Shown: positions 1 to 64,000 of the stretch, one piece after another
How positions within the stretch are numbered: position 1 is the first letter of the stretch
How the letters are laid out: every line of letters starts with the position of its first letter
Source: Halorubrum sp. Hd13
Lineage (GTDB): Archaea; Halobacteriota; Halobacteria; Halobacteriales; Haloferacaceae
Direction: 5' to 3'
DNA: 64,000 nucleotides
Assembly: GCF_002252755.1 (NCBI RefSeq)
Contig: NZ_NHOY01000067.1
Coordinates: 1 to 64,000, forward strand
Translations under genes and position numbers: made by a program
Notes under the pieces: model-generated
The model's database searches: none
Seen by the model: the letters and a program-made list of their open reading frames with translations, nothing else
Told to the model about the DNA's origin: nothing

Positions 1-462
1 GGCCCCATAACGGTCTTCACGCTACCGTATCACCTCTAGTAGCAACTATTGCACCTCCTCCAAGATCGGTACTCCGGCCCGGTCGCTCACGGGCGCCCGT
101 ACCCACTCTGATCGACCTCGAAGTCGATGACCCGATAGAGACGGGGGGAATCCACCGCACCAACGCCTACCGCGTCACCGTCGCGGCCGCGAGCTACGTT
201 CACGAAGTAGAGACAGTCTCCATGATGCACACGAAAGAAAGGGGTTCATTCGGTGGCATCGACTTGGCTCACAGGCCGGTCTGAATCCCGGAATCGAAGG
301 GCTCGCACGCCTCGAAGTGTCCCTCCTCGCGGACCTCCCGGCGTACCACGTCTCGACGACGGTTGCGAGCGAACAGCGGGACCGGAGATCGGTCGGCTGT
401 TCGCCGTGATCCTCGCCCCGTCGGGGGAACGTTTAACCACGGGCTCTGTCGAAGTGGGTGGT
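1..462. other. Left-edge region with no convincing gene
   Basis: No recognisable gene was found here. One forward frame is open from about position 3 to 284 without a clear start. It would encode an unplaced peptide ending shortly after a MMHTKERGSF stretch, and could be the tail or remnant of a gene lying left of the window. The last 35 bases hold a TATA-like GTTTAAC box (about 431-437) for the downstream permease transcript. Confidence 0.4.
431..438 (+). promoter_or_regulatory. TATA-like box of the phosphate permease transcript
   Basis: GTTTAACC lies about 28 nt before an ATG at 463. In haloarchaea this spacing puts the transcript start at or next to that ATG, which opens a 10-codon ORF rather than the permease frame. 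Confidence 0.4.
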
Positions 463-495
463 ATGGTCCGAATCCCCGTCAGCGGAGGCCGTTGA
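463..495 (+). CDS. Possible 10-residue leader ORF overlapping the permease start
   Basis: The short frame MVRIPVSGGR ends in a TGA (493-495). That stop overlaps a TTG (492) and lies just before a GTG (498), both in the permease frame. It starts where the TATA box predicts the mRNA begins. Either it is a translated leader with re-initiation at the permease, or a one-base frameshift has separated the original permease start from its frame. The sequence alone cannot decide. Confidence 0.3.
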   Translation: MVRIPVSGGR

Positions 496-497
496 CC

Positions 498-1703
498 GTG
501 GCGGGAACCGTCTTCTGGGCGCTCGTTGTGCTGGCGACGCTCACCAGCCTCGCCACGGCGTGGGCGCTCGGCGCCAACAGCAACTCGCCGCCGTTCGCCC
601 CGGCGATCGGCGCCAACGCCATCTCAACGATGCGGGCGGCCTTCCTCATCGGCATCCTCGCCGCGCTCGGCGCGCTCACGCAGGGCGGAGCGATCTCCGA
701 GACGGTCGGGGCGGGGCTCATCAACGGCGTCCAGATAACGTCGCTGGCGGCGACGGCGGGACTGCTGACCGCGACCGGCTTCATGGCCTTCGGCGTCTAC
801 ACCGGCTACCCGGTGCCGGCGGCGTTCGCGACGACGGGAGCGATGGTCGGCGTCGGCCTCTCGCTCGGCGGCGACCCCGCCATAGACACCTACCGCCGCA
901 TCGGGCTCTTCTGGTTGCTCGTCCCCCCCGTTTCGGGCGGGCTCGCCTATCTCACCGCCACCATTCTCCGGCGCGACGACATCCCGGAGACGGTCGGCGT
1001 CCCGCTACTCGCGGCGGTCGTCGGCGGCATCGTCGCCAACGTGCAGTTGGGCGTCATCCCGTCGCCGCCCGACGCGAGCCAGAGCTCCGTCGCGGGATTC
1101 ATCGCGCGGCAGGTCGAGACGCCGATGGTCGCCGATGTCGATCCCGTGGTGGTGCTCGTCACGCTGACGGCCGCCGCGGCGTGGTTCCTGCTCATTCGGC
1201 GCCGGACCCAGGCGTCGGTCGAGGGCGGCATTCGGACGTTCCTCATCGTCCTCGGGAGCGTCGTCGCCTTCTCCAGCGGCGGCAGTCAGGTCGGGCTGGC
1301 GACCGGCCCGCTCGAGAACCTCTACGGGGTCGAACTCGGGCTTCCCGGCGTCGTCCTGCTCGCGCTCGGCGCGACCGGCATCCTCGCCGGCGCCTGGATG
1401 GGGGCGCCGAAGCTCCTCCAAGCGACCTCCCGCGAGTACGCCCAGCTGGGGGTCAGGCGCTCGATCGCCGCGCTGGTTCCGGGTTTCATCATCGCGCAGC
1501 TGGCCATCGCGCTGGGAATACCGATCTCGTTCAACAACATCATCATCTCCGGGGTCATCGGCGGGGGGCTCGCCGGCGGCTCGGCGGGCGTCTCCCGTCG
1601 GAAGATCGGCGTGACCCTCGCGTTTTGGCTCATCACGCTCGTCGCCTCCATCGCGATCGGGTTCGGGCTCTACAAGGCCTTCGCCGCGGTGCTCGGCGGG
1701 TGA
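498..1703 (+). CDS. PiT-family inorganic phosphate permease
   Basis: This is an integral membrane protein of about 401 residues with roughly ten hydrophobic segments. It matches the PiT (PF01384) family of cation-coupled phosphate transporters, which carry phosphate across the cytoplasmic membrane. The N-terminal half has the family motif region GANSNSPPFAPAIGANA followed by repeated small-residue-rich helices. A second related motif, ISFNNIIISGVIGGGLAGG, lies near the C-terminus, in keeping with the internal duplication of PiT proteins. I chose GTG 498 because the first helix begins four residues later; TTG 492 is equally possible. An ATG at 463 is out of frame and closes at 495. The gene is followed head-to-tail by a UspA protein on the other strand. 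Sulfate permease is an alternative substrate, as some PiT homologues move sulfate. Confidence 0.85.
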   Translation: MAGTVFWALVVLATLTSLATAWALGANSNSPPFAPAIGANAISTMRAAFLIGILAALGALTQGGAISETVGAGLINGVQITSLAATAGLLTATGFMAFGVYTGYPVPAAFATTGAMVGVGLSLGGDPAIDTYRRIGLFWLLVPPVSGGLAYLTATILRRDDIPETVGVPLLAAVVGGIVANVQLGVIPSPPDASQSSVAGFIARQVETPMVADVDPVVVLVTLTAAAAWFLLIRRRTQASVEGGIRTFLIVLGSVVAFSSGGSQVGLATGPLENLYGVELGLPGVVLLALGATGILAGAWMGAPKLLQATSREYAQLGVRRSIAALVPGFIIAQLAIALGIPISFNNIIISGVIGGGLAGGSAGVSRRKIGVTLAFWLITLVASIAIGFGLYKAFAAVLGG

Positions 1704-1712
1704 GGGCCCGGA

Positions 1713-2144
1713 TCAGCGAACGACGGTCACGGTGACGGGGGCCTCGGCGACGACGCTGGTGGCCACGGTTCCGAGCACCCGGCGTGCGATACTTCCCCGC
1801 TCGTCGGCGTGCCCGCCCATCACCACGTGGTCGACGTCGTGAGCGTCGACGTATTCGAGAATGACCCCGGCCGGGTCGCCGCTCTCTACCGCCGAGTCGA
1901 TCTCTCGATCGACCTCCGCGGCCCGGGCTCTCGCCCGTTCGACGATGCGATCGGCCCGTTCGCGCGCGGCCTCATGACGCTCCTCGCCGGGCTCGAGGAC
2001 GCCGCCCTCGCTCATCGCCGCGTCGATCGGGGTCACCACGTTCAGGACGGTCACCCGGCAGTCGAAGAGGTCGAGCGCCCGCGTGAGCGCCTCGTCGGCC
2101 AGCGGCGACCCGTCCAGCGGGACGAGGACGTGAGACGGCGGCAT
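1713..2144 (-). CDS. Universal stress protein, UspA family
   Basis: A cytoplasmic protein of 143 residues with the single UspA fold (PF00582). The N-terminal strand HVLVPLDGSPLADEAL and the C-terminal nucleotide-binding loop GGHADERGSIARRVLGTVA are both visible. The latter matches the G-x2-G-x9-G-(S/T) ATP-binding pattern in relaxed form. Start ATG 2144 (MPPSHVLVP) puts the first strand at the usual position; an upstream in-frame start adds eight residues of no family similarity. UspA proteins act in stress and energy-state responses, but the partner is not evident. It ends ten bases after the convergent phosphate permease. No operon partner is apparent. Confidence 0.85.
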   Translation of the reverse strand: MPPSHVLVPLDGSPLADEALTRALDLFDCRVTVLNVVTPIDAAMSEGGVLEPGEERHEAARERADRIVERARARAAEVDREIDSAVESGDPAGVILEYVDAHDVDHVVMGGHADERGSIARRVLGTVATSVVAEAPVTVTVVR

Positions 2145-2242
2145 ACGTCGTGTCGGACCCGCCCGCACATAGTAACGGTGGTCGTTCTACGCGCGTCCCC
2201 GGCCGCCCGCCGCGAGCCGATGACGGGAGCGACCCGCGCCCG

Positions 2243-3352
2243 TCACCCCCCGTCGGGGTCGTAGATATCGGGGTCCTGCTCGCCCTGCACCTCGAGCACG
2301 CCGAGGAGTCCCTTGCGGGCCACGCGGGTCAGCGAGTGGTCGACGATCTTGATCGGACCGGGGACGGGGGTCCTGATCTCCGCGGCGGTGACGGTGCCGG
2401 GCGCGACCGGCGTCGTCTCGACGTAGCGCGCGGGGTCCGAGACGAGGTCTCCGTCGCGGTAGAGCTTGTCCCAGACGTTGCCGATGGCGTGCCACGAGCT
2501 GCTCAGGTTCGGCCCGCCGTTGGACAGGAAGAGCCGGACGCGCTCGTCCTGCTCGACCTGGACCCGGCCGTATCCGTCCTTCGTGAACGCGTACGCCTCG
2601 CCGTTGAACGCCATGTAGGTCGGGTCCTCCTCCTTGGCGGCGTCTACGCTCCACTCGTGGTGGCCTTCTTGACCGGTCTCCCCGTTCGTGTACAGCTCGT
2701 GCTGGCCGAAGTAGAGCTCGCGGTCGACTTCCGGAAGCCCGTCTTTCGGCTCGACGAGGATGGCGCCGAACATGCCGGCGCTGATGTGGTGGTCCATGTT
2801 CGGGACCGCACAGTGGTAGATGTGGACGCCGGGGTAGGTGGCTTTGTACCGGATGCTGGCCTCCTCGCCGGGCGCGATGGTGGTGTGGTCCGCGCCGCCG
2901 CCGGGCCCGTACACCGCGTGGAAGTCCATGTTGTGCGGCAGCCCGCTGTCCTCGGGGTTCTTCAGGGTGAAATTCACCGTGTCGCCGCGGCGGACGCGGA
3001 CCATCGGGCCGGGCACCCGCCCGTCGAAGGTCATGTAGTCGAAGGTGACGCCGGGCTCGATCTCGGCGGTCACCTCCTGCGTCTCCATCGTCACCTCGTG
3101 CGTGCGCGGCTCGTCCCAGTCGACGGGGTCGGGCACGTCGGTCGGATCCGCGGCGATGCGGTCCGCGTCGACCTCTGCGGCCGGATCGAGCGAGGCCGAC
3201 TCGCCCGCCGGGTCCGCATCGGCCGCGTCGTTCGTGGGCGGCGCGATGGCGTCGGTATCGCCGCCACCGAGGCAGCCCGCGAACACGGCCGCGGCGCCGA
3301 TACCCGCCGTCTTCAGAAACGCACGCCGGTCGGTGTGGGAATGTCGGGACAT
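2243..3352 (-). CDS. nirK: Copper-containing nitrite reductase NirK
   Basis: A two-cupredoxin-domain enzyme of 369 residues reducing nitrite to nitric oxide outside the cytoplasmic membrane. The N-terminus has a Tat motif (DRRAFLK, about 9-15) and a lipobox-like FAGC (Cys27), suggesting Tat export and lipid anchoring. Type 1 copper ligands are His140, Cys181, His189 and Met194. Type 2 ligands are His145, His180 and His288 (SSSWHAIG). The catalytic Asp is in PHNMDFHA (Asp143). Residue spacing follows known NirK proteins except for one residue fewer between Cys181 and His189. Start ATG 3352 precedes the Tat motif directly. It lies next to an HTH-10 regulator, a copper ATPase and a putative NO reductase cluster, which fits a denitrification function. 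Confidence 0.96.
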   Translation of the reverse strand: MSRHSHTDRRAFLKTAGIGAAAVFAGCLGGGDTDAIAPPTNDAADADPAGESASLDPAAEVDADRIAADPTDVPDPVDWDEPRTHEVTMETQEVTAEIEPGVTFDYMTFDGRVPGPMVRVRRGDTVNFTLKNPEDSGLPHNMDFHAVYGPGGGADHTTIAPGEEASIRYKATYPGVHIYHCAVPNMDHHISAGMFGAILVEPKDGLPEVDRELYFGQHELYTNGETGQEGHHEWSVDAAKEEDPTYMAFNGEAYAFTKDGYGRVQVEQDERVRLFLSNGGPNLSSSWHAIGNVWDKLYRDGDLVSDPARYVETTPVAPGTVTAAEIRTPVPGPIKIVDHSLTRVARKGLLGVLEVQGEQDPDIYDPDGG

Positions 3353-3386
3353 TGGGTCTCTCCGGTTGGTGTTTGGTGAAGAACGA

Positions 3387-3396
3387 CCGTATAAGT
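3387..3396 (-). promoter_or_regulatory. TATA-like box of nirK
   Basis: On the minus strand CTTATACG sits about 40 nt before the nirK ATG, predicting a leader of roughly 14 nt that contains GGAG close to the start. Upstream, AT-rich sequence around 3440-3455 could hold regulator sites. Confidence 0.45.
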
Positions 3397-3535
3397 GCAG
3401 AGATGTTCTCACCTCGCGGGCGAATAACTGAACATCATCGCTGATTTTTACTTAAAGGACGTTCGCGACTCCCGACGAGTATCCGACGCCGCCGGATCCG
3501 CGTGTGACGGCGAGCGGACGACGCGTCGCGACCCC

Positions 3536-3596
3536 GACGCGAAGCGGACCGCGGCGCGAAGCGGACCGCGACGCGAACCGGACCGCGGCGAAACGG
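3536..3596. repeat. Three tandem 17-bp GC-rich repeats
   Basis: Units at 3536-3552, 3553-3569 and 3570-3586 share the pattern G(A/G)CGCGAA(G/C)CGGACCGC, with a partial fourth copy to 3596. They lie between the stop of the HTH-10 regulator and the nirK promoter, so they belong to the 3' end of the regulator transcript. Confidence 0.75.
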
Positions 3597-3605
3597 CAGT
3601 CGCAC

Positions 3606-4268
3606 TCACCGCGTCGCCGCTTCGTCGTCGTCGATCTGCGGGGGTAGGTCCTCGATGAGCCGCCTGACCGCGACCTCCTCGGCGCGGTGGAGCGCCTCGC
3701 TGCAGGTGGACGTCGCGAGCCCGACGCGGTCGGCCAGCTCGGTGAGCGAGCAGGTCCGCGGCGTGTCGTAGTACCCCTCCTCTATCGCGCGGAGGAGCAG
3801 CTCCTGCTGGGTCTCGGTCAGCAGCCGACTCGCCTGTGGCCGCTCCCTGACGTGCTTGACGCGGAAGTCGAGCCCGAGTTCGCCGAACTGCCGGCCCAGC
3901 TCCGAGATCCGGTCGGTGGCTCCGGTGATGTCGACGACCGCGTCGCCGTCGCTGATCTCGACCGGCATCTCGATGGGGATTCCGGACCGCTTCGCCGCGA
4001 GAAGCAGCAACGGCGCCGAGGTCTCGAACTGCACCGTCGCCTCGTTGTCGGCTTGGTTCATCACCGTCGCTTCGGTGATCGACGGGTGCGACTCCATGGC
4101 GTCGAGGACTGCCTCGACGTCAGGGGCGGTTATCCACACGAGCGCGAACCCCGGACCCTCGCCCGGGAGCGCGGCGATCACCCGCAGCGTCGCTTCCGGG
4201 AACGCGCGGGAGACGTCTGCGGCCCACGGTCCATCGGGCAGTTCGACGACGAGGCGTGCTTGTGCCAT
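3606..4268 (-). CDS. HTH-10 (bacterio-opsin activator type) transcription regulator
   Basis: A protein of 220 residues. The N-terminal half (about 1-145) is a haloarchaeal sensor-like region without recognisable ligand residues. The C-terminus (about 150-205) is the PF04967 bat-type helix-turn-helix: LLTETQQELLLRAIEEGYYD, a TCSLTELADRVGLATSTCSEALHRAEE helix pair, then an acidic tail. These proteins bind DNA and often control neighbouring respiratory genes. It is transcribed in the same direction as nirK, about 250 nt upstream, and divergent from a copper ATPase gene. That makes nirK, the NO reductase cluster and the ATPase likely targets; this is inference from position only. Confidence 0.85.
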   Translation of the reverse strand: MAQARLVVELPDGPWAADVSRAFPEATLRVIAALPGEGPGFALVWITAPDVEAVLDAMESHPSITEATVMNQADNEATVQFETSAPLLLLAAKRSGIPIEMPVEISDGDAVVDITGATDRISELGRQFGELGLDFRVKHVRERPQASRLLTETQQELLLRAIEEGYYDTPRTCSLTELADRVGLATSTCSEALHRAEEVAVRRLIEDLPPQIDDDEAATR

Positions 4269-4685
4269 TGGTCTTCTCGGTGGGTGATTCCGGGTCGGTG
4301 GTGAGGCGGTCCGGCCGAAGACAACCGGACGCGACTTCCGGGGGGTCGGATCGCGTCACGGACGCGGAAGCGACCGGTTCCCCTCCGACCGCCGCGACGC
4401 GAGTGTGACGCGTCGTCAGTCGATCCCGCATCGGCCGTCGTCGGACGACTGTACGTACGACTCGGGTGAAAAGGGGATATCGGGCGTTCTTGAGGCGTGG
4501 TACCGTCGACCGAATTGTTCGGCCGTCTCTTTATCCCCCGCATCGGCGCGGCCCGACCTCGTCCCCGCGGCCCCCTCGTCGGACCGGACGACGATCGGAA
4601 CGGTATCGCGTTCGTCCGCTTCGCCGGCTTCGACCCGAACACGTTCGCGGACACTGACTCCCGCGTCGGCGAGCGAGTTCCGGTG
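4269..4685. promoter_or_regulatory. Divergent intergenic region between regulator and copper ATPase
   Basis: About 420 bases without a gene. It holds a GTACGTAC palindrome near 4450 and a TATA-like CTTTATC at about 4530 facing the ATPase. That box would give a leader of more than 100 nt if it is the true promoter. Confidence 0.35.
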
Positions 4686-7199
4686 ATGGGACGCTGTCGG
4701 CTCTGTGACCTCCCGACCTCGGACCCGCCCGTCAGCGCGGCCGGCGTCGACGGCGAGTTCTGCTGCCGCGGCTGTCTGGAGGTGGCCCGCCGGCTCGACG
4801 ACGTCGACGACGCCGAGACGGAGACGGACGGGATCGGGGACGCACCGACGGAGCGAGACCGAGCGACGACCGAGGGGACGTACCCGTCGGGGGCGAGCGA
4901 GGCGTATCTGGCGGTCGACGGGATGCACTGTACGACCTGCGAGACGTTCCTCGGACTCCGCGGCGACGACCGCCGGGGGGTCCACGCGGTGGAGGCCAAC
5001 TACGGCACCGAGACCGCCCGGGTCGTCTACGATCCGGAGGCGATCGACCGGGAAGAGCTCCCGGCGGCGCTCTCGGGGTACGGGTACGCGCTCCGGTTCC
5101 GCGAGGGGACGCCGACGGAGGGAGGGGCCGAGACGCACGCCGCCGACGGTCCGGCGGGGGGCCGTCCGGACGACCGGACGGTCGAGCGGCTCGCGGTCGG
5201 CGGGTTCCTCACGATGCTGATCATGCCGTGGTACGTCCTGTCGCTGTACCCGAGCTACCTCGGCGTGGAGACGAACGTCCTCGCCATCGACACGACCACG
5301 TCGGTGGGCCGGTACCTCCCGCTGGCGTTCATCGCGGTCCTGACGACCGTCCTGTTGGCGTCCACGGGCGCGCCGCTCCTGCGGGGCGCGTACGTGAGCG
5401 TCCGGGCGCGGCGACCCAACATGGACCTCCTCGTCGCGGTCGCCGCGCTGTCCGCGTACGCGTACAGCACGCTGACGCTCGCGACCGGCGGCACGCACCT
5501 CTACTACGACGTCACGGTCGCCGTCGTGATGGTCGTCTCGGTCGGCCGGTACTACGAGCGGCGGGTCCGATCGCGGGCGAACGACCTGCTCGAGACCGTC
5601 ACGGCCGCCCGCGTCGAGTCGGCGACGCGGCTGACCGACGCGGGATCGGAGACCGTCCCGATCGCAGACCTGGAACCGGGCGACCGAGTCCGGGTCGCGC
5701 CAGGCGAGCGCGTGCCGATCGACGGCACCGTGACCGAGGGGACCGTCGACGTCGACGAGTCCGTGATCACCGGGGAGTCGCTCCCGGTGCGGAAGGAGCC
5801 CGGGGATCCCGTGATCGGCGGCGCGACTCTCCTCGGTGACGTCGGCGACGGGCGCGGTCCCGACGGCGCGGTCGTGATGCGAGTCGGCGAGGACGCGGAG
5901 AGCACCGCGGACCGCCTCGCCGCCGCCCTCTGGGAGGTTCAGACCGACGCGCCGGGTGTCCAGCGGTTCGTCGACGCGCTCGCGACGATATTCGTTCCGA
6001 CCGTGTTAACGCTCGGGCTGCTCGTCGCCGGCTGGGGGCTCGCGACCGGCGAGACGGTCGCGGCCGCGATGCTCGCCGGCCTGACCGTCCTCGTCGTCTC
6101 CTGTCCGTGCGCCATGGGGCTCGCGACCCCGCTCGCGGTCTCCGGCGGGCTCCGCGACGCGCTCGCTCGCGGCGTGGTCGTCACCGATTCGTCGGTGTTC
6201 GAAGTCGCCCGAGAGGCCGAGACGATCGTGTTCGACAAGACCGGGACCCTCACCGCGGGGGAGATGCGCGTCGCCGCCACGTACGGCGACGACCGGACGC
6301 TTCGGCTCGCCGCCGCGCTCGAGCGCCGCGCCGACCATCCCGTCGCGGACGCGATCCGCGATGCGGCGACCGATGATCGGCTCCCGATCGAGGACGGACC
6401 GCTGACCGACGGCGGCCTCGAGGGGACGACGGTCGAGTCGTTCGCCCGCCACCCCGGTGCGGGGATCTCGGGCGAAGTCGTCGCCGGCGACGGCCGCGCG
6501 TCCGACCGCCGAACGACCGGCACGCGAGTCGTCGCCGGGACCCTCGATCTGGTCGAGCGCGAGTGCGGTCCCGCCTCCGACGACCTGCGGGACCGCGTCG
6601 ATGTCGTCGCGGATCGGGGCGCGCTGCCGGTCGCCGTGGGATGGAACGGCGCGGCTCGCGGGGTGATCGCCGTCGAGGACCGCGACCGGGAGGGCTGGGA
6701 CGAGGCGCTCGCGGCGTTCGCAGACAGGGAGGTGGTCGTCCTGACCGGCGACGACGGTCCGCGGGCCGACCGGTTCCGAAACCACCATGCGGTGGACGAG
6801 GTCTTCGCCGGCGTCCCGCCGGACGGGAAACTCGAGGCCGTCCGCGGATTCACCGCCGCCGGCACTACCGTGATGGTCGGCGACGGGACGAACGACGCGC
6901 CGGCGCTCGCGGCGGCCGATCTCGGTATCGCGATGGGCGACGGGACGGCCCGCGCCGTCGAGGCCGCGGACGCCGTGATAACCGGCGAGGACCTGCGCGC
7001 GGTCGAGACCGTCTTCGCCCTCGCGGCCGGGACCCGCCGACGGATCCGGGAGAACGTGGCGTGGGCGCTGTGTTACAACGCGGTGGCCGTCCCGCTCGCG
7101 ATCGCGGGGGTGCTCAACCCCTTCTTCGCCGCCCTCGCGATGGCCGCCAGCAGCGGGATCGTCGTGACGAACTCGACGCGGTCGGTGCTGCGGGAGTGA
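4686..7199 (+). CDS. copA: Heavy-metal (copper) P1B-type ATPase, FixI/CcoI-like
   Basis: An ATP-driven copper exporter of 837 residues in the cytoplasmic membrane. The N-terminus has a cysteine-rich module (CRLC at 4-7, FCCRGC at 25-30) like the metal-binding domain (PF12156) of the FixI/CcoI ATPases that supply copper to heme-copper oxidases. An HMA domain follows with GMHCTTC (Cys82, Cys85). Catalytic hallmarks are the membrane CPC motif at 473-475, the phosphorylation site DKTGTLT (Asp517), the HP pair at 551-552 and the hinge GDGTNDAP from 732. Start ATG 4686 gives the family N-terminus; upstream in-frame starts add 63 unrelated residues. It is convergent with the NO reductase cluster and near nirK. 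This suggests it loads copper for those enzymes rather than serving only detoxification. Confidence 0.92.
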   Translation: MGRCRLCDLPTSDPPVSAAGVDGEFCCRGCLEVARRLDDVDDAETETDGIGDAPTERDRATTEGTYPSGASEAYLAVDGMHCTTCETFLGLRGDDRRGVHAVEANYGTETARVVYDPEAIDREELPAALSGYGYALRFREGTPTEGGAETHAADGPAGGRPDDRTVERLAVGGFLTMLIMPWYVLSLYPSYLGVETNVLAIDTTTSVGRYLPLAFIAVLTTVLLASTGAPLLRGAYVSVRARRPNMDLLVAVAALSAYAYSTLTLATGGTHLYYDVTVAVVMVVSVGRYYERRVRSRANDLLETVTAARVESATRLTDAGSETVPIADLEPGDRVRVAPGERVPIDGTVTEGTVDVDESVITGESLPVRKEPGDPVIGGATLLGDVGDGRGPDGAVVMRVGEDAESTADRLAAALWEVQTDAPGVQRFVDALATIFVPTVLTLGLLVAGWGLATGETVAAAMLAGLTVLVVSCPCAMGLATPLAVSGGLRDALARGVVVTDSSVFEVAREAETIVFDKTGTLTAGEMRVAATYGDDRTLRLAAALERRADHPVADAIRDAATDDRLPIEDGPLTDGGLEGTTVESFARHPGAGISGEVVAGDGRASDRRTTGTRVVAGTLDLVERECGPASDDLRDRVDVVADRGALPVAVGWNGAARGVIAVEDRDREGWDEALAAFADREVVVLTGDDGPRADRFRNHHAVDEVFAGVPPDGKLEAVRGFTAAGTTVMVGDGTNDAPALAAADLGIAMGDGTARAVEAADAVITGEDLRAVETVFALAAGTRRRIRENVAWALCYNAVAVPLAIAGVLNPFFAALAMAASSGIVVTNSTRSVLRE

Positions 7200-7210
7200 C
7201 GACGCCCCCG

Positions 7211-7900
7211 TCAGACCGTCCGGATGAACCGGCGGAGGGTCTCGCCGTTCGAGTCGCGGAGTTCGATCACGAACTGCGCCCCTGAGGGCCCGTCGGAAAG
7301 CGCGGCGCGGGGCGCCGAAACCGCGTACGGCGGCTCGTCGCTGCGGTCGATCTCTTCGCCGCCGGCGAGGAGCACGACGTGGTCGACGCCATCGGACGCC
7401 TCGAGCTCGCAGGTGATCGGGTCGCCGTCGGTCTCACAGACCAGCTCCGCGGTCACGTCACCGCCGTCGGCTCCGAAGCCGGACGAGAAGTCGAGCAGCA
7501 TCACGCCCGGCCCGAGGGTTCCCACGACCGCGACGATCACGAGGAACGTCGCGAAGTTGATCTTCGACCCGTGGCGGACGATCCGTCGCACGGTCGGGTT
7601 CTCGGCGGTGCGCCGCAGGCGGATCACGGCCGGAACGACGAGCACGTGGGTGAGCGGTCCCCACGCGATCAGGACGAAGCCGTAGGCGATCGCGTACCGA
7701 AGCGCGGTCGCGTCTATCCAGTACGCCGTCAGGACGTTCCCACCCATCCACAGGAAGAGCCCGAGGAAGACGAGCGCGCCGCTCTTGAGCCAGCGCCAGA
7801 CGGGCGTGTTCGCGTAGTAGACGCTCAGGAGGTCACGCCATGCTTGACGAACGATACCGCCGAGCCGCATTCGTGAATTTGTCTTCGAAGCGTCAGTCAT
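7211..7900 (-). CDS. Membrane protein at the end of the NO reductase cluster
   Basis: A protein of 229 residues that I do not recognise as a named family. It has about three or four hydrophobic segments: two near 40-90 (FLGLFLWMGGNVLTAYWIDA and the following helix) and one near 118-140 (FATFLVIVAVVGTLGPGVML). A C-terminal acidic domain follows, of beta-sheet type with two cysteines (VCETDGDPITCEL). The C-terminal domain resembles an extracellular Ig-like fold bearing a possible disulfide. It lies about 120 bases downstream of subunit I in the same direction, so it may be an accessory subunit or assembly factor of that enzyme. Start ATG 7900 is the first in frame. Confidence 0.6.
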   Translation of the reverse strand: MTDASKTNSRMRLGGIVRQAWRDLLSVYYANTPVWRWLKSGALVFLGLFLWMGGNVLTAYWIDATALRYAIAYGFVLIAWGPLTHVLVVPAVIRLRRTAENPTVRRIVRHGSKINFATFLVIVAVVGTLGPGVMLLDFSSGFGADGGDVTAELVCETDGDPITCELEASDGVDHVVLLAGGEEIDRSDEPPYAVSAPRAALSDGPSGAQFVIELRDSNGETLRRFIRTV

Positions 7901-8017
7901 TCGTTTAGTTTCGTATCAGTGGTCGGTCGTCGGTCGTCGGTTCGGGTAGTCGCCCGCCGCGGGTCGGAAAACCGGAGCGATGAGCGCTCCGCGGGCCGGT
8001 TGGACGTCGGCCGGCGC

Positions 8018-9742
8018 CTACGCGCCGATCGCCCACAGCTGGGTCAGCAGGTACCAGTTCAGCACGTAGACCGCGGCGAAGACGCCGAGGAAGATCAGAC
8101 AGAGCGTGAACGTCCCGCGGAGCTCGACCGCGTGGATCGCCTCACCGCCGTCGGCGTGGAGTCCCCCCTCGGGGAGCATGCCGCCGTCGTCGCCGGCGGC
8201 GAGCCGGTCGCCGAACAGCAGCGAGCCGACCGAGACGCCGACGAACAGGACGCCGGAGAGGATCGCCAACAGCGCGAACAGCCCGAAGATCATGAATATC
8301 GGGATCGCCGCCGAGAAGCTGAACTCCGAGCCGGGGATGTTCCGGACCACCTCTGCGGTCCGGCGCGGGACGCCGTAGAGGATCCCCGCGTACATCAGCA
8401 TCAGCGTGGCGACGCTCATCGCGGCCCCGTAGGCGTACGGGATCGCGCTCGCGAGGGTGTCCGAGACGAAGTCCCGGCGGAACATCGTCTTGATGACGAA
8501 GAGGACGAGTCCGAAGAACGCGAGCGTCGTCCCGAGAGCGACGGTGGCGTGGAAGTGCCCCACCGTCGCGAGGGTGTTGTGCCAGGTCATGTTCACCTGA
8601 ATCTGGCCCATCACGACGCCGGTGATCCCGCCGAGGAAGCCGAAGAGGATGATGCTGAAGATCGTCGAGGCGAAGACGGGGTTCCGCCACGGCGCGGACG
8701 TGAGCCACCCGAAGAGCCCGCCGCCCTGTCCTCGCCGCCGGCGCCCGGCCTCGATCCCGGCCGGGATCGCGAACGCGTGGATCATGCTCGCGAAGGCCGC
8801 GCCGTAGAAGGCGTAGGAGGTGTTCCAGATGCGCCAGCCGGCGGACATGCCGGGGTCGACGAGGAGGTGGTGAGCCGCCCCGAGATTGATGAAGAAGAGG
8901 TAGAGGATGAACGCGGTCCGCGAGACCTTCTCGGAGATCACGACGGCGCCCCCCACGACGTGAGTGAGGAAGTACCACACCGTGATCATCGCGAGCAGGT
9001 TGATCTGCTGGGTCCCGTGGCCGACGATCCAGTAGAGCTGGCGGTAGATCGCCGGGTCCACGGTGGCGATGAGATCGACCCGCCAGGCGAGTGCGTACGC
9101 GAACGCGGCGATGCCGCCGAGGATCGCCTCCACGGCGATGATCCCGGTGATGAACGCGCCGAAGGCGACCAGCGGGAGCGTCCGGCTGCTGTCGCGGGTC
9201 TCCGTCCAGATCGTCGCGAAGAACGGGAGCGCCGCGATCGTCGCCCCGAGCAGGAAGAGGATCGCCGTGCCGTAGAACCACGGCGAGACGGGAAGCGGGA
9301 CGTACGCCGTCAGCAGCGGCGCCTCGTTCGGCGCCTCGGACAGCCAGATGGACGCGTTCACACCGATCGCGCCGACCACCATCGTGACCCAGCCGAGGGT
9401 CGCGAGCGGGCGCAGCGGGAGCTTCCGGCCGAGCACCATCGGACCGCCGACGTAGAGGACGGCGATCTCCATGAACACCATCCAGAAGATGAGCAGGTTC
9501 CACGCGTGCATGCTCAGGTGGGTGTAGTAGCTGCTCGCGTCGAGCAGGCCGACGAACTCCCACCGAGTCATCGCGACGGAGAAGGCGAAGCTCCCGCCGA
9601 CCGCGAGCGCGATCACCGCGGTCAGTCCGAACAGCTTCACGTAGTTCTCCACGCTCCGGTGGACGTCGAGTCCGGTCACCGAACACGCGCGGAACCCGTC
9701 CGCGCCGTAGTCGTTCCGAAACAGCGAGGCGATCGCCGACAT
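8018..9742 (-). CDS. Heme-copper oxidoreductase subunit I, probable NO reductase of the B-family-like group
   Basis: An integral membrane catalytic subunit of 574 residues with about 13-14 helices. Low-spin heme ligands are His79 (THLSMHAW; His75 is nearby) and His398. The high-spin heme ligand is His396 (GHFHATVA). CuB ligands are His242 and the His291-His292 pair (AAHHLL). In oxygen reductases helix VI reads GHPxVY, the Tyr being cross-linked to the CuB His. Here it reads GHGTQQIN, so Gln246 takes the Tyr position and Pro is Gly. Loss of that Tyr is typical of NO reductases. The overall form is B-family-like rather than cNOR/qNOR. Its gene starts 1 base after the subunit II stop. I infer NO to N2O reduction; automated annotation would probably say cytochrome c oxidase. 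Confidence 0.85.
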   Translation of the reverse strand: MSAIASLFRNDYGADGFRACSVTGLDVHRSVENYVKLFGLTAVIALAVGGSFAFSVAMTRWEFVGLLDASSYYTHLSMHAWNLLIFWMVFMEIAVLYVGGPMVLGRKLPLRPLATLGWVTMVVGAIGVNASIWLSEAPNEAPLLTAYVPLPVSPWFYGTAILFLLGATIAALPFFATIWTETRDSSRTLPLVAFGAFITGIIAVEAILGGIAAFAYALAWRVDLIATVDPAIYRQLYWIVGHGTQQINLLAMITVWYFLTHVVGGAVVISEKVSRTAFILYLFFINLGAAHHLLVDPGMSAGWRIWNTSYAFYGAAFASMIHAFAIPAGIEAGRRRRGQGGGLFGWLTSAPWRNPVFASTIFSIILFGFLGGITGVVMGQIQVNMTWHNTLATVGHFHATVALGTTLAFFGLVLFVIKTMFRRDFVSDTLASAIPYAYGAAMSVATLMLMYAGILYGVPRRTAEVVRNIPGSEFSFSAAIPIFMIFGLFALLAILSGVLFVGVSVGSLLFGDRLAAGDDGGMLPEGGLHADGGEAIHAVELRGTFTLCLIFLGVFAAVYVLNWYLLTQLWAIGA

Positions 9743-9743
9743 G

Positions 9744-10286
9744 TTACCCCTCCACCACCGTGAAGCGGCCGTGCATCGTCCGGTGGCCCTGTCCGCAGAA
9801 CTCGTTACAGACGACGTGGTAGGTGCCCGGCTCGTCGAACGTCATCGGGATCACCCACTCGGAGCCCGGGAACACCTGGAGGTTGATCTGTTTGTTCAGG
9901 TTCTCCTCGGGCCTGACCGAGAAGCCGTGCTGGACGTCGTAGGCGCCGAGGTGGATGTCGTACTCGCGGCCCGCTTCGAGCACGACCGGGAGGCCGTCCC
10001 AGTTGAACCGCATCGCGCCGACGTACACGTCGTCGTCGGGCGGAACCAGTCCGTCCTCGGTCTCCTCGGCGGACTCCTTGTACTCGCCGACGCGCTCCTG
10101 GTACTGGTCGGGATCGACGTCGTACGTCGTCCCGATGGGGTTCTGGTCACCGAACTGCGTGAACCCGGCCATCCAGGTGAAGATGCCGAGCGACCACGCG
10201 CCCGCAAGCCCGAGCCAGATGCTCTCGCGGCGATTCACCGGTGAGTTCCACCAGTCGTCTTCGGGGTCTTCGAGCGGGTTGCTCAC
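9744..10286 (-). CDS. Heme-copper oxidoreductase subunit II with CuA site
   Basis: A protein of 180 residues: one N-terminal helix (about 20-40), then an exported cupredoxin domain. The CuA site is complete, with the His of DVQHGFSV followed by CNEFCGQGHRTM (Cys-x3-Cys-x3-His-x2-Met). It would accept electrons from a small copper protein or cytochrome and pass them to subunit I. I chose GTG 10286 (SNPLEDPEDDWW) because the Shine-Dalgarno-like GAGGTGATC lies just upstream, in the 3' end of the small upstream gene; another in-frame start adds 15 residues. The next gene, subunit I, follows 1 base after the stop, so the two are one transcription unit. Confidence 0.9.
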   Translation of the reverse strand: MSNPLEDPEDDWWNSPVNRRESIWLGLAGAWSLGIFTWMAGFTQFGDQNPIGTTYDVDPDQYQERVGEYKESAEETEDGLVPPDDDVYVGAMRFNWDGLPVVLEAGREYDIHLGAYDVQHGFSVRPEENLNKQINLQVFPGSEWVIPMTFDEPGTYHVVCNEFCGQGHRTMHGRFTVVEG

Positions 10287-10291
10287 GGGGA

Positions 10292-10447
10292 TCACCTCAC
10301 CGGCAGCGACAGGATGTCGAGCAAGCCCCATCCGACGTAGGCCACGAGAAAGAACAGTATCGCCGCCGCGGCCAACAGCCAGATACGGTTATAGAGACGT
10401 TGCATCGCTGGAACTTCTCCGTCATCGCGTGTTGTCCGGTTGCTCAT
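10292..10447 (-). CDS. Small single-helix subunit upstream of subunit II (51 residues)
   Basis: A short ORF of 51 residues beginning MSNRTTRDDGEVPAMQ. It has one clear transmembrane helix (about 21-45, IWLLAAAAILFFLVAYVGWG) and a short tail LLDILSLPVR. Size, topology and position match the small subunits (IIa or CbaD/CbaE type) that accompany ba3-like heme-copper enzymes. Its stop is 5 bases before the subunit II start, and the ribosome site of subunit II lies in its last codons, which supports translation. A TATA-like GTATCTAAC sits about 20-25 nt before its ATG. An inner Met at position 15 is an alternative start. Confidence 0.7.
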   Translation of the reverse strand: MSNRTTRDDGEVPAMQRLYNRIWLLAAAAILFFLVAYVGWGLLDILSLPVR

Positions 10448-10519
10448 CGATCGCTCACAGGTTAGATACACGGATACTCATGGTGAGCGTTGTCGCGCAC
10501 ATGTTCGCCCGCGGCGGTT

Positions 10520-11908
10520 TCACATCGCGAGCGTTTCCGCGAGGATGGCCGCGAGGACGGCCCCGAGGTAGGCGTTCGAGGCGTGGAAGCTCCTGTAGGC
10601 GGCGGCCGCCGCGTCGTCGGAATCCCCTCGGCCGGCGTCGTACTGTCGGACGACGCTCCGCACGAAGAGGGCTCCGAGCGCCGTCGTCGTGACCGCGTAG
10701 AGGACGCCGAAGTCGCTGACGGCTCCCAACAGGACCGCGGCGATCAGCGTGACGCCGAGCCACGCGAGTATGCGTCGCCGCGCGGTCTCGATCCCCGCGA
10801 CGACCGGTAACATCGGGTAGTCTGCCCGCGCGTAGTCCTCGCGGTGGGCGATCGCGAGGTTGTAGAAGTGCGCGGGGGTCCAACAGCAGACGACGACCGC
10901 GAGCAGGACCGCAGGGAGGCCGACGGTCCCCGTCACCGCGGCGTACCCGATCAGGGCCGGCAGGGCGCCGGATCCCCCGCCGATAACGGTGTTCCACCGC
11001 GTGGTCGGCTTCAACAGGACCGTGTAGACGTACGCGTAGTAGACGACCGCCGCGGCCGTGAGCGCGGCCGCGAGCGCGTTGACGAACGCGAACAGGATCG
11101 CCATCGAGGCGACGACGAGCGCGGCGGCGAATGCGATCGCCCGTCGGACGCCGACCCGATCGGTCGCGATCGGCCGGTCGGCGGTCCGGCGCATCTTGCG
11201 ATCGCGGTCGCGCTCGTACACGTGGTTGAACGTTCCCGACGCCCCGGTCGCGAGGACGCCGCCCGCGAGCGTCGCGACGACGGTAACGCCGTCGAGCTCG
11301 GCGCCGGCCGCGACGGCCAGTCCCATCCCCGCCAGCGCGAGCAGGCACAGCAGCCACATCAGCCGCGGCTTGGTCAACTCGAGATACGCCCGAAGTCGGT
11401 CGCCGACGGAGGGCGCGTCGCGCTCTGCCGTCGCGGGGGGCGCGTCGAGCTCGGGCGGTTCTGTGGGCGCGCCGCCCTCGGAGACGCCCGGTGGCTGTCG
11501 GTCGCCCGAGTTCCCCCGAGAGCCGGCGGTGGCCGGGTCCCTCGCCGTCGCCTCCACCCGGGTCACGAGCGTCGCGAGGAGGACGGCGAACACCCCGATC
11601 CCGCCCAACAGGTGGAGTCCGCCCTCGAACGGGAGGACGCCGGTTCGCCCCGCGAGCCCGACGGCCGCCTGTCCCGCGTACGCGAGCAGGACCGCGATCG
11701 TTCCGACGCGGACGCCGCGAGAGGCCGCCGTTCGGTGGGCGACGAGCGCCGTGACGCCGAGCAGGACGCCGACGGCCACCGCCGTGGCGTGATGGATCGC
11801 GGCGACCGCCGCACCGACGTCCGCGGCGGCGGTCGCACCCAGCGCGACGAGCAGATACGTCCCCACGACCGACCAGATCAACAGCCTCGTGAGCCGCGGC
11901 GGATCCAT
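10520..11908 (-). CDS. ctaB: Protoheme IX farnesyltransferase (heme o synthase) with N-terminal half-CtaA-like domain
   Basis: A membrane protein of about 462 residues. The C-terminal two thirds is a UbiA-type prenyltransferase with both Asp-rich motifs, NHVYERDRDRKMRRTADRP and YNLAIAHREDYARADYP. It converts heme b to heme o. The N-terminal four helices (about 1-125) resemble one half of heme A synthase CtaA/Cox15, with His residues in AAIHHATA and GGLHLLGG at positions like the CtaA heme ligands. A linker rich in Gly, Pro and Glu joins the two. Start ATG 11908 (MDPPRLTRLL) is chosen by domain content. An upstream ATG at 12070 has a TATA box 28 nt before it, so a longer form with a basic 54-residue extension is possible. 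It heads the NO reductase cluster. Confidence 0.88.
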   Translation of the reverse strand: MDPPRLTRLLIWSVVGTYLLVALGATAAADVGAAVAAIHHATAVAVGVLLGVTALVAHRTAASRGVRVGTIAVLLAYAGQAAVGLAGRTGVLPFEGGLHLLGGIGVFAVLLATLVTRVEATARDPATAGSRGNSGDRQPPGVSEGGAPTEPPELDAPPATAERDAPSVGDRLRAYLELTKPRLMWLLCLLALAGMGLAVAAGAELDGVTVVATLAGGVLATGASGTFNHVYERDRDRKMRRTADRPIATDRVGVRRAIAFAAALVVASMAILFAFVNALAAALTAAAVVYYAYVYTVLLKPTTRWNTVIGGGSGALPALIGYAAVTGTVGLPAVLLAVVVCCWTPAHFYNLAIAHREDYARADYPMLPVVAGIETARRRILAWLGVTLIAAVLLGAVSDFGVLYAVTTTALGALFVRSVVRQYDAGRGDSDDAAAAAYRSFHASNAYLGAVLAAILAETLAM

Positions 11909-12087
11909 ACGGCCAGTCCGCGTCCGACCCCCGCGTCTCTTGCCCCGAACATATTCGGAGGCGTCTGGCGACATTCGCACACGAGCGTTCTCCTCCGACG
12001 CTGTCGCCGGCCTCGCCGTCGAGGGCACACGCGGACGCCCCGCGAGGTCGTTGCCCCGTGCGTCCGTCATCGATCCAGATATATCTG

Positions 12088-12100
12088 TTTGAATTATAAG
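12088..12100 (-). promoter_or_regulatory. TATA box upstream of ctaB
   Basis: On the minus strand CTTATAATTC begins about 30 nt before an ATG at 12070. This predicts transcription starting at about 12070 and would give a 160-nt leader if translation begins at 11908. A second AT-rich GATATATC block lies between the two. Confidence 0.5.
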
Positions 12101-12640
12101 ACAGCATACTTATGATACGTCGCCACTCGGGCCAAGACACGATTCGCGATCGGATCCGAAGGGCCGATCTGCCGCCGACAGGCGGTGCAGGCGAAAAACA
12201 CGTTTCCACGCACGAGAAAACGTTTCACACCGTTTCTGACGGAGATTGATCGGACGCCGTCCTTTGAGATCCCGGTACAGTCGGTCTCCGTTTTATGAGG
12301 CTCTCGAGTCCCAAAAAGGCGGTTTTCGCCGAAGTCACTTAGCGGTCTTTCTCAGCGAATTCGCTCCGAACTCGAATCGCTCGCCGTGGGGATCCGCACT
12401 CCGCTAAACATACTTTTCTCGGTGAAATAACGTTTATGACGGTATTTATATATTATTGACGGCTGGTAGGAGACGACTCGGTACCGTCACGCGCCGCCGT
12501 CGTCTCCCGGGACCGACGCGTGAGTCACCGCGACCGCCGGGACGGCTCTTCGATCGCGGGCGATCAGACGGATCGACCGACGGTCGGGCCCGGAACGGAC
12601 CGATATCCGGCGGCGCTCGACGGTGCGTAACCGTCCGCGT
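12101..12640. other. Long intergenic region without a gene
   Basis: About 540 bases between the aminotransferase stop and the ctaB promoter. It is AT-richer than the surroundings, especially 12400-12465 (TTTATATATTATTG). It contains several CGTTTC-type repeats around 12200-12245 (ACGTTTCC, ACGTTTCAC, CCGTTTCT). I see no ORF with haloarchaeal codon use. Confidence 0.4.
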
Positions 12641-14053
12641 TCACTCGCCGTGGTCCGCGAGGACGTCGCGGACCGAATCGGTGATGATGTCCATGCCGAC
12701 CTCCGCCTGGCGCTGCGTCAACACGAGCGGCGGGAGCAGGCGAAGGACGCTCTTGTGGCGTCCGGCGTACCACACGAGCACGCCCCTGTGGTAGCACTCG
12801 CGCTGGATCGATTCGACGAGCGACTTCGAGGGTCCGCCGTCCACCTCGAACTCGACGCCCGTGAACTGCCCCTTTCCGCGGATATCGACGATCTCGGGGA
12901 CGTCCTCGGCGAGCTCGCGGAACCGCGACCGGATGTACCCCCCGACCTCCGTCGCGTGGTCGAGGAGGTCGTGCTCTTCGACGTACTCGATCGCGCGCGT
13001 CCCGCCGACGAACGCGGGGACGTTCCCGCGGAACGTGCCGACGTGACCGCCCGGCCCCCACGTGTCGTACTCCTCGTGATACATCATCGCGCCGATGGGG
13101 AGCCCCGAGCCGCCGATCCCCTTCGCCATCGTCATCGCGTCCGGCGTCACGTCCCAGTGCTCGGCCGCGAACCACTCGCCGGTACGCCCGAACCCGGTCT
13201 GGATCTCGTCGAAGATCAGCATCGCGTCGTTGTCGTCCGCGATGTCGCGGAGCCCCTCGAGGAACCCCTCCGGCGGGACGACGACGCCGCCCTCGCCCTG
13301 GATCGGCTCGACCCAGATCCCCGCGGGCGACTCGTGGCCCCCGTACGGGCCCTCGAACTTCCGTTGAACCGCGTCCAGCGCACGGGCACAGGTACCCGCC
13401 TGACAGCAGTTCTCGGCGGGACAGAACGACTCGACGTCACCGCTCGGCCCCGGCTCGCTGGGGTTGGGGAACGGGACGTGGACGGCGTCGGCCAACAGCG
13501 GGCCGTATCCCTCCTTGTACGCCTTGCCGGCGGTGAGGCTGAGCGCCCCGGCGGTCGTCCCGTGGTACGACCCCTCGAAGGCGAGGGTTCCGTGGCGGCC
13601 GGTGTTGTGTTTGGCGAGCTTGATCGACCCCTCGATCGCGTCGCTGCCGCTCGGTCCGCCGAAGATGACCTTGCTGTTTCCGGAGAGACCGTCGGGCGCG
13701 ATGTCGTTGAGCCGTTCGATGAACTCGATCCGCGCCTCGGTGGGGAAGTCCACCGTATGGGTGAGCTTATCGAGCTGCTCGTGGACCCCCTCCAGCACGT
13801 ACGGGTTGGAATGGCCGACGTTCAACACGCCGATGCCGGCGAAGAAGTCGAGGAACGTGTTTCCGTCGACGTCCCTGATGGTCGCGCCCTTGGCCTCCTC
13901 GAGCGCCACCGGTATGCGGCGCGGGTACGCGACCGCGTTGCTGTCGACCTCCCGTTGCCGTTCCAGCAGCCGCTCCGTTTGCGGCCCGGGTACCGGCTCC
14001 ACGTCAGGCTCCATCGAGAAGTGGAGCTCGTCGATCGGTGGGCTTGCTACCAT
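12641..14053 (-). CDS. Class III (PLP) aminotransferase, diaminobutyrate/4-aminobutyrate type
   Basis: A cytosolic PLP enzyme of 470 residues. Family landmarks are [18 protein letters not shown] (about 131-148) for phosphate binding, the aromatic GSYHGTT, the [11 protein letters not shown] loop with the PLP-ring Asp, and the Schiff-base Lys311 (MAKGIGG). The GPSGSDA form is closest to diaminobutyrate-2-oxoglutarate aminotransferases, but 4-aminobutyrate or taurine transaminases cannot be excluded. An unusual cysteine cluster (Cys211, Cys216, Cys217, Cys222) sits in an insertion before the large-domain core. Start ATG 14053 follows an AT-rich promoter with two ATTGTKCAAT sites. It faces no operon partner, standing alone between ctaB and the folCP gene. 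Confidence 0.85.
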
Positions 14054-14072
14054 GTGACAGGAATTTGCGCGA

Positions 14073-14084
14073 GGATGTATATAA
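14073..14084 (-). promoter_or_regulatory. TATA box of the aminotransferase gene
   Basis: On the minus strand AATTATATAC sits roughly 25-30 nt before the ATG at 14053, the normal distance for a leaderless haloarchaeal transcript. Confidence 0.55.
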
Positions 14085-14090
14085 TTAGTG

Positions 14091-14160
14091 ATTGTGCAAT
14101 AATATCTATTTCAGGGAGTCTGTGTACTAGCTAAAAAGTCTTATTTGAACATTGTTCAAT
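14091..14160. promoter_or_regulatory. Paired ATTGTKCAAT operator-like sites
   Basis: ATTGTGCAAT at 14091-14100 and ATTGTTCAAT at 14151-14160 are inverted-repeat 10-mers spaced exactly 60 bases apart, upstream of the aminotransferase TATA box. The second is part of the perfect 15-base palindrome TTGAACATTGTTCAA (14145-14159). The form suits a dimeric Lrp/AsnC-type or TrmB-type regulator; the protein is unknown. Confidence 0.5.
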
Positions 14161-14294
14161 AAATGTAATTCTCTCAGGACCTACCACTTATCATTTGAAT
14201 CAGAATCTAGCCGAAGTGGTTCTGACACTCAAACACAATGATCGGCGGATACTCATGAAGAGCGTCGGCGACACGGCGACCGCGTCGACCGCGG

Positions 14295-16739
14295 TCACCG
14301 GTCGTCGACGCCCGGGTCCGCGGCCATCTCGGCGGTCCGCACCGCCGCGACGTTCTCCGCCACGTCGTGGACCCGGACGATGTCGGCGCCGCGGTCGGCC
14401 GCCAGCGACGTCGCCGCGAGGGTCGCGGGAAGGCGGTCTCCGGACGCCTCGCGTCCGACGAGCCCGAACATCGACTTCCGCGAGTGGCCGACGAGCACCG
14501 GGCAGCCGAGCGCCCGGAACTCGTCGAGGCGGCCCAAGAGCTCGAAGCTCTCGACGGCCGACTTGCCGAATCCGAGTCCCGGATCGACGATGATCTGCGA
14601 CCGGTCAAGCCCGGCCTTCTCCGCCAAGAGCACCCGCTCGGAGAGCGCAGCCAGCGTGTCGTCGACCACGTCGTCGTACTCGACGTCGACGTCGGGATCG
14701 ACCGGCGTCTCTATCGAGTGCATCACGACCACCGGCACTTGGTGTTCGGCGGCGACCAGCCGCATCTCCGGGTCTTCGAGCCCCGAGACGTCGTTGAGAA
14801 CGTCCGCGCCTGCCGCGAGCGCCGCCCTCGCCACCGCGGCCTTCCGGGTGTCGATCGAGACGAACACGTCGAGATCGGCCAGCGCCTCGACGACCGGGCG
14901 CACGCGGTCGATCTCCTCGTCGACCGGCACGGGATCGGCGCCCGGTCGGGTCGACTCCCCGCCGACGTCGACGATATCGGCGCCGGCTTCGACCATCGCC
15001 TCGGCGCGGGCGACGGCGTCGTCCCGGGCCTCGAAGCGCCCGCCGTCGTGGAACGAGTCCGGCGTGACGTTCAACACGCCCATGACCGCGGTCCCGGAGT
15101 CCCACGGATAGACCGCAGCGTCCGTGTCCGTTTCGGACGCCGCTTCGAGGTCCAGCGTCTCCCGGAGGTCGTCGCCCACGACCTCGAGGCCGTGAGGCTC
15201 GCCGTCGAGCGCGTCGAGGAGCCGTCGGAACTGCGCGACCGTCCCCATCAATGCGATGTCGACGGGTTCGCGGCCGCGCGTCGAGAGCCCGGAGACGACG
15301 CACCGGCCGCCGATCGACAGCAACTCCCGCCTCACGTGATCGGCCTGGCGGGGGGAGAGTCGGGTGGTAACGACTCGGTGCACGCCGTCCGCACGCGCCC
15401 GCTGGACGTCGCCGGCGCTCACGTCGGCGGCCTCCATGACCGCGGCGGCGGTTTCGAGGTCGTCGACCCGCCGAGGCACGTGCAGCCGCGTCCAGCGCCG
15501 GCGGGCCTCCGCGACGACCCGTAACGATCCGCAGATCAGCACGGCGTCGCCCGCGTCGGCGGCCGACAGCGCGGCGTCGACGGCGTCGGCGACGGAACCC
15601 CGTGTGCCCGCGTCGACGGCGTCGTCGAACGCCGACGCGAGTATCGCTGGCGTCTCCGCTCGTTCGAGGTCCGGCCGGCAGGCGTAGACGCGGTCGGCGT
15701 CCGGCAGCGCCGCCGCCATCTCCGCAATGTCCTTATCGCACATCGCGCCGAAGACGATGTGGAGCGAGTCGCACTCGAACGTCGAGAGCGTCTCGGCCAC
15801 CCCCTCGCAGCTGGCCGGGTTGTGCGCGCCGTCCAGCACGACGAGCGGATTCCGTTCCATCACCTCGAAGCGGCCAGCCCAGTGCGCGTTCCGGAGCCCG
15901 CGCTCGACGGCGGCCGGGGAGACGCCGTCGAACTGCCGGGCCAGCGCCGCGGCGACGCCGGCGTTGCGGACCTGGTACGCGCCCAGCAACGGGAGGGACG
16001 TCCTCGCCGACCAGTCGTCGGTTTCGATCCCGACGGCCTGTTCTAAGCCCTCGCGGCCGCCGTCGGTCACCCGGAGGTCGGCGTCGGCGGCGGTTCCGAC
16101 AAGGTAGACGTCGGCGACCGACTCGACGGCCGACAGCGCCGCGCCGGTCGCGGCGGTCACGAGGGGCGCGTCGGCGGGGGCGACGGCGGCCAAGTCCCGG
16201 GCGATCTCCTCGACGGTGTCACCGAGCATGTCCGTGTGCTCGAGCGAGACGCTCGTGACTGCCGCCGCATCGGTATCCAGCGCACTCGTCGCGTCGTACC
16301 GGCCGCCGATGCCGACCTCTAATACGGCGACGTCCACGTTCGCGCGGGCGAACGACCAGACGGCCAGCGCCGTGAGCGCCTCGAAGAACGTCGGCGGGTC
16401 GCCCTCGGCCGTCCGATCGTTCACGTAGGGTTCCACCCGCTCGACGAATTCGGTGACGGCCTGCTTCGAGACCGTTCGCCCGTCGAGGCGTATCCGCTCT
16501 CTGACGTCGTTCAAGTGGGGCGAGGTGTAGATGCCGACGTCGTATCCGGCCTGCCGCAGCACGCTCTCGACCATGCGAGCGGTGCTCCCCTTCCCGTTCG
16601 ACCCCGCCACCTGAACGACCTGCAATTCCTCGCCGGGGCCGTCGAGGTGGTCGAGCAGGCGTCGCGTCGACTCGACGCCCTCGGCCGGTGGGTACCGGCG
16701 GAGGTCGAAGAGGAAGTTCGCCGCCTCGTGGTATTCCAT
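14295..16739 (-). CDS. folCP: Folylpolyglutamate synthase - dihydropteroate synthase fusion
   Basis: A bifunctional folate enzyme of 814 residues. The N-terminal FolC part (about 1-420) has the P-loop VAGSNGKGST (44-53) and the YTSPHL and LDGAHNP motifs of Mur-ligase-type folylpolyglutamate or dihydrofolate synthases. The C-terminal FolP part begins with MGVLNVTPDSFHDGG at 553, followed by GGESTRPGA and the pterin-binding loops of dihydropteroate synthase. A linker of about 130 residues lies between. This fusion is known in haloarchaea. Together they attach p-aminobenzoate to the pterin and add glutamates, making the tetrahydrofolate used by the surrounding one-carbon genes. Start ATG 16739 coincides with the transcript start predicted by its TATA box. 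Confidence 0.95.
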   Translation of the reverse strand: MEYHEAANFLFDLRRYPPAEGVESTRRLLDHLDGPGEELQVVQVAGSNGKGSTARMVESVLRQAGYDVGIYTSPHLNDVRERIRLDGRTVSKQAVTEFVERVEPYVNDRTAEGDPPTFFEALTALAVWSFARANVDVAVLEVGIGGRYDATSALDTDAAAVTSVSLEHTDMLGDTVEEIARDLAAVAPADAPLVTAATGAALSAVESVADVYLVGTAADADLRVTDGGREGLEQAVGIETDDWSARTSLPLLGAYQVRNAGVAAALARQFDGVSPAAVERGLRNAHWAGRFEVMERNPLVVLDGAHNPASCEGVAETLSTFECDSLHIVFGAMCDKDIAEMAAALPDADRVYACRPDLERAETPAILASAFDDAVDAGTRGSVADAVDAALSAADAGDAVLICGSLRVVAEARRRWTRLHVPRRVDDLETAAAVMEAADVSAGDVQRARADGVHRVVTTRLSPRQADHVRRELLSIGGRCVVSGLSTRGREPVDIALMGTVAQFRRLLDALDGEPHGLEVVGDDLRETLDLEAASETDTDAAVYPWDSGTAVMGVLNVTPDSFHDGGRFEARDDAVARAEAMVEAGADIVDVGGESTRPGADPVPVDEEIDRVRPVVEALADLDVFVSIDTRKAAVARAALAAGADVLNDVSGLEDPEMRLVAAEHQVPVVVMHSIETPVDPDVDVEYDDVVDDTLAALSERVLLAEKAGLDRSQIIVDPGLGFGKSAVESFELLGRLDEFRALGCPVLVGHSRKSMFGLVGREASGDRLPATLAATSLAADRGADIVRVHDVAENVAAVRTAEMAADPGVDDR

Positions 16740-16757
16740 ATCAAAGGGAGTAGGGCG

Positions 16758-16772
16758 AACGGTTTATCCGTT
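16758..16772 (-). promoter_or_regulatory. Palindromic promoter element of folCP
   Basis: AACGGTTTATCCGTT has inverted 5-base arms around a TATA-like core. Its centre is 26 bases before the folCP ATG, so the core would serve as TATA box of a leaderless mRNA, with the arms as a possible repressor site. Confidence 0.4.
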
Positions 16773-17309
16773 TTTCCCCGCCGGCACGGAGCCGCCTCGG
16801 CGAGGAGGTTCGCGGACGCGTATTACGGGCGTTCAGGGCCGTTCCGTCCGGAAGACGGGAAAGAGATCGTCGGCCGGTAGCCGGTGGAAGGCAGATCTCA
16901 CGGCGAGCGACGGCGCCGGGGACCGAGTCGTGGCAGTTTCCGGGGTCTTGACCGGTTGCGTTCGTCGGGAGCGACGGACACCCGGATACGCCTCCGCCCC
17001 GAGTCCTGTCGTCCGACTGGTCGGTCGTGGATCCGAATCTCTACGTCCCAGTTCACTGGGAAGTTCGGGTTTACCGCGTCCGGAAGGCGGTCGGTTCCCG
17101 GGTCCGGGCTCGGATCGGGATCGGGAGACGGCGACGAACCGACCGGTCGCCGAAACGAGAACCCGACCGACTGAGGCACCTCCGCAACGCTCCGAACGTC
17201 GAATGCGACGATTAATGATAACATCTAACACGAATACGGCCGATCGTTCGAACGGCGCCCACAGCGACCGGGCGGCCCTGATCCGAGCGGAATCGACCGA
17301 GGTGTACCT
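16773..17309. other. Intergenic region between folCP and the SnoaL-like gene
   Basis: About 540 bases, GC-rich, with several open frames that have no protein-like composition. A TATA-like GATTAATGATAAC block at about 17211-17223 faces the SnoaL-like gene and predicts a leader of about 65-70 nt. Confidence 0.35.
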
Positions 17310-17744
17310 ATGTCAGAGACGCAATCCCCAAACCGAGAACTGGTACGCGACTACCTGAAGGCGTTCAACGAACAGGACCGGGACCGGATGACCGAGCTGC
17401 TCGCCGAGGATGTCGTCGAGCACGGGATCGTCGAGGAGCTGCACGGGATCGAGGAGATACTCGGCTTCCTCGACGCGCACTTCGAGACGTTCCCCGACTA
17501 CGGCGGAACCACGGAGGCGATGACGGCGGAGGACGACCTCGTCACCGTTCGATACACCGTCGCCGGGACCCACACCGGCCAGTACCGCGACATCGAACCG
17601 ACCGGCCACACCGTCGAGTGGACCGGCATCGCGATGTACCGCATCGAAGGCGACGAGATCGTCGAGATCTGGATCGAAGAGGACCGGCTCGGCCTGCTCG
17701 AACAGCTCGAGGTCGTCGACCCGCCGGCCCACCTGCGCATCTGA
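17310..17744 (+). CDS. SnoaL-like (NTF2-fold) ester cyclase family protein
   Basis: A protein of 144 residues with the NTF2-like cone fold of the SnoaL/polyketide-cyclase family (PF07366). Recognisable parts are NRELVRDYLKAFNEQDRDRMTELLAEDVVEH at the start, the HFETFPDYGGTTEAM segment, VRYTVAGTHTGQY and the end strand GIAMYRIEGDEIVEIWIEEDRLGLLEQL. Haloarchaea have several such proteins with unknown substrates. The family includes cyclases, isomerases and small-molecule binders, so no reaction can be assigned. It is monocistronic and convergent with folD. Start ATG 17310 is the only sensible one. Confidence 0.75.
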   Translation: MSETQSPNRELVRDYLKAFNEQDRDRMTELLAEDVVEHGIVEELHGIEEILGFLDAHFETFPDYGGTTEAMTAEDDLVTVRYTVAGTHTGQYRDIEPTGHTVEWTGIAMYRIEGDEIVEIWIEEDRLGLLEQLEVVDPPAHLRI

Positions 17745-17859
17745 GACGGCCGCTCCGCCCCGTGACGCCATCCCGCTCGAACCGCCACGCTCTCCCTCCA
17801 AGTATTTCGTCTTATCTCGGAAGGTGACGAACGGCCCGGATCGGCCGCCGCCGATCGGG

Positions 17860-18753
17860 CTACGGTAACTCGACGTCGACGCCCGACTGGAGGCCGGCGG
17901 CCTTCGTCGTGTTGTACATGAGCATCGCGATCGTGAGCGGGCCGACGCCGCCGGGGACCGGCGTGATGGCCGACGCCTTCTGTTTCGCGCTCTCGAAGTC
18001 GACGTCGCCGACGAGTTCGTACCCCTTCTCCGTGTCGGCGTCGACCCGATTCACGCCGACGTCGACGACGACGACGCCCTCCGAGAGCATCGATCCGTCG
18101 ATCATCTCCGGGACGCCCGCGGCCGCGATGACGATGTCGGCGGCGCGGGTCTTCGCCGCCAGATCGGTGGTCCGGGAGTGACACACCGTCGTGGTGGCGT
18201 TGCCGCCCGGCGCCTTCTGTACCAGGAGGTTCGCCATCGGCTTCCCGACGATGTCCGACCGCCCGACGACGACGGCGTCTTTCCCCTCTGTGTCGACGTC
18301 GGCGGCCGCGAGGAGCTTCTGGATGCCGTGCGGCGTACACGGCTTGTATCGCGCGTCTCCGGCGACCATGCGGCCGACGTTCTCGGGGTGGAAGCCGTCG
18401 ACGTCCTTCATCGGGTCGATGCTCCGGAGGATCCGCCGGGCGTCGACGTGGTCGGGAACCGGCATCTGCACTAAGATCCCGTGCACCGAGGGGTCCTCGT
18501 TTAGCTCCTCGACTCGGTCGAAGAGCCGATCGGCGGGCGCGTCGGCGTCGATCTCGTGGTGGTAACTCTCGATGCCGATCTCCTCGCAGGCCCGTCGTTT
18601 CATCGAGACGTACGTCTCGCTCGCCCCGTCGTCGCTCATCAGTACCGTCGCTAGCCCCGGAGTGACGCCCGCGTCCGCGAGCGTCCCCACGCAGTCGCCG
18701 ACGTCGGCTCGGATCCGATCGCCGATCTCGTTACCGTCGATTATCGTCGTCAT
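17860..18753 (-). CDS. folD: Methylene-THF dehydrogenase / methenyl-THF cyclohydrolase FolD
   Basis: A cytosolic bifunctional enzyme of 297 residues that oxidises 5,10-methylene-THF with NAD(P)+ and hydrolyses methenyl-THF to 10-formyl-THF. The active-site motif YVSMKRR holds Tyr48 and Lys52. GILVQMPVPDHV, DVDGFHPENVG, the Rossmann loop VVGRSDIVGKP and the C-terminal TPVPGGVGPLT are all present, giving the full family length. The start ATG 18753 is overlapped by the last of three tandem mini-ORFs, and a palindromic promoter lies further upstream. It links the methylene-THF made by the dehydrogenase-GcvT proteins to Fhs and formate dehydrogenase elsewhere in the window. Confidence 0.96.
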   Translation of the reverse strand: MTTIIDGNEIGDRIRADVGDCVGTLADAGVTPGLATVLMSDDGASETYVSMKRRACEEIGIESYHHEIDADAPADRLFDRVEELNEDPSVHGILVQMPVPDHVDARRILRSIDPMKDVDGFHPENVGRMVAGDARYKPCTPHGIQKLLAAADVDTEGKDAVVVGRSDIVGKPMANLLVQKAPGGNATTTVCHSRTTDLAAKTRAADIVIAAAGVPEMIDGSMLSEGVVVVDVGVNRVDADTEKGYELVGDVDFESAKQKASAITPVPGGVGPLTIAMLMYNTTKAAGLQSGVDVELP

Positions 18754-18813
18754 GGTGGTGATGTCGTTGTCATGGTGATGATGTCGTTGTCATGGTGATG
18801 ATGTCGTTGTCAT
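18750..18813 (-). CDS. Cascade of three overlapping 7-residue mini-ORFs before folD
   Basis: A 20-base unit repeats so that an ATG recurs at minus-strand positions 18813, 18793, 18773 and 18753, the last being the folD start. Each unit encodes MTTTSSP, MTTTSSP and MTTTSPP and closes in a TGA that overlaps the next ATG (ATGA). Because 20 is not a multiple of three, the frame shifts at every step. A longer upstream frame (to 18897, 35 residues, starting MRTDNAASA) also runs into the first unit. Whether any is translated is unknown. Confidence 0.4.
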
Positions 18814-18818
18814 GGTGA
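18751..18818. repeat. Tandem 20-bp repeat at the folD start
   Basis: Three full copies of a 20-base unit (minus strand ATGACAACGACATCATCACC, the last with one change) plus the similar first bases of folD itself. It looks like serial duplication of the translation start region. Confidence 0.85.
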
Positions 18819-18942
18819 TGGTGGTTTCCTCGCCGTCGCCGACGGCCGGAACGCGCCGACGGAACGCGACGGCCGATGCAGCGTTATCAGTTCGCATGCT
18901 ACTGTTCGGTCGGGGCGTAAAGTCGCGGGCGGGGAATAGTAC

Positions 18943-18958
18943 GGGTATTAAAATACCC
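18943..18958. promoter_or_regulatory. Perfect palindrome over the folD promoter
   Basis: GGGTATTAAAATACCC has 7-base arms and a 2-base spacer, and contains the only good TATA-like core upstream of folD. It lies about 190 bases before folD and 145 bases before the divergent anthranilate/aminodeoxychorismate synthase gene. It could control either or both. Confidence 0.5.
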
Positions 18959-19102
18959 ACCGATTTTCGTTCCGCTCGTGTGACAATTCGAGTTTGCGTC
19001 GGATGGATCGTCACTCCGCAGAACGTTTTTGACCGAACGTCCGTTATCCGTGGTATCAGTTCCGAACGATCTGTGACGGTCGTTCGGAGATGACTGTATC
19101 AA

Positions 19103-20614
19103 ATGACAGATCCACTCGTCGTCACGGAGAGGGAATCGTTCATCGAGATTGCCGCCGCCGCCCCGGACGGTTCGCGGGTCCCGGTCGAGGTCCGCGTCAC
19201 CGTCTCGGACCCGTTCGAGTCGTATCGGCGGGCGCGGAACGCGAACGGCGACGGCGTCTACCTGGAAACCACGGGGGGACAGCCGGGTTGGGGGTACTTC
19301 GCGACCGATCCGGTCGAACGGGTGCAGGTGGACGCGGAGGCGCCGTCGGCCGACGGAGCCAGCCCGAGCGTCGAGGCCATCGACGCGCTGCTCGACCGCC
19401 AGCACCTCGTCCGCGGCGACTGCGACGTGCCGTATCCGTGCGGCGCGTTCGGCTGGCTCTCGTACGACGTCGCCCGGGAGCTCGAGGACCTGCCGACGAC
19501 GACGGCGTCGGACGGACTGCCCCGGCTCCAGCTCGGCGTGTTCGACCGGGTCGCCGCCTGGGAGGAGCCCCGCGACGACGACGCGACCCGGCTTCGCGTG
19601 ACCGCGTGCCCGGTCGTCGACGGGTCGCCGGCTGACGCATATAAGGCCGGCCGAGAGCGGGCGCTCGCGCTCGTCGAGGCGGCGCTCCACGGCGACGGCC
19701 GGACCGCCTCGCCTCCGACGCCTGAGAGGCGGGCGACCTTCGAGAGCGAGTGCGGTCAGGAGGCGTTCGCCGACCGGGTGCGGGCGATCAAAGAGCACGT
19801 CCGGGACGGCGACACCTTCCAGGCGAACGTCTCCCACCGGCTGGTCGCCCCGGTGACGGTCGATCCGGTCGACGCGTACGCGGCGCTGCGGCGGGTCAAC
19901 CCGGCTCCCTACTCCGCGCTCGTCGAGTTCCCCGGGGTCGACCTGGTGAGCGCGAGCCCCGAACTCCTGATCGACGTGGAGGGTGACCGTCTGCTGACCG
20001 AGCCGATCGCCGGCACACGGCCGCGCGGCGAGACCGCGACGACCGACGCCGACCTCGAAGCGGACCTGCTGTCCGACGAGAAGGAGCGTGCCGAACACGC
20101 GATGCTGGTCGACCTCGAACGCAACGACCTCGGCAAGGTCAGCGAGTACGGCACCGTCGACGTGCGGGAGTACCGCCGGGTGGACCGGTACTCGGAGGTG
20201 ATGCACCTCGTCAGCCTCGTCGAGGGCCGGCGCCGCGACGACTGCTCGATCGCCGACACGGTCGCCGCGGTGTTCCCCGGCGGCACCATCACCGGCGCGC
20301 CGAAACCCCGGACGATGGAGATCATCGACGAGATGGAGACGACCCGACGAGGCCCCTACACCGGCTCGATCGGCGTGTTCGGCTTCGATGACCGCGCGAC
20401 GCTCAACATCGTCATCCGCACTCTCGTCCGGTACGACGACGAGTACCGGTTGCGGGTCGGCGCCGGCATCGTCCACGACTCCGTTCCCGAACTCGAGTAC
20501 CGGGAGACGCTCGACAAGGCCCGCGCGCTGGTGACGGCCGTCGACGAGGCGCTCGGAGAGCAGGGGGCCCTCGCCGTGGACGCCGCGAGCGACCCGCTGG
20601 AGGGCGGCCGATGA
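19103..20614 (+). CDS. Chorismate-utilising synthase component I (PabB or TrpE)
   Basis: A protein of 503 residues of the anthranilate/aminodeoxychorismate synthase component I family. Visible motifs are [28 protein letters not shown], the Glu- and His-bearing [14 protein letters not shown], and [20 protein letters not shown] with YTGSIGVFG. The catalytic signature reads PIAGT (301-305). Anthranilate synthases have Ala at this position, while many PabB proteins have Lys (PIKGT). This points to TrpE chemistry, but the neighbouring folate genes point to PabB. No pabC (lyase) or other trp gene is adjacent. Its stop overlaps the amidotransferase start by 4 bases. I am sure of the family but not of the product. 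Confidence 0.85.
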
Positions 20615-21246
20615 TACTCGTTATCGACAACTACGACTCATTCGCGTACAACCTGGTCCAGTACGTCGGCGAGTTCGACGACGTCGTCGTGAGGCGGAAC
20701 GACGCAGTCGACGTCGCGGACGTCCGTGCCCTCGATCCCGACGGGATCGTCGTCTCGCCCGGGCCCGGCACGCCCGAGGCGGCCGGCGTCTCGATCCCGA
20801 TCTTCGAGGAACTCTCCTACCCGACGCTCGGCGTCTGTCTGGGTCACCAGGCGCTGTGTGCGGCCAACGGGGCCACGGTCGGCCACGCCCCCGAGGTCGT
20901 GCACGGGAAGCCCTCGCTGGTCCGCCACGACGGGGCGGGGCTCTACGACGGCGTCGATGACCCCTTCGAGGTGGGTCGGTACCACTCGCTGGCCGTCGAG
21001 CGCGACGACATCCCCGGCGAGCTCGAGGAGACCGCTCACACCATCGCGGAGGGGCGGGCGGACGGGGCAGACGGCGTCGACGGGTCGAACGAGGCGGACG
21101 GGACGGACGGCGACGACGGCATCGTGATGGGCGTTCGCCATCGAGAACGGCCGCACATCGGCATGCAGTTCCACCCGGAGAGCATCCTCACGAGCCCGGG
21201 GAAGCGCATCATCGAGAACTTCTGTACGAGCATCGCGGGCGGGTGA
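20611..21246 (+). CDS. pabA: Glutamine amidotransferase, PabA/TrpG type
   Basis: A class I glutamine amidotransferase of 211 residues that supplies ammonia to the component I enzyme. [12 protein letters not shown] starts the fold. The oxyanion strand [11 protein letters not shown] is present, the nucleophile Cys76 lies in GVCLGHQ, and His188-x-Glu190 lies in MQFHPES. Residues about 148-170 form an extra Gly/Asp-rich loop before the last strands, likely a halophilic insertion. The start ATG overlaps the previous stop (ATGA), so the two subunits are made in a coupled way. PabA and TrpG cannot be told apart by motifs; the symbol follows the folate context. Confidence 0.85.
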
Positions 21247-21262
21247 GACGCCCGCCGCGGGG

Positions 21263-23113
21263 TCAGTCGTTGTCCGGTGGATCGAGATCCGGGTGGGTCT
21301 GGATCTCGGGGAGCCGGTTCCGGACGTGGCCGATGACTGAGGTGTGGCCTCTTTCGTGCCGATAGAACGTGCCCGTGAGCCCGATCAACGCCACGAGCGA
21401 CAGGACGGCGAACGGCCCGCCGGTCAGGACGGCCAGCGCCTGCAGCGTCCCGGCGCCGCCGACGAGCAGCACGGCGACGGCGACGCTTCCCTGTAGGACT
21501 CCCCAGAAGACGATGCTCGCGCTCGAGGGCGCCAACCCCCGCTTGGCCGCGAGCGTCGCGACGACGAGCGTCGACGTGTCCGCCGACGTCGCCATGAAGG
21601 TGATGATGAGCGCCAGAAAGAGGAACATCAGCAGTTGGCTGAGCGGGAGCGCCTCGAACAGCGGGAAGCCGGCGACGGCCTCGGCACTCCCGTACGACGA
21701 CATGGCCGCGAGCACGTCCGCCCGTCCGGTATGCTGGACGAACAGCGACGTACCGCCCAAGATCAGGAACCAGGCCATCGTCGCGGCCGAGGTGGCGATC
21801 ACGCTGACGAACACCACCGTCCTGATGCGGCGTCCGCGGGAGAGGGCGGCGATGAACAGGCCGGCGAACGGCGCCCACGAGAACCACCACGACCAGTTCC
21901 AGACGGTCCAGTCGGCGACCCACTGGCCGTCGAGGTAGACGCTCAGCGGGACGAAGTTGACTGCGTAGCTCCCCAGCGCCTGCGTCCCCCGCTCGAAGAC
22001 GAACGTTCGGGGGCCGACGGCGACGATGAGCGCGGCAAAGAGACCGAAGAGCAGCATCGTCACGCCCGAGATGCGCCGGATGCCGCGGTGGACGCCGCTC
22101 ACCGCCGACAGGCAGAATATCAGCGTGAGCCCGCCCACGAACAGCACCGGGCCGAGCCGCCCCGCCGTGACGCCCCACTGGAAGCTCGTGCCCGTGAGGA
22201 ACTGCTCGCTCACCAGCGCGACGGACGTCGCGATGCCGCCGATGATCGCGAACACTGCGAGCGTGTCCACGAGCGTGCTCCACCGGGAATCCAACCCGTC
22301 GACGCCGAGGAACGGCGCCAGGATCGTCGAGACGCGGAGCGGGGCGCCCCTGTTGAAGACGAAGTACGCGATTGGGACTCCGATGACGGCGTAGGCGCTC
22401 CACGCCGACAGTCCCCAGTGGAACAGGGCGTACGTCAACGCACCGCCGATGGCGGCGCTCGACTCCGGCGCGGCGTCGACGTACGGCGGCGGTGTCTGGT
22501 AGTGGAACAGCGCTTCCGCCGGTCCCCAGAACACCACTCCCGCCGCGATGCCGGCGGTGAACACGAGCGTAAAGAACGTCGGCAGGGTGTACGACGGCTC
22601 GACGTCGGGACCACCGAGCTTGATCCCACCCCAGGGACCGAGGAGCAGGAACAGACAGTAACACACGGACACGAAGACGGCGGCGAGGAACACCGGACCG
22701 CCGACGCTGAGTATCGCGTCGGTCACGCCGCCGACGACGCCGGAGACGGCGTCGGGAAGGGCGACCTGCAGGAGGAAGAACAGCGCGAACAGGACGACGG
22801 CCGGCGCCAGCGTCGCCAGCTCCTGTCGGGCGAGGAACCCGCGCAGCATCTCTCGGACGCCCCGACGACGGACCCGCAACAGATACGACTCCGGCAACGC
22901 CCCCTCCTCGTCCGACGAGTGAGGGAGAACGGCGAGGTAGCCGAGGCCGGAGCTGAAGAACACCAAGGCGATCGTCAGCCACGCTTCGCCGGAGACGGTT
23001 TCACCGATAAAACCGGGAAAAAAGAACCCGGCGAGCACGATGGCCCCTGAGACGGCACACAGCGGCACGAGGACGCTTCCGGCGACTCCACCGCGCTGGC
23101 TCCCGGTACTCAT
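21263..23113 (-). CDS. BCCT-family transporter (betaine/carnitine/choline type), copy 1
   Basis: A secondary transporter of 616 residues with about 12 helices that imports quaternary ammonium compounds such as glycine betaine, choline, carnitine or DMSP. The family signature region is WTVWNWSWWFSWAPFAGLFI, followed by ALSRGRRIRT and TSADTSTLVVATLAA. The substrate-site tryptophan-rich helix is intact. It differs from many BCCT proteins in an N-terminal extension of two extra hydrophobic segments before the core, with a charged loop at about 65-95. It sits between the pabA-like gene and a K+ channel gene, all folate/osmotic context, and has a relative at 47.7-49.6 kb. Confidence 0.9.
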   Translation of the reverse strand: MSTGSQRGGVAGSVLVPLCAVSGAIVLAGFFFPGFIGETVSGEAWLTIALVFFSSGLGYLAVLPHSSDEEGALPESYLLRVRRRGVREMLRGFLARQELATLAPAVVLFALFFLLQVALPDAVSGVVGGVTDAILSVGGPVFLAAVFVSVCYCLFLLLGPWGGIKLGGPDVEPSYTLPTFFTLVFTAGIAAGVVFWGPAEALFHYQTPPPYVDAAPESSAAIGGALTYALFHWGLSAWSAYAVIGVPIAYFVFNRGAPLRVSTILAPFLGVDGLDSRWSTLVDTLAVFAIIGGIATSVALVSEQFLTGTSFQWGVTAGRLGPVLFVGGLTLIFCLSAVSGVHRGIRRISGVTMLLFGLFAALIVAVGPRTFVFERGTQALGSYAVNFVPLSVYLDGQWVADWTVWNWSWWFSWAPFAGLFIAALSRGRRIRTVVFVSVIATSAATMAWFLILGGTSLFVQHTGRADVLAAMSSYGSAEAVAGFPLFEALPLSQLLMFLFLALIITFMATSADTSTLVVATLAAKRGLAPSSASIVFWGVLQGSVAVAVLLVGGAGTLQALAVLTGGPFAVLSLVALIGLTGTFYRHERGHTSVIGHVRNRLPEIQTHPDLDPPDND

Positions 23114-23184
23114 ACAGACCCATGTTAGCGAATCACACTGATAAATGTGTACCGTGCAGGGAGCGATCGCGCGTCGGTTGGAGC

Positions 23185-24420
23185 CTACTCGTCGTCAGCG
23201 TTGCCGCTGATCTCGTTCAACAGCGATCGCGAGTCGCCACCGAGCACCGATCGGCCGAGGAGCCGCCCGCCGATCTCGAGGGGGTTAATGACGTCGTCGG
23301 CCCCGACCGACTCGAGCTTCTCGACGTTCCGCGCCTCGTTGGCGGCCGCGACGATCCGCACGTCCGGGTCGACGTTCCGCGTCGCGAGCACCGCGAGCAC
23401 GTCCCGTGCGTCGTCGTCGCTGCCGACGACGACCCCGCGGGCGGCGTCGGTCCTGGCGTCGCGCAACACCGACTCGTCGGTCGGGTCGTCGGTGAGGACG
23501 TTCACTCCCTCCGTGTTGAGCTGGGAGGCGGTCTCCTGGTCGGGCGTCACCACCACCAGCTCCGTCTCCGCACCGAGTTCCTCCAGGAGCGATTCCGTCA
23601 CGTCGCCGTACCCGAGGACCACGACGTGGTCCTCTAAGAGTGTGAGTTCAGATGCGGTCATGTTTCCGAACGCCGCGGCCATTCGCGATTCGATCGCCGG
23701 ACCGATGAGCGCACCCACCGCGACGGTGAAGGCGCCGGTACCGAACAGGATGATGGACAGCGAGAACCACTTCGAGATCCCCGTCGTCGGGGTGATGTCG
23801 CCGTAGCCGACGGTCGCGATCGTGACGATGACGTAGTAGAAGGCGTCCCCCCACGTGGAGATGCCGCCGAACTGGTCCCGTAACCCGTAGGAGCCGACCG
23901 TCCCGTAGAGAACCACGCCGAGGATGGCGGACAACGACGCGATCTGCAGCGACGAGAGGTCGAGCGACTGGCGGAACTGGTCGCGGTTCCGGACGTGGAG
24001 CGGGAAGGTGATCGCGATGAGCACCAACACCGGGATGTCGGTCGGCCGGAGCGTCGTCAAGGGTAACACGGCCAGCGCCGGGACGACGACGGCGGCGGCG
24101 AGCCAGGCGATGCGTTTCCGGCGCTGGAGGCCGACCGCGAGGATGCCGAGGACGAACGCGAACAGGACGCCCCCGAACCGCGCCAGCGGCACCGCGAGCG
24201 ACGTCGGCAACAGGCCGGCCAGCGGTCCCGCCAGCGTCACCGACGGCTGACTGAGGTTCGACAGTCCCGTCACAAACGACAACAGCGTGAGGGCGGCGGT
24301 CAGTGACACGGTCGATCGCGCGCCCGAGAACTCCCGCCACTCGACGAGCGGTATCCTATCGGCGGGATAGAAGATCTCCTCGATGGCCCGCTGAACCGGA
24401 CCGCCTGATGAGTCGGACAC
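23185..24420 (-). CDS. K+ channel with C-terminal RCK (TrkA-N) domain
   Basis: A protein of 411 residues. The first 150 residues hold about four hydrophobic segments. A pore module follows: helix near 160-180, pore loop, selectivity filter TVGYGD (203-208) and an inner helix. The C-terminal part (from about 263) is a Rossmann-type RCK domain, DHVVVLGYGDVTESLLEEL, with conserved acidic strand ends. Such channels conduct K+ across the cell membrane under control of a nucleotide or ion bound to RCK. GTG 24420 is the start (MSDSSGGPVQ); no upstream ATG exists in frame. K+ control next to a betaine transporter fits osmotic adaptation. It ends 71 bases from the BCCT gene. Confidence 0.9.
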   Translation of the reverse strand: MSDSSGGPVQRAIEEIFYPADRIPLVEWREFSGARSTVSLTAALTLLSFVTGLSNLSQPSVTLAGPLAGLLPTSLAVPLARFGGVLFAFVLGILAVGLQRRKRIAWLAAAVVVPALAVLPLTTLRPTDIPVLVLIAITFPLHVRNRDQFRQSLDLSSLQIASLSAILGVVLYGTVGSYGLRDQFGGISTWGDAFYYVIVTIATVGYGDITPTTGISKWFSLSIILFGTGAFTVAVGALIGPAIESRMAAAFGNMTASELTLLEDHVVVLGYGDVTESLLEELGAETELVVVTPDQETASQLNTEGVNVLTDDPTDESVLRDARTDAARGVVVGSDDDARDVLAVLATRNVDPDVRIVAAANEARNVEKLESVGADDVINPLEIGGRLLGRSVLGGDSRSLLNEISGNADDE

Positions 24421-24628
24421 CGGGGGTCAATTCTCAGACTCCATATAAAAAACGCTCGCCGTCAGAGGGGCGGACCGCGGAACTGAGCGGGCGGAGATCG
24501 ACCGCAGTCGGTACCGCCGCCTCGCCGCGTCGAGCGAACCGTTCCACGACCGATCCGGAATCCGATAGGTCGTGTCGTCGGTGGCGGCCACGGCCGGATT
24601 TATACGGGGTCCGCGGGTAACTCCGATC

Positions 24629-25009
24629 ATGAAGCGCACTATCAGCACGGACGATGCGCCGGCGGCGGTCGGGGCGTACAGCCAGGCGACGACGAACGGC
24701 AGTCTCCTCATCACCGCGGGCCAGCTCCCGCTCACCGTCGACGGCGAGCTGCTCGACGACGAATCGGTCGCGGAGCAGACCCGGCAGTGTCTCGAGAACG
24801 TCGCGGCGATACTCGAGTCGGAGGGGCTCTCGCTCAACGACGTGCTCAAGACGACGGTCTTCCTCGACGACATCGACGATTTCGACGCTTTCAACGAGGC
24901 CTACGGCGAGTTCTTCGACGAGGACCCGCCGGCCAGGAGCGCCGTCGGCGCCGGCGCCGTGCCGAAAGGCGCGGCGGTCGAGATAGAGGCGATAGCGACC
25001 ACCGAGTGA
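24629..25009 (+). CDS. ridA: RidA/YjgF reactive enamine/imine deaminase
   Basis: A small cytosolic protein of 126 residues of the RidA family, which hydrolyses 2-aminoacrylate and other enamines to keto acids and ammonia. Typical parts are APAAVGAYSQAT at the N-terminus, ITAGQLPL, EQTRQCLENVAAILESEGLSLNDVLKTTVFL and the C-terminal active-site Arg/Glu region PARSAVGAGAVPKGAAVEIEAIA. 2-Aminoacrylate is released by serine/threonine dehydratases, and the window carries one, so RidA may protect that pathway. Start ATG 24629 is the family start; an upstream in-frame ATG adds 19 residues. A TATA-like TTTATAC lies about 30 nt before it. Confidence 0.92.
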   Translation: MKRTISTDDAPAAVGAYSQATTNGSLLITAGQLPLTVDGELLDDESVAEQTRQCLENVAAILESEGLSLNDVLKTTVFLDDIDDFDAFNEAYGEFFDEDPPARSAVGAGAVPKGAAVEIEAIATTE

Positions 25010-25220
25010 CGACGGGGACGGTGGCCGCCGGGCGGGCCATCGATCCCAGGGGGTTCGACGGCCGCTACACCGCTACTACGCCGTCAAGGGCCGGAGCCCC
25101 AGGGGCCTCCGACCCGGGCGCTCGCAGAGCGGCTCGACCAGGGCGGCGTCGTCGACGACGACACGCCGATCGCTCGGCTGCCGGCCCGACCCGTCGACGC
25201 TGGAGACGACCGACGGAGCG

Positions 25221-25517
25221 CTACCGGAGCTGCATCTCCTCGGCCCGCTCGACGGCCAGTTCGGCGACAGCCTCGAGGTCGTCCTCGGAGCGGTCCGCGA
25301 GCACCCGGAGCAGCATGCCGAGCTGTATCGCCGCGGTCTCGCGGAGTTCGGTCGCGTCGCCGGTGTCGTTGCCGAAGTAGTACTCGTGGCGGCCGTCGTC
25401 GTGGACGAGGCCGCCGTACACCGAGCGCAGTTCGCCGTCGGTGATGGCGTCGGCCGCCTCCGTCCGGACCTCCTCGAAGCGTGGATTCGTCACGATGGAA
25501 GGGGCGGGCGCTGGCAC
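25221..25517 (-). CDS. Small acidic hypothetical protein
   Basis: A soluble acidic protein of 98 residues, mainly helical in appearance: FEEVRTEAADAITDG, then a short strand segment VYGGLVHDDGRHEYYFGND, then helices ETAAIQLGMLLRVLADRSEDDLEAVAELAVERAEEM. I do not recognise the family. GTG 25517 is the longest start and GTG 25493 an alternative beginning at TNPRFEEV. It is divergent from the formate dehydrogenase pair. Confidence 0.55.
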   Translation of the reverse strand: MPAPAPSIVTNPRFEEVRTEAADAITDGELRSVYGGLVHDDGRHEYYFGNDTGDATELRETAAIQLGMLLRVLADRSEDDLEAVAELAVERAEEMQLR

Positions 25518-25639
25518 CTAACCCCTTCGCCGCGCCGGCGCCGCACCCCGGACGTGTCGGCCGACTGGTCGGTTGTGGTATCGGGCGTCGGGGCCGCGGC
25601 GGTTGCGGGTTTTTTCCGTTCACGACCACGAGCGAAGAC

Positions 25640-27151
25640 ATGTCACGACAGACAGGCGCAGTCGGTCGGTCGCCAGTCGTCCGCATGGCGACGAGCGACG
25701 GCGAGGACGCGGTGGCCGCGGCTCGTGCGGCGTCGGAGTCGGTCGCGGTCGTCCGGACGGGACCGACTGGAATCGGCGAGAGCGACCCGCTGGTCATGGC
25801 GACCGTCGACGGCAGGACGGCGTTCTTCGCCGGTCCCACGGACGCGGGCGTCGAGGACGTCGTCTCGACGGTGGCCGGCGGCGAACTGCCGACCGACGGA
25901 GCGGACACCGTCATCGAACACGAGCCCGGAACGGAGACGCTCCCGGTTCCGGATGCCGGGTCGCTCTCCGTCGGCCGGCGGGCGGTGCTCGGGCCGTGCG
26001 GCTGGGTCGACCCGCTGGACCCGACCGAGCGGCCGTTTCTCTCGGCCGAACGGTCCGCCGAGGCGCCCGCCGACGCCGGACTGCTCGGCCGCGGACGCGG
26101 TGACGCGGCGGCCGACGACCCGGTCGCAACGGAGTGGACGACGGCCCGGGAGGCGGACGGCGACCCGGTCGTGGTCGCAAACGCGAACGAGGCTTATGCC
26201 GAGCAGCGCGCCGACCGGACGCTCCTGTGGGGGGTGCCGATGTGCGTCCTCGACGGGATGGCCGCGGTCGCCGACCGCGTCGGCGCCGACGACGCCGTCC
26301 TCTACCTGAACGAGTCCGACGTCGCCCTCGTGCGACACCTCCGCGAGGCCGTCGACGCCGCTAGCGAGCACCTCGACCTCGACGTGCAACTGGTCGCGGG
26401 ACCGGACGAGCACCGCGCGGGGGCGCCGACGGCGGCGCTGGAGGCGATGGAGGGCGCCGACCGCATCGAGCCACGGCTCCAGCCGCCCTCACCCGCCGAG
26501 CACGGCCTCTACGGCCGGCCGACGGTCGTCCACACGCCACGGACATACGCGCAGGTTCGGCACGCGATGGCCGAGCCGGACGCCTTCGACCCCGGGGCCG
26601 CGGACCCCGGGACCCGGCTGTTCACCGTGACGGGCGACGTCGCGGCCCCGGCGACGGTCGAACTGCCCTCCGCGAGTTCGCTCGCGGCGGTCCGCGAGGC
26701 CGTCGACCTCGAGGGGGCGTTCAAGATGGCCTGCGTCGGCGACGTGCTCGGCGGCTACACCCGTGACCTCGATGTGAGGGCGACGGCGGGGTCGCTCCGG
26801 GCGGCGGACCTCGGGACCGGGGGGGTCGTCGAGTTGCTGGACGAGAGCCGGTGTGCCCTGGCCGACGCCGGCGACCGCGCGACGTTCGCCGCCAGCGAGA
26901 ACAGCGGGCGCTGCGTCCCCGGTCGCGAGGGAACCAAGCAGCTGGCCGAACTGCTGCGGGACGTCTACGACGGCGACTTCGAGGACGAGAAGATACGCGA
27001 GCTGGGGCGGGTGATGCGCCGGTCGAGTAACTGCCGGACCGGCGCGCACGCGCCACGGCCCGTGACGACCGTCATCGAGAGCTTCGGGCCGGAGGTGCGC
27101 GCCCACGCTGACGGCCGCTGTCCGGCCGGGAGTTGCACGGGGGAACTGTGA
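25640..27151 (+). CDS. NuoF-like subunit of formate dehydrogenase, lacking FMN and Fe-S motifs
   Basis: A protein of 503 residues aligned by me with the NADH-binding 51-kDa subunit (NuoF/HoxF/FdhB type). The N-terminus resembles the thioredoxin-like part and the FMN/NAD region follows. In normal NuoF the motif GRGGAGFPTGxKW binds FMN; here the segment from about 148 reads GLLGRGRGDAAADD. NADEGEPGTFKDR has become NANEAYAEQRADR. The C-terminal [4Fe-4S] motif SxxCGxCxPCR is SENSGRCVPGREG, leaving Cys425. The fourth cysteine region keeps Cys465 (SSNCRTGAHAPRPV). It is probably a structural or redirected partner of FdhA, with which it overlaps by 4 bases (GTGA). Start ATG 25640. Confidence 0.75.
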   Translation: MSRQTGAVGRSPVVRMATSDGEDAVAAARAASESVAVVRTGPTGIGESDPLVMATVDGRTAFFAGPTDAGVEDVVSTVAGGELPTDGADTVIEHEPGTETLPVPDAGSLSVGRRAVLGPCGWVDPLDPTERPFLSAERSAEAPADAGLLGRGRGDAAADDPVATEWTTAREADGDPVVVANANEAYAEQRADRTLLWGVPMCVLDGMAAVADRVGADDAVLYLNESDVALVRHLREAVDAASEHLDLDVQLVAGPDEHRAGAPTAALEAMEGADRIEPRLQPPSPAEHGLYGRPTVVHTPRTYAQVRHAMAEPDAFDPGAADPGTRLFTVTGDVAAPATVELPSASSLAAVREAVDLEGAFKMACVGDVLGGYTRDLDVRATAGSLRAADLGTGGVVELLDESRCALADAGDRATFAASENSGRCVPGREGTKQLAELLRDVYDGDFEDEKIRELGRVMRRSSNCRTGAHAPRPVTTVIESFGPEVRAHADGRCPAGSCTGEL

Positions 27152-30100
27152 GCACCGACGACGCGCTCCCCGGCGTGCCTGACTTCGAGGACCCCCAACC
27201 CTCGACGCCGGTCACCGCCGAGTTCGACACCGGCACCGCCAACGATCCGGAGGTCGGGACCGACGAGGGACCGACGACCGTGACCGTCGACGGCGAGCCG
27301 GTGACGCTGCCCGGCGGATCGACGCTCATCGATGCGATGGAGGCGCTGGACGACGACGTCGTCAGCGTCGACCCCGGTGCCGACGGCGTCTCCGAGGACG
27401 CCGACGTGCCCGCACTCTGCTACTACGACCGCGACGGGGACTGCAGCGGGGAGATCGGTCCGCGTAGCGAGTGCCGGACCTGTATGGTCGAGACCGACGA
27501 GCACGGCCTCGTGCCGTCGTGTTCGTTCCCGGCCGAGGACGGCCTCGAGGTCCGGACCGACACGCCCGACGCCGCGGAGGCCCGCAGCGTCAACCTCGAC
27601 CTGGTGCTGTCGAACCACAATCTCCGGTGTACGACCTGCAACGGCAACGGACGCTGCGAACTGCAGGACGCCGCCATCAGCGAGGGCGTCGACCACCCCC
27701 GGTACGGCGTCTTCGACGAGCGGGACGCGTACGAGCCCATCGACGACACCTCGTCGTTCATCCAGATCGACCGCAACAAGTGCATCCTCTGTAACCGGTG
27801 CGTCGAGGGGTGTAGCGACGTCCAGGTCGAGGGCGTCCTCCGTATCGAGGGCCACGGTGAGGACACCCGCATCGGCTTCCAGTCGGACGCCGAGACGATG
27901 CACGACTCCGACTGCGTCTCCTGTGGCCACTGTGCGACGGTGTGCCCGACGGGCGCGCTGACCGAGAAGGGCATCGGCGGCGTCGCGACCCTGCCGCTGC
28001 CGGGGTTCACCCAGCGCAACTCCATCGGCAAGGTCATCGAACACGAAGACGTCGAGACAATCGACGAGACGGACGCGCCGAACCGGACGTTCGGCGGGAC
28101 CGCCGAGGTCGAGGCCGATGGGCTGGAGGGGTTCGTGTCCGCGGCCAAGCGCCGCGCCGGCGACGTGGCCACGGAGTACGGTCACAAGGCGTTCCTGGCC
28201 GGCGAGCACACTGCCGAGAGCATCGCCGCAAACACCCTCCCGGAGGGCCGGTTGTTCGACATCGCCGGCGTGGTCAGCGACTACCGGATCGGCAAAATCG
28301 ACAAGCAAGAGACGACCTGCGGCTTCTGTGCGGTCGGCTGCCGGTTCGAGATGTGGGGCAAGGACGGCGACTCGCTGGGCGTCGTCCCGGTGGACGACCC
28401 CGACGACGCGCCGGCGAACAACTTCTCGACCTGTGTGAAGGGGAAGTTCGGCCACGAGTTCGCCAACAGCGAAAAGCGGCTGACGGAGCCGCTCGTCCGC
28501 GACGACGACGGCGAGTTCGAGGCCGTCTCTTGGGCGGAGGCTCTCGATCACGTCGCCGACCGGCTGTCGAGCATCCAGGCGGAGGCTGGCGTCGACTCGG
28601 TCGGCTGTCTAGCCTCCTCGAAGGGGTCCAACGAGGAGGCCTACCTCGTCCAGAAGTTCGCCCGCCAGGTGCTCGGGACGAAGAACATCGACAACTGCGC
28701 GCGGCTCTGTCACTCCTCGACGGTGGCGGCGCTCCAGCAGACCGTCGGCTACGGCGCGATGACGAACCGGATCAACGAGGACGTCGGCGAGGCCGACGCC
28801 TACCTCATCAGCGGCTCGAACACGACCGAGTCCCACCCGGTGCTGGCGACCCGAATCAAGCAGAACGTCCGGGACGGCGCCGACTTGGTCGTCTTCGACC
28901 CGCGGAGGATCGGCATCGCCGAGCACGCCGACCAGTACACCCGCACCAACCCCGGCTACGACGTCGCTTGGCTCAACGGGATGATGCGGTACATCGTCGA
29001 GAACGGCCTCCACGACGAGGCGTTCGTCGAGCGCAACACGAAGAATTTCGATGCGCTGAAAGAGAAGGTCCAGGCGTTCACCCCCGAGAAGGTCGAGGAG
29101 CTGGCGGGCGTCCCGCCGGAGGAGCTGGCCTCGGCCGCCGAGACGCTCGCGGCGGCCGACACCGTCGTTTTCGGCTGGGCGATGGGGATGACACAGCAGT
29201 CCCACGGCACCGAGAACCTGCTGGCGATGGCGGACCTGGCGCTCCTGCTCGGTCAGCTCGGCAAGCCCGGTGCCGGTCTCTCTCCCTTCCGCGGCCAGAA
29301 CAACGTTCAGGGCGGCGGCGGCGACATGGGGACGCTACCGGGCAGCCTGCCGGGCTATCAGGACCCCGTCGACGACGAGGTCGGCGAGAAGTTCGCAGAC
29401 GCGTGGGGCGAACGCCCGCCCGAGGAGCCCGGCCTCAAGGTGCCCGAGATGCTCGCTGAGGCCCACGAGGGCAACCTGAAAGCGATGTATGTGGTCGGCG
29501 AGAACCCGGCCCTCTCGGAGCCGGACATCCAGCACGCCGAAGCGGCGCTGGACGACCTCGGGTTCCTCGTCGTCCAGGACATCTTCATGACCGAGACGGC
29601 CGACCACGCCGACGTGGTGCTGCCGGCGGCGACCTCGCCGGAGAAGCACGGCACCTTCACCAACACCGAGCGGCGCATCCAGCGGGTCCGGCCGACGGCC
29701 GACCCGCCGGGGGAGGCGCGGCAGGACTGGGAGATAACCCAGGCGCTGGCCCGCCGGCTCGGCTACGACTGGGACTACGACCACCCGCGGGAGGTGATGG
29801 ACGAGATAAGCGACCTGACGCCCATCTACGGCGGCGTCTCCTACGAGCGGCTCGAGGGCGGCGACGTGCACGGCCTGCAGTGGCCCTGCACCGACGCCGA
29901 CGACCCCGGCACGCCGTACCTCTACGACCACGAGGAGGGGAACTTCAACTTCGAGGACGGGAAAGCCCGGTTCGTGCCCGCCGACGGCGGCCATCCGGGC
30001 GAGATACCCGACGAGGAGTACCCGCTCACGCTCACCTCGGGCCGCGTGCTTTACCACTGGCACACCGGCCAGATCACCCGCCGCGTCGAGGGGCTGATGA

Positions 30101-30432
30101 GCCACGTCGGCGAGAGCTTCGTCGAGGTCAACCCCGAGACGGCCGACCAACTCGGCATCGGCGACGCGGAGTACGTCCGCGTCGAGTCCCGTCGCGGCTC
30201 CATCGTCGTCGAGACGCAGGTCACCACCCGCGTCGGTCCCGGGACGCTATTCATCCCGATGCACTTCGCCGCCGGCGCCGTCAACAAGCTGACCGGCGAG
30301 ACGTTCGACCCGACGGCCGGTATCCCGGAGTACAAGATCTCCAGCGTCCGCGTCGATCCGCTCGGCCCGGAGACCGACGAGACCGTGCTGCGCGCGCCCG
30401 GCGCCGGCCGGGGTCGCGCCGGCGACGACTGA
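27148..30432 (+). CDS. fdhA: Formate dehydrogenase alpha subunit (molybdopterin, NuoG-like N-terminus)
   Basis: A protein of 1094 residues oxidising formate to CO2. The N-terminal 250 residues hold a 2Fe-2S domain (Cys91, GDC, ECRTC), a His/Cys motif HNLRCTTCNGNGRC and two ferredoxin clusters (CILCNRCVEGC, CVSCGHCATVCPTG). The molybdenum domain starts with CGFCAVGC. Cys521 in CARLCHSSTVAAL is the expected Mo ligand, replacing selenocysteine of other enzymes, followed by the FDH-type His. GQNNVQGGGGDMG and the C-terminal molybdopterin-dinucleotide domain complete the chain. GTG 27148 is chosen for its GTGA overlap with the upstream gene. No Tat signal is visible, so it is cytoplasmic. It could dispose of formate made by Fhs. 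Confidence 0.94.
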   Translation: MSTDDALPGVPDFEDPQPSTPVTAEFDTGTANDPEVGTDEGPTTVTVDGEPVTLPGGSTLIDAMEALDDDVVSVDPGADGVSEDADVPALCYYDRDGDCSGEIGPRSECRTCMVETDEHGLVPSCSFPAEDGLEVRTDTPDAAEARSVNLDLVLSNHNLRCTTCNGNGRCELQDAAISEGVDHPRYGVFDERDAYEPIDDTSSFIQIDRNKCILCNRCVEGCSDVQVEGVLRIEGHGEDTRIGFQSDAETMHDSDCVSCGHCATVCPTGALTEKGIGGVATLPLPGFTQRNSIGKVIEHEDVETIDETDAPNRTFGGTAEVEADGLEGFVSAAKRRAGDVATEYGHKAFLAGEHTAESIAANTLPEGRLFDIAGVVSDYRIGKIDKQETTCGFCAVGCRFEMWGKDGDSLGVVPVDDPDDAPANNFSTCVKGKFGHEFANSEKRLTEPLVRDDDGEFEAVSWAEALDHVADRLSSIQAEAGVDSVGCLASSKGSNEEAYLVQKFARQVLGTKNIDNCARLCHSSTVAALQQTVGYGAMTNRINEDVGEADAYLISGSNTTESHPVLATRIKQNVRDGADLVVFDPRRIGIAEHADQYTRTNPGYDVAWLNGMMRYIVENGLHDEAFVERNTKNFDALKEKVQAFTPEKVEELAGVPPEELASAAETLAAADTVVFGWAMGMTQQSHGTENLLAMADLALLLGQLGKPGAGLSPFRGQNNVQGGGGDMGTLPGSLPGYQDPVDDEVGEKFADAWGERPPEEPGLKVPEMLAEAHEGNLKAMYVVGENPALSEPDIQHAEAALDDLGFLVVQDIFMTETADHADVVLPAATSPEKHGTFTNTERRIQRVRPTADPPGEARQDWEITQALARRLGYDWDYDHPREVMDEISDLTPIYGGVSYERLEGGDVHGLQWPCTDADDPGTPYLYDHEEGNFNFEDGKARFVPADGGHPGEIPDEEYPLTLTSGRVLYHWHTGQITRRVEGLMSHVGESFVEVNPETADQLGIGDAEYVRVESRRGSIVVETQVTTRVGPGTLFIPMHFAAGAVNKLTGETFDPTAGIPEYKISSVRVDPLGPETDETVLRAPGAGRGRAGDD

Positions 30433-30495
30433 CGCGGACCGTCTTCGGACCGCCGTCGACGCCGCCAATCGCGGCGTGATCGGACGCTCCGACAC

Positions 30496-31682
30496 TCAGC
30501 CGTCCGGCGGGACGTTCCGGTTCGACCGGAAGCGGTTCTGTGGGTCCCAGCGCCGCTTCACGTCGACGAGCCGCCCGTAGTTATCGCCGTAGGCCGCACG
30601 GACGCGGTCGCGTCCCTCGTCGGCGGTGAGGACGTTCATCGCCGCCGCGCCGGTCGTGTACGGCCGGACGGCGTCGTGGAACTCGCGGACCCAGGCGACG
30701 TGGTCGTCGTCGCGGGCCGGCTCCTCCCAGCGGGCCTCCGCGAGCAGGTGATGGGTCGCGTCCCGGTGGGGGTAGGCGGTGGCGTCGGTCGGCGGTGCGG
30801 TCTCGGCGCCGCTCCGCGGGGAGACGAACACCGTCGCGCCCGACGACGGCGCCCGGGCCGCGTGCTCCCCGATCGTCTCGATGGCCGAATCGGAGAGCGA
30901 CGCGAGGTACTGGCTCCGCAGGGACGTCCGTATCGAGCCCCGGCTCTCGCCGGCGGCCTGGAACGACGCGTACGACCGCGGGCGGATGCTGTCGGCGATG
31001 GGGTCGCCGGCCGTCCGGAGCGGCGCCAGCGCGTCCTCGCCCTCTGTGGGCGGCCCGGCGTAGCACGCGATGCACATCGTCACGCGCGTGCCGTGCACAT
31101 CCTCCGGGAGGATGTCGGCGGGGTAGACGAGCGGCCCGCCGAGTATCTCCGGGGCGAGCTCATGCAGCGGAACTGGAAGGACGTGACGACGCCGACGTTG
31201 CCGCCGCCCCGGAGCGCCCAGAAGAGGTCCTCGTTTTCCTCCTCGCTGGCGCGGACGAGGTCGCCGCCGGCGGTTACCACGTCCGCGGCGAGGAGGTTGT
31301 CGCAGGTGAGGCCGTGCTTGCGGCTGAGCCAGCCGACGCCGCCGAGCGTCAGCCCGGCGACGCCGATGTTCGGGTCCTGGCCGCCGAGGACCGCCGGCCC
31401 GAACGCCTCCGTCTCGTGGTCGACGTCGCCCCAGGTCGCGCCGGGGCCGACTCGCGCGGTCCGCTCGCCGGGGTCGACCCGGACGGCGTCCATCGGCCGG
31501 CAGTCCAGCAGTACCCCCCCGTCGGGCAATGCACAGCCGGAGACGTGGTGGCCGCCGCTCCGGACGCCCAACTGCAGGTCGTACTCGCGGGCGTCCTCGT
31601 AGCCGGCGTCACCCGGCTCGAGGACGTCGCCGCGCGCTCGCTCGCGGAGGGTCGCCGCTGGGTCGTGTGCCGGGTCGGTCAC
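30496..31682 (-). pseudogene. FAD-linked oxidase (berberine-bridge type), frameshifted and internally deleted
   Basis: The reading frame starts at GTG 31682 with TDPAHDPAATLRERARG and contains the FAD-binding PCMH pieces VRSGGHHVSG, GPGATWGDVD and GGVGWLSRKHGLTCDNL. About 30 residues expected before VRSGGHH are missing. Near position 31170, after VTSFQFR, the frame is lost. Moving one base restores LHELAPEILGGPLVYPADILPED, and the rest continues in the other frame to the C-terminal BBE motif GDNYGRLVDVKRRWDPQNRF. A segment of about 25 residues before VTMCIACYAG is also missing. The total coding length is near 395 residues against about 460 for the family. It is probably a dead gene; a sequencing error could explain only the frameshift. 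Confidence 0.8.
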
Positions 31683-31710
31683 GCGGGAAGCGGGAGGGCG
31701 GCCGAGAGTG

Positions 31711-33441
31711 CTAGAACAGCCCGGATATGTTGCCGTCGTCGTCGATGTCCATGTCGGCGGCGGCCGGCCGCTCCGGCAGGCCGGGCATCGTGAGCGCGTC
31801 GGCGGTGAGCGCGACGATGAAGCCGGCACCCGCGGACGGGTAGACTTCGCTGATCTCGAGTTCCCAGCCGCTCGGGGCGCCCTTCCTGCTCGCGTCGTCG
31901 CTGAGCGAGTGGAAGGTCTTCGACATACAGACCGGCACGTCGCCGAAGCCGAGGTCTTCCATGCGCTCGATGTCCTCGAGCGCGTCGCCGGTGAACTTGA
32001 CGCCGTCGGCGCCGTAGATCTCCGTGGCGACGGTGTCGATTTTCTCCTTGATCGGCGCTTCCTCGTCGTAGAGGAACTCGAACTCGTCCTCGTCGCTCTC
32101 GTCGACGGCCTCGATGACGTGCTCGCCGAGGTCCTCGCCGCCCTCACTGCCCTTCTCGAACACCTCGGACTCGGCGACCCGGACGCCGAGGTCCTCCTCG
32201 CAGTGGTCCACCACCGTCTGGACCTCCTCGTCGGTGTCGTCCGGGAACCGGTTGACCGCGACGACGACGGGAACGCCGAACTGCTGGAGGTTCGAGACGT
32301 GCTTGTCCAGGTTTTCGAACCCGCGCTCGATGGCCTCGGTGCCGGCGTCGTCGATGGCGTCGAAGTCGGCCGGCCACATGTTCTCGCCGTGGTACTTCAG
32401 CGCCCGGACCGACGACACGATGACGACCGCGTTGGGCGTCATGTCGCCGAGCCGGCAGACGATGTTCATGAACTTCTCGGCGCCCAGGTCGGAGCCGAAG
32501 CCGGCCTCAGTGACGAGGTAGTCGCCCATCCCGTACGCGGCTTTGTCCGCGATGAGCGAGTTCGTTCCGTGCGCGATGTTGGCGAACGGGCCGCCGTGGA
32601 TGAACGCGGGCGTCCCCTCGATGGTCTGGACGACGTTCGGTTTGATCGCGTCCCGGAGCAGCATCGCGGCCGGACCGGTCGCCTCGATGTCCTCGACCGT
32701 GACCGGGTCGCCGTCCTCGTCGTAGGCGAGGATGATGCGACCGACCCGCTCCTTGAGGTCGCCCATCCCGTCCGCCATACAGAGGGCGGCCATGAGCTCC
32801 GAGGCGGCGGTCAGGAGGAAGCTGTCCTCGCGAGGCGTTCCGCCGGTCTTGCCGCCGAGGCCGATCACCATGCTCCGGAGCGCCCGATCGTTCATGTCGA
32901 TGGCCCGGGGCCACCGGACGTCGGTGACGTCGACGTCGAAGTCCTCGTCCCCCGTCAGTTTGGCGTCCAACATCGCCGAGATGAGGTTGTGCGCCGAGGT
33001 GAGCGCGTGCAGGTCGCCGGTGAAGTGCAGGTTGATGTCCTCCATCGGAAGCACCTGCGAGCGGCCCCCGCCGGCGGCGCCGCCCTTGACACCGAACACT
33101 GGCCCGAGCGACGGTTCGCGGATCGCGATCATCGCCTCCTCGCCGAGGTGGTTCAGCGTCTGTCCCAGTCCGACGGTCGTGACCGTCTTCCCCTCTCCCT
33201 TGGGGGTCGGCGTCATCCCGGTCACGAGTACGAGGTTGTTCTCCCGGTCCGCGGCCTCGTCCCGAAGCCGATCGAGGGCGTGGTGTTTGACTTTCGCCGT
33301 GTACTCGCCGAAGTACTGGAGGTCGTCGAGGCCGAGGCCCCACGGTTCGACCAGCTCCCAGATCGGCTCCATCTCGGTCGACTGTGCGATGTCGTAATCC
33401 GTCGGTATCGGTTCGTTAGTATCTGTCACGTTTTCGTACAT
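31711..33441 (-). CDS. fhs: Formate-tetrahydrofolate ligase (10-formyl-THF synthetase)
   Basis: A cytosolic enzyme of 576 residues with the P-loop TPTPKGEGKTV (77-87) and REPSLGPVFGVKGGAAGGG. DINLHFTGD and the DMNDRALR motif are also present, as is the THF-binding end PSAGAGFIVALT..MPGLP. It interconverts formate plus ATP and 10-formyl-THF. Run in reverse it releases formate with ATP formation, which would feed the FdhA enzyme 1.3 kb away. The length is full. Start ATG 33441 has a perfect palindrome about 20-38 bases upstream, at the expected TATA position, so the gene is probably repressible. It is transcribed away from a small PH-like gene and lies in the one-carbon island. Confidence 0.96.
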   Translation of the reverse strand: MYENVTDTNEPIPTDYDIAQSTEMEPIWELVEPWGLGLDDLQYFGEYTAKVKHHALDRLRDEAADRENNLVLVTGMTPTPKGEGKTVTTVGLGQTLNHLGEEAMIAIREPSLGPVFGVKGGAAGGGRSQVLPMEDINLHFTGDLHALTSAHNLISAMLDAKLTGDEDFDVDVTDVRWPRAIDMNDRALRSMVIGLGGKTGGTPREDSFLLTAASELMAALCMADGMGDLKERVGRIILAYDEDGDPVTVEDIEATGPAAMLLRDAIKPNVVQTIEGTPAFIHGGPFANIAHGTNSLIADKAAYGMGDYLVTEAGFGSDLGAEKFMNIVCRLGDMTPNAVVIVSSVRALKYHGENMWPADFDAIDDAGTEAIERGFENLDKHVSNLQQFGVPVVVAVNRFPDDTDEEVQTVVDHCEEDLGVRVAESEVFEKGSEGGEDLGEHVIEAVDESDEDEFEFLYDEEAPIKEKIDTVATEIYGADGVKFTGDALEDIERMEDLGFGDVPVCMSKTFHSLSDDASRKGAPSGWELEISEVYPSAGAGFIVALTADALTMPGLPERPAAADMDIDDDGNISGLF

Positions 33442-33461
33442 CCCAGCATCGCCGTATGAAG

Positions 33462-33479
33462 GTTAGCATATCTGCTAAC
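33462..33479. promoter_or_regulatory. Palindrome at the fhs promoter
   Basis: GTTAGCATATCTGCTAAC, 7-base arms with a 4-base spacer, is centred about 29 bases before the fhs ATG, over the probable TATA box. This is the usual arrangement of an archaeal repressor operator. Confidence 0.55.
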
Positions 33480-33572
33480 ACTCGGATAGGATGTGTTTGC
33501 GACGCCCCGCGGTGTGTCCCGCAATGAGTGACGCCTCGTTGACGGGATGAGATTTGCCCGGAAAATCGGCGC

Positions 33573-33944
33573 TCACCAGAGTTCGGCGGCGTCACGGATC
33601 GCGTCCCGCGCCCGCTTCGCACAGTCCCGCTTGCCGCGCCCGAAGTGCACGGTGTTCTCGTCGACCGGCGTCGAGAGGAACCCACCCTCGTCGTTCTCGA
33701 CGCCGGCCTGTTCGATCTGGAGGTAGCTGATGACGAGTCGCCCCTCGTAGGTGATGTCGCGAACGTCACCGATCCGGATCTGCTTGTCGGCGAACTTCGA
33801 GCGGCCCGGGCGCTCGATGTGGATCCGCTCGTCGTAGACGTGTAGCGTCCCGTCTTGGAACCCACAGGAGACGAGTGGGTTCGAGTCGGGTGCGTCGTCG
33901 TGCATCGCGTCCGATCCGTCGGACGACCCCGGAACGTCGACCAT
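33573..33944 (-). CDS. PH-like domain hypothetical protein
   Basis: A soluble protein of 123 residues. After an acidic lead, residues about 22-105 form strands like a bacterial PH-type domain: GTLHVYDERIHIERPGRSKFADKQIRIGDVRDITY, then LVISYLQIEQAGVEN and ENTVHFGRGKRD. A final helix follows, AKRARDAIRDAA. Such domains in haloarchaea have unknown roles. ATG 33944 is chosen; another ATG at 34019 adds 25 residues. It lies just after the fhs promoter region but is separated by 93 bases from the palindrome, in the same direction as fhs. Confidence 0.6.
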   Translation of the reverse strand: MVDVPGSSDGSDAMHDDAPDSNPLVSCGFQDGTLHVYDERIHIERPGRSKFADKQIRIGDVRDITYEGRLVISYLQIEQAGVENDEGGFLSTPVDENTVHFGRGKRDCAKRARDAIRDAAELW

Positions 33945-34129
33945 TACGTCGTGGTCAGACCCAGAGCGGCGAAAAGGTTGTCCATGCAACGAGTGGGACG
34001 TGCCGTTCGGACGACCCATCGTAAACGTGTGACATACCCGTGTCTGATATTAACAAACAGAACAATACTACCGTGTTTCGAAAAGATATTTTCAAAATCC
34101 TCAAGACCCCTCGGTTCATATATAGTAGT

Positions 34130-34303
34130 ATGACGGAGCCAACAAGCAAACGTCAAAAGAACGGTGCCGAAGACGAGTTCGTGAACTACATGCCGGGCAT
34201 GCCGAAGCTGTCGAGCGAGCCGGGTCGGATCGAACGGTTCGTGACCCGTCTGTTCCGCCGTCGTGGCCCGCTTCGCGCCGTGTTCCGCGACCGGGACGAG
34301 TAG
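34130..34303 (+). CDS. Small basic hypothetical protein (57 residues)
   Basis: A short gene encoding a basic-tailed peptide, MTEPTSKRQKNG, then DEFVNYMPGMPKLSSEPGRIERF and an Arg-rich end VTRLFRRRGPLRAVFRDRDE. The upstream 100 bases are strikingly AT-rich and include CATATATA at 34116-34123, close to the start. If that is the TATA box, transcription would begin slightly after this ATG, and an inner Met (MPGMPK) might be the true start. No family is recognised. Confidence 0.4.
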   Translation: MTEPTSKRQKNGAEDEFVNYMPGMPKLSSEPGRIERFVTRLFRRRGPLRAVFRDRDE

Positions 34304-34413
34304 AACCGCCGTCGCCTCGCCCGCAGAACAGAATCGCCGGTCCCGTCCGCACAAAGGTTTATGCGCGGTTGCCTCCACATTTTCATATCCGGCGGGAACC
34401 GGAGCGGAAGATC

Positions 34414-34707
34414 ATGTCATCACTCATCGGCGGAGCGCAGAACTGCAAACGATGCGGACACGAGGTAGAGAGCGGGCACGATACCTGTCCGAGCTGCTAT
34501 TTCAACCCGAAGTCCAAGGGGCTTCGGGTCGCCCTCGCGCTGTTGATGGCCGTTATCATCCTGATGACGGCCGTGCTACTGCTCCCGTTCCTGTCACTGT
34601 TGTTCGTCAGGCTCGCTGGAGTCGCATTCCTCCTCGCCCTACTCGTGTTCGTCATCTCGTTCGTGTCGACCCCCTACCGGTTCGGATCCCTGTTCCTCTG
34701 GTTTTGA
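34414..34707 (+). CDS. Zinc-ribbon membrane protein
   Basis: A protein of 97 residues. The N-terminus is a zinc ribbon of four cysteines, CKRCGHEVESGHDTCPSC (Cys pairs about 11/14 and 26/29). Two hydrophobic helices follow: about 38-60, ALALLMAVIILMTAVLLLPF, and 62-82, RLAGVAFLLALLVFVISFV. Many haloarchaea encode such small zinc-ribbon membrane proteins, of unknown function. ATG 34414 starts directly before the ribbon; an upstream start at 34369 adds 15 unrelated residues. Confidence 0.6.
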   Translation: MSSLIGGAQNCKRCGHEVESGHDTCPSCYFNPKSKGLRVALALLMAVIILMTAVLLLPFLSLLFVRLAGVAFLLALLVFVISFVSTPYRFGSLFLWF

Positions 34708-34897
34708 GCGCCGACGAGCGGTCACGTCCTCGCGTTCCCCGGCCCGTCGACCGCTCTCCGGGAACTCCTCGTTCGAAACGCTACTCGTCACGCGTCCGTC
34801 CGGTGAGGTCACTCGACGCGGACAGCAATTACGCTAGCGGGAGTCAAACGAACGACGTAGCGGGGATCAAACGAACGACGGCCACGGACGAGAACCG

Positions 34898-35758
34898 CTA
34901 TCGGCCGAGCCGTTCAGTGCGCCACGATTCGGTGTCCGGCGTTTGGTTGAACGTGTAGATGTGGATCCCCCTGATCTTGTAGTGATCGTCGTCCGCGTAC
35001 GGCGCGAGCCCGTCGATGAGGTCGTCGGGCTTGTACACCCCCCGCGATCCGACGAGCTGCCTTACAAAGCCGAGTATGCCGGTCGTCTTCCGAAGGAACT
35101 TGATCGAGTCGCCGACGCCGACCTTCTGTGAGATCTGCATCAGGCGCTGGTAGTTCATCACGCCCGGGATGCCGACCTCGACGGGGAGGTCGACGCCGTC
35201 GTCGCGGATGTCGTCGATCCACTCGAGCACGGCGTCGGGGTCGTAACAGAGCTGTGTGACGAGGTAGGTCGCGTACGGGCTTTTCTTCGCCATCGCGTCG
35301 GACAGGGCCTCCGCGTCGAGGAAGTCGTGTCCCTCGGGATATCCGGTGATGCCGACCTCGTCGAAGGAGTGGCCCAACTCGTCGAGAGCGACCAACAGGT
35401 CGTGTGCGGACTCGAACTCGCCGGCGGGCTCCTCGCGGTCGCCGCCCGGCACGAAGATGTCCGTCACGCCGGCGTCGGTGAGGCGCTCGGCGATCTCATC
35501 GAGGTGGTCGCGATCCTCGACGTAGCGCGCGGCGATGTGCGGCGAGACGTCGTATCCGAGTGCGGCCGCCTGCTCGGTGCGCTCGACCGTGGTGTCGATC
35601 CCGAGCTGCGGAGACGTGGTGACGGCGATCGTCGCGTCGTCCGGCAGGTGCCGGATCTCGTCCTCGAAGCTCTCGAACGGCATCAGTTCGAATCGTGCGT
35701 CAGTGAGAAGCGCTCCGACGCCGTCACTCCGCTTGATCGCTTGCGTTCCAGCCGACAT
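34898..35758 (-). CDS. metF: Methylenetetrahydrofolate reductase (MetF-like)
   Basis: A protein of 286 residues with the TIM-barrel of the MTHFR family. The short, acidic archaeal form keeps TTSPQLGIDTTVE, the YDVSPHIAARYVEDR segment, IFVPGGDREEPAGEFESAHDLL, GITGYPEGHDF and YLVTQLCYDPDAVLEW. It then has the end region GIPGVMNYQRLMQISQKVGVG. The family interconverts methylene-THF and 5-methyl-THF. In this island the likely direction is oxidation of 5-methyl-THF made by the DmdA/GcvT-like methyltransferase, but methionine synthesis is the usual role. Start ATG 35758; a TATA-like TTTAAAC about 60 nt upstream and an inverted repeat next to it form the promoter. Confidence 0.85.
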   Translation of the reverse strand: MSAGTQAIKRSDGVGALLTDARFELMPFESFEDEIRHLPDDATIAVTTSPQLGIDTTVERTEQAAALGYDVSPHIAARYVEDRDHLDEIAERLTDAGVTDIFVPGGDREEPAGEFESAHDLLVALDELGHSFDEVGITGYPEGHDFLDAEALSDAMAKKSPYATYLVTQLCYDPDAVLEWIDDIRDDGVDLPVEVGIPGVMNYQRLMQISQKVGVGDSIKFLRKTTGILGFVRQLVGSRGVYKPDDLIDGLAPYADDDHYKIRGIHIYTFNQTPDTESWRTERLGR

Positions 35759-35820
35759 TACTGTTCATACGTAAGTGGTAGACCTATTTCCATCTGTGGG
35801 TTCCCCAGTCAACCAGTTTA

Positions 35821-35839
35821 AATGGTAGTCGTTACCATT
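35821..35839. promoter_or_regulatory. Inverted repeat upstream of metF
   Basis: AATGGTAGTCGTTACCATT, 7-base arms and a 5-base spacer, lies just upstream of the TATA-like TTTAAAC. It shares the GGTA-N5/6-TACC core with the folD palindrome. Confidence 0.45.
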
Positions 35840-35903
35840 ACTCGTTCGACGCCCGGATCGCCGCGTAGCGCCGTCCGATCGCGGCTCGAATCGGGTCGCA
35901 GCG

Positions 35904-37076
35904 TCATCCGCTCGCGGTCGTACACTGCCGAACGCGTGCGGCGGCCTCCTCGTATGTAACCTCCCTGTCGGGGGCTTTAGAGAGGCGGCACATCACGAGG
36001 TCTAGGAGGTCGAGTTGGTCCAGCAGTTCCCGGGCGTAGCCGTCGTCAAGGTCGAGGTCCCGTCTGACCTCGTAGACGGTCGACGACCGCACGACCGACT
36101 CGATGACATCTCCGATCTCGACGTCGTCCGGCAGGCCGATACCGTCGGCGACGAGTTTGGCGTCGGGGAACGACCGCCGCGAGTCCTCCTCCGTGGACGG
36201 TTCCACGGAGGAAGACTCCACGGGGGACCCGTCCCGTTCGGACGCCTCATCCCGTTCCGACGGTCCGTCCGCCGTCCCCTGATCGGTCCGCCCGTCTGTG
36301 GTCGCCGTCTCGTAGGCGGTCGGCTCGTGGACCCCGGCGTCGATCATGTACCGCCGGACCGTCTCGGCGGAGACGTCCATCGCGATCGCGTCCCGCATCT
36401 CGGAGAACGTATCGCACTCCGCGTAGAGCGCCCGGAGGTACTCGACGTCCTCGTACGGCGGCATCGACTCGTCGCGGACCGCCTCCACGCCGTCACTCGG
36501 GCCACTCTCGGACGGGTCACTCTCGGACGGGTCACCACCGGCCGGATCACTCCCGACCGGATCACTCCCGACCGGATCAGTCTCGGGCGGGTTACTCTCT
36601 GCCGGTTCGACATCGCCGACGGTGTCGGTGACGGCCTCACGGCGGGCGCGTTCGACCATCGATCCGCCGTTGCCGTCCGTGACGGCGTCGCCCGTCACGC
36701 GGCCCTCCGATTCCGCAGGCCCGGCGGCTGGAGGATCGATGGTCAGGTCGAGGGCCACTTCGAGCGCCCCGTGCGTGACCTCGACCGTTCGTCCGCTCAC
36801 CTCGACGGTCGCCGCCGTCGATGTCGGGAGCGGAACCAGCTCCGGCACCGTCAACTCGACCGCGAGCCCGCCGTCGTCGGTGAGCGACGTGGCCTCCACG
36901 GTCGGCTCCCGGTCCGTCTCGTCAGTCGGCGTCGAGCGGAGAGGCACCAGCACCTCCATATCGACGCGGAGCGTGGAGCCGTCCGTCGTCGCCTCGACGT
37001 TCCGGACCGACCTGCCGCGCGACTGCTGGTTCCCGACGAGCGTCGAGAGGACGTCGAAGGTGGTCTGGAGCCCCAT
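35904..37076 (-). CDS. Hypothetical protein with Pro/Ser/Asp-rich linker
   Basis: A protein of 390 residues, no family recognised. The first 125 residues form a beta-rich domain (MGLQTTFDVLSTLVGNQQSRGR, then strands ending VTHGALEVALDLTID). The middle (about 155-200) is a low-complexity stretch of short repeats built on SDPVG and SDPSE. After that an HTH-like segment, YEDVEYLRALYAECDTFSEM to DVSAETVRRYMIDAGVHEP, suggests DNA binding. The C-terminus has another helical pair, LDDGYARELLDQLDLLDLV. It is probably a haloarchaeal regulator-like protein. Single gene, convergent with nothing nearby. Confidence 0.6.
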   Translation of the reverse strand: MGLQTTFDVLSTLVGNQQSRGRSVRNVEATTDGSTLRVDMEVLVPLRSTPTDETDREPTVEATSLTDDGGLAVELTVPELVPLPTSTAATVEVSGRTVEVTHGALEVALDLTIDPPAAGPAESEGRVTGDAVTDGNGGSMVERARREAVTDTVGDVEPAESNPPETDPVGSDPVGSDPAGGDPSESDPSESGPSDGVEAVRDESMPPYEDVEYLRALYAECDTFSEMRDAIAMDVSAETVRRYMIDAGVHEPTAYETATTDGRTDQGTADGPSERDEASERDGSPVESSSVEPSTEEDSRRSFPDAKLVADGIGLPDDVEIGDVIESVVRSSTVYEVRRDLDLDDGYARELLDQLDLLDLVMCRLSKAPDREVTYEEAAARVRQCTTASG

Positions 37077-37207
37077 GACAATGCTATTCTATGACATAAC
37101 GTACAATAAGCGTGCGTGGGGAATACTGAACCCGTTTAATATAATAATCGAATACGTGAAGCTCTTTAAACCGGCGGCACGGGGTGTCGACGCCTGTTCG
37201 CCGAGTC

Positions 37208-38143
37208 TCACCCGCGGGTCGCGACCGCCGCGAGACGCTCCCCCTCGACGACGACCCCGCGAGCCAACGAGTAGACGACGCCGGCCTCGGAGACGGTGAC
37301 GGTCCCGAGGCGTTCGAACGAGGTCGGACGGTACACCGCACCCAGCGTGTCGCCCGCCTCGAGACGGTCGCCGACCCCGACCGACCGTCGGGGCTCAAAC
37401 AACCCCGACTCCTCGGCGATGGTGTGTTCGAGACTGTTCCGGAGCACGGTCTGAACCGCCGGTGCGGACGGTTCTCCCTCGAGGACCCGCATCTCCCGGA
37501 GTACGTTCATGACGCCGCTAACGCCGGTTTCGACGGCCGACCGATCGACCGTTCGACTGTTCGATAGCTCCGCGGTGATCGCCGGGATCCCGACGCGCTC
37601 CGCGGCGTCCCGGAGCATCCCGGTGGGCCCCTCGTCCGGGTCGGCGAGCAGGTACTCCGTCCCGAAGGCCCTCGCGAGCCCGCGCGCGTCGGAGCCCTCT
37701 CCGAACCTGACGTGTGCCAGCATGTCCGGCGTCCCGGTGTGGAGGTCGACGACCGCGTCGGCGTCGGTCACCAGCTCCCAGAGCCGGGCGGCCACCCGTT
37801 CCTGGAAGCTGCCGGTTTCGTCGCCCGGCCAGACCCGGTTCAGGTTCGCGTTCCGCGCGTCGTACGCCGTCGGCGTGACGTACGACCGGTGATCGAAGGC
37901 CAGCGGGTTCGCCACCGGCACGGCGACGACGGTGCCCGCGAGGTCAGCCTCGATGAGCCGCTCGTGGAGGTGCCGCAACGTGACCGGCCCGTTGAGTTCG
38001 ATACCATGTTGTGCCGCCTGCAGGTAGACGGTCGGCCCGCTGCCCCCCGCGTACCGGTGGACCGTTGCGTCGACGGTCGCGCCGGAGGGATGTCGGCTGA
38101 GGCGGCGGTCGGTCGTCGTATGAGTTACCGGCTCGTACTCCAT
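37208..38143 (-). CDS. Succinylglutamate desuccinylase/aspartoacylase family (M14-like) deacylase
   Basis: A zinc-dependent deacylase of 311 residues. Metal ligands are His46 and Glu49 (QAAQHGIELNGP) and His135 (VDLHTG). The substrate Arg/Asn motif DARNANLNRVWPGD and the catalytic Glu region AITAELSNSRTVD follow. The last 80 residues form the beta-barrel domain of the AstE/AspA family. It would remove an acyl group from an N-acyl amino acid; the natural substrate is unknown. ATG 38143 (MEYEPVTHTT) is chosen; the ORF extends upstream but without family similarity. It is divergent from the dimethylglycine dehydrogenase-like pair, sharing a 300-base control region. Confidence 0.82.
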   Translation of the reverse strand: MEYEPVTHTTTDRRLSRHPSGATVDATVHRYAGGSGPTVYLQAAQHGIELNGPVTLRHLHERLIEADLAGTVVAVPVANPLAFDHRSYVTPTAYDARNANLNRVWPGDETGSFQERVAARLWELVTDADAVVDLHTGTPDMLAHVRFGEGSDARGLARAFGTEYLLADPDEGPTGMLRDAAERVGIPAITAELSNSRTVDRSAVETGVSGVMNVLREMRVLEGEPSAPAVQTVLRNSLEHTIAEESGLFEPRRSVGVGDRLEAGDTLGAVYRPTSFERLGTVTVSEAGVVYSLARGVVVEGERLAAVATRG

Positions 38144-38397
38144 GGTCTGACCCGGCGGTACAGGGGCAAAAGCCCCGGGCTCACCCTCGTTCGTCGAGGG
38201 GCCGTGATCCCCTCGCGGACCGTCGCGACCGATCGCCACGAGAACCGGGAGGGACGCGACGGACATCGAACGCCGACGCGACGGACGCCGAGATGGGACA
38301 CCAGACGACTCGAGCGAGGCGGGCGACGGCCGCGAAACCACATTCTGACAGGAGCCGGACGGGTTGAGGGGAAACGGGCCCCAAAGACGGCCTATGC

Positions 38398-38412
38398 GAC
38401 AATTATATTCCG
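38398..38412 (+). promoter_or_regulatory. TATA box of the first dehydrogenase-GcvT gene
   Basis: AATTATATTC is centred about 34 bases before the ATG at 38440, predicting a leader of about 8 nt. The gene beyond opens a five-gene run. Confidence 0.5.
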
Positions 38413-38439
38413 CCGCCATAGCGAGATACAGTCGTATTT

Positions 38440-41013
38440 ATGCAGCCCACAGAAAGCCTGCCGACGCAGGCCGACACCGTCGTCATCGGTGCCGGAATCG
38501 TCGGCTGCAACGTCGCGTACCAGCTCACGAAACTCGGTCGGGAGGACGTCGTGGTCGTCGATCAGGGCCCGATGCCGACCACCGGCGGGTCTTCGACGCA
38601 CGCGCCGGGGATCATGTTCCAGACCGCGGAGCCGAAGACGCTCAGCCAGTTCGCCGACTACAGCCGAGAGCTCTACTCGGAGCTCGAGGGCGCCGACGGC
38701 AAGCAGGCGTACAACGAGACGGGCGGCATCGAGGTCGCCCGCAGCGAGGAGCGAATGGCGTTCCTCCAGCGGCGGGTGGAGGCGGCGAAGGCGTGGGGGA
38801 TCCCGGATCCGCAGCTGCTCTCCCCCGAAGAAGTGACCGAGCACCTCCCGCTGGTCGACGAGGAGCGCATCCTCGGCGGCTACTACTCGCCGACCGACGG
38901 GCAGGTCTCCGGCGTCATCGCCTGCGACGCGCTGGCGCGGGCCGCGATAGACCGGGGGGCGACGTTCGTTCCGCACACGCGCACGGAGGACGTCGAAACG
39001 GCCGACGGCGGGGTTCAATCGGTCGTCACCGAGAACGGCACCATCGAGTGCGACGACGTCGTCGTCGCGACGAACATCTGGGCGCGGCAGCTCGGCGAGA
39101 AGCTCGGCGTCCACCTGCCCGTGACGCCGGTCGAACACCAGTACACGATGACGGAGTCGCTCGACGAACTGGGCGACGCCGCCGTCGACGTCGCGAACCA
39201 CCCGCTGTTCGAGAACTACCGCAACGTCTCCGGCGAGAAGGCGAAACGGTTGCTCGTCGGGCCGGACCGTCCGATCCTGCGCGATCAGGACAACGCGATG
39301 TACTTCCGGACCCACGGCGATTCCTACGGCATCGGCTCGTACAACCACGAACCGATCGTGCCGGATCCGATGGAGCTCGGCGGCAACGATCCGGACGGCG
39401 AGCAGGGATCGGTCCACGAGTTCACCGACCAGCACATGAACAACGCGACCCACCCGGACCGACCGCACAAGTCCCCCCGGCAGGCCAGCGACGAGCTGCT
39501 GCCGGCGACAGAGGGGAAGGAGCTCGAGTTCAAGTACAACGGGATGTTCGCCGAATCGCCGAACGGCCTGCCGGTCATGGGTCCGGTCCAAGAGTGCGAC
39601 GGGCTCTGGACCGCGGCAGCGATCTGGGTGACCCACGCCGGGGGCGCCGGAAAGGCGCTGGCGGAGTGGATGGTGAACGGGGTCCCGCGGCTCGACGACG
39701 GCCCGATCGACCTCGCGGACAGCGACGTGAACCGGTTCGACGCCCACGAGGGGTCGTGGGACTTCGCCCGCGACATCGGCGCCGAGGAGTACCGCATCGT
39801 CTACAACGTCATGCACCCCAAGTGGGTCTGGACGGACAAACAGCGGGACATCCGGCGGACGCCGATGTACCACACCCACAAGGAGATGGGCGCGGAGCTG
39901 TGGGCCGAGGCGGGCTGGGAGGAACCGCAGTGGTTCGAGTCCAACGCCGACCTCGTCGACCGGTACGCCGACCGGATCCCCGACCGCGACGGCTGGGAGG
40001 GGAAGTACTGGTCGCCGATCGAGGGCGCGGAGGCCCTGCACGTCCGCGACGCCGTCGGGCTCCACGACATGACCTCGTTCAACAAGATCGAGGTCATCGG
40101 CAGCGACGCCGAGGCGTTCCTCGGGCGCCTCTGTACGAACGCGATCGACCTCGACGTCGGCGACATCACGTACACGCTGCTGTGTAACGAGGGCGGGGGC
40201 GTCCGGGCCGACATCACCGTCACCCGGACCGACGACGACCGCTATCTCCTGTTGACGACCGGCAGGGAGGTCGGGAACAACCACGTCGCATGGGTCCGCA
40301 ACCACTCCCCCGACGACGTGGTCGTCAACGAGGTCACGTCCGACCTCGCGGCGATGGTCTGTACCGGTCCCGACGCTCGAAAGGTCCTCTCGAAGGTGAT
40401 TGACACCGACCTCTCCGACGAGGCCTTCCCGTTCTACACGAGCCAGGAGACGTTCGTGAACAACGTTCCGGTGCGGGCGATGCGGCTCTCGTACGCGGGC
40501 GAGCTCGGCTGGGAGCTCTACACCCCCTCCGAGTACGGCGAGCAGCTCTGGGAGCACGTCCTCGAGGCCGGCAAAGAGTACGACATTCGCCCGTACGGCA
40601 ACGGCGCGCTGAACGCGCTCCGCATCGAGAAAGGGTTCCGGCTCTGGGGCGAGGACCTCCACACCGAGCACAATCCCTACGAGGCGGGCCTCGGGTGGGC
40701 CGTCGACCTCGACACCGACTTCATCGGCAAGGCGGCCGTCGCCGCCGCCGCGGACGGGGATAACATCAGCCACGAGGTCGCCTGCCTGACGCTCGACGAC
40801 GAGACCGCGACGATCCTCGACGACCGACCGGTGCTTGATGGCGACGAGGCGATCGGCTACGTCCACAGCGCCGAGTACGGCTACACGGCCGGCGCCTGCG
40901 TCGCGTACACGTACCTGCCGCCGGAGTACGCCGAGCCGGGCACCGAGGTCGACGTGCTCTTCGAGGGCGACCGCTACGCCGCGACCGTCCGCGAGGAGCC
41001 GCTGGTCGACTGA
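38440..41013 (+). CDS. FAD-dependent dimethylglycine/sarcosine dehydrogenase-like protein with GcvT domain, copy 1
   Basis: A protein of 857 residues. The N-terminal DAO-type flavoprotein (about 1-380) has the Rossmann loop VVIGAGIVG (14-22). His54 in SSTHAPG matches the covalent-FAD His of mammalian dimethylglycine and sarcosine dehydrogenases. A linker domain (about 390-440) and the THF-binding GcvT fold (about 480-857; MTSFNKIEV, CTNAIDLDVGDITYTLLCNEGG, ELGWELYTPSEYG, FRLWGEDL) follow. The family demethylates N-methylated glycines and passes formaldehyde to THF as methylene-THF. The N-methyl substrate is not determined. A close paralogue follows 213 bases on. ATG 38440 lies just after its promoter. 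Confidence 0.92.
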   Translation: MQPTESLPTQADTVVIGAGIVGCNVAYQLTKLGREDVVVVDQGPMPTTGGSSTHAPGIMFQTAEPKTLSQFADYSRELYSELEGADGKQAYNETGGIEVARSEERMAFLQRRVEAAKAWGIPDPQLLSPEEVTEHLPLVDEERILGGYYSPTDGQVSGVIACDALARAAIDRGATFVPHTRTEDVETADGGVQSVVTENGTIECDDVVVATNIWARQLGEKLGVHLPVTPVEHQYTMTESLDELGDAAVDVANHPLFENYRNVSGEKAKRLLVGPDRPILRDQDNAMYFRTHGDSYGIGSYNHEPIVPDPMELGGNDPDGEQGSVHEFTDQHMNNATHPDRPHKSPRQASDELLPATEGKELEFKYNGMFAESPNGLPVMGPVQECDGLWTAAAIWVTHAGGAGKALAEWMVNGVPRLDDGPIDLADSDVNRFDAHEGSWDFARDIGAEEYRIVYNVMHPKWVWTDKQRDIRRTPMYHTHKEMGAELWAEAGWEEPQWFESNADLVDRYADRIPDRDGWEGKYWSPIEGAEALHVRDAVGLHDMTSFNKIEVIGSDAEAFLGRLCTNAIDLDVGDITYTLLCNEGGGVRADITVTRTDDDRYLLLTTGREVGNNHVAWVRNHSPDDVVVNEVTSDLAAMVCTGPDARKVLSKVIDTDLSDEAFPFYTSQETFVNNVPVRAMRLSYAGELGWELYTPSEYGEQLWEHVLEAGKEYDIRPYGNGALNALRIEKGFRLWGEDLHTEHNPYEAGLGWAVDLDTDFIGKAAVAAAADGDNISHEVACLTLDDETATILDDRPVLDGDEAIGYVHSAEYGYTAGACVAYTYLPPEYAEPGTEVDVLFEGDRYAATVREEPLVD

Positions 41014-41226
41014 GGGATCGGAGCACCGCTGGCTCCCGGGTCGTGCCCCGTCGGGTCACAGATCGTTTCCCATCGCTGTCACGTTGTGGTTTGCCACCGG
41101 GGACGTGAGACGGTCCGGTCGTCGCCGGACACCCCGATACCGCCGCACGCTACCGGTTTCACCGTTCTTCGCCCGTATTTACCGATGTATTTATGAGACG
41201 GACACGGCCATTCTTTGAGAGAACTA

Positions 41227-43776
41227 ATGTCTAGCACGAAGCCTCCCACGAAGGCCAAGACCGTCGTCATCGGCGCGGGTGCCGTCGGCTGCAGCGTCGC
41301 CTACCACCTGAGCGAACTCGGGGCCGAGGACGTGGTCGTCGTCGACCAGGGGCCGCTCCCCGTCACGGGCGGATCGTCGGTCCACGCGCCCGGGATCATG
41401 TTCCAGACGTCGCCGTCGAAGATACAGACGAAGACGGCCCACTACACGAGCCGGCTGCTGTCCGACGCGGGCGTGTACGACGAGGTCGGGGGCATCGAGC
41501 TGGCCCGGAGCGAGGAGCGGATGGACTTCCTGCGCCGGCGCGTCGAGTGGGCGACCGCCTACGGCCTGCCGGAGCCCGAGCTACTGTCGCCCGAGGAGGT
41601 GACCGAACACCTCCCGCTGGTGAACGAAGAGGAGATCTTGGGCGGCTACTACTCGCCGACCGACGGCCGCGTCGACGGCATCAGCGCGCTCCAGTGGTAC
41701 GTTGAACACAGTTCCGCGGACTTCTACGGGAACGTCGAGGTGACGGACATGGAGGTCACCGGCGGCGAGATCGGCGCGGTCGTCACCGACGACGGCCGCA
41801 TCGAGTGCGATCGGTGCGTCATCGCGACGAACAACTGGGGGTACCAGACGGGTCAGCTCGCGGGGCTGGACCTCCCGATCGCGCCCGTCGAACACCAGTA
41901 CGTGGTCACGGAACCGATGGAGGAGCTGGCCGACGCGGACAGCAACGTCGGCGAGAACACGTCGGGGCTCGACGTGCCCGGCAACCGCGACATCCAGGAG
42001 CAGATGAGCGAGGGGCCGCACCGACCGGTCGGCCGCGATCAAGACCACTCGCTGTACTTCCGGACCCACGGCGACGCCATCGGCCTCGGGTCGTACAACC
42101 ACGAGACCCTGTCCGTCGACCCGGAGGCGATGGGAACGAACACCGAGGACAGTCAGGCGTCGGTCCGCGGCTTCACCGAGGAACACTGGACGAAGCCGAC
42201 TCATCGGTACCGCGACAAGTCGGCGAAGCAGGCGTTCGACGAACTCCTGCCGGCGACCGCCGACGCCGAGTACGCCGCCACGGAGAACGGCATCTTCGTG
42301 TTCACGCCGGACGGGATGCCCGCGGTCGGCCCGACCGAGGTCGACGGCCTCTGGTCCGGGCTGGCCATCTGGTGGACCCACTCGGGCGGCTACGGCCGCA
42401 TCATCGCCGAGTGGATGGAGAACGGCGTCCCGCGGCTCCCGTCGGGTCCCGTCGACACCGGCGGCATCCACGTGCGACGGTTCGAACCCCACGCCGGCGA
42501 GACGGACTACTTCGTCGACCGGGGAGACACCCGCTACGAGCAGGTGTACATGAACGTCGAACCGCGGTGGCAACCCGACGACCACCGCGGGCTGCGGACG
42601 AGCCCCTTCTACGCCCAACAGCAGGCTCTCGGGGCGGAGTTCTACCAGTCCGGGGGCTGGGAGACGCCGCAGTGGTACGAGTCCAACGCCGACCTCGTCG
42701 ACCGCTACGCCGACCGGATCCCCGAGCAGGACGGCTGGCAGGGGATCAACCGGTCGGCGATAGAGGGCGCGGAACACCTTCACACCCGCGAGAAGGTATC
42801 GATGTTCGATATGACGACGTTCAGCTCCATCATGGTGGAGGGCGACGGCGCCGGTGAGTTCCTCCAGCGGATGTGCAGCAACGACGTCGACATCGAGGAC
42901 GGACAGGTCCGGTACTCGCTGCTGCTGAACGAGGGCGGCAACATCCTCGCGGACGTGACGGTCGTCCGACTCGACAGCGAGGAGTACATGGTCACGACCG
43001 GCGGCGGCAACTCGCCGGGCATCCACGGCGGCTGGCTGGAGGACCACGCCCCGGAGACGGTGTCGGTTACTATCGAGGAGAGCGCCCGGTCGACGATCGG
43101 CCTGTGGGGCCCGAAGTCCAGGCTCCTGCTTCAGCGGTGTACGAACGCCGACGTCAGCGACGAGGACTTCGGCTACTTCACGGCCAAGCAGATCTACGTC
43201 GGCGAGGTGCCGGTCGTCGCGCTGCGGGTCTCCTACGTCGGTGAGCTCGGCTGGGAGCTGTGGGCGCCGAGCGAGTACGGGCAGCGGCTCTGGGAGACGC
43301 TGTCCGAGGCCGGCCGGGACCTCGACGTGCGGCCGATGGGCGGGGGCGCCTTGGAGTCGATGCGCCTCGAGAAGGGCTTCCGACTGTGGGGAACCGACAT
43401 CGACACCGACTCGAACCCCTACGAGGCCGGGCTCCCGTTCGCCGTGGACATGGACACCGACTTCGTCGGCAGGGAGGCGCTGCAGGCGGCCCGTGAGGAC
43501 GGCATCGACGACCGGATCGTCCCCCTCACGCTCGACGACTCGACGGACGTCATGCTGAGCGGACGGCCCGTCATGATCGACGGTGAGGCCCAGGGGTACG
43601 TTCAGGCGGGCGATTACGGCTACTCGATCGGCGAGTCCGTCGCCTACACGTACCTCCCCGACGAGTACGCCGAGGCCGGCACGTCCGTGCAGATACGCTG
43701 TGAGGGCGAGACGTACGACGCGACGGTGCGCGGCGAACCGCTCTTCGACGCCGAACGAGACAAGATCCTCCGATGA
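41227..43776 (+). CDS. FAD-dependent dimethylglycine/sarcosine dehydrogenase-like protein with GcvT domain, copy 2
   Basis: A paralogue of 849 residues with the same order: Rossmann VVIGAGAVG (13-21), covalent-FAD His53 (SSVHAPG), linker, then GcvT domain (FDMTTFSSIMVEG, CSNDVDIEDGQVRYSLLLNEGG, VGELGWELWAPSEYG, FRLWGTDIDTDSNP). The two share long blocks but differ enough to have different N-methyl substrates, for example dimethylglycine and sarcosine. It has its own TATA-like GTATTTATG about 35 bases upstream. Its stop overlaps the ATG of a 14-codon ORF that in turn overlaps ilvA, so the genes are translationally linked. Expected product is 5,10-methylene-THF. Confidence 0.92.
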   Translation: MSSTKPPTKAKTVVIGAGAVGCSVAYHLSELGAEDVVVVDQGPLPVTGGSSVHAPGIMFQTSPSKIQTKTAHYTSRLLSDAGVYDEVGGIELARSEERMDFLRRRVEWATAYGLPEPELLSPEEVTEHLPLVNEEEILGGYYSPTDGRVDGISALQWYVEHSSADFYGNVEVTDMEVTGGEIGAVVTDDGRIECDRCVIATNNWGYQTGQLAGLDLPIAPVEHQYVVTEPMEELADADSNVGENTSGLDVPGNRDIQEQMSEGPHRPVGRDQDHSLYFRTHGDAIGLGSYNHETLSVDPEAMGTNTEDSQASVRGFTEEHWTKPTHRYRDKSAKQAFDELLPATADAEYAATENGIFVFTPDGMPAVGPTEVDGLWSGLAIWWTHSGGYGRIIAEWMENGVPRLPSGPVDTGGIHVRRFEPHAGETDYFVDRGDTRYEQVYMNVEPRWQPDDHRGLRTSPFYAQQQALGAEFYQSGGWETPQWYESNADLVDRYADRIPEQDGWQGINRSAIEGAEHLHTREKVSMFDMTTFSSIMVEGDGAGEFLQRMCSNDVDIEDGQVRYSLLLNEGGNILADVTVVRLDSEEYMVTTGGGNSPGIHGGWLEDHAPETVSVTIEESARSTIGLWGPKSRLLLQRCTNADVSDEDFGYFTAKQIYVGEVPVVALRVSYVGELGWELWAPSEYGQRLWETLSEAGRDLDVRPMGGGALESMRLEKGFRLWGTDIDTDSNPYEAGLPFAVDMDTDFVGREALQAAREDGIDDRIVPLTLDDSTDVMLSGRPVMIDGEAQGYVQAGDYGYSIGESVAYTYLPDEYAEAGTSVQIRCEGETYDATVRGEPLFDAERDKILR

Positions 43777-43817
43777 GCGCCAGTATCACGGACCCGACCG
43801 TCCAGTTCGCCCGATGA
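43773..43817 (+). CDS. 14-residue mini-ORF bridging the dehydrogenase and ilvA
   Basis: MSASITDPTVQFAR opens at an ATG overlapping the stop of copy 2 and closes in a TGA overlapping the ATG of the dehydratase gene (ATGA at both ends). Its position suggests it serves to carry ribosomes across the 37-base gap. It has no family similarity I can see. Confidence 0.4.
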   Translation: MSASITDPTVQFAR

Positions 43818-45067
43818 CCAGCACGAACTCAGACGACCTCCCCGTCACGTACGCGGACATCGAGCGGGCCCGCGACCGGCTCGACGACGACACCGTCGTC
43901 AAGCAGACGCCGATCGAGCGGAGTTCGTCGCTCGACGAGTTCGTCGGTGGGGAGGTGTACCTCAAGATGGAACACCTCCAGTGGACCGGCTCGTTCAAGA
44001 CGAGGGGCGCGTACAACAAGATCCGCAACGAGGTCGAGGCGGGCGTCGACTCGTTCGTCGCCGCGAGCGCCGGCAACCACGCGCAGGGCGTCGCGCTCGC
44101 GGCCACGAAGTGCGGCGCGGAGTCGACGGTCTTCATGCCGGAGAACGCCCCGCAGGCGAAGGTCGAAGCGACCCGGGGCTACGGCGCGACCGTCGAACTC
44201 GTCGGCCGGGACTTCCAGGAGACGATGGCACACGCCCAGTCGGCCGTCGAGGGCACCGACGCGGGGTTCGTCCACGCGTACGACGACGTCGACATCATCG
44301 CGGGACAAGGGACCCTCGGGATCGAGATGTACGACGACCTGCCGGAGGTCGACACCGTCGTCGTCCCCATCGGCGGCGGCGGGTTGATAAGCGGCGTCTC
44401 GACGGCGATCAAACACCTGTCGCCGGAGACGAGGGTCGTCGGCGTGCAGGCCACCGGCGCCGAGACGGTCCACGAGAGCCTGGACAAGGGGTTCCCGGTG
44501 ACGCTGGAGGAGGTCGACACCATCGCCGACGGGATCGCGACCGGCGGCATCTCCGAGACGACGCTCCGGATGATCCAGCAGAACGTCGACGAGGTCGTCA
44601 CCGTCACCGACACCGAGATCGCCCGGGCGATACTGCTGTTGATGGAGCGGGCCAAACAGGTCGTCGAGGGGTCCGGGGCCGCCTCGGTGGCGGCCATCCT
44701 GAGCGACGACCTCGACGTCAGCGGCGAGACGGTGATGCCGCTGCTCTGTGGCGGGAACCTGGACATGACGCAGCTCCGGACGGTGCTCATCTACGCGCTG
44801 GCGGCCCGGAAGCAGATCCTCCGTATCCGCGTCCGGATCGACGACCGACCCGGACGGCTGGAGGAGATATCCGGCGTCATCGCCGACTGGGACGCCAACA
44901 TCCACGACGTTAGACACGACCGATCGGTCGACGACCTCGACGTCGGGGAGGCGTACCTCGTCTTCGACGTCGAGACGAGCGGCGCGGAGCACGCGGCCGA
45001 CATCGTCGACGGCATCGCCGCGGAGGGGTACGAGGTCGACGTGGTTAACCACCGGTCGGACGCGTGA
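43814..45067 (+). CDS. ilvA: Threonine/serine ammonia-lyase with ACT domain
   Basis: A PLP enzyme of 417 residues. Lys62 in GSFKTRGA forms the Schiff base, PIGGGGLISG is the phosphate loop, and the C-terminal 80 residues (from ILRIRVRIDDRPGRLEEISG) are an ACT regulatory domain as in catabolic or TdcB-like dehydratases. It turns threonine into 2-oxobutyrate, and often serine into pyruvate, via 2-aminoacrylate. In this operon serine made by GlyA from glycine plus methylene-THF is a plausible substrate. Start ATG 43814 is overlapped by the upstream mini-ORF. The next gene, a cyclodeaminase, starts 52 bases after the stop. Confidence 0.9.
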   Translation: MTSTNSDDLPVTYADIERARDRLDDDTVVKQTPIERSSSLDEFVGGEVYLKMEHLQWTGSFKTRGAYNKIRNEVEAGVDSFVAASAGNHAQGVALAATKCGAESTVFMPENAPQAKVEATRGYGATVELVGRDFQETMAHAQSAVEGTDAGFVHAYDDVDIIAGQGTLGIEMYDDLPEVDTVVVPIGGGGLISGVSTAIKHLSPETRVVGVQATGAETVHESLDKGFPVTLEEVDTIADGIATGGISETTLRMIQQNVDEVVTVTDTEIARAILLLMERAKQVVEGSGAASVAAILSDDLDVSGETVMPLLCGGNLDMTQLRTVLIYALAARKQILRIRVRIDDRPGRLEEISGVIADWDANIHDVRHDRSVDDLDVGEAYLVFDVETSGAEHAADIVDGIAAEGYEVDVVNHRSDA

Positions 45068-45119
45068 CGCCGCGTCGCCGAGTGGGGGTTTTGATTAGTC
45101 TCTGTCTCCTCGATCGGGT

Positions 45120-45722
45120 ATGAACGACGAGACCCAGTCGGTCGCCGACCTCCTCTCCGACGTCGCGTCGGCGTCGGTGTCGCCGGCCAGCGGCACCGTC
45201 GGCGGCGTCGTCGGGGCGATGGGGACGGCGCTCTGTGAGATGGTCTGTATCCACCTGCGGGAGGCGGAGGTGAACACCGACGCCGACCTCGCCGAGCTCC
45301 GGCGGACGCTCGAGTCGGATCGAGAGCGCCTGTTGACGCTCGCGGAGGCGGACGCGGCGGTCGTCGAGGCGGTGTTCGGCACGAACGGGGTCGACGAGGA
45401 TCCGACGATGGACGAACGAGCGACGGAGGTGCCGCTCGCGCTCGCCGAGACCTGTCTGGCCGTGCTCGAGACGGCGACGGTCGTGACCGGGGCGGCGGAC
45501 CGTCCCGTCGTCGTCGACGCCGGGATCGGCGCGTCCTTCGTCGACGCCGCGCTCCGGAGCGCGCTCTTTACCGCGCGGATCAACGCCGCGTCGGCCGACG
45601 ACGAGTCGTTCCGCGCGGAGACGGAGCGCCGCGCGACCGACATCGAGGCGTCGGCGGACGACGCGGTCCGACTGGCGACGCAGAACGCGGGGACCGACCG
45701 AATCGACCGCTCGGCGGAGTAG
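45120..45722 (+). CDS. Formiminotransferase-cyclodeaminase-like methenyl-THF cyclohydrolase (FchA type)
   Basis: A helical protein of 200 residues of the FTCD_C family (PF04961). The N-terminal SVADLLSDVASASVSPASGTVGGVVGAMGTALCEMV is the Gly-rich active-site start. EADAAVVEAVFG and the ADRPVVVDAGIGASFVDAALRSALFTARINA block are typical. Members deaminate formimino-THF or hydrolyse methenyl-THF; no formiminotransferase is seen nearby. It therefore duplicates the cyclohydrolase half of FolD. It is in the same run as the two dehydrogenase-GcvT genes and ilvA. Confidence 0.85.
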   Translation: MNDETQSVADLLSDVASASVSPASGTVGGVVGAMGTALCEMVCIHLREAEVNTDADLAELRRTLESDRERLLTLAEADAAVVEAVFGTNGVDEDPTMDERATEVPLALAETCLAVLETATVVTGAADRPVVVDAGIGASFVDAALRSALFTARINAASADDESFRAETERRATDIEASADDAVRLATQNAGTDRIDRSAE

Positions 45723-45781
45723 GTCGACACGGCCGAAGCGCTTAGGAGCGTGGTCGTGGTACGCCAAGGCGGCCAGAGGGA

Positions 45782-45958
45782 ATGTCAGTAGAGTTCCGAA
45801 CGCTGATCCGCGGGTTCATGTGCGTCGGTGGGGTCGTCTTCGCGGTCTCGGGCGCGGTCACGGGATCGCTGTTCGAGGTGGTATTCGGTGTGTTCGCCGC
45901 GGTCCTCGGCGGATTCGGGCTGTGGTGGGACCACCGCGAATCGTCGGACGAGACGTAG
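45782..45958 (+). CDS. Small two-helix membrane protein (58 residues)
   Basis: Below usual ORF cut-offs but well formed: MSVEFRTLIRGF, then two hydrophobic stretches (about 13-30 and 33-48, VVFGVFAAVLGGFGLWW) and an acidic-polar tail DHRESSDET. ATG 45782 is the only in-frame start, 59 bases after the cyclodeaminase stop, with G-rich sequence just before it. Family unknown. Confidence 0.45.
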   Translation: MSVEFRTLIRGFMCVGGVVFAVSGAVTGSLFEVVFGVFAAVLGGFGLWWDHRESSDET

Positions 45959-46149
45959 CTCGTCCCCCGATCCGTCTCCCGGGAGCGGGCCGCTGGGCTC
46001 GACGGCGGCGCGACCGTCGCGAGATCCGTCGACGGGGTCCGAACCGGGGTCGCCCTGCGGCCACCGCGTTTCCCCGCCTCTTCACCGGGAGCCGGAGGCC
46101 GTTCCGGGCTGCGGAACGTATAAACGACCCGCACGACGTACTGCAGACG

Positions 46150-46302
46150 ATGGACGACCTCGTCCCGAAGGGAGCCACCGTTCTCGCGGTCCTGCTCGCA
46201 GTGGGTGCCTTCGTCACGTTGTTCGCGCAGCGCCCGGTCGTCGCCGGCACCCTCTTCGTGTTCACCGCGTTCTCGATCTATATCAGGGAGACCAATAAGT
46301 GA
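46150..46302 (+). CDS. Small membrane protein (50 residues)
   Basis: MDDLVPKGATVLAVLLAVG with two adjacent hydrophobic stretches and a short charged end IYIRETNK. A TATA-like TATAAAC lies about 28 bases before the ATG, which fits a leaderless mRNA and supports the gene being real. Function unknown. Confidence 0.5.
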   Translation: MDDLVPKGATVLAVLLAVGAFVTLFAQRPVVAGTLFVFTAFSIYIRETNK

Positions 46303-46487
46303 AAGAACACTTCGGGGGCGCAGGACGGGTCCGAACGGGCTGATCGGGGGATGCCCCGTATCGACCCGCCCTGCGGCCCCGATCGGACGCCGAGCGGCCC
46401 CAGTCGAGTCGCGTATTGCACAACATGTCTGGGATGTGTTATACCCGAACCTATTTCATTTGTACTGAGTGATATCAGTTCGCACCT

Positions 46488-46919
46488 ATGTTCGAGAACA
46501 TTCTCATCGCTACCGACGGAAGCGAACAGTCGGAGGCATCCGTTAGCAAGGGGCTCGACTTGGCGGAGTCGCTCGGCTCACACGTGCACTCGGTGTACGT
46601 GGTCGAAACGGAGGCGACCTACATTCTGACCGTCGGGCTGGGCGACGACGAGATGGAGGAGTACAAGCAGTACGGCGAGGAGACGGTCACTGGCGTCGTC
46701 GATCGGGCGGCGGATCGCGGCCTCGACGGGACCGGCGTGGTCCGAACCGGTAATGTCGCCGCCGAGATCGTGGAGTACGCCGAGAACAACGACATCGATC
46801 TCATCGTAACGGGCAAGCAGGGACGGGGCGCGATAAGCAAGTACATCGGGAGTACCGCCGAGAAGGTCGCACGGATGTCGGACGTCCCGGTGACGATCGT
46901 CGGGAAGGGTGCCAAGTGA
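46488..46919 (+). CDS. Universal stress protein, UspA family, copy 2
   Basis: A cytosolic UspA-fold protein of 143 residues: MFENILIATDGSEQSEASV at the start and the ATP-loop VTGKQGRGAISKYIGSTAEKVARMSDVPV at the end, matching G-x2-G-x9-G-(S/T). Unlike the copy at 1.7-2.1 kb it has the intact nucleotide motif and likely binds ATP. Promoter sequence with TATA-like elements lies in the preceding 60 bases. No operon partner. Confidence 0.9.
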   Translation: MFENILIATDGSEQSEASVSKGLDLAESLGSHVHSVYVVETEATYILTVGLGDDEMEEYKQYGEETVTGVVDRAADRGLDGTGVVRTGNVAAEIVEYAENNDIDLIVTGKQGRGAISKYIGSTAEKVARMSDVPVTIVGKGAK

Positions 46920-47071
46920 GTCATCGACGCGACGGGATCCGAACGGGACGACCACGCCATCGCACGGGCCGGCCCTGACGCTCCCGAGAGCGACGCTTCC
47001 GTTTTATTCGGACATGGATCCCGCTCCGATCGTTTGTAATACTCTTCAGGCTGCAACCCCTAGGGCGTCGT

Positions 47072-47305
47072 ATGGACATGATCGTCGTACAGATATCGTC
47101 CGACCTCCTCAGCGGGGCGTTCACTCTCGCGGTTATCGCGGGGGGACTCCTGCTTCTCGGCGGGCTCGTCTCCTTCGGCGTCTTCATCTACCGATCTGTC
47201 AAGGGCGACGGCATGCGTGATCCCCAGGAAGTCGCTCCGGAGAAAGCGACCGATTCCGACGAGGTCACCGAGGGCAACCCGGACGACGAGTGGGACTACT
47301 ACTGA
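47072..47305 (+). CDS. Small single-helix membrane protein (77 residues)
   Basis: The N-terminus is a hydrophobic helix pair, MDMIVVQISSDLLSGAFTLAVIAGGLLLLGGLVSFGVFIYRSV. An acidic tail with DPQEVAPEKATDSDEVTEGNPDDEWDYY follows. Its acidic end suits a haloarchaeal protein. I do not recognise a family; it may accompany a membrane complex. ATG 47072 is the first in frame. Confidence 0.5.
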   Translation: MDMIVVQISSDLLSGAFTLAVIAGGLLLLGGLVSFGVFIYRSVKGDGMRDPQEVAPEKATDSDEVTEGNPDDEWDYY

Positions 47306-47651
47306 CGCGATCGGGTTACCGTTCCGCCGGAGCGCGTTCGCGGCGAGACGGCGGGACCACTCCGCGGAGCGACGCATCACGGCCTGCTCGATACCTACCG
47401 ATGACCGCGGTGAGCGCGTCGAAATCGAGTCCGAGAGGGCTCACGCGGCGGCGTCTCCTCGGGTGATCCCGATCCGTGCGGACTGAGTCCGAACCACGAA
47501 ATGCACGTAAACCGACAGTATGTGTTGCTCGGAGCGGATACTGTTGTTCGAAACAACAAGTTCCTTTTTATTTATATTATCCGAAGCATACTTACGGGTA
47601 CGGCCAAGCCACCTTACGTGTCAACACCACTCATGCGTATGGATAACGCGT
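47306..47651. promoter_or_regulatory. Control region of the second BCCT transporter
   Basis: Contains the perfect palindrome TGTTGTTCGAAACAACA (47542-47558, 7-base arms, 3-base spacer). A strong AT-rich TATA region, TTTTTATTTATATTATCC (about 47565-47581), follows it directly. Transcription would start near 47600, giving a leader of about 50 nt to the mini-ORF. The first 200 bases show no features. Confidence 0.5.
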
Positions 47652-47747
47652 ATGATGCGTGTACAGCACAACCAGACCGAAGATAACGATCCAAATCATG
47701 ACGAACAAACGGCGACGTACCACGATTACGAGGGAGGTATCGTATGA
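47652..47747 (+). CDS. 31-residue ORF coupled to the second BCCT gene
   Basis: Starts MMRVQHNQTEDNDPNHDEQT and ends YHDYEGGIV; its TGA overlaps the BCCT ATG (ATGA). It is very rich in Asp, His and Gln and hydrophilic throughout. GAGGGAGGT sequence near its end could act as ribosome site for the transporter. It is most likely a leader peptide ensuring coupled translation. Confidence 0.45.
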   Translation: MMRVQHNQTEDNDPNHDEQTATYHDYEGGIV

Positions 47748-49564
47748 GTGATAGCGAAGATGACGGAGGATTCGGTGGTGAAGGCCTCCAGGTAGAGCTG
47801 TTCAACGCGGATACCGACCGTGAGCCGGGCGACACGAACAAGCAGTTCAGCATCGGGGACACGAAGGTCCTCGACGTCCACCCGCAGGTGTTCAGCATCT
47901 CGGCGTTGGTGATCGTCGCGTTCATTGGATTATCACTGGCGTTCCCGGACCAAGCGAGTACGCTCTACAACGACGTACGGACCGGTATCTCGGAGGTCTT
48001 CGGTTGGTTCTTCATCCTGGTCGCGAACGTGTTCATCGTGTTCATGGTGTACCTCGCCCTGAGCAAGTACGGAAAGATCAGGCTCGGGGGAGTCAACGCT
48101 GACAAGGAGTTCAGCGACATCTCATGGGTCGCGATGCTGTTCAGCGCCGGGATGGGGATCGGCCTCATGTTCTTCGGCGTCGCGGAGCCGGTCTGGCACT
48201 TCTTCGACCCGCACTTGGGTGCAGAGAGCGCGTCGCAGGCTTCGGCGCAGGTGGCTATGGCAGTCTCGTTATACCACTGGGGTTTCCACCCGTGGGCGAT
48301 ATACGCGCTCGTGGGACTGTCGCTGGCGTTCTTCTCGTTCAACCGCGGTCTGCCGTTGACCTTCCGGTCGATCTTCTGGCCGGTTCTGGGTGAACGCATC
48401 TACGGGTGGCCCGGCCACATCATCGACATCCTGACCGTGTTCGCGACGTTGTTCGGGCTGACGACCTCTCTCGGGTTGGGGGCCCAACAGATAAACGCCG
48501 GACTCAATTTCCTCGGCGGAAACGTCGGTGCGGCGCCCGCGGTCCCGTTCGGAACGCCCGTCCAGGTCGCGATCATCGCCGGCGTGACCGCGGTCGCCGT
48601 GTTATCGGTCGCGGCGGGACTCGACGGCGGCGTCCGGCGGCTCAGCAATCTGAACCTCTTCTTGATGTTCACGTTGCTGACGGCGGTCATCGTCCTCGGT
48701 CCCACCCTGTTCATCTTCGAGATGATCCCGCAGGGGCTCGGACAGTACTTCGGAAACTTCTTCGACCTCGCGTTCTACGCGGGTGCGGTCACCGAGCCGT
48801 ACTTCCAGGGGTCGGCCTACTACGGTCCCGGCGGAGACGGCGCGGGACTGTTCCTCGTCGACTGGACCGTGTTCTACTGGGCGTGGTGGATCGCCTGGTC
48901 GCCGTTCGTGGGGATGTTCATCGCCCGGATCTCGAAGGGGCGCACCGTCCGTGAGTTCATCAGCGGGGTGCTCATCCTGCCGGTGCTGTTCTCGGTGCTC
49001 TGGTTCGCGGCCCTCGGCGGGAGCGCACTCAGCATCGAGCTGTCCAGCGGTGCCGTGAGCGCCGCGATGTTCGCGGAAGGAGTGCAGGTGCCGAGAGCAG
49101 TCGCCCTGTTCTCGATGCTCCAGCAACTGCCCGGGACGATAATCCTGTCCTCGCTCTCGGTGCTCCTCGTGGCGACGTTCTTCATCACGTCGTCGGACTC
49201 GGGGTCGCTGGTCATCGATCACCTGACCTCGGGCGGCAAGCACGACGCGCCCGTCGCGATGCGCGTCTTCTGGGCCGTCACCGAGGGCGTCGTCGCCTCG
49301 ACGCTGCTCATCGCCGGCGGCTCGCAGGGGCTAGCCGCGCTCCAAGCCGCGGCCATCTCGACCGGCTTACCGTTCGCGTTCATCCTCGTGTTCATGATGT
49401 ACGCGATCAAGAAGGGACTGGACACCGAGTACCAGATCCTCGAATCGAAGGAGTTCCAGGAGCGCGTCCAGGAGATGGCCGAGGAGGGCGAAGTCGTCAT
49501 CGAGAGAGAGGGCGGCGAGGTCGTTACCGACATCACGAGCGGGGAGGGTGAACCGGGCGACTGA
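47744..49564 (+). CDS. BCCT-family transporter (betaine/carnitine/choline type), copy 2
   Basis: A transporter of 606 residues with about 12 helices. The core GMGIGLMFFGVAEPVWHFF and the BCCT signature VDWTVFYWAWWIAWSPFVGMFIARISKGRTVREF are present, as is FITSSDSGSLVIDHLTSGG. It is closer to classic BetP/OpuD-like BCCT proteins than copy 1, which lacks the GMGIGLMF motif. An acidic N-terminal tail and a charged C-terminus of about 45 residues may sense salt. Probable substrate is glycine betaine or a related methylated osmolyte. It has its own promoter and coupled mini-ORF. Confidence 0.93.
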   Translation: MSDSEDDGGFGGEGLQVELFNADTDREPGDTNKQFSIGDTKVLDVHPQVFSISALVIVAFIGLSLAFPDQASTLYNDVRTGISEVFGWFFILVANVFIVFMVYLALSKYGKIRLGGVNADKEFSDISWVAMLFSAGMGIGLMFFGVAEPVWHFFDPHLGAESASQASAQVAMAVSLYHWGFHPWAIYALVGLSLAFFSFNRGLPLTFRSIFWPVLGERIYGWPGHIIDILTVFATLFGLTTSLGLGAQQINAGLNFLGGNVGAAPAVPFGTPVQVAIIAGVTAVAVLSVAAGLDGGVRRLSNLNLFLMFTLLTAVIVLGPTLFIFEMIPQGLGQYFGNFFDLAFYAGAVTEPYFQGSAYYGPGGDGAGLFLVDWTVFYWAWWIAWSPFVGMFIARISKGRTVREFISGVLILPVLFSVLWFAALGGSALSIELSSGAVSAAMFAEGVQVPRAVALFSMLQQLPGTIILSSLSVLLVATFFITSSDSGSLVIDHLTSGGKHDAPVAMRVFWAVTEGVVASTLLIAGGSQGLAALQAAAISTGLPFAFILVFMMYAIKKGLDTEYQILESKEFQERVQEMAEEGEVVIEREGGEVVTDITSGEGEPGD

Positions 49565-49610
49565 TCGTCCGCGGTTCACCTCGTAGCGCGTCGGAAGCAG
49601 CCTCGTTTCG

Positions 49611-49620
49611 CTTCTTTTTG
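49611..49620 (+). terminator. Candidate T-rich terminator of the BCCT gene
   Basis: CTTCTTTTTG about 50 bases after the stop in an otherwise GC-rich stretch. Archaeal termination commonly uses such T-runs. Confidence 0.35.
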
Positions 49621-49665
49621 ACCGTCACGGCGCCGCAGCGGCGCGTCACGCACTCGAGCGTTCCG

Positions 49666-49950
49666 TTAGGACCTATCGGACTCGTCGGACTCGTCTTCGA
49701 CCATCACCCGCGTGAGGTTGGTCTCGTCGGTATCGTAGCCCAACCATAAACCAAGAAACACCGCGACCGAGAGGACGTACACCGGAAAGAGCACGAGGGT
49801 CACCGTCGTGTGAAGCGGGTCCGTCACGGAGAGCACGTTGGCCCAGTAGAGGAGCGCGACGCAGGCGACTCCCCCGGCGGCGCCGACCCAGAGACCGACG
49901 TCGAAGGTCCGGTCCGCGATTGGGCCCGGTGGTTTGTTCGAGTAAGTCAC
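49666..49950 (-). CDS. Small two-helix membrane protein (94 residues)
   Basis: Two hydrophobic helices (about 21-40, VGAAGGVACVALLYWANVLS, and 48-71, VTLVLFPVYVLSVAVFLGLWLGY), followed by an acidic tail with ESDESDRS. GTG 49950 gives MTYSNKPPGP; longer in-frame starts lack membrane-protein logic. Family unknown. It is convergent with the BCCT gene and may be unrelated to it. Confidence 0.5.
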   Translation of the reverse strand: MTYSNKPPGPIADRTFDVGLWVGAAGGVACVALLYWANVLSVTDPLHTTVTLVLFPVYVLSVAVFLGLWLGYDTDETNLTRVMVEDESDESDRS

Positions 49951-49997
49951 GATTTCGTTAGGCTGAGCAGGGCAAAAAGCGACTCGGATACGTCCCG

Positions 49998-50402
49998 CTA
50001 CAGCTCGTAGTCGTGTTGGTACTCCCAGTGGTACTGACACTCGGTGCAGGACGCGAACTCGGGCACGTCCATCATCTCGGGATGGCGGATGCCGTGGTCC
50101 AACCGCCGCTGGCAGTGTGGACAGACGAGCGCGATCAGTTCGAACTCGTCGAACTCCTCGGGGGAGCGCTCCATGGTACAGTTCGGACAGTCGAGGAAGT
50201 CGTTGGCAAACTCGTGAGTGAACGAGTGTCGACAGGAGGAACATCGAACGACCGCGGGCGGGCGCTTCGCCCAGCCGACGCTGCCCCGCTTGAACGTCGT
50301 GTGCGCCTCGGGAACCGCCATAGTGAACGTCTCGGGACCGTCACGAGTCCACGGCGGGTCGAGGATGAACATCGCTGCCGCCTTCAGCCGATCCAACATC
50401 AT
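49998..50402 (-). CDS. Zinc-finger protein with four CxxC pairs
   Basis: A cytosolic protein of 134 residues. Cys pairs CSSC, CPNC, CPHC and CTEC form two zinc ribbons, the second pair being HCQRRLD-flanked. The N-terminus MMLDRLKAAAMFILDPPWTRDGPETFTMAVPEAHTTFKRG is non-ribbon. Such double-ribbon proteins in haloarchaea have unknown partners. ATG 50402 (or the next Met) is the best start. It is divergent from glyA. Confidence 0.6.
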   Translation of the reverse strand: MMLDRLKAAAMFILDPPWTRDGPETFTMAVPEAHTTFKRGSVGWAKRPPAVVRCSSCRHSFTHEFANDFLDCPNCTMERSPEEFDEFELIALVCPHCQRRLDHGIRHPEMMDVPEFASCTECQYHWEYQHDYEL

Positions 50403-50506
50403 GCATTTTATGACATCAAGTCGGATAAGCACCGCGGCCGTTCTGACACCGCTCACCGGCGGGAGACGAGCGATCGGCTGAAACCGACCTGAGACCGAAG
50501 GACTCC

Positions 50507-50520
50507 CACGGCGCGCCGTG
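50507..50520. promoter_or_regulatory. GC palindrome upstream of glyA
   Basis: CACGGCGCGCCGTG is a perfect 14-base palindrome about 78-91 bases before the glyA start, in the divergent control region. In GC-rich DNA such palindromes arise by chance, so support is weak. Confidence 0.25.
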
Positions 50521-50597
50521 ACGACACAGGTCGTCAACTGACAGTCACGTTCTGCCGAAGACAGATTCATTCGTGCTCAGCGCCCCCTATGTGATAC

Positions 50598-51845
50598 ATG
50601 ACGTACGATACGGTCGCGGTAGTCGATCCGGCGGCGGCGGACGCGCTCGACGGCGAGCGAGAGCGACAGGAGGGCACCTTGGCGATGATCGCCTCGGAGA
50701 ACCACGCGTCTGAGGCCGTCATGCAGGCCCAGAGCTCCGAGCTGACAAACAAGTACGCCGAGGGGTACCCCGGTGAGCGCTACTACGCCGGCTGCGAGCG
50801 CGCCGACGAGATCGAGGAGCTCGCGATCGAACGCGCCAAGCAGCTCTGGGGCGCCGAGCACGTCAACGTGCAGCCGCACGCCGGGACGCAGGCGAACATG
50901 GGCGTCTACCTCGCGATGCTAGACCCCGGAGACAGGATCCTCTCGCTTGAGCTCGAACACGGCGGCCACCTCTCGCACGGGCATCCCGCCAACTTCGCCG
51001 GGAAGCTCTACGAGGTCGAACAGTACGAGGTCGATCCCGAGACCGGGTACATCGACTACGAGGGGCTCCGGGAGACCGCGGCGGAGTTCGATCCGGACAT
51101 CGTGGTCTCCGGCTACTCCGCGTACCCCCGCGAGGTCGATTTCGAGCGCATCCAAACGGCGGCCGACGCGGTCGACGCCTACCACCTCGCGGACATCGCG
51201 CACATCACCGGGCTCGTCGCCGCCGGCGTCCACCCCTCGCCGGTCGGCGTCGCGGACTTCGTCACCGGCTCGACCCACAAGACGATCCGGGCCGGCCGCG
51301 GCGGGATCGTGATGTGCGACGCGGAGCACGCCGACGACATCGACGCGTCGGTGTTTCCCGGCGCGCAGGGCGGCCCGCTGATGCACAACGTCGCCGGCAA
51401 GGCGGTGGGGTTCAAGGAGGCGCTCGAACCCGAGTTCGAGGCGTACGCACGCCAGGTCGTCGACAACGCCGCCGCGCTCGGCGAGCAGCTCCAGGAACGC
51501 GGTCTCGAACTCGTGTCGGGCGGCACCGACACCCACCTCGTGTTGGCCGACCTCCGCCCATCCCATCCGGATACCGCCGGCAAGGCGGTCGAGGGCGCCC
51601 TCGAATCCGCAGGGATCGTTCTCAACGCCAACACGGTTCCGGGGGAGACGCGCTCGGCGTTCAACCCCTCGGGGATCCGGGCCGGCACGGCCGCGCTGAC
51701 GACCCGTGGCTTCGACGAGGCCGCCTGCCGGGAGGTCGCCGACCTGATCGCCGACATCGTCGACGACCCGGAGGACGGGGCGACGGTGGAGCGGGTGTCG
51801 GACCGCGTCGACGCCCTCACCGACGAGTTCCCGCTCTACCGGTAG
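50598..51845 (+). CDS. glyA: Serine hydroxymethyltransferase
   Basis: A cytosolic PLP enzyme of 415 residues interconverting glycine plus 5,10-methylene-THF with serine plus THF. SENHASEAV, the GYPGERYYAGC loop, HGGHLSHGHP, ADIAHITGLVAAGVHP and the Schiff-base Lys228 (TGSTHKTIRAGRGG) are present. This is the full length. It uses the methylene-THF and glycine that demethylation of betaine-type compounds would deliver, feeding the dehydratase at 43.8 kb. ATG 50598 is the only suitable start. Single gene, facing the DmdA/GcvT-like gene. Confidence 0.97.
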   Translation: MTYDTVAVVDPAAADALDGERERQEGTLAMIASENHASEAVMQAQSSELTNKYAEGYPGERYYAGCERADEIEELAIERAKQLWGAEHVNVQPHAGTQANMGVYLAMLDPGDRILSLELEHGGHLSHGHPANFAGKLYEVEQYEVDPETGYIDYEGLRETAAEFDPDIVVSGYSAYPREVDFERIQTAADAVDAYHLADIAHITGLVAAGVHPSPVGVADFVTGSTHKTIRAGRGGIVMCDAEHADDIDASVFPGAQGGPLMHNVAGKAVGFKEALEPEFEAYARQVVDNAAALGEQLQERGLELVSGGTDTHLVLADLRPSHPDTAGKAVEGALESAGIVLNANTVPGETRSAFNPSGIRAGTAALTTRGFDEAACREVADLIADIVDDPEDGATVERVSDRVDALTDEFPLYR

Positions 51846-52200
51846 CTCACGACCCCACCGGCCCGCGCTGTCCGAGGGACCCGCGAGTCCCCGCCCTTCG
51901 AAGGACCCGCGAGTCCCCGCGAGTCTCCGCGAGTCCCCGCGTACGGGTATCCGACGGTACTTTCCGTCCAGGGTCGCCGCGGAGGGTGCCCTCGCGGCGT
52001 CGCCGGCGCGTCCCGTCGAGCGCGACTCGTCACGCCGCGACTGCGCTCGGAAGCCGACAGAAAAGAAAACGTGAGACTGAGGTCTCTCGAACGTCGACGC
52101 GATCGGCGAGGAAGGGACCCCCGCCTCGGGACCCTCCCCGAACGCGGGTCAGGGGCCAAGGCGAGCCGCGACTACTCGGGTCTGAACCGAACGGTGTCGC
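51846..52200. repeat. Short CGCGAGTCCC repeats in the glyA-methyltransferase gap
   Basis: Between 51880 and 51942 the 10-mer CGCGAGTCCC (or one-base variants) occurs four times, two spaced and two in tandem. On the minus strand, TTTTCTTTTCT at 52050-52062 may terminate the methyltransferase transcript. No ORF is convincing. Confidence 0.5.
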
Positions 52201-53577
52201 TCAGTCGTTCGAGCTGGCCTCCTGCTTCGCGCTGAGCTTGGCCTGTTCGCGGGCGCTCGGGTTGACGGACTCCTTGAACGGAATCTTCGCCGCGGTGGCG
52301 AACACCGGCTCGCCGGGCTCCTCGGCGTACTCGTCGGGCAGATGTACCTCGAACTCGAGGTCGAGGTCCTCGTCGTACACCGAGTCGTTCAGCGGGACGT
52401 CGGTCTCGGCCTCGATCATCTCGGCTGGCACGAAGCCCATCCCGATGTTGGTCTCGAGATCGGGGTTGTACCACGGGGACGTCAGGTAGCCGACCTCGTC
52501 GCCGCTGTCGGGATCGGAGACGAGCCAGAAGTCCGGCGCGTAGTCGTGGATCGGCTCGCCGGCCATCTTCATCCCGATCATCTTGTGGTTGAACGGGTAG
52601 TTGCCGTTCTCGATCTGTTCTTTCTGCTCCTCGAGCGCCTCCTTACCGATGTAGTCGACGTCCTTGTCGTCGGGGACGTGGTAGCCGAGGTTGACCTGGA
52701 ACGGCGACGTCTCGTGGTCGAGGTCCTGGCCCCACGACATGATGCCCGCGGCGATCCGTCGGTGGTGGCCGGGAGCGATCTGCATCCCGCCGTGGTCGAG
52801 GACGCTCTCGTGGACCTGATCCCAGACCCGCTCGCCGTACTTCGAGGCCTCCTTGACGTAGATCTCGAAGCCCTTCTCGCCGGAGAACCCGGTCTGACTG
52901 ATAAGCACGTCGACGCCGTCGACCTGCGACTCCATCAGCCCGTAGTAGGGGATCTCGCTGACCTCGTCGCCGACGACGTCAACCATCACGTCCTCAGAGA
53001 GCGGCCCCTGGATCTGCATCGGGGCGACGTCGATCTCGTCGATCTCGACGTCGAAGTCCATGCCGACGTTTACGCCTTGCAGCCACTGCATCAGCGTGTT
53101 GTCCGAGATGGAGAACCAGAACTCGTCCTCGGCCGGCCGGAGCAGCACCGGGTCGTTCAGGACGCCGCCGTCCTCGTTACAGAGGATGACGTACTTGCCG
53201 TCCATCGCGTCCATGGAGCTCACGTCGCGGGTGACAACGTGGTTGGTGAGCGCCTCGGCGTCCGGACCCTTCACGCGGATCTGACGCTCGACGGCGACGT
53301 CCCAGATGGTTACGCTGTTGGTCAGCGCTTCGTACTCGGCCATAGCGCCCCCGTCTTCGGGCTCGACCAGCCCGCGCGGGTGGTAGAGACGGTTGTAGAC
53401 GGTACACCGCCAAGCGCCGTTCTCGTTGAACGATTTATCGAAGAACGGTGACTTTCGAACGCGCGTCGAGACGAGCATCTCGATCCCCGGATCTCCGGTC
53501 TGCCGGAGGTTGCGAGGTAGCGTTCGGTCTGACTGGTCAACACTCGGATAGTTTGGATGGTCCTGCTCGTGGGACAT
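52201..53577 (-). CDS. DmdA/GcvT-like THF-dependent demethylase
   Basis: A protein of 458 residues of the aminomethyltransferase (GCV_T) family without a flavoprotein domain. Recognisable parts are ALTNSVTIWDVAVERQIRVKGPDAE, HVVTRDVSSMDAMDGKYVILCNEDGGVLNDPVL, MQIQGPLSEDVMVD and QTGFSGEKGFEIYV. A GYHVPDDKDVDYIGKEAL region and a C-terminal barrel follow. The length exceeds normal GcvT (about 370) because of a 60-residue N-terminal lead (NLRQTGDPGIEMLVSTRVRKSPFF), as in DMSP demethylase DmdA and related demethylases. The presumed reaction moves a methyl group to THF, giving 5-methyl-THF. No GcvH or GcvP is seen in the window, which argues against the glycine cleavage system. Substrate unproven. 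Confidence 0.82.
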   Translation of the reverse strand: MSHEQDHPNYPSVDQSDRTLPRNLRQTGDPGIEMLVSTRVRKSPFFDKSFNENGAWRCTVYNRLYHPRGLVEPEDGGAMAEYEALTNSVTIWDVAVERQIRVKGPDAEALTNHVVTRDVSSMDAMDGKYVILCNEDGGVLNDPVLLRPAEDEFWFSISDNTLMQWLQGVNVGMDFDVEIDEIDVAPMQIQGPLSEDVMVDVVGDEVSEIPYYGLMESQVDGVDVLISQTGFSGEKGFEIYVKEASKYGERVWDQVHESVLDHGGMQIAPGHHRRIAAGIMSWGQDLDHETSPFQVNLGYHVPDDKDVDYIGKEALEEQKEQIENGNYPFNHKMIGMKMAGEPIHDYAPDFWLVSDPDSGDEVGYLTSPWYNPDLETNIGMGFVPAEMIEAETDVPLNDSVYDEDLDLEFEVHLPDEYAEEPGEPVFATAAKIPFKESVNPSAREQAKLSAKQEASSND

Positions 53578-53597
53578 TCTTATAGATAGAAAATGTA

Positions 53598-53612
53598 ATG
53601 AACAATAAAGCC
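53598..53612 (-). promoter_or_regulatory. TATA-like box of the methyltransferase gene
   Basis: On the minus strand CTTTATTG lies about 28 bases before the ATG at 53577, predicting a nearly leaderless transcript. The surrounding 60 bases are strongly AT-rich. Confidence 0.5.
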
Positions 53613-53748
53613 GAGCATGAAAAACTCCCCCCTTTTATTACAGCACCCGTCTCGGCGGCCCTCGGAGGCCTCGAGTACGTGGTAGTATCGCGTCGACCGG
53701 TCCGCTCGAGGATCTCGGGGGCTCAGCACCCGAGGGCCGAGTTGCCGG

Positions 53749-54408
53749 TCACTGTTCGGGGCCCTCGGTGGCGATCGTCGCCGCGACGAGGTTCCGCATA
53801 CCGCGCCGCAGCCGACCGCTCACGGCTGTCGACGACAGCCCTAGTTCGTCGGCGAGTTCGTCGAGCGACATCTCGCGCGGTTCGACGAAGTACCCGTTCT
53901 CGTAGGCGATCAACAGCGTCTGCCGCTGTTCGTCGGTCAGCCCGTAGGAGGGCCCGGAATCAGTTGTTTCGTTGTCGTGAATCTCGACGATGTCCAGTTG
54001 CATGCCGTTCTCCGTGGCGTGGTCCCAGACGTCGCTCAGCGCGGCTCTGTCGGGGAGGAGCAATCGCACCAGCCACCCGTTCCGCTCGGACTCGGTGTGG
54101 ATGAGGAACCCGTTGGCGTCCGAGACGGCCGTGCTGATCAGCTCCGTCTCCGACGTGTGTTCGATGTAGTACACCCCGGTCCCGTCGGACCACTCGATGA
54201 GCTCGTACTCCCCGACGGTCGGGTCCGACTCCAGTGCTCGTTCGAGCCCGTCGCGGTCCCCGTACTCGACGAGAAACGGGAACTCAGAGGACCCGGGGTC
54301 CGTGGTACCCTGCGTTACGACCTCGATGTCGGCCCCGTCGAGCCGCCGTAACGTGGGCACCAGCGCGAGACGTTCGTGCTCCACGTGGAGCGTGACTATG
54401 ATCGACAT
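53749..54408 (-). CDS. HTH-10 (bat-type) transcription regulator, copy 2
   Basis: A regulator of 219 residues with a 150-residue sensor-like N-terminus (MSIIVTLHVEHERLALVPTL..). The C-terminal PF04967 helix-turn-helix is LTDEQRQTLLIAYENGYFVEPREMSLDELADELGLSSTAVSGRLRRGMRNLV. It lies directly upstream of the DmdA/GcvT-like methyltransferase gene in the same direction, with 171 bases between, and likely controls it. The motif order matches copies 1 and 3. ATG 54408. An IS6-like element is inserted upstream between this gene and copy 3. Confidence 0.85.
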   Translation of the reverse strand: MSIIVTLHVEHERLALVPTLRRLDGADIEVVTQGTTDPGSSEFPFLVEYGDRDGLERALESDPTVGEYELIEWSDGTGVYYIEHTSETELISTAVSDANGFLIHTESERNGWLVRLLLPDRAALSDVWDHATENGMQLDIVEIHDNETTDSGPSYGLTDEQRQTLLIAYENGYFVEPREMSLDELADELGLSSTAVSGRLRRGMRNLVAATIATEGPEQ

Positions 54409-54532
54409 GCTGGTACGTCAGTGTCCGTGCGCCCGGGAAACGTCGCGTTCCGGAGTCGAAGCGTTTCGGGGCGTCGGTCGTGTTCGCAATTACGCCCGTT
54501 TGATATAAATCGTGTTGCTTCCGGGGCGGACG

Positions 54533-55222
54533 GTGTTCAGAGACGGATTGAAAGGTGAGACGGGGCGTTTTCAAAGTGATCTATGCCCGAAAACGACCGT
54601 CTCAGCGGCTGTTTAGACGAGATCAACTTAGAGTTTGTGGAGCGAGAGGCAACACCGAAGTTGTTGATGAAGCTTAGTATTCAGCGCCACCTTGCTTGAT
54701 TATCGCTTTCGAATACTGTTTCGTTTCTTGAGGTATTCGGTGTTGATCGGGTTCGATCCACCGTTCATAACTGGGTTCACAAGGCCGATCTACAGCCGGA
54801 GGCTGGTCGAAGCCCGAATCACGTTGCGGTCGATGAAACCGTGATTCAGCTTGAGGATAAACAGTATTGGCTGTACGCCGCCGTCGATCCCGACTCAAAC
54901 GATTTACTCCACACAAGGCTTGAGCCGACAAGAACAAACGTGATCGCAGATCAGTTTTTCGCGGAGCTTCGCGAAAAACACGACGTGGATGACGCGATAT
55001 TTCTCGTTGATGGTGCGGTTCCACTTCACCGAGCATGTGAAAAACATGGCCTCGATTTCAGAGACGAACGACGTGGAAACCGGAACAGCGTCGAACGTGT
55101 CTTTCGTGAGGTAAAACGCAGAACTACCAGTCTCTCAAACTGTTTCAGCAACACCAAAGCAGAAACTGCTAACAAGTGGCTCAGATCGTTCAGCTTCGCA
55201 TGGAATCAGTTTATCTGAACAC
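54533..55222 (+). mobile_element. Inactive IS6-like insertion sequence
   Basis: About 690 bases, AT-richer than its flanks. The two outer ends carry the 9-base inverted repeat GTGTTCAGA (54533-54541) and TCTGAACAC (55214-55222). The transposase is broken by an internal stop. The immediately flanking 8-mers do not match, so an intact target duplication cannot be shown. It sits between two HTH-10 regulator genes and 8.3 kb before the ABC transporter's far end. Confidence 0.7.
54583..55218 (+). pseudogene. IS6-family transposase with premature stop
   Basis: The frame begins MPENDRLSGCLDEINLEFVE. At codon 39 a TGA (54697-54699) replaces the Gly codon expected after IQRHLA. The frame then continues unchanged to SLSNTVSFLEVFGVDRVRSTVHNWVH, HVAVDETVIQ (first catalytic Asp), LVDGA (second Asp), RNSVERVFREVKRR (Glu) and ends RSFSFAWNQFI. 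So all three DDE residues survive but the chain is cut. Reading through, the length is the usual 210 or so. A GGA to TGA point mutation explains it. Confidence 0.85.
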
Positions 55223-55308
55223 GAGGCCGGGGCGGTCCGGTCGTGAGCGCTCCGCCGTCGACTCGTGAGCCCCCCGGCCATACCGAACGCAGACCGCTTT
55301 GGAGACGA

Positions 55309-55376
55309 GGCCGTCGAAACCGCAGAGAGGAGGCCGTCGAAACCGCGGAGAGGGGGCCGTCGAAACCGCAGAGACG
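55309..55376. repeat. Three tandem 23-bp repeats
   Basis: Units at 55309-55331, 55332-55354 and 55355-55376 share GGCCGTCGAAACCGC(A/G)GAGA. They lie between the insertion sequence and the promoter of HTH-10 copy 3. Confidence 0.75.
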
Positions 55377-55415
55377 TTTCCGGTGGCGCGTCCGCAGTGC
55401 ATGACAAGTAAAAGA

Positions 55416-55423
55416 TTAAATAT
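55416..55423 (+). promoter_or_regulatory. TATA-like box of HTH-10 copy 3
   Basis: TTAAATAT is centred about 35 bases before the GTG start at 55455. A leader of about 9 nt is predicted, and GGTGAG just before the GTG resembles part of a ribosome site. Confidence 0.45.
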
Positions 55424-55454
55424 GTTACGTAGCTATTAACCGGTAGGCGGTGAG

Positions 55455-56180
55455 GTGATCAGCATCCTTCGTATCGAGTTCCAGACGTCGCTGTCGGGGG
55501 TCGTCGGCGAGATAACCGACCGGGTTCCAGCGGCGCGTTCGATCACGTTCGAGAACGCGTTCTACGCGGACGACGGCGACTGGATCGAGTCGCTACTCGT
55601 CACGTCCGAGTCGCCGTTCGACCCCGAATCGGTGTTGACGGACCTCTCTCGCGTCGAACTGTTCCACCACGAGCAGGTGGTGGGCGACTCGAACGAGCCG
55701 ACATATCGGTTGACGGTCGTCGCTCACGAACCGTATCCGTTCCTGCTCGGCGTCATACTGCGTGAGAGTGCGATTCCGAACCGGCTGGAGCTCCGAAACG
55801 GCTACTTCCGAGGGGTGGTCACCGTCAACGAGTGGGAGTCGTTCCGAGCGCTCGCGGACAGGATTCAGGACCGGTTCGGTCGGTTCGAGCTCTTGAGCGT
55901 GAACCAGGTCGAGACGACGGGTGAACCGCTCGGAAGCGGACAGCTCGGACGAGCGCTGCGTAACGAACTCTCGCCCGAGCAGGTGACCGTGCTGCGGACC
56001 GCCCATCGGATGGGGTACTTCGACGTTCCGCGACGTGTGTCGGCGGACGACATCGCCTCCGAGCTCGACATCGCTCAGTCGACGCTCAGCGAACGACTGC
56101 GACTCGCCGAGAAGCGGCTCTTCGACCTCGTCTTCTCGGCCGCCGGCGACTCCTCCTCCGACGGCGCCCCCGGCGAATGA
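55455..56180 (+). CDS. HTH-10 (bat-type) transcription regulator, copy 3
   Basis: A regulator of 241 residues. The N-terminal domain (ISILRIEFQTSLSG, ARSITFENAFYADDGDW) is a sensor-like fold. The C-terminus holds LSPEQVTVLRTAHRMGYFDVPRRVSADDIASELDIAQSTLSERLRLAEKRLFDLV, the PF04967 HTH. GTG 55455 is chosen as the only start near its TATA box. It is transcribed toward the ABC transporter operon, 258 bases before its first gene, so that operon is the likely target. The insertion sequence lies upstream. Confidence 0.85.
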   Translation: MISILRIEFQTSLSGVVGEITDRVPAARSITFENAFYADDGDWIESLLVTSESPFDPESVLTDLSRVELFHHEQVVGDSNEPTYRLTVVAHEPYPFLLGVILRESAIPNRLELRNGYFRGVVTVNEWESFRALADRIQDRFGRFELLSVNQVETTGEPLGSGQLGRALRNELSPEQVTVLRTAHRMGYFDVPRRVSADDIASELDIAQSTLSERLRLAEKRLFDLVFSAAGDSSSDGAPGE

Positions 56181-56438
56181 ACGCGCGGTCCCTTTCCCTT
56201 CTCGCTCTCCACCCCGAAGCAGAGCGGATCGCCGCCCGCGGCCCGCCGAGGGCCCACGCGCCGGTCTCGGTGGAGCACTCGCGAGGGGTCCCGCGTCGAG
56301 AGCTGAGCGCTCCCGGTCGGAACGGCCGACTGGAGCGCCCCGCTCGGTCTCGCCGCCGATAACCCTCATAAAGAATGATGATTATTGGCCGGTATCGGGA
56401 GTAGGTACAACCAATCGACGGCGATACGTGTGACCGGG

Positions 56439-58409
56439 ATGTCACAAGATACCACATTCGAGATCGAGACGGGCACGAAATCACGGCGACGGTTCATCCA
56501 GATCGCGGGCGCGACGGGGATGGCGGGGGTGGCCGGTTGCGGCGGTCTCGGCGGAGACGACGGCGGCGACGGCGGGAACGGAACCGACGGCGACGACATG
56601 GACGGCGACGGCGGCGACGGCACGGACGGCGGCGAGGCCCAGTCGATCGAGACGCGGTTCTGGGAGGAGTGGCCGGTCGACACGAAGGGGTCCGACGTCA
56701 ACGACGAGGCGATCCAGTTCGAGTACACCGCCGTCGAGGGGCAGGCCGTCCCGGCGGTGGACACGCACTTCGCGCAGGCCGAGACCCCGTGGATGCGGGA
56801 GTTCGCGCTCCTCGTCCAGCAGTCGTTGAACGACATCGGCGTCGGCGTCAACCTGATCAACGTCCAGCCGAGCACCCGCTACGGCGAGTTCTGGCGGGCC
56901 GACGTGGGCCATCCGGTGCCGATAACGATGAACCTCCACGGACCGGACCCGCAGCGCGGGCTCGACCCGAACCCGTTCCTGATGCGGGCGCACCCTGAGA
57001 CGGGCGGGAACTACTACAACTACAAGAACGACGAGGTCACGGAGCTCCTCGACGAACAGGCGTCGACGATCGGCGACATGCAGGCCCGCGCCGAGATCTG
57101 CCACGAGGTCCAGCGCCTGCTCAGCGAGGACGCCTACGTCATCGCGGCGAACTTCCCGGAGGTCATCACGGTGGCCGACACCGCCGACTGGGAGGGGTAC
57201 GTCCCGACGCCCGGCAACGGAACCACGCGGGACTCGTTCATCTGGACGCAGGTCAACCTCCAGCCGCAGGGCGACTCGACGACCTGGGTGAAGGGCGTCA
57301 CATCCGGCATGCAGGGGACGAACCTCCCGTTCTCCAGCGGTGGCCAGGAGGAGAAACGACTCCTGAACGTCTACGACGGGCTCTTCGACGCCTCCCCGCA
57401 GCTCGAGATCGTCCCCGCGCTGGCGACGAACGCCGACGTCGTCGACGACACGACGATCGAGATGGACCTCAGAGAGGGCGTCGAGTGGCACGACGGCGAA
57501 TCGTTCGGCCCGAGCGACGTCAAGTTCAGCGTCGAGTACTACCAGGAGAACAGCGCGCCCCAGCAGGCCGCGTTCACCCGGACGATAGACTCCGTCGAAG
57601 TGCTCTCGGAGACCGGCGGCGGCCGCGTCAGGTTCACCCTCATCGAGCCGGACGCCGCGTTCCTCACCCAGCGGGTCGTCCGCAGCGCTATCATCCCGGA
57701 GCACCGCTGGTCGGACGTCGACAGCCCCAGCGAGCACAACCCCGATACTCCGGTCGGAACCGGCCCGTTCTCGTTCGTCAACTGGGAGCAGGGGGCGGAG
57801 CTCCGCTTAGAGAAACACGAGAACAACTGGATGTGGGACGACGACGTCCGCGAGGAGCTGCTCGGGGAGTACTTCGTTCCCGGCGACGGGATCGACGAGA
57901 TGGTCCACGCCAACGTCGGGAACGTCTCCACGCTCATCGGCGCGATGCAGTCCGGCGACATCGACGCCATCGGCACGACCGTCTCGAACCAGCAGGCCGA
58001 CCGCGCGGCGAGCGCGAGCGGCGTCGAGAAACAGACCTCGCGGAACTACGTCCCAACGGACGTCCACCTCAGCCACCTCGTTCCGCTCTTCCGGGACAAG
58101 ACGTTCCGCGTCGCGCTGAGCCACGCCTTCGACAAGGAGGGATTCGTCGAGAACACCCTCGGCGGCCGCGGCGAGGCGATCGACGGGCAGAACCTGATCA
58201 CCCCGCTCCTGACCCCGTTCCACGGAGAGACCGAGCCGTACGAGTACGACGTCGAGGCCGCTCGCACGATGCTTCGGGAGGCCGGATACACCTACGACGG
58301 CGAAGGCACCCTCGTCTGGCCCGAGGGCGACGCATGGGACGCCTTCGCCGAGCGCGTCGAGAACGGGCACGCGTCCCGCGCCGACCTCGACCAGCCCGAC
58401 TTCTCGTAA
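56439..58409 (+). CDS. ABC transporter substrate-binding lipoprotein, family 5 (oligopeptide/nickel type)
   Basis: An exported solute-binding protein of 656 residues. A Tat signal (KSRRRFIQIAGATGMAGVAGCG, about 14-35) ends in a lipobox Cys. An acidic Gly/Asp-rich linker follows, about 37-70. The SBP_bac_5 body is clear in the C-terminal half: LREGVEWHDGESFGPSDVKFSVEYY, GTGPFSFVNWEQGAELRLEKHENNW, FRDKTFRVALSHAFDKEGFVENTLG and a final EAARTMLREAGYTYDGEGTL. The N-terminal half is unusual, containing an SBP-like block of its own (WMREFALLVQQSLNDIGVGVNLI). Ligand unknown. First gene of a four-gene operon. ATG 56439. Confidence 0.9.
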   Translation: MSQDTTFEIETGTKSRRRFIQIAGATGMAGVAGCGGLGGDDGGDGGNGTDGDDMDGDGGDGTDGGEAQSIETRFWEEWPVDTKGSDVNDEAIQFEYTAVEGQAVPAVDTHFAQAETPWMREFALLVQQSLNDIGVGVNLINVQPSTRYGEFWRADVGHPVPITMNLHGPDPQRGLDPNPFLMRAHPETGGNYYNYKNDEVTELLDEQASTIGDMQARAEICHEVQRLLSEDAYVIAANFPEVITVADTADWEGYVPTPGNGTTRDSFIWTQVNLQPQGDSTTWVKGVTSGMQGTNLPFSSGGQEEKRLLNVYDGLFDASPQLEIVPALATNADVVDDTTIEMDLREGVEWHDGESFGPSDVKFSVEYYQENSAPQQAAFTRTIDSVEVLSETGGGRVRFTLIEPDAAFLTQRVVRSAIIPEHRWSDVDSPSEHNPDTPVGTGPFSFVNWEQGAELRLEKHENNWMWDDDVREELLGEYFVPGDGIDEMVHANVGNVSTLIGAMQSGDIDAIGTTVSNQQADRAASASGVEKQTSRNYVPTDVHLSHLVPLFRDKTFRVALSHAFDKEGFVENTLGGRGEAIDGQNLITPLLTPFHGETEPYEYDVEAARTMLREAGYTYDGEGTLVWPEGDAWDAFAERVENGHASRADLDQPDFS

Positions 58410-58423
58410 CCGGGGGGACTCAC

Positions 58424-59407
58424 ATGAGCTTTCGACGATTTCTGATAAAGCGGACGGTCATCGCAGCGTTGCTGACGCTGATCGCCGTCAGCATCATCTT
58501 CGCCACGCTCCGTCTGCTACCCGCCGACCCGTTCAGCGCGCTCGTCGCCTCGGGGTCGTTGACGCCGGAGGAGGTCGAGCAGGTACGGGCGATGTACGGG
58601 CTCGACGACCCGATATACGTCCAGTACCTCAGGTACGTCGAGAACTTGTTCACCTTCGAGTTCGGGATCTCGCTCACCCAGCAGCGACCGGTCGGCGAGA
58701 TCATCGTTCCCGCGCTCGTCAACACGCTGGTGCTCCTGTTGCCCGCGCTCGTCGTGACGGCGATTCTCAGTTCCCTCGCCGGGATGTACGCCGGCTGGAA
58801 CCGGGGGTCGTGGTTCGAGCAGTCGAGCATCGTCGCGACCACCGTCTTCCGCGCCACGCCGATCTTCGTGACCGGTATCTTCCTGCTCATCATCTTCTCG
58901 TACGGGCTGGGCTGGCTGCCCGCGTTCGGGATGCGAAGCCCGCTGGCCAATCCGCAGGGATACGTCGCGACGTACGCCTCCGTGGACTTCCTGCGGCACT
59001 ACATCCTTCCGTTCACCGCGACGGTGCTGTTCTACAGCGGCGACTTCCTGATGCTCGCGCGCAACTCGGTCGTCGAGCGGAAGGGGTCGGAGTTCCTCAT
59101 GCTCCACCGCGCGAAGGGGCTCTCGGAGATGGAGCAGCTGGGCCGCGCGGGCCGGAACTCGCTGCTCCCGCTCGTCACCTACTTCGCGCTTCGGACGGGG
59201 ATGCTGTTCCAGGGCGTGATCACGCTGGAGGTGGTGTTCGCGTGGCCGGGGATCGGTCGCGCGCTCGTCCAGGCGATCCTCAATCAGGACTACCCGACCG
59301 TCCAGGCGGCGGTGTTCATCATGGCGCTCGCGGTCATCGTGATGAACCTCACCGCCGACCTGGCGTACGCGAAACTGGACCCGACGGTCGAAACGGGTGA
59401 CGTCTGA
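58424..59407 (+). CDS. ABC transporter permease DppB-like
   Basis: A permease of 327 residues with six helices. The N-terminal FLIKRTVIAALLTLIAVSIIFATLRLLPADPF is typical of DppB/OppB. The coupling loop is in the middle: DFLMLARNSVVERKGSEFLMLHRAKGLSEMEQLGRAGRNSLLPLV, an EAA-type motif. It ends 14 bases after the binding-protein gene start region, with GGGGGGA before its ATG. Its TGA overlaps the next ATG by one base (TGATG). Confidence 0.92.
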   Translation: MSFRRFLIKRTVIAALLTLIAVSIIFATLRLLPADPFSALVASGSLTPEEVEQVRAMYGLDDPIYVQYLRYVENLFTFEFGISLTQQRPVGEIIVPALVNTLVLLLPALVVTAILSSLAGMYAGWNRGSWFEQSSIVATTVFRATPIFVTGIFLLIIFSYGLGWLPAFGMRSPLANPQGYVATYASVDFLRHYILPFTATVLFYSGDFLMLARNSVVERKGSEFLMLHRAKGLSEMEQLGRAGRNSLLPLVTYFALRTGMLFQGVITLEVVFAWPGIGRALVQAILNQDYPTVQAAVFIMALAVIVMNLTADLAYAKLDPTVETGDV

Positions 59408-60327
59408 TGTCGGGATACGGCTTCGACACCGAGACGGCGAGGGAACGGATCCGGTCCGAACTCGAACGCGCGTGGCGCACGCTGCGATACGTGCTGCGGG
59501 ACAACGCGGCGAAGGCCGGCTTCGCGGTCATCGTCGCGTTCGGGTTCCTGGGCGTCTTCGGTCCGTACCTGGCCCCGTATCACCCGATCGAGGACACGCT
59601 CCGGCAGGGCGGGTCGATGATGCGGCTCCAGGCGCCCGGCGGGAAGGCCCTGTTCGGCACGACGTCGTTCGGGAAGGACGTGTTGAGCCAGTTCCTCGCC
59701 GGCGCGCGGCCGACGCTGATCGTCGGCCTGTTCGGCGGCGTCGGGACGGGCGTTCTCGGCTTCCTCGTCGGGCTCACGAGCGGCTACTTCGGCGGCCGAG
59801 TCGACGAGTTCCTGATGCGGCTCACCGACCTCACGTTCGCGCTCCCGTTCCTGCCGATGGCGCTGGTGATCCTCTCGTTCGTGACGCCGAGCGTCTGGCT
59901 CATCACCGCCGTGCTCGTCGTCTTCCTGTGGAAGATGCCGGCGCGGGTCATCCGCTCGGAGGTGATGACGGTCAAGGAGCGGACGTTCGTCAAGTCGGCA
60001 CGCGCCAGGGGCGCCGGCCACGCGCGGACGATGTTCCTCCACGTGGCGCCGAACGTCCTCGGGATCGGGTTCCTCTACACCGCCTACGCCGTCGGCTGGT
60101 CGATCGTCGCCGGGGCGTCGCTCGCGTTCCTCGGCTTCGGCGACCCGACGACGACCTCCTGGGGCCGGATGCTCCAGCAGGTGTTCCGGTCGGGCGCGAT
60201 CCGCACCGCGTGGTGGTGGGTGTTGCCGCCGGCGATCGGCATCGGCGCGGTCACGACGGGCGTCTTCCTGGTCGGGCGGGCGTTCGAGGAGATAGTCAAC
60301 CCCGACTTACAGACGGAGCAAGAATGA
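59407..60327 (+). CDS. ABC transporter permease DppC-like
   Basis: A second permease of 306 residues, with a longer cytoplasmic lead (MSGYGFDTETARERIRSELERAWRTL) and six helices. The Dpp/OppC region FGTTSFGKDVLSQFLAGARPTLIVGL is followed by the EAA-type loop VIRSEVMTVKERTFVKSARARGAGHARTMFLHVAPNVL. Together with DppB it forms the membrane pore. Its stop overlaps the ATPase start (ATGA). Confidence 0.92.
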   Translation: MSGYGFDTETARERIRSELERAWRTLRYVLRDNAAKAGFAVIVAFGFLGVFGPYLAPYHPIEDTLRQGGSMMRLQAPGGKALFGTTSFGKDVLSQFLAGARPTLIVGLFGGVGTGVLGFLVGLTSGYFGGRVDEFLMRLTDLTFALPFLPMALVILSFVTPSVWLITAVLVVFLWKMPARVIRSEVMTVKERTFVKSARARGAGHARTMFLHVAPNVLGIGFLYTAYAVGWSIVAGASLAFLGFGDPTTTSWGRMLQQVFRSGAIRTAWWWVLPPAIGIGAVTTGVFLVGRAFEEIVNPDLQTEQE

Positions 60328-62429
60328 GTCTACTCGAAGTCGACGACGTGAAGATCGCGTATCGGATGCCCGGCGACGACGTCCACGCGGTCAACGGCGT
60401 CTCCTTCTCGATCGACGAGGGGGACAACTACGGGCTCGTCGGCGAGTCCGGCTGCGGGAAGTCGACGCTCGCGAAGTCCGTCCTCGGGCTGCTTGACGAC
60501 AACGGCGAGGTCCGCCGAGGGAGCGTCCGGTTCGACGGGCGGGACCTGCTCGACCTCTCAGAGCGGGAGTGGCAGTCGGTCCGCTGGGAGGACATCGCCT
60601 ACATCCCGCAGAGCGCGATGGACTCGCTGGACCCGGTGATGACCGTCGGCGCGCAGATCCGACAGGCGATCCGCAAACACCGGGACGTCTCGAAGGCGAC
60701 GGCGAACGAGCGCGTCGCCGAGGTGTTCGAGATGGTCGGGCTCGACCCCGACCGGACCGGGAACTACCCCCACCAGTTCTCCGGCGGGATGCGCCAGCGC
60801 GTCACCATCGCGATGGCGCTCGCGCTGGACCCCGACCTCCTCATCGCCGACGAGCCGACCACCGGGCTGGACGTCATCGTCCAGGACAAGATCGTCGATA
60901 AGCTCATCGAGATCCAAGAGGAGATCGGCAGCTCCCTGCTCCTGATCACCCACGACGTCGGCGTCGTCGCCGAGACCTGCGACGAGACGTCGGTGCTGTA
61001 CGGCGGGAAGGTGATGGAGCAGGGCGACACGGACCGGATCTTCGGGGCGCCGACCAACCCGTACACGATCGGGCTGAAGAACGCCTTCCCGGAGGTCGAC
61101 CAGTTCGACGAGCAGGCCATCTCCATCCCCGGCTCGCTCCCGGACCTCACCCGCGAGCCGACCGGGTGCGTGTTCCGCAACCGGTGTCCGTTCGCCACCG
61201 AGGAGTGCGAGGGGAGTCACCCGGCGCTGGTCGAGGTCGACGGACGGCTCTCCGCCTGCCACTACACCGACCGGGCGGACGAGATGCGGGCGGAGGCCGC
61301 CGACCCCGCCACGTGGGGGATCGACGTCCGCGACGAGGGCGACCGGACGGCGGGCGTCGGCAACGCCATCCTCGAGACGCGGGACCTCGAGAAGTGGTTC
61401 CGACAGCCACAGGGCATCCTCGACGACCTGCGCGGGGTCGACCCCGACTACGTCAAGGCCGTCAACGGCGTCGACCTCTCCGTCCGCGAGGGCGAGATCG
61501 TCGGTGTCGCCGGCGAGTCCGGCTGCGGGAAGTCGACGCTGGCGGAGGTGATCGCCGCGCTCCAGGACCGCACCGGCGGCGAGATCCTGATCGAGGGGAC
61601 GCCCGTCGACGAGCTCCTCGGCGAGGACACCAAGGAGTTCCGCTCGCGGGTGCAGTTCATCTTCCAAGACCCGTTCGACTCGCTGAATCCCCGCCAGCGG
61701 GTTCGCGCCGCGGTGTCTGAGCCCCTGAAGATCCAGGGCCACGACGCCGAGACGATCGACCGCCGCGTCAGGCGGACCGTCGAGGACGTCGGGCTCCGCC
61801 CGGCCGAGAAGTACCTCGACCAGCTCCCGACCCAGCTGTCCGGCGGGGAGCGGCAGCGCGTCGCGATCGCGCAGGCGCTCGTCCTCGACCCGACGCTGCT
61901 CATCTGCGACGAGCCGGCGTCGATGCTCGACGTCTCGCTGAAGGCCAACATCCTCAACATCCTCAGGGAGAAGGCCGACGAGCGCGACATCGGCATCGTC
62001 TACATCTCGCACGACCTCGCGAGCCTCACGCAGATCGCCGACCGGCTGGCCGTGATGTACCTCGGTCGGATCGCCGAGGTCGGGGCCACGGAGGACGTCG
62101 TCACGGCGCCGAAACACCCCTACACGGCGTCGCTGCTGGCGGCCTCGCCGAAGACCGATCCCGCCGTCGACAGGCGGCGGGTGCTGTTGCCGGGGGAACC
62201 GCCGAACCCGGTCGACCTCCCCGGCGGGTGTAACTTCGCCCCGCGGTGTCCGAAGGCCGAAGAGACGTGTCGCGGCGAGGAGCCGGAGCGGTCGGCGTTC
62301 GCGGACGACGGCCACGAGGCCGCCTGCTACTTCCCGGTGGAGGACGTCGAGACCGAGCTGTTGGAGCGCTACGCCGCGGCCCGCGAGGAGGAGGTCGGCG
62401 AGGTCGTCGAGGACGGGCCGACGCTCTAG
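60324..62429 (+). CDS. ABC transporter ATPase, DppD-DppF fused in one chain
   Basis: A protein of 701 residues with two complete ATPase units. Unit 1 has Walker A GESGCGKST (40-48), the signature FSGGMRQRV, Walker B LLIADEPTTGLD, and a C-terminal oligo_HPY domain with CVFRNRCPFATEECEG. Unit 2 has its own GESGCGKST, LSGGERQRV, LLICDEPASMLD and a second domain CNFAPRCPKAEETCRGEEP. In most bacteria these are two proteins; the fusion is common in haloarchaea. It drives import of the ligand bound by the lipoprotein. The four genes overlap or nearly touch, so they form one operon. Confidence 0.93.
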   Translation: MSLLEVDDVKIAYRMPGDDVHAVNGVSFSIDEGDNYGLVGESGCGKSTLAKSVLGLLDDNGEVRRGSVRFDGRDLLDLSEREWQSVRWEDIAYIPQSAMDSLDPVMTVGAQIRQAIRKHRDVSKATANERVAEVFEMVGLDPDRTGNYPHQFSGGMRQRVTIAMALALDPDLLIADEPTTGLDVIVQDKIVDKLIEIQEEIGSSLLLITHDVGVVAETCDETSVLYGGKVMEQGDTDRIFGAPTNPYTIGLKNAFPEVDQFDEQAISIPGSLPDLTREPTGCVFRNRCPFATEECEGSHPALVEVDGRLSACHYTDRADEMRAEAADPATWGIDVRDEGDRTAGVGNAILETRDLEKWFRQPQGILDDLRGVDPDYVKAVNGVDLSVREGEIVGVAGESGCGKSTLAEVIAALQDRTGGEILIEGTPVDELLGEDTKEFRSRVQFIFQDPFDSLNPRQRVRAAVSEPLKIQGHDAETIDRRVRRTVEDVGLRPAEKYLDQLPTQLSGGERQRVAIAQALVLDPTLLICDEPASMLDVSLKANILNILREKADERDIGIVYISHDLASLTQIADRLAVMYLGRIAEVGATEDVVTAPKHPYTASLLAASPKTDPAVDRRRVLLPGEPPNPVDLPGGCNFAPRCPKAEETCRGEEPERSAFADDGHEAACYFPVEDVETELLERYAAAREEEVGEVVEDGPTL

Positions 62430-64000
62430 CCCGTCGGTCCCGTCCGGACCAGCGCGTCGACGGCCACCGGGCCGTCGGCAGTGACGACGACCGGGTTGAG
62501 GTCGAGCTCGGCGACCGCGTCGACCGCGGCCGCGAGGTCCCCGACGTTCGCGACCAGGTCGACGAACGCGTCGACGTCGAGCGGCTCGCTCCCGCGGCGA
62601 TCGGTCAGCAGGTCCGCGAGCGCCGTGGCCTCGACGGCGCGGCGCGCGTCGCCCCGGGAGAACGGCGGGACGAGGGTCGCGGTCTCGTCGAGCGCCTCCA
62701 CGAGGACCCCGCCCGGACCGACGGTGACCACCGATCCGAACACGTCGCCGGACCCGACGCCGAGGATGGCCTCGACGCCGTCCCCCACCATCGGCTGGAC
62801 GAGCACGCCGGCGACGTCGTCCGCGTCGACGCGCGCCAGCGCGGCGTCCGTCACGTCCGCGTACGCCTCCCGGACCGCCGCGGGCGAGTCGAGCCCGAGC
62901 GCGACTGCCCCGGCGTCGGTCCGGTGGGGGAGCGCCGGCGAGTCGACCTTACAGACGACCGGGAAGCCGACGTCGCGGGCGGCCGCGACGGCTTCCTCGA
63001 CGTCGGTCGCCACCCGCGTCTCGACGACCGGGACGTCGTACGCGGCGAGCAGGGGCTCGGCCTCCGCCCACGTCAACACGCGTCCCCGCGGGAGCTCCGA
63101 GTCGGGGGCGCCGGCGCCGCCGTGCGCGTCGACACCGCCGGGCACGTCGAGCGCGCTCGCGAGGGCTTCCCGAGACGGCCGCTCGCTCACCCGAGCGCGG
63201 TCGGCGGCGTACTCGACCGTCGAGGCGACCGCGTCCAGACAGCGTCCCGGGTCCTCGTACACCGGCACGGACGCCCGCAGGCGAGCGTACGGCGGCGTCT
63301 CCGTCGGATCGTCCGGCGTCTTCCGTCCGGTCCAGAGGACGTACACCGGGTCGTCGGCGTCGTCGACGATCGCCTCGAGGTCCGCGGCGATCGTCTCCGC
63401 GCGCCCGTCGACGCCCGACAGCCCGATCGCGAACACGTAGGCGTCGAAGGCGTCGTCGGCCAGCACCGCGTCGGCGATCTCGGGGAGCACCGCCGCGCCG
63501 TACCCCCTGATGTCGGCCGGGTTGTTGAAGCCGCCGTACGTCAGGAGCTCCTCGATCCCGAGCAGCGTCGCCTCGGTCTCGCCGTCGACGTCGGGCAGCG
63601 ACAGGTCGCGTTCGGCCGCCATGTCCGCGAGCAGGCTCGCGAGACCCCCGCTGGTCGAGGCGACGCAGACGCGGTCGCCGTCCGGCGTCCCGTACGAGGC
63701 GTGCGCGCTCGCTCGCGAGAGCAGGTCCGGGACGTCCGGGACCCGCTGTACGCCCGTCTGGTCGAAGGCGGCGTCCCAGGCGTCGTCGCTCCCGGTGAGC
63801 GATCCCGTGTGCGACAGCGTCGCCGCCTCCGCGAGCTCCGACCGCCCGACCTTCACCGTCAGCACCGGCGTCCCGTTCCGGACGGCGCGTTCGGTGACCC
63901 GCATGAACCGCTCCGGCTCGTCGACCCCCTCGACGTAGGCGCACACCACGTCGACGGTCTCCCGCGTCGAGAGGTACGCCACGTAGTCCGTCAGCGTCAG
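62426..64000 (-). CDS. ADP-forming acyl-CoA synthetase (Acd/Acs type), N-terminus beyond the window
   Basis: A partial protein of at least 524 residues, cut by the right edge. The first part seen (LSTRETVDVVCAYVEG) lies inside the succinyl-CoA-ligase-type flavodoxin domain. The phospho-His candidate is in ATLSHTGSLTGSDDAW. After a disordered region near 290, the C-terminal ATP-grasp domain carries VCKVDSPALPHRTDAGAVALGL and GVLVQPMVGDGVEAILGVG, and ends with LDLNPVVV. These enzymes convert acyl-CoA, ADP and phosphate to acid plus ATP (or the reverse). Its stop overlaps the end of the ATPase gene by 4 bases on the opposite strand. Confidence 0.9.
   Translation of the reverse strand: MTLTDYVAYLSTRETVDVVCAYVEGVDEPERFMRVTERAVRNGTPVLTVKVGRSELAEAATLSHTGSLTGSDDAWDAAFDQTGVQRVPDVPDLLSRASAHASYGTPDGDRVCVASTSGGLASLLADMAAERDLSLPDVDGETEATLLGIEELLTYGGFNNPADIRGYGAAVLPEIADAVLADDAFDAYVFAIGLSGVDGRAETIAADLEAIVDDADDPVYVLWTGRKTPDDPTETPPYARLRASVPVYEDPGRCLDAVASTVEYAADRARVSERPSREALASALDVPGGVDAHGGAGAPDSELPRGRVLTWAEAEPLLAAYDVPVVETRVATDVEEAVAAARDVGFPVVCKVDSPALPHRTDAGAVALGLDSPAAVREAYADVTDAALARVDADDVAGVLVQPMVGDGVEAILGVGSGDVFGSVVTVGPGGVLVEALDETATLVPPFSRGDARRAVEATALADLLTDRRGSEPLDVDAFVDLVANVGDLAAAVDAVAELDLNPVVVTADGPVAVDALVRTGPTG

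Follow-up and report, generated by a model that had tools for sequence, protein, structure and literature searches.

We suggest that two adjacent genes of Halorubrum sp. Hd13 encode subunits I and II of a haloarchaeal NO reductase of the eNOR type, related to the B-family heme-copper oxidases. We give this reading a probability of about 0.88; the enzyme very probably turns NO into N2O. The eNOR family is already described, reportedly by Hemp and Gennis in 2008, and its characterisation is said to appear in work cited as Murali et al. 2024; what is new here are two partner proteins, evidence from promoters, and the distribution of the enzyme. Four NOR families have been characterised biochemically, eNOR among them (PMC11388526); the literature that we searched yielded no haloarchaeal eNOR that had been purified or assayed.

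The window, by which we mean the whole stretch of 64,000 nucleotides that was analysed, comes from contig C50 of a haloarchaeal draft genome of 3.81 Mb in 130 contigs. On the minus strand the genes follow one another, in the direction of transcription, as ctaB, a 51-aa ORF, subunit II, subunit I and ORF3 (Table 1), the 51-aa ORF directly upstream of subunit II having been absent from the first-pass annotation. Curated models recognise NirK, a heavy-metal/copper P-type ATPase and heme o synthase, so that the neighbours named at first were correctly identified, but nirK is not adjacent: it lies three genes past subunit I and, because the plus-strand ATPase stands in between, outside the transcription unit of subunit I. 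For subunit II, GTG 10286 is a more probable start than ATG 10331, and the starts of ctaB and copA were re-assigned to the ATGs given in the table because the upstream motif discussed below suits a later start in each. The expectation that such an enzyme would be misannotated as a cytochrome c oxidase was well founded, relatives being labelled 'cbb3-type cytochrome c oxidase subunit I'. Elsewhere in the window, a narG model matches weakly at 29539-29760 (+), inside an ORF (27133-30432) that is probably another molybdopterin oxidoreductase.

Table 1. Features of the putative eNOR locus and its surroundings, in window coordinates.
Feature	Position	Strand	Basis and remarks
NirK copper nitrite reductase, Tat-type leader (RRAFLK)	2243-3352	-	TIGR02376, 385.9 bits (cut-off 296.3)
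HTH_10 regulator (bacterio-opsin activator type), adjoins nirK	3606-4268	-	PF04967 above cut-off
Denitrification-type motif (CGAACACGTTCG, 1 mismatch)	4636-4647		38 bp upstream of copA ATG 4686
Copper-type P1B ATPase (copA)	4686-7199	+	TIGR01525 above cut-off, TIGR01511 slightly under; start moved to ATG 4686
ORF3, three predicted TM helices and C-terminal Ig-like beta domain	7211-7900	-	No Pfam family; predicted model
Subunit I (predicted eNOR catalytic subunit, heme/CuB)	8018-9742	-	PF00115, 172.7 bits; 574 aa; Gln246 at Tyr position
Subunit II (predicted eNOR subunit; one TM helix and CuA cupredoxin domain)	9744-10286	-	PF00116; ba3 subunit II by sequence, E 3e-15
Small subunit, 51 aa, single TM (MSNRTTRDDGEVPAMQRLYNRIWLLAAAAILFFLVAYVGWGLLDILSLPVR)	10292-10447	-	Read from sequence; position of ba3 subunit IIa
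Denitrification-type motif (CGAACATGTGCG, 1 mismatch)	10496-10507		48 bp upstream of small subunit
Heme o synthase (CtaB)	10520-11908	-	TIGR01473/NF003349 above cut-off; start moved to ATG 11908
Denitrification-type motif (exact)	11946-11957		37 bp upstream of ctaB ATG 11908

The active site carries much of the argument. Aligned to the ba3 oxidase of Thermus thermophilus, subunit I has H79 and H398 as ligands of the low-spin heme, H242, H291 and H292 as those of CuB and H396 as that of the high-spin heme, while Gln246, in the helix VI motif GHGTQQ, falls opposite Tyr237. The six histidines, together with Q245 and Q246, do not vary among 38 distinct haloarchaeal orthologues (59-100% identity), and helix VI of 83 bacterial relatives always reads GH[GS]xQQ (GHSSQQ in 78, GHGAQQ in 3, GHSTQQ and GHSAQQ in 1 each); an invariance of Gln245-Gln246 that spans archaea and bacteria means that the motif is not a chance occurrence. 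The complete set of heme and CuB histidines and the glutamine at the position of the active-site tyrosine, both claimed in the first-pass annotation, are thus borne out, as is the full CuA site of subunit II, whose H120, C160, C164, H168 and M171 are the same in all 31 sequences compared. GHPxVY, with the cross-linked tyrosine of B-family (ba3) O2 reductases, is absent and replaced by GHGTQQ; the helix VI glutamate that serves as FeB ligand in cNOR and qNOR (HxxxE) is absent, Gln246 standing at that position; and neither the Asn of sNOR and bNOR (CuANOR) nor the Asp of gNOR occurs at the tyrosine position in the 38 orthologues, all of which have Gln. The predicted model of subunit I (pLDDT 77, and around residues 380-395 too poor for a judgement of active-site geometry) confirms a ba3-like fold, its best PDB match being ba3 at a TM-score of 0.74-0.76. 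We also observed that two of 84 bacterial relatives, both on Thermus thermophilus plasmids (L060 and L062), have GHFK for GHFH on helix X, a change of the low-spin heme histidine to lysine that possibly gives an unusual heme ligand.

Two further proteins accompany subunits I and II. The 51-aa ORF occupies the place of ba3 subunit IIa (cbaD), and it is no isolated case: in 102 of the 112 loci compared, archaeal and bacterial, an ORF of 25-75 aa with one hydrophobic helix ends beside subunit II, and these ORFs have an L..Y..WG core in common. The PX1-3GT/A signature of ba3 subunit IIa (PMC3128077) is present in ba3-type control loci and absent from the small ORF, and comparison with solved structures and Pfam gave no meaningful match. 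ORF3 is found near subunit I in all 28 haloarchaeal loci fetched and in 70 of the 71 genomes that carry the enzyme, the exception (G034) being one whose subunit I match is itself cut short; only three non-carriers have it, as weak or broken matches. Among eNOR-less genomes, G036 contains a broken ORF3 fragment (G036:C2:672510-672878) that looks like the remnant of a lost cluster, others of its genus having both. ORF3 matched no Pfam or NCBIfam family and was not detected in the bacterial eNOR loci fetched. Its single-sequence model is confident only for the C-terminal beta domain, which has two conserved cysteines and gives weak, generic Ig-like fold matches. We infer that ORF3 is a dedicated partner of the haloarchaeal eNOR, be it a structural or donor-docking subunit or an assembly factor. 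No mention of either protein was found in the eNOR literature searched.

The promoters suggest that the cluster is regulated with denitrification. In Haloferax mediterranei the motif CGAAYATDKTYG is reported upstream of denitrification genes (nar, nirK, nor, nos; PMC11218638), and counting both strands the window holds nine sites at no more than one mismatch, against 2.9 expected. Three of these sites stand ahead of three transcription units, which begin with the small subunit, ctaB and copA (Table 1). It stands at a fixed distance before subunit II in 17 of 28 haloarchaeal loci (slot background 0.7%) and at the same place before ctaB in 10 of 15 loci and before copA in 13 of 19 (500-bp background 10%), frequencies that overstate the significance because related loci are not independent. 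Six of the 11 nirK genes tested, the one in the window included, have the motif upstream; the nirK promoter of the window gives no match even at two mismatches. By analogy with Haloferax mediterranei, where a similar regulator belongs to the nirK-nor cluster (PMC11218638), the HTH_10 gene beside nirK is a candidate regulator of the cluster.

Distribution ties the enzyme to nirK. It occurs in 71 of 391 Halobacteria genomes (~18%), and nirK is present in 67 of the 71 carriers versus 143 of the 320 non-carriers (Fisher p 5e-16, kinship ignored); within the genus of the window, the figures are 6/6 versus 7/40 (p 2e-4, kinship again ignored). On the other side, no nirK was seen within the fetched flanks of the 80 bacterial loci taken from a genome scan. 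By our searches, the 210 nirK-bearing genomes divide into 111 with qNOR only, 42 with both reductases, 25 with this enzyme only and 32 with neither, and among them the absence of qNOR goes with no more than a mild enrichment of the enzyme (odds ratio 0.48, p 0.03). The 32 nirK-bearing genomes, of the 391 examined, that match neither qNOR nor eNOR may have a further NO-removing system, or the searches may have missed one.

The Hd13 genome itself has a single match to qNOR (norB), a 302-aa open frame that begins at helix VI (L036:7681-8529, which is G000:C2:74680-75525), whereas the qNOR frames of nearly all other genomes listed are far longer, mostly 764-840 aa. A relative of the same genus has a 763-aa qNOR, 96% identical over the common part, the N-terminal 481 aa of which find no match in this genome. 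The truncation may be an assembly error at a junction. As the gene stands, the N-terminal half of the only qNOR is gone, which leaves the eNOR as the only full-length NOR found in the genome. nosZ is present, a narG-like gene matched weakly, and oxidases that retain the tyrosine, of the A-family and ba3 types, are available for O2.

These data bear on what the enzyme is for. As a variant compatible with our reading, its main task could be NO detoxification or redox balance under micro-oxic conditions instead of a respiratory step of denitrification. Three of the carriers that lack nirK at the threshold used keep qNOR and one is without both; 42 nirK-bearing genomes have both reductases; and eNOR is reported to reduce NO under micro-oxic conditions (PMC11388526). 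We nevertheless consider a mainly non-respiratory role unlikely, given nosZ and the narG-like gene in the same genome, the position of the enzyme as sole full-length NOR found there, and a motif that it has in common with the genes supplying copper and heme o and that suggests induced synthesis. What we favour, by a narrow measure, is a larger picture: a four-protein haloarchaeal eNOR, made up of subunit I, the CuA-bearing subunit II, a single-helix subunit common with bacteria that replaces IIa, and the haloarchaea-only ORF3, belonging to one low-oxygen regulon with the genes that export copper and provide heme o, and having replaced qNOR as the respiratory NOR in part of the class.

Relatives at 37-41% identity lie on plasmids of Thermus, Thermomicrobium and Defluviimonas, and a scan of GTDB genomes returned 468 relatives, of which 80 loci, mostly from Proteobacteria, were kept. 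A 66-row tree of subunit I, a quick search with SH-aLRT support only and some long branches, places the Gln enzymes of haloarchaea and bacteria together on a long stem (SH-aLRT 100), in a clade that includes Thermus and Thermomicrobium and excludes the Tyr-bearing enzymes, haloarchaeal ba3 as well as bacterial B-family; removing the helix VI motif does not alter the groups. The AU test rejects a topology in which the haloarchaeal Gln enzymes join haloarchaeal ba3 (p 5.7e-10), and tree and test together rule out an independent Tyr-to-Gln change within haloarchaeal ba3. Placement inside a clade of O2 reductases, the outcome named beforehand as speaking against the proposal, was looked for in both and not found, and with the Gln clade apart from ba3, the B-family-related NO reductase beside nirK put forward in the first-pass annotation is the best-supported reading. 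One sequence, on the Saprospiraceae MAG contig L092, nests beside a Hyphomicrobiaceae sequence, which reflects either recent transfer or a mis-binned contig.

A ba3-like O2 reductase, that is, a cytochrome c oxidase tolerating Gln at the tyrosine position, would account for the automated annotation, for T. thermophilus ba3 being the nearest solved structure by both fold and sequence, and for the complete CuA site, CtaB and conserved K-channel-like residues, all as in oxidases. Yet no member of the clade has the cross-linked tyrosine, the clade stands apart from the Tyr-bearing B-family enzymes, two Tyr-bearing oxidases are already in the genome, and the tie to nirK and to the denitrification motif is strong; we regard an O2 reductase as very improbable. 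The subclass of NO reductase, at first left open, can now be named. Natronomonas and other Halobacteria are among the published carriers of eNOR, which has the Gln, follows directly on a cupredoxin subunit II and is usually misannotated as cytochrome oxidase (PMC8756737). We file the enzyme as eNOR on these features, on its clade and on this published description, the tree having been built without the named R. marinus, Ardenticatena and Natronomonas eNOR sequences. That choice of references, and the haloarchaeal enzymes forming a subclade of their own (SH-aLRT 100) with a dedicated ORF3, would also suit another B-derived family (bNOR, sNOR, gNOR, nNOR or an unpublished haloarchaeal 'hNOR'), a reading that we find barely credible, since the published residues at the tyrosine position are Asn in sNOR and CuANOR, Asp in gNOR and Gln in eNOR alone (PMC8756737 Table A4) and the published eNOR tree includes a Halobacteria cluster (PMC8756737); no paper with both 'hNOR' and 'nitric oxide reductase' was found in the literature searched.

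We posit the following course for the reaction, in which we infer the donor, the chemistry, the proton path and the regulator. A one-electron donor, probably a blue copper protein of the halocyanin type, as haloarchaeal biology suggests, would reduce CuA in subunit II, an entry point that we read from the sequence; from CuA the low-spin heme would hand the electrons on to the high-spin heme/CuB site of subunit I, where two NO from the neighbouring NirK would be coupled to N2O. Gln246 stands in place of the tyrosine that serves O2 reductases as radical and electron donor in O-O cleavage, which is not needed for NO reduction. Synthesis would probably be induced together with that of other denitrification genes under low oxygen. 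Invariant Y257, S319 and H322 correspond to Tyr248, Ser309 and Thr312 of ba3, and Tyr244 is replaced by the non-polar I253, the four ba3 residues being K-channel positions. The K-channel-like path thus kept suggests that protons come from the cytoplasm and that the enzyme may conserve energy. As read from the sequence, it agrees with the single proton channel predicted for eNOR (PMC8756737) and says nothing on pumping.

Since the enzyme is found in 71 of 391 genomes, and in 25 of the 210 nirK-bearing genomes with no match to qNOR, surveys that count qNOR only or trust the annotation miss probable NO reducers, and would misjudge the N2O potential of hypersaline systems. N2O is a greenhouse gas and NO is toxic. 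qNOR has been called the only NOR class in haloarchaea (PMC8400030), a statement that the distribution of eNOR contradicts. ORF3 and the small subunit could be used as markers that tell the enzyme from true oxidases with no need to check a single residue. Outside the Archaea, strains of Thermus antranikianii with narG and nirK, in which norB was undetected, were scored as NO-reducing (PMC9270275 Table 2), and an undetected eNOR could explain that score.

Among known systems, the enzyme agrees with eNOR in the Gln at the tyrosine position, the full set of histidine ligands, the cupredoxin subunit II directly upstream, the cytochrome oxidase annotation and the occurrence in Natronomonas and other Halobacteria; nirK is near in the Halorubrum window as it is in Ardenticatena, where eNOR and NirK are in one operon (PMC4653789). 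The haloarchaeal branch differs in having ORF3, undetected in bacterial loci. With the ba3-type (B-family) cytochrome c oxidase it has in common the fold, the gene order of small subunit, II and I, CuA and the K-channel-like residues, and differs from it in the replacement of Tyr by Gln, in its separate clade and in a small subunit without the IIa signature (PMC3128077). qNOR (NorZ), the usual haloarchaeal NOR, has the same predicted reaction and the same partnership with nirK, but its helix VI bears His-x3-Glu, it lacks a CuA subunit, and in this genome it is truncated. The bNOR (CuANOR) of Bacillus is likewise a CuA-bearing NOR akin to the B-family oxidases, and is set apart by Asn, rather than Gln, at the tyrosine position (PMC8756737 Table A4).
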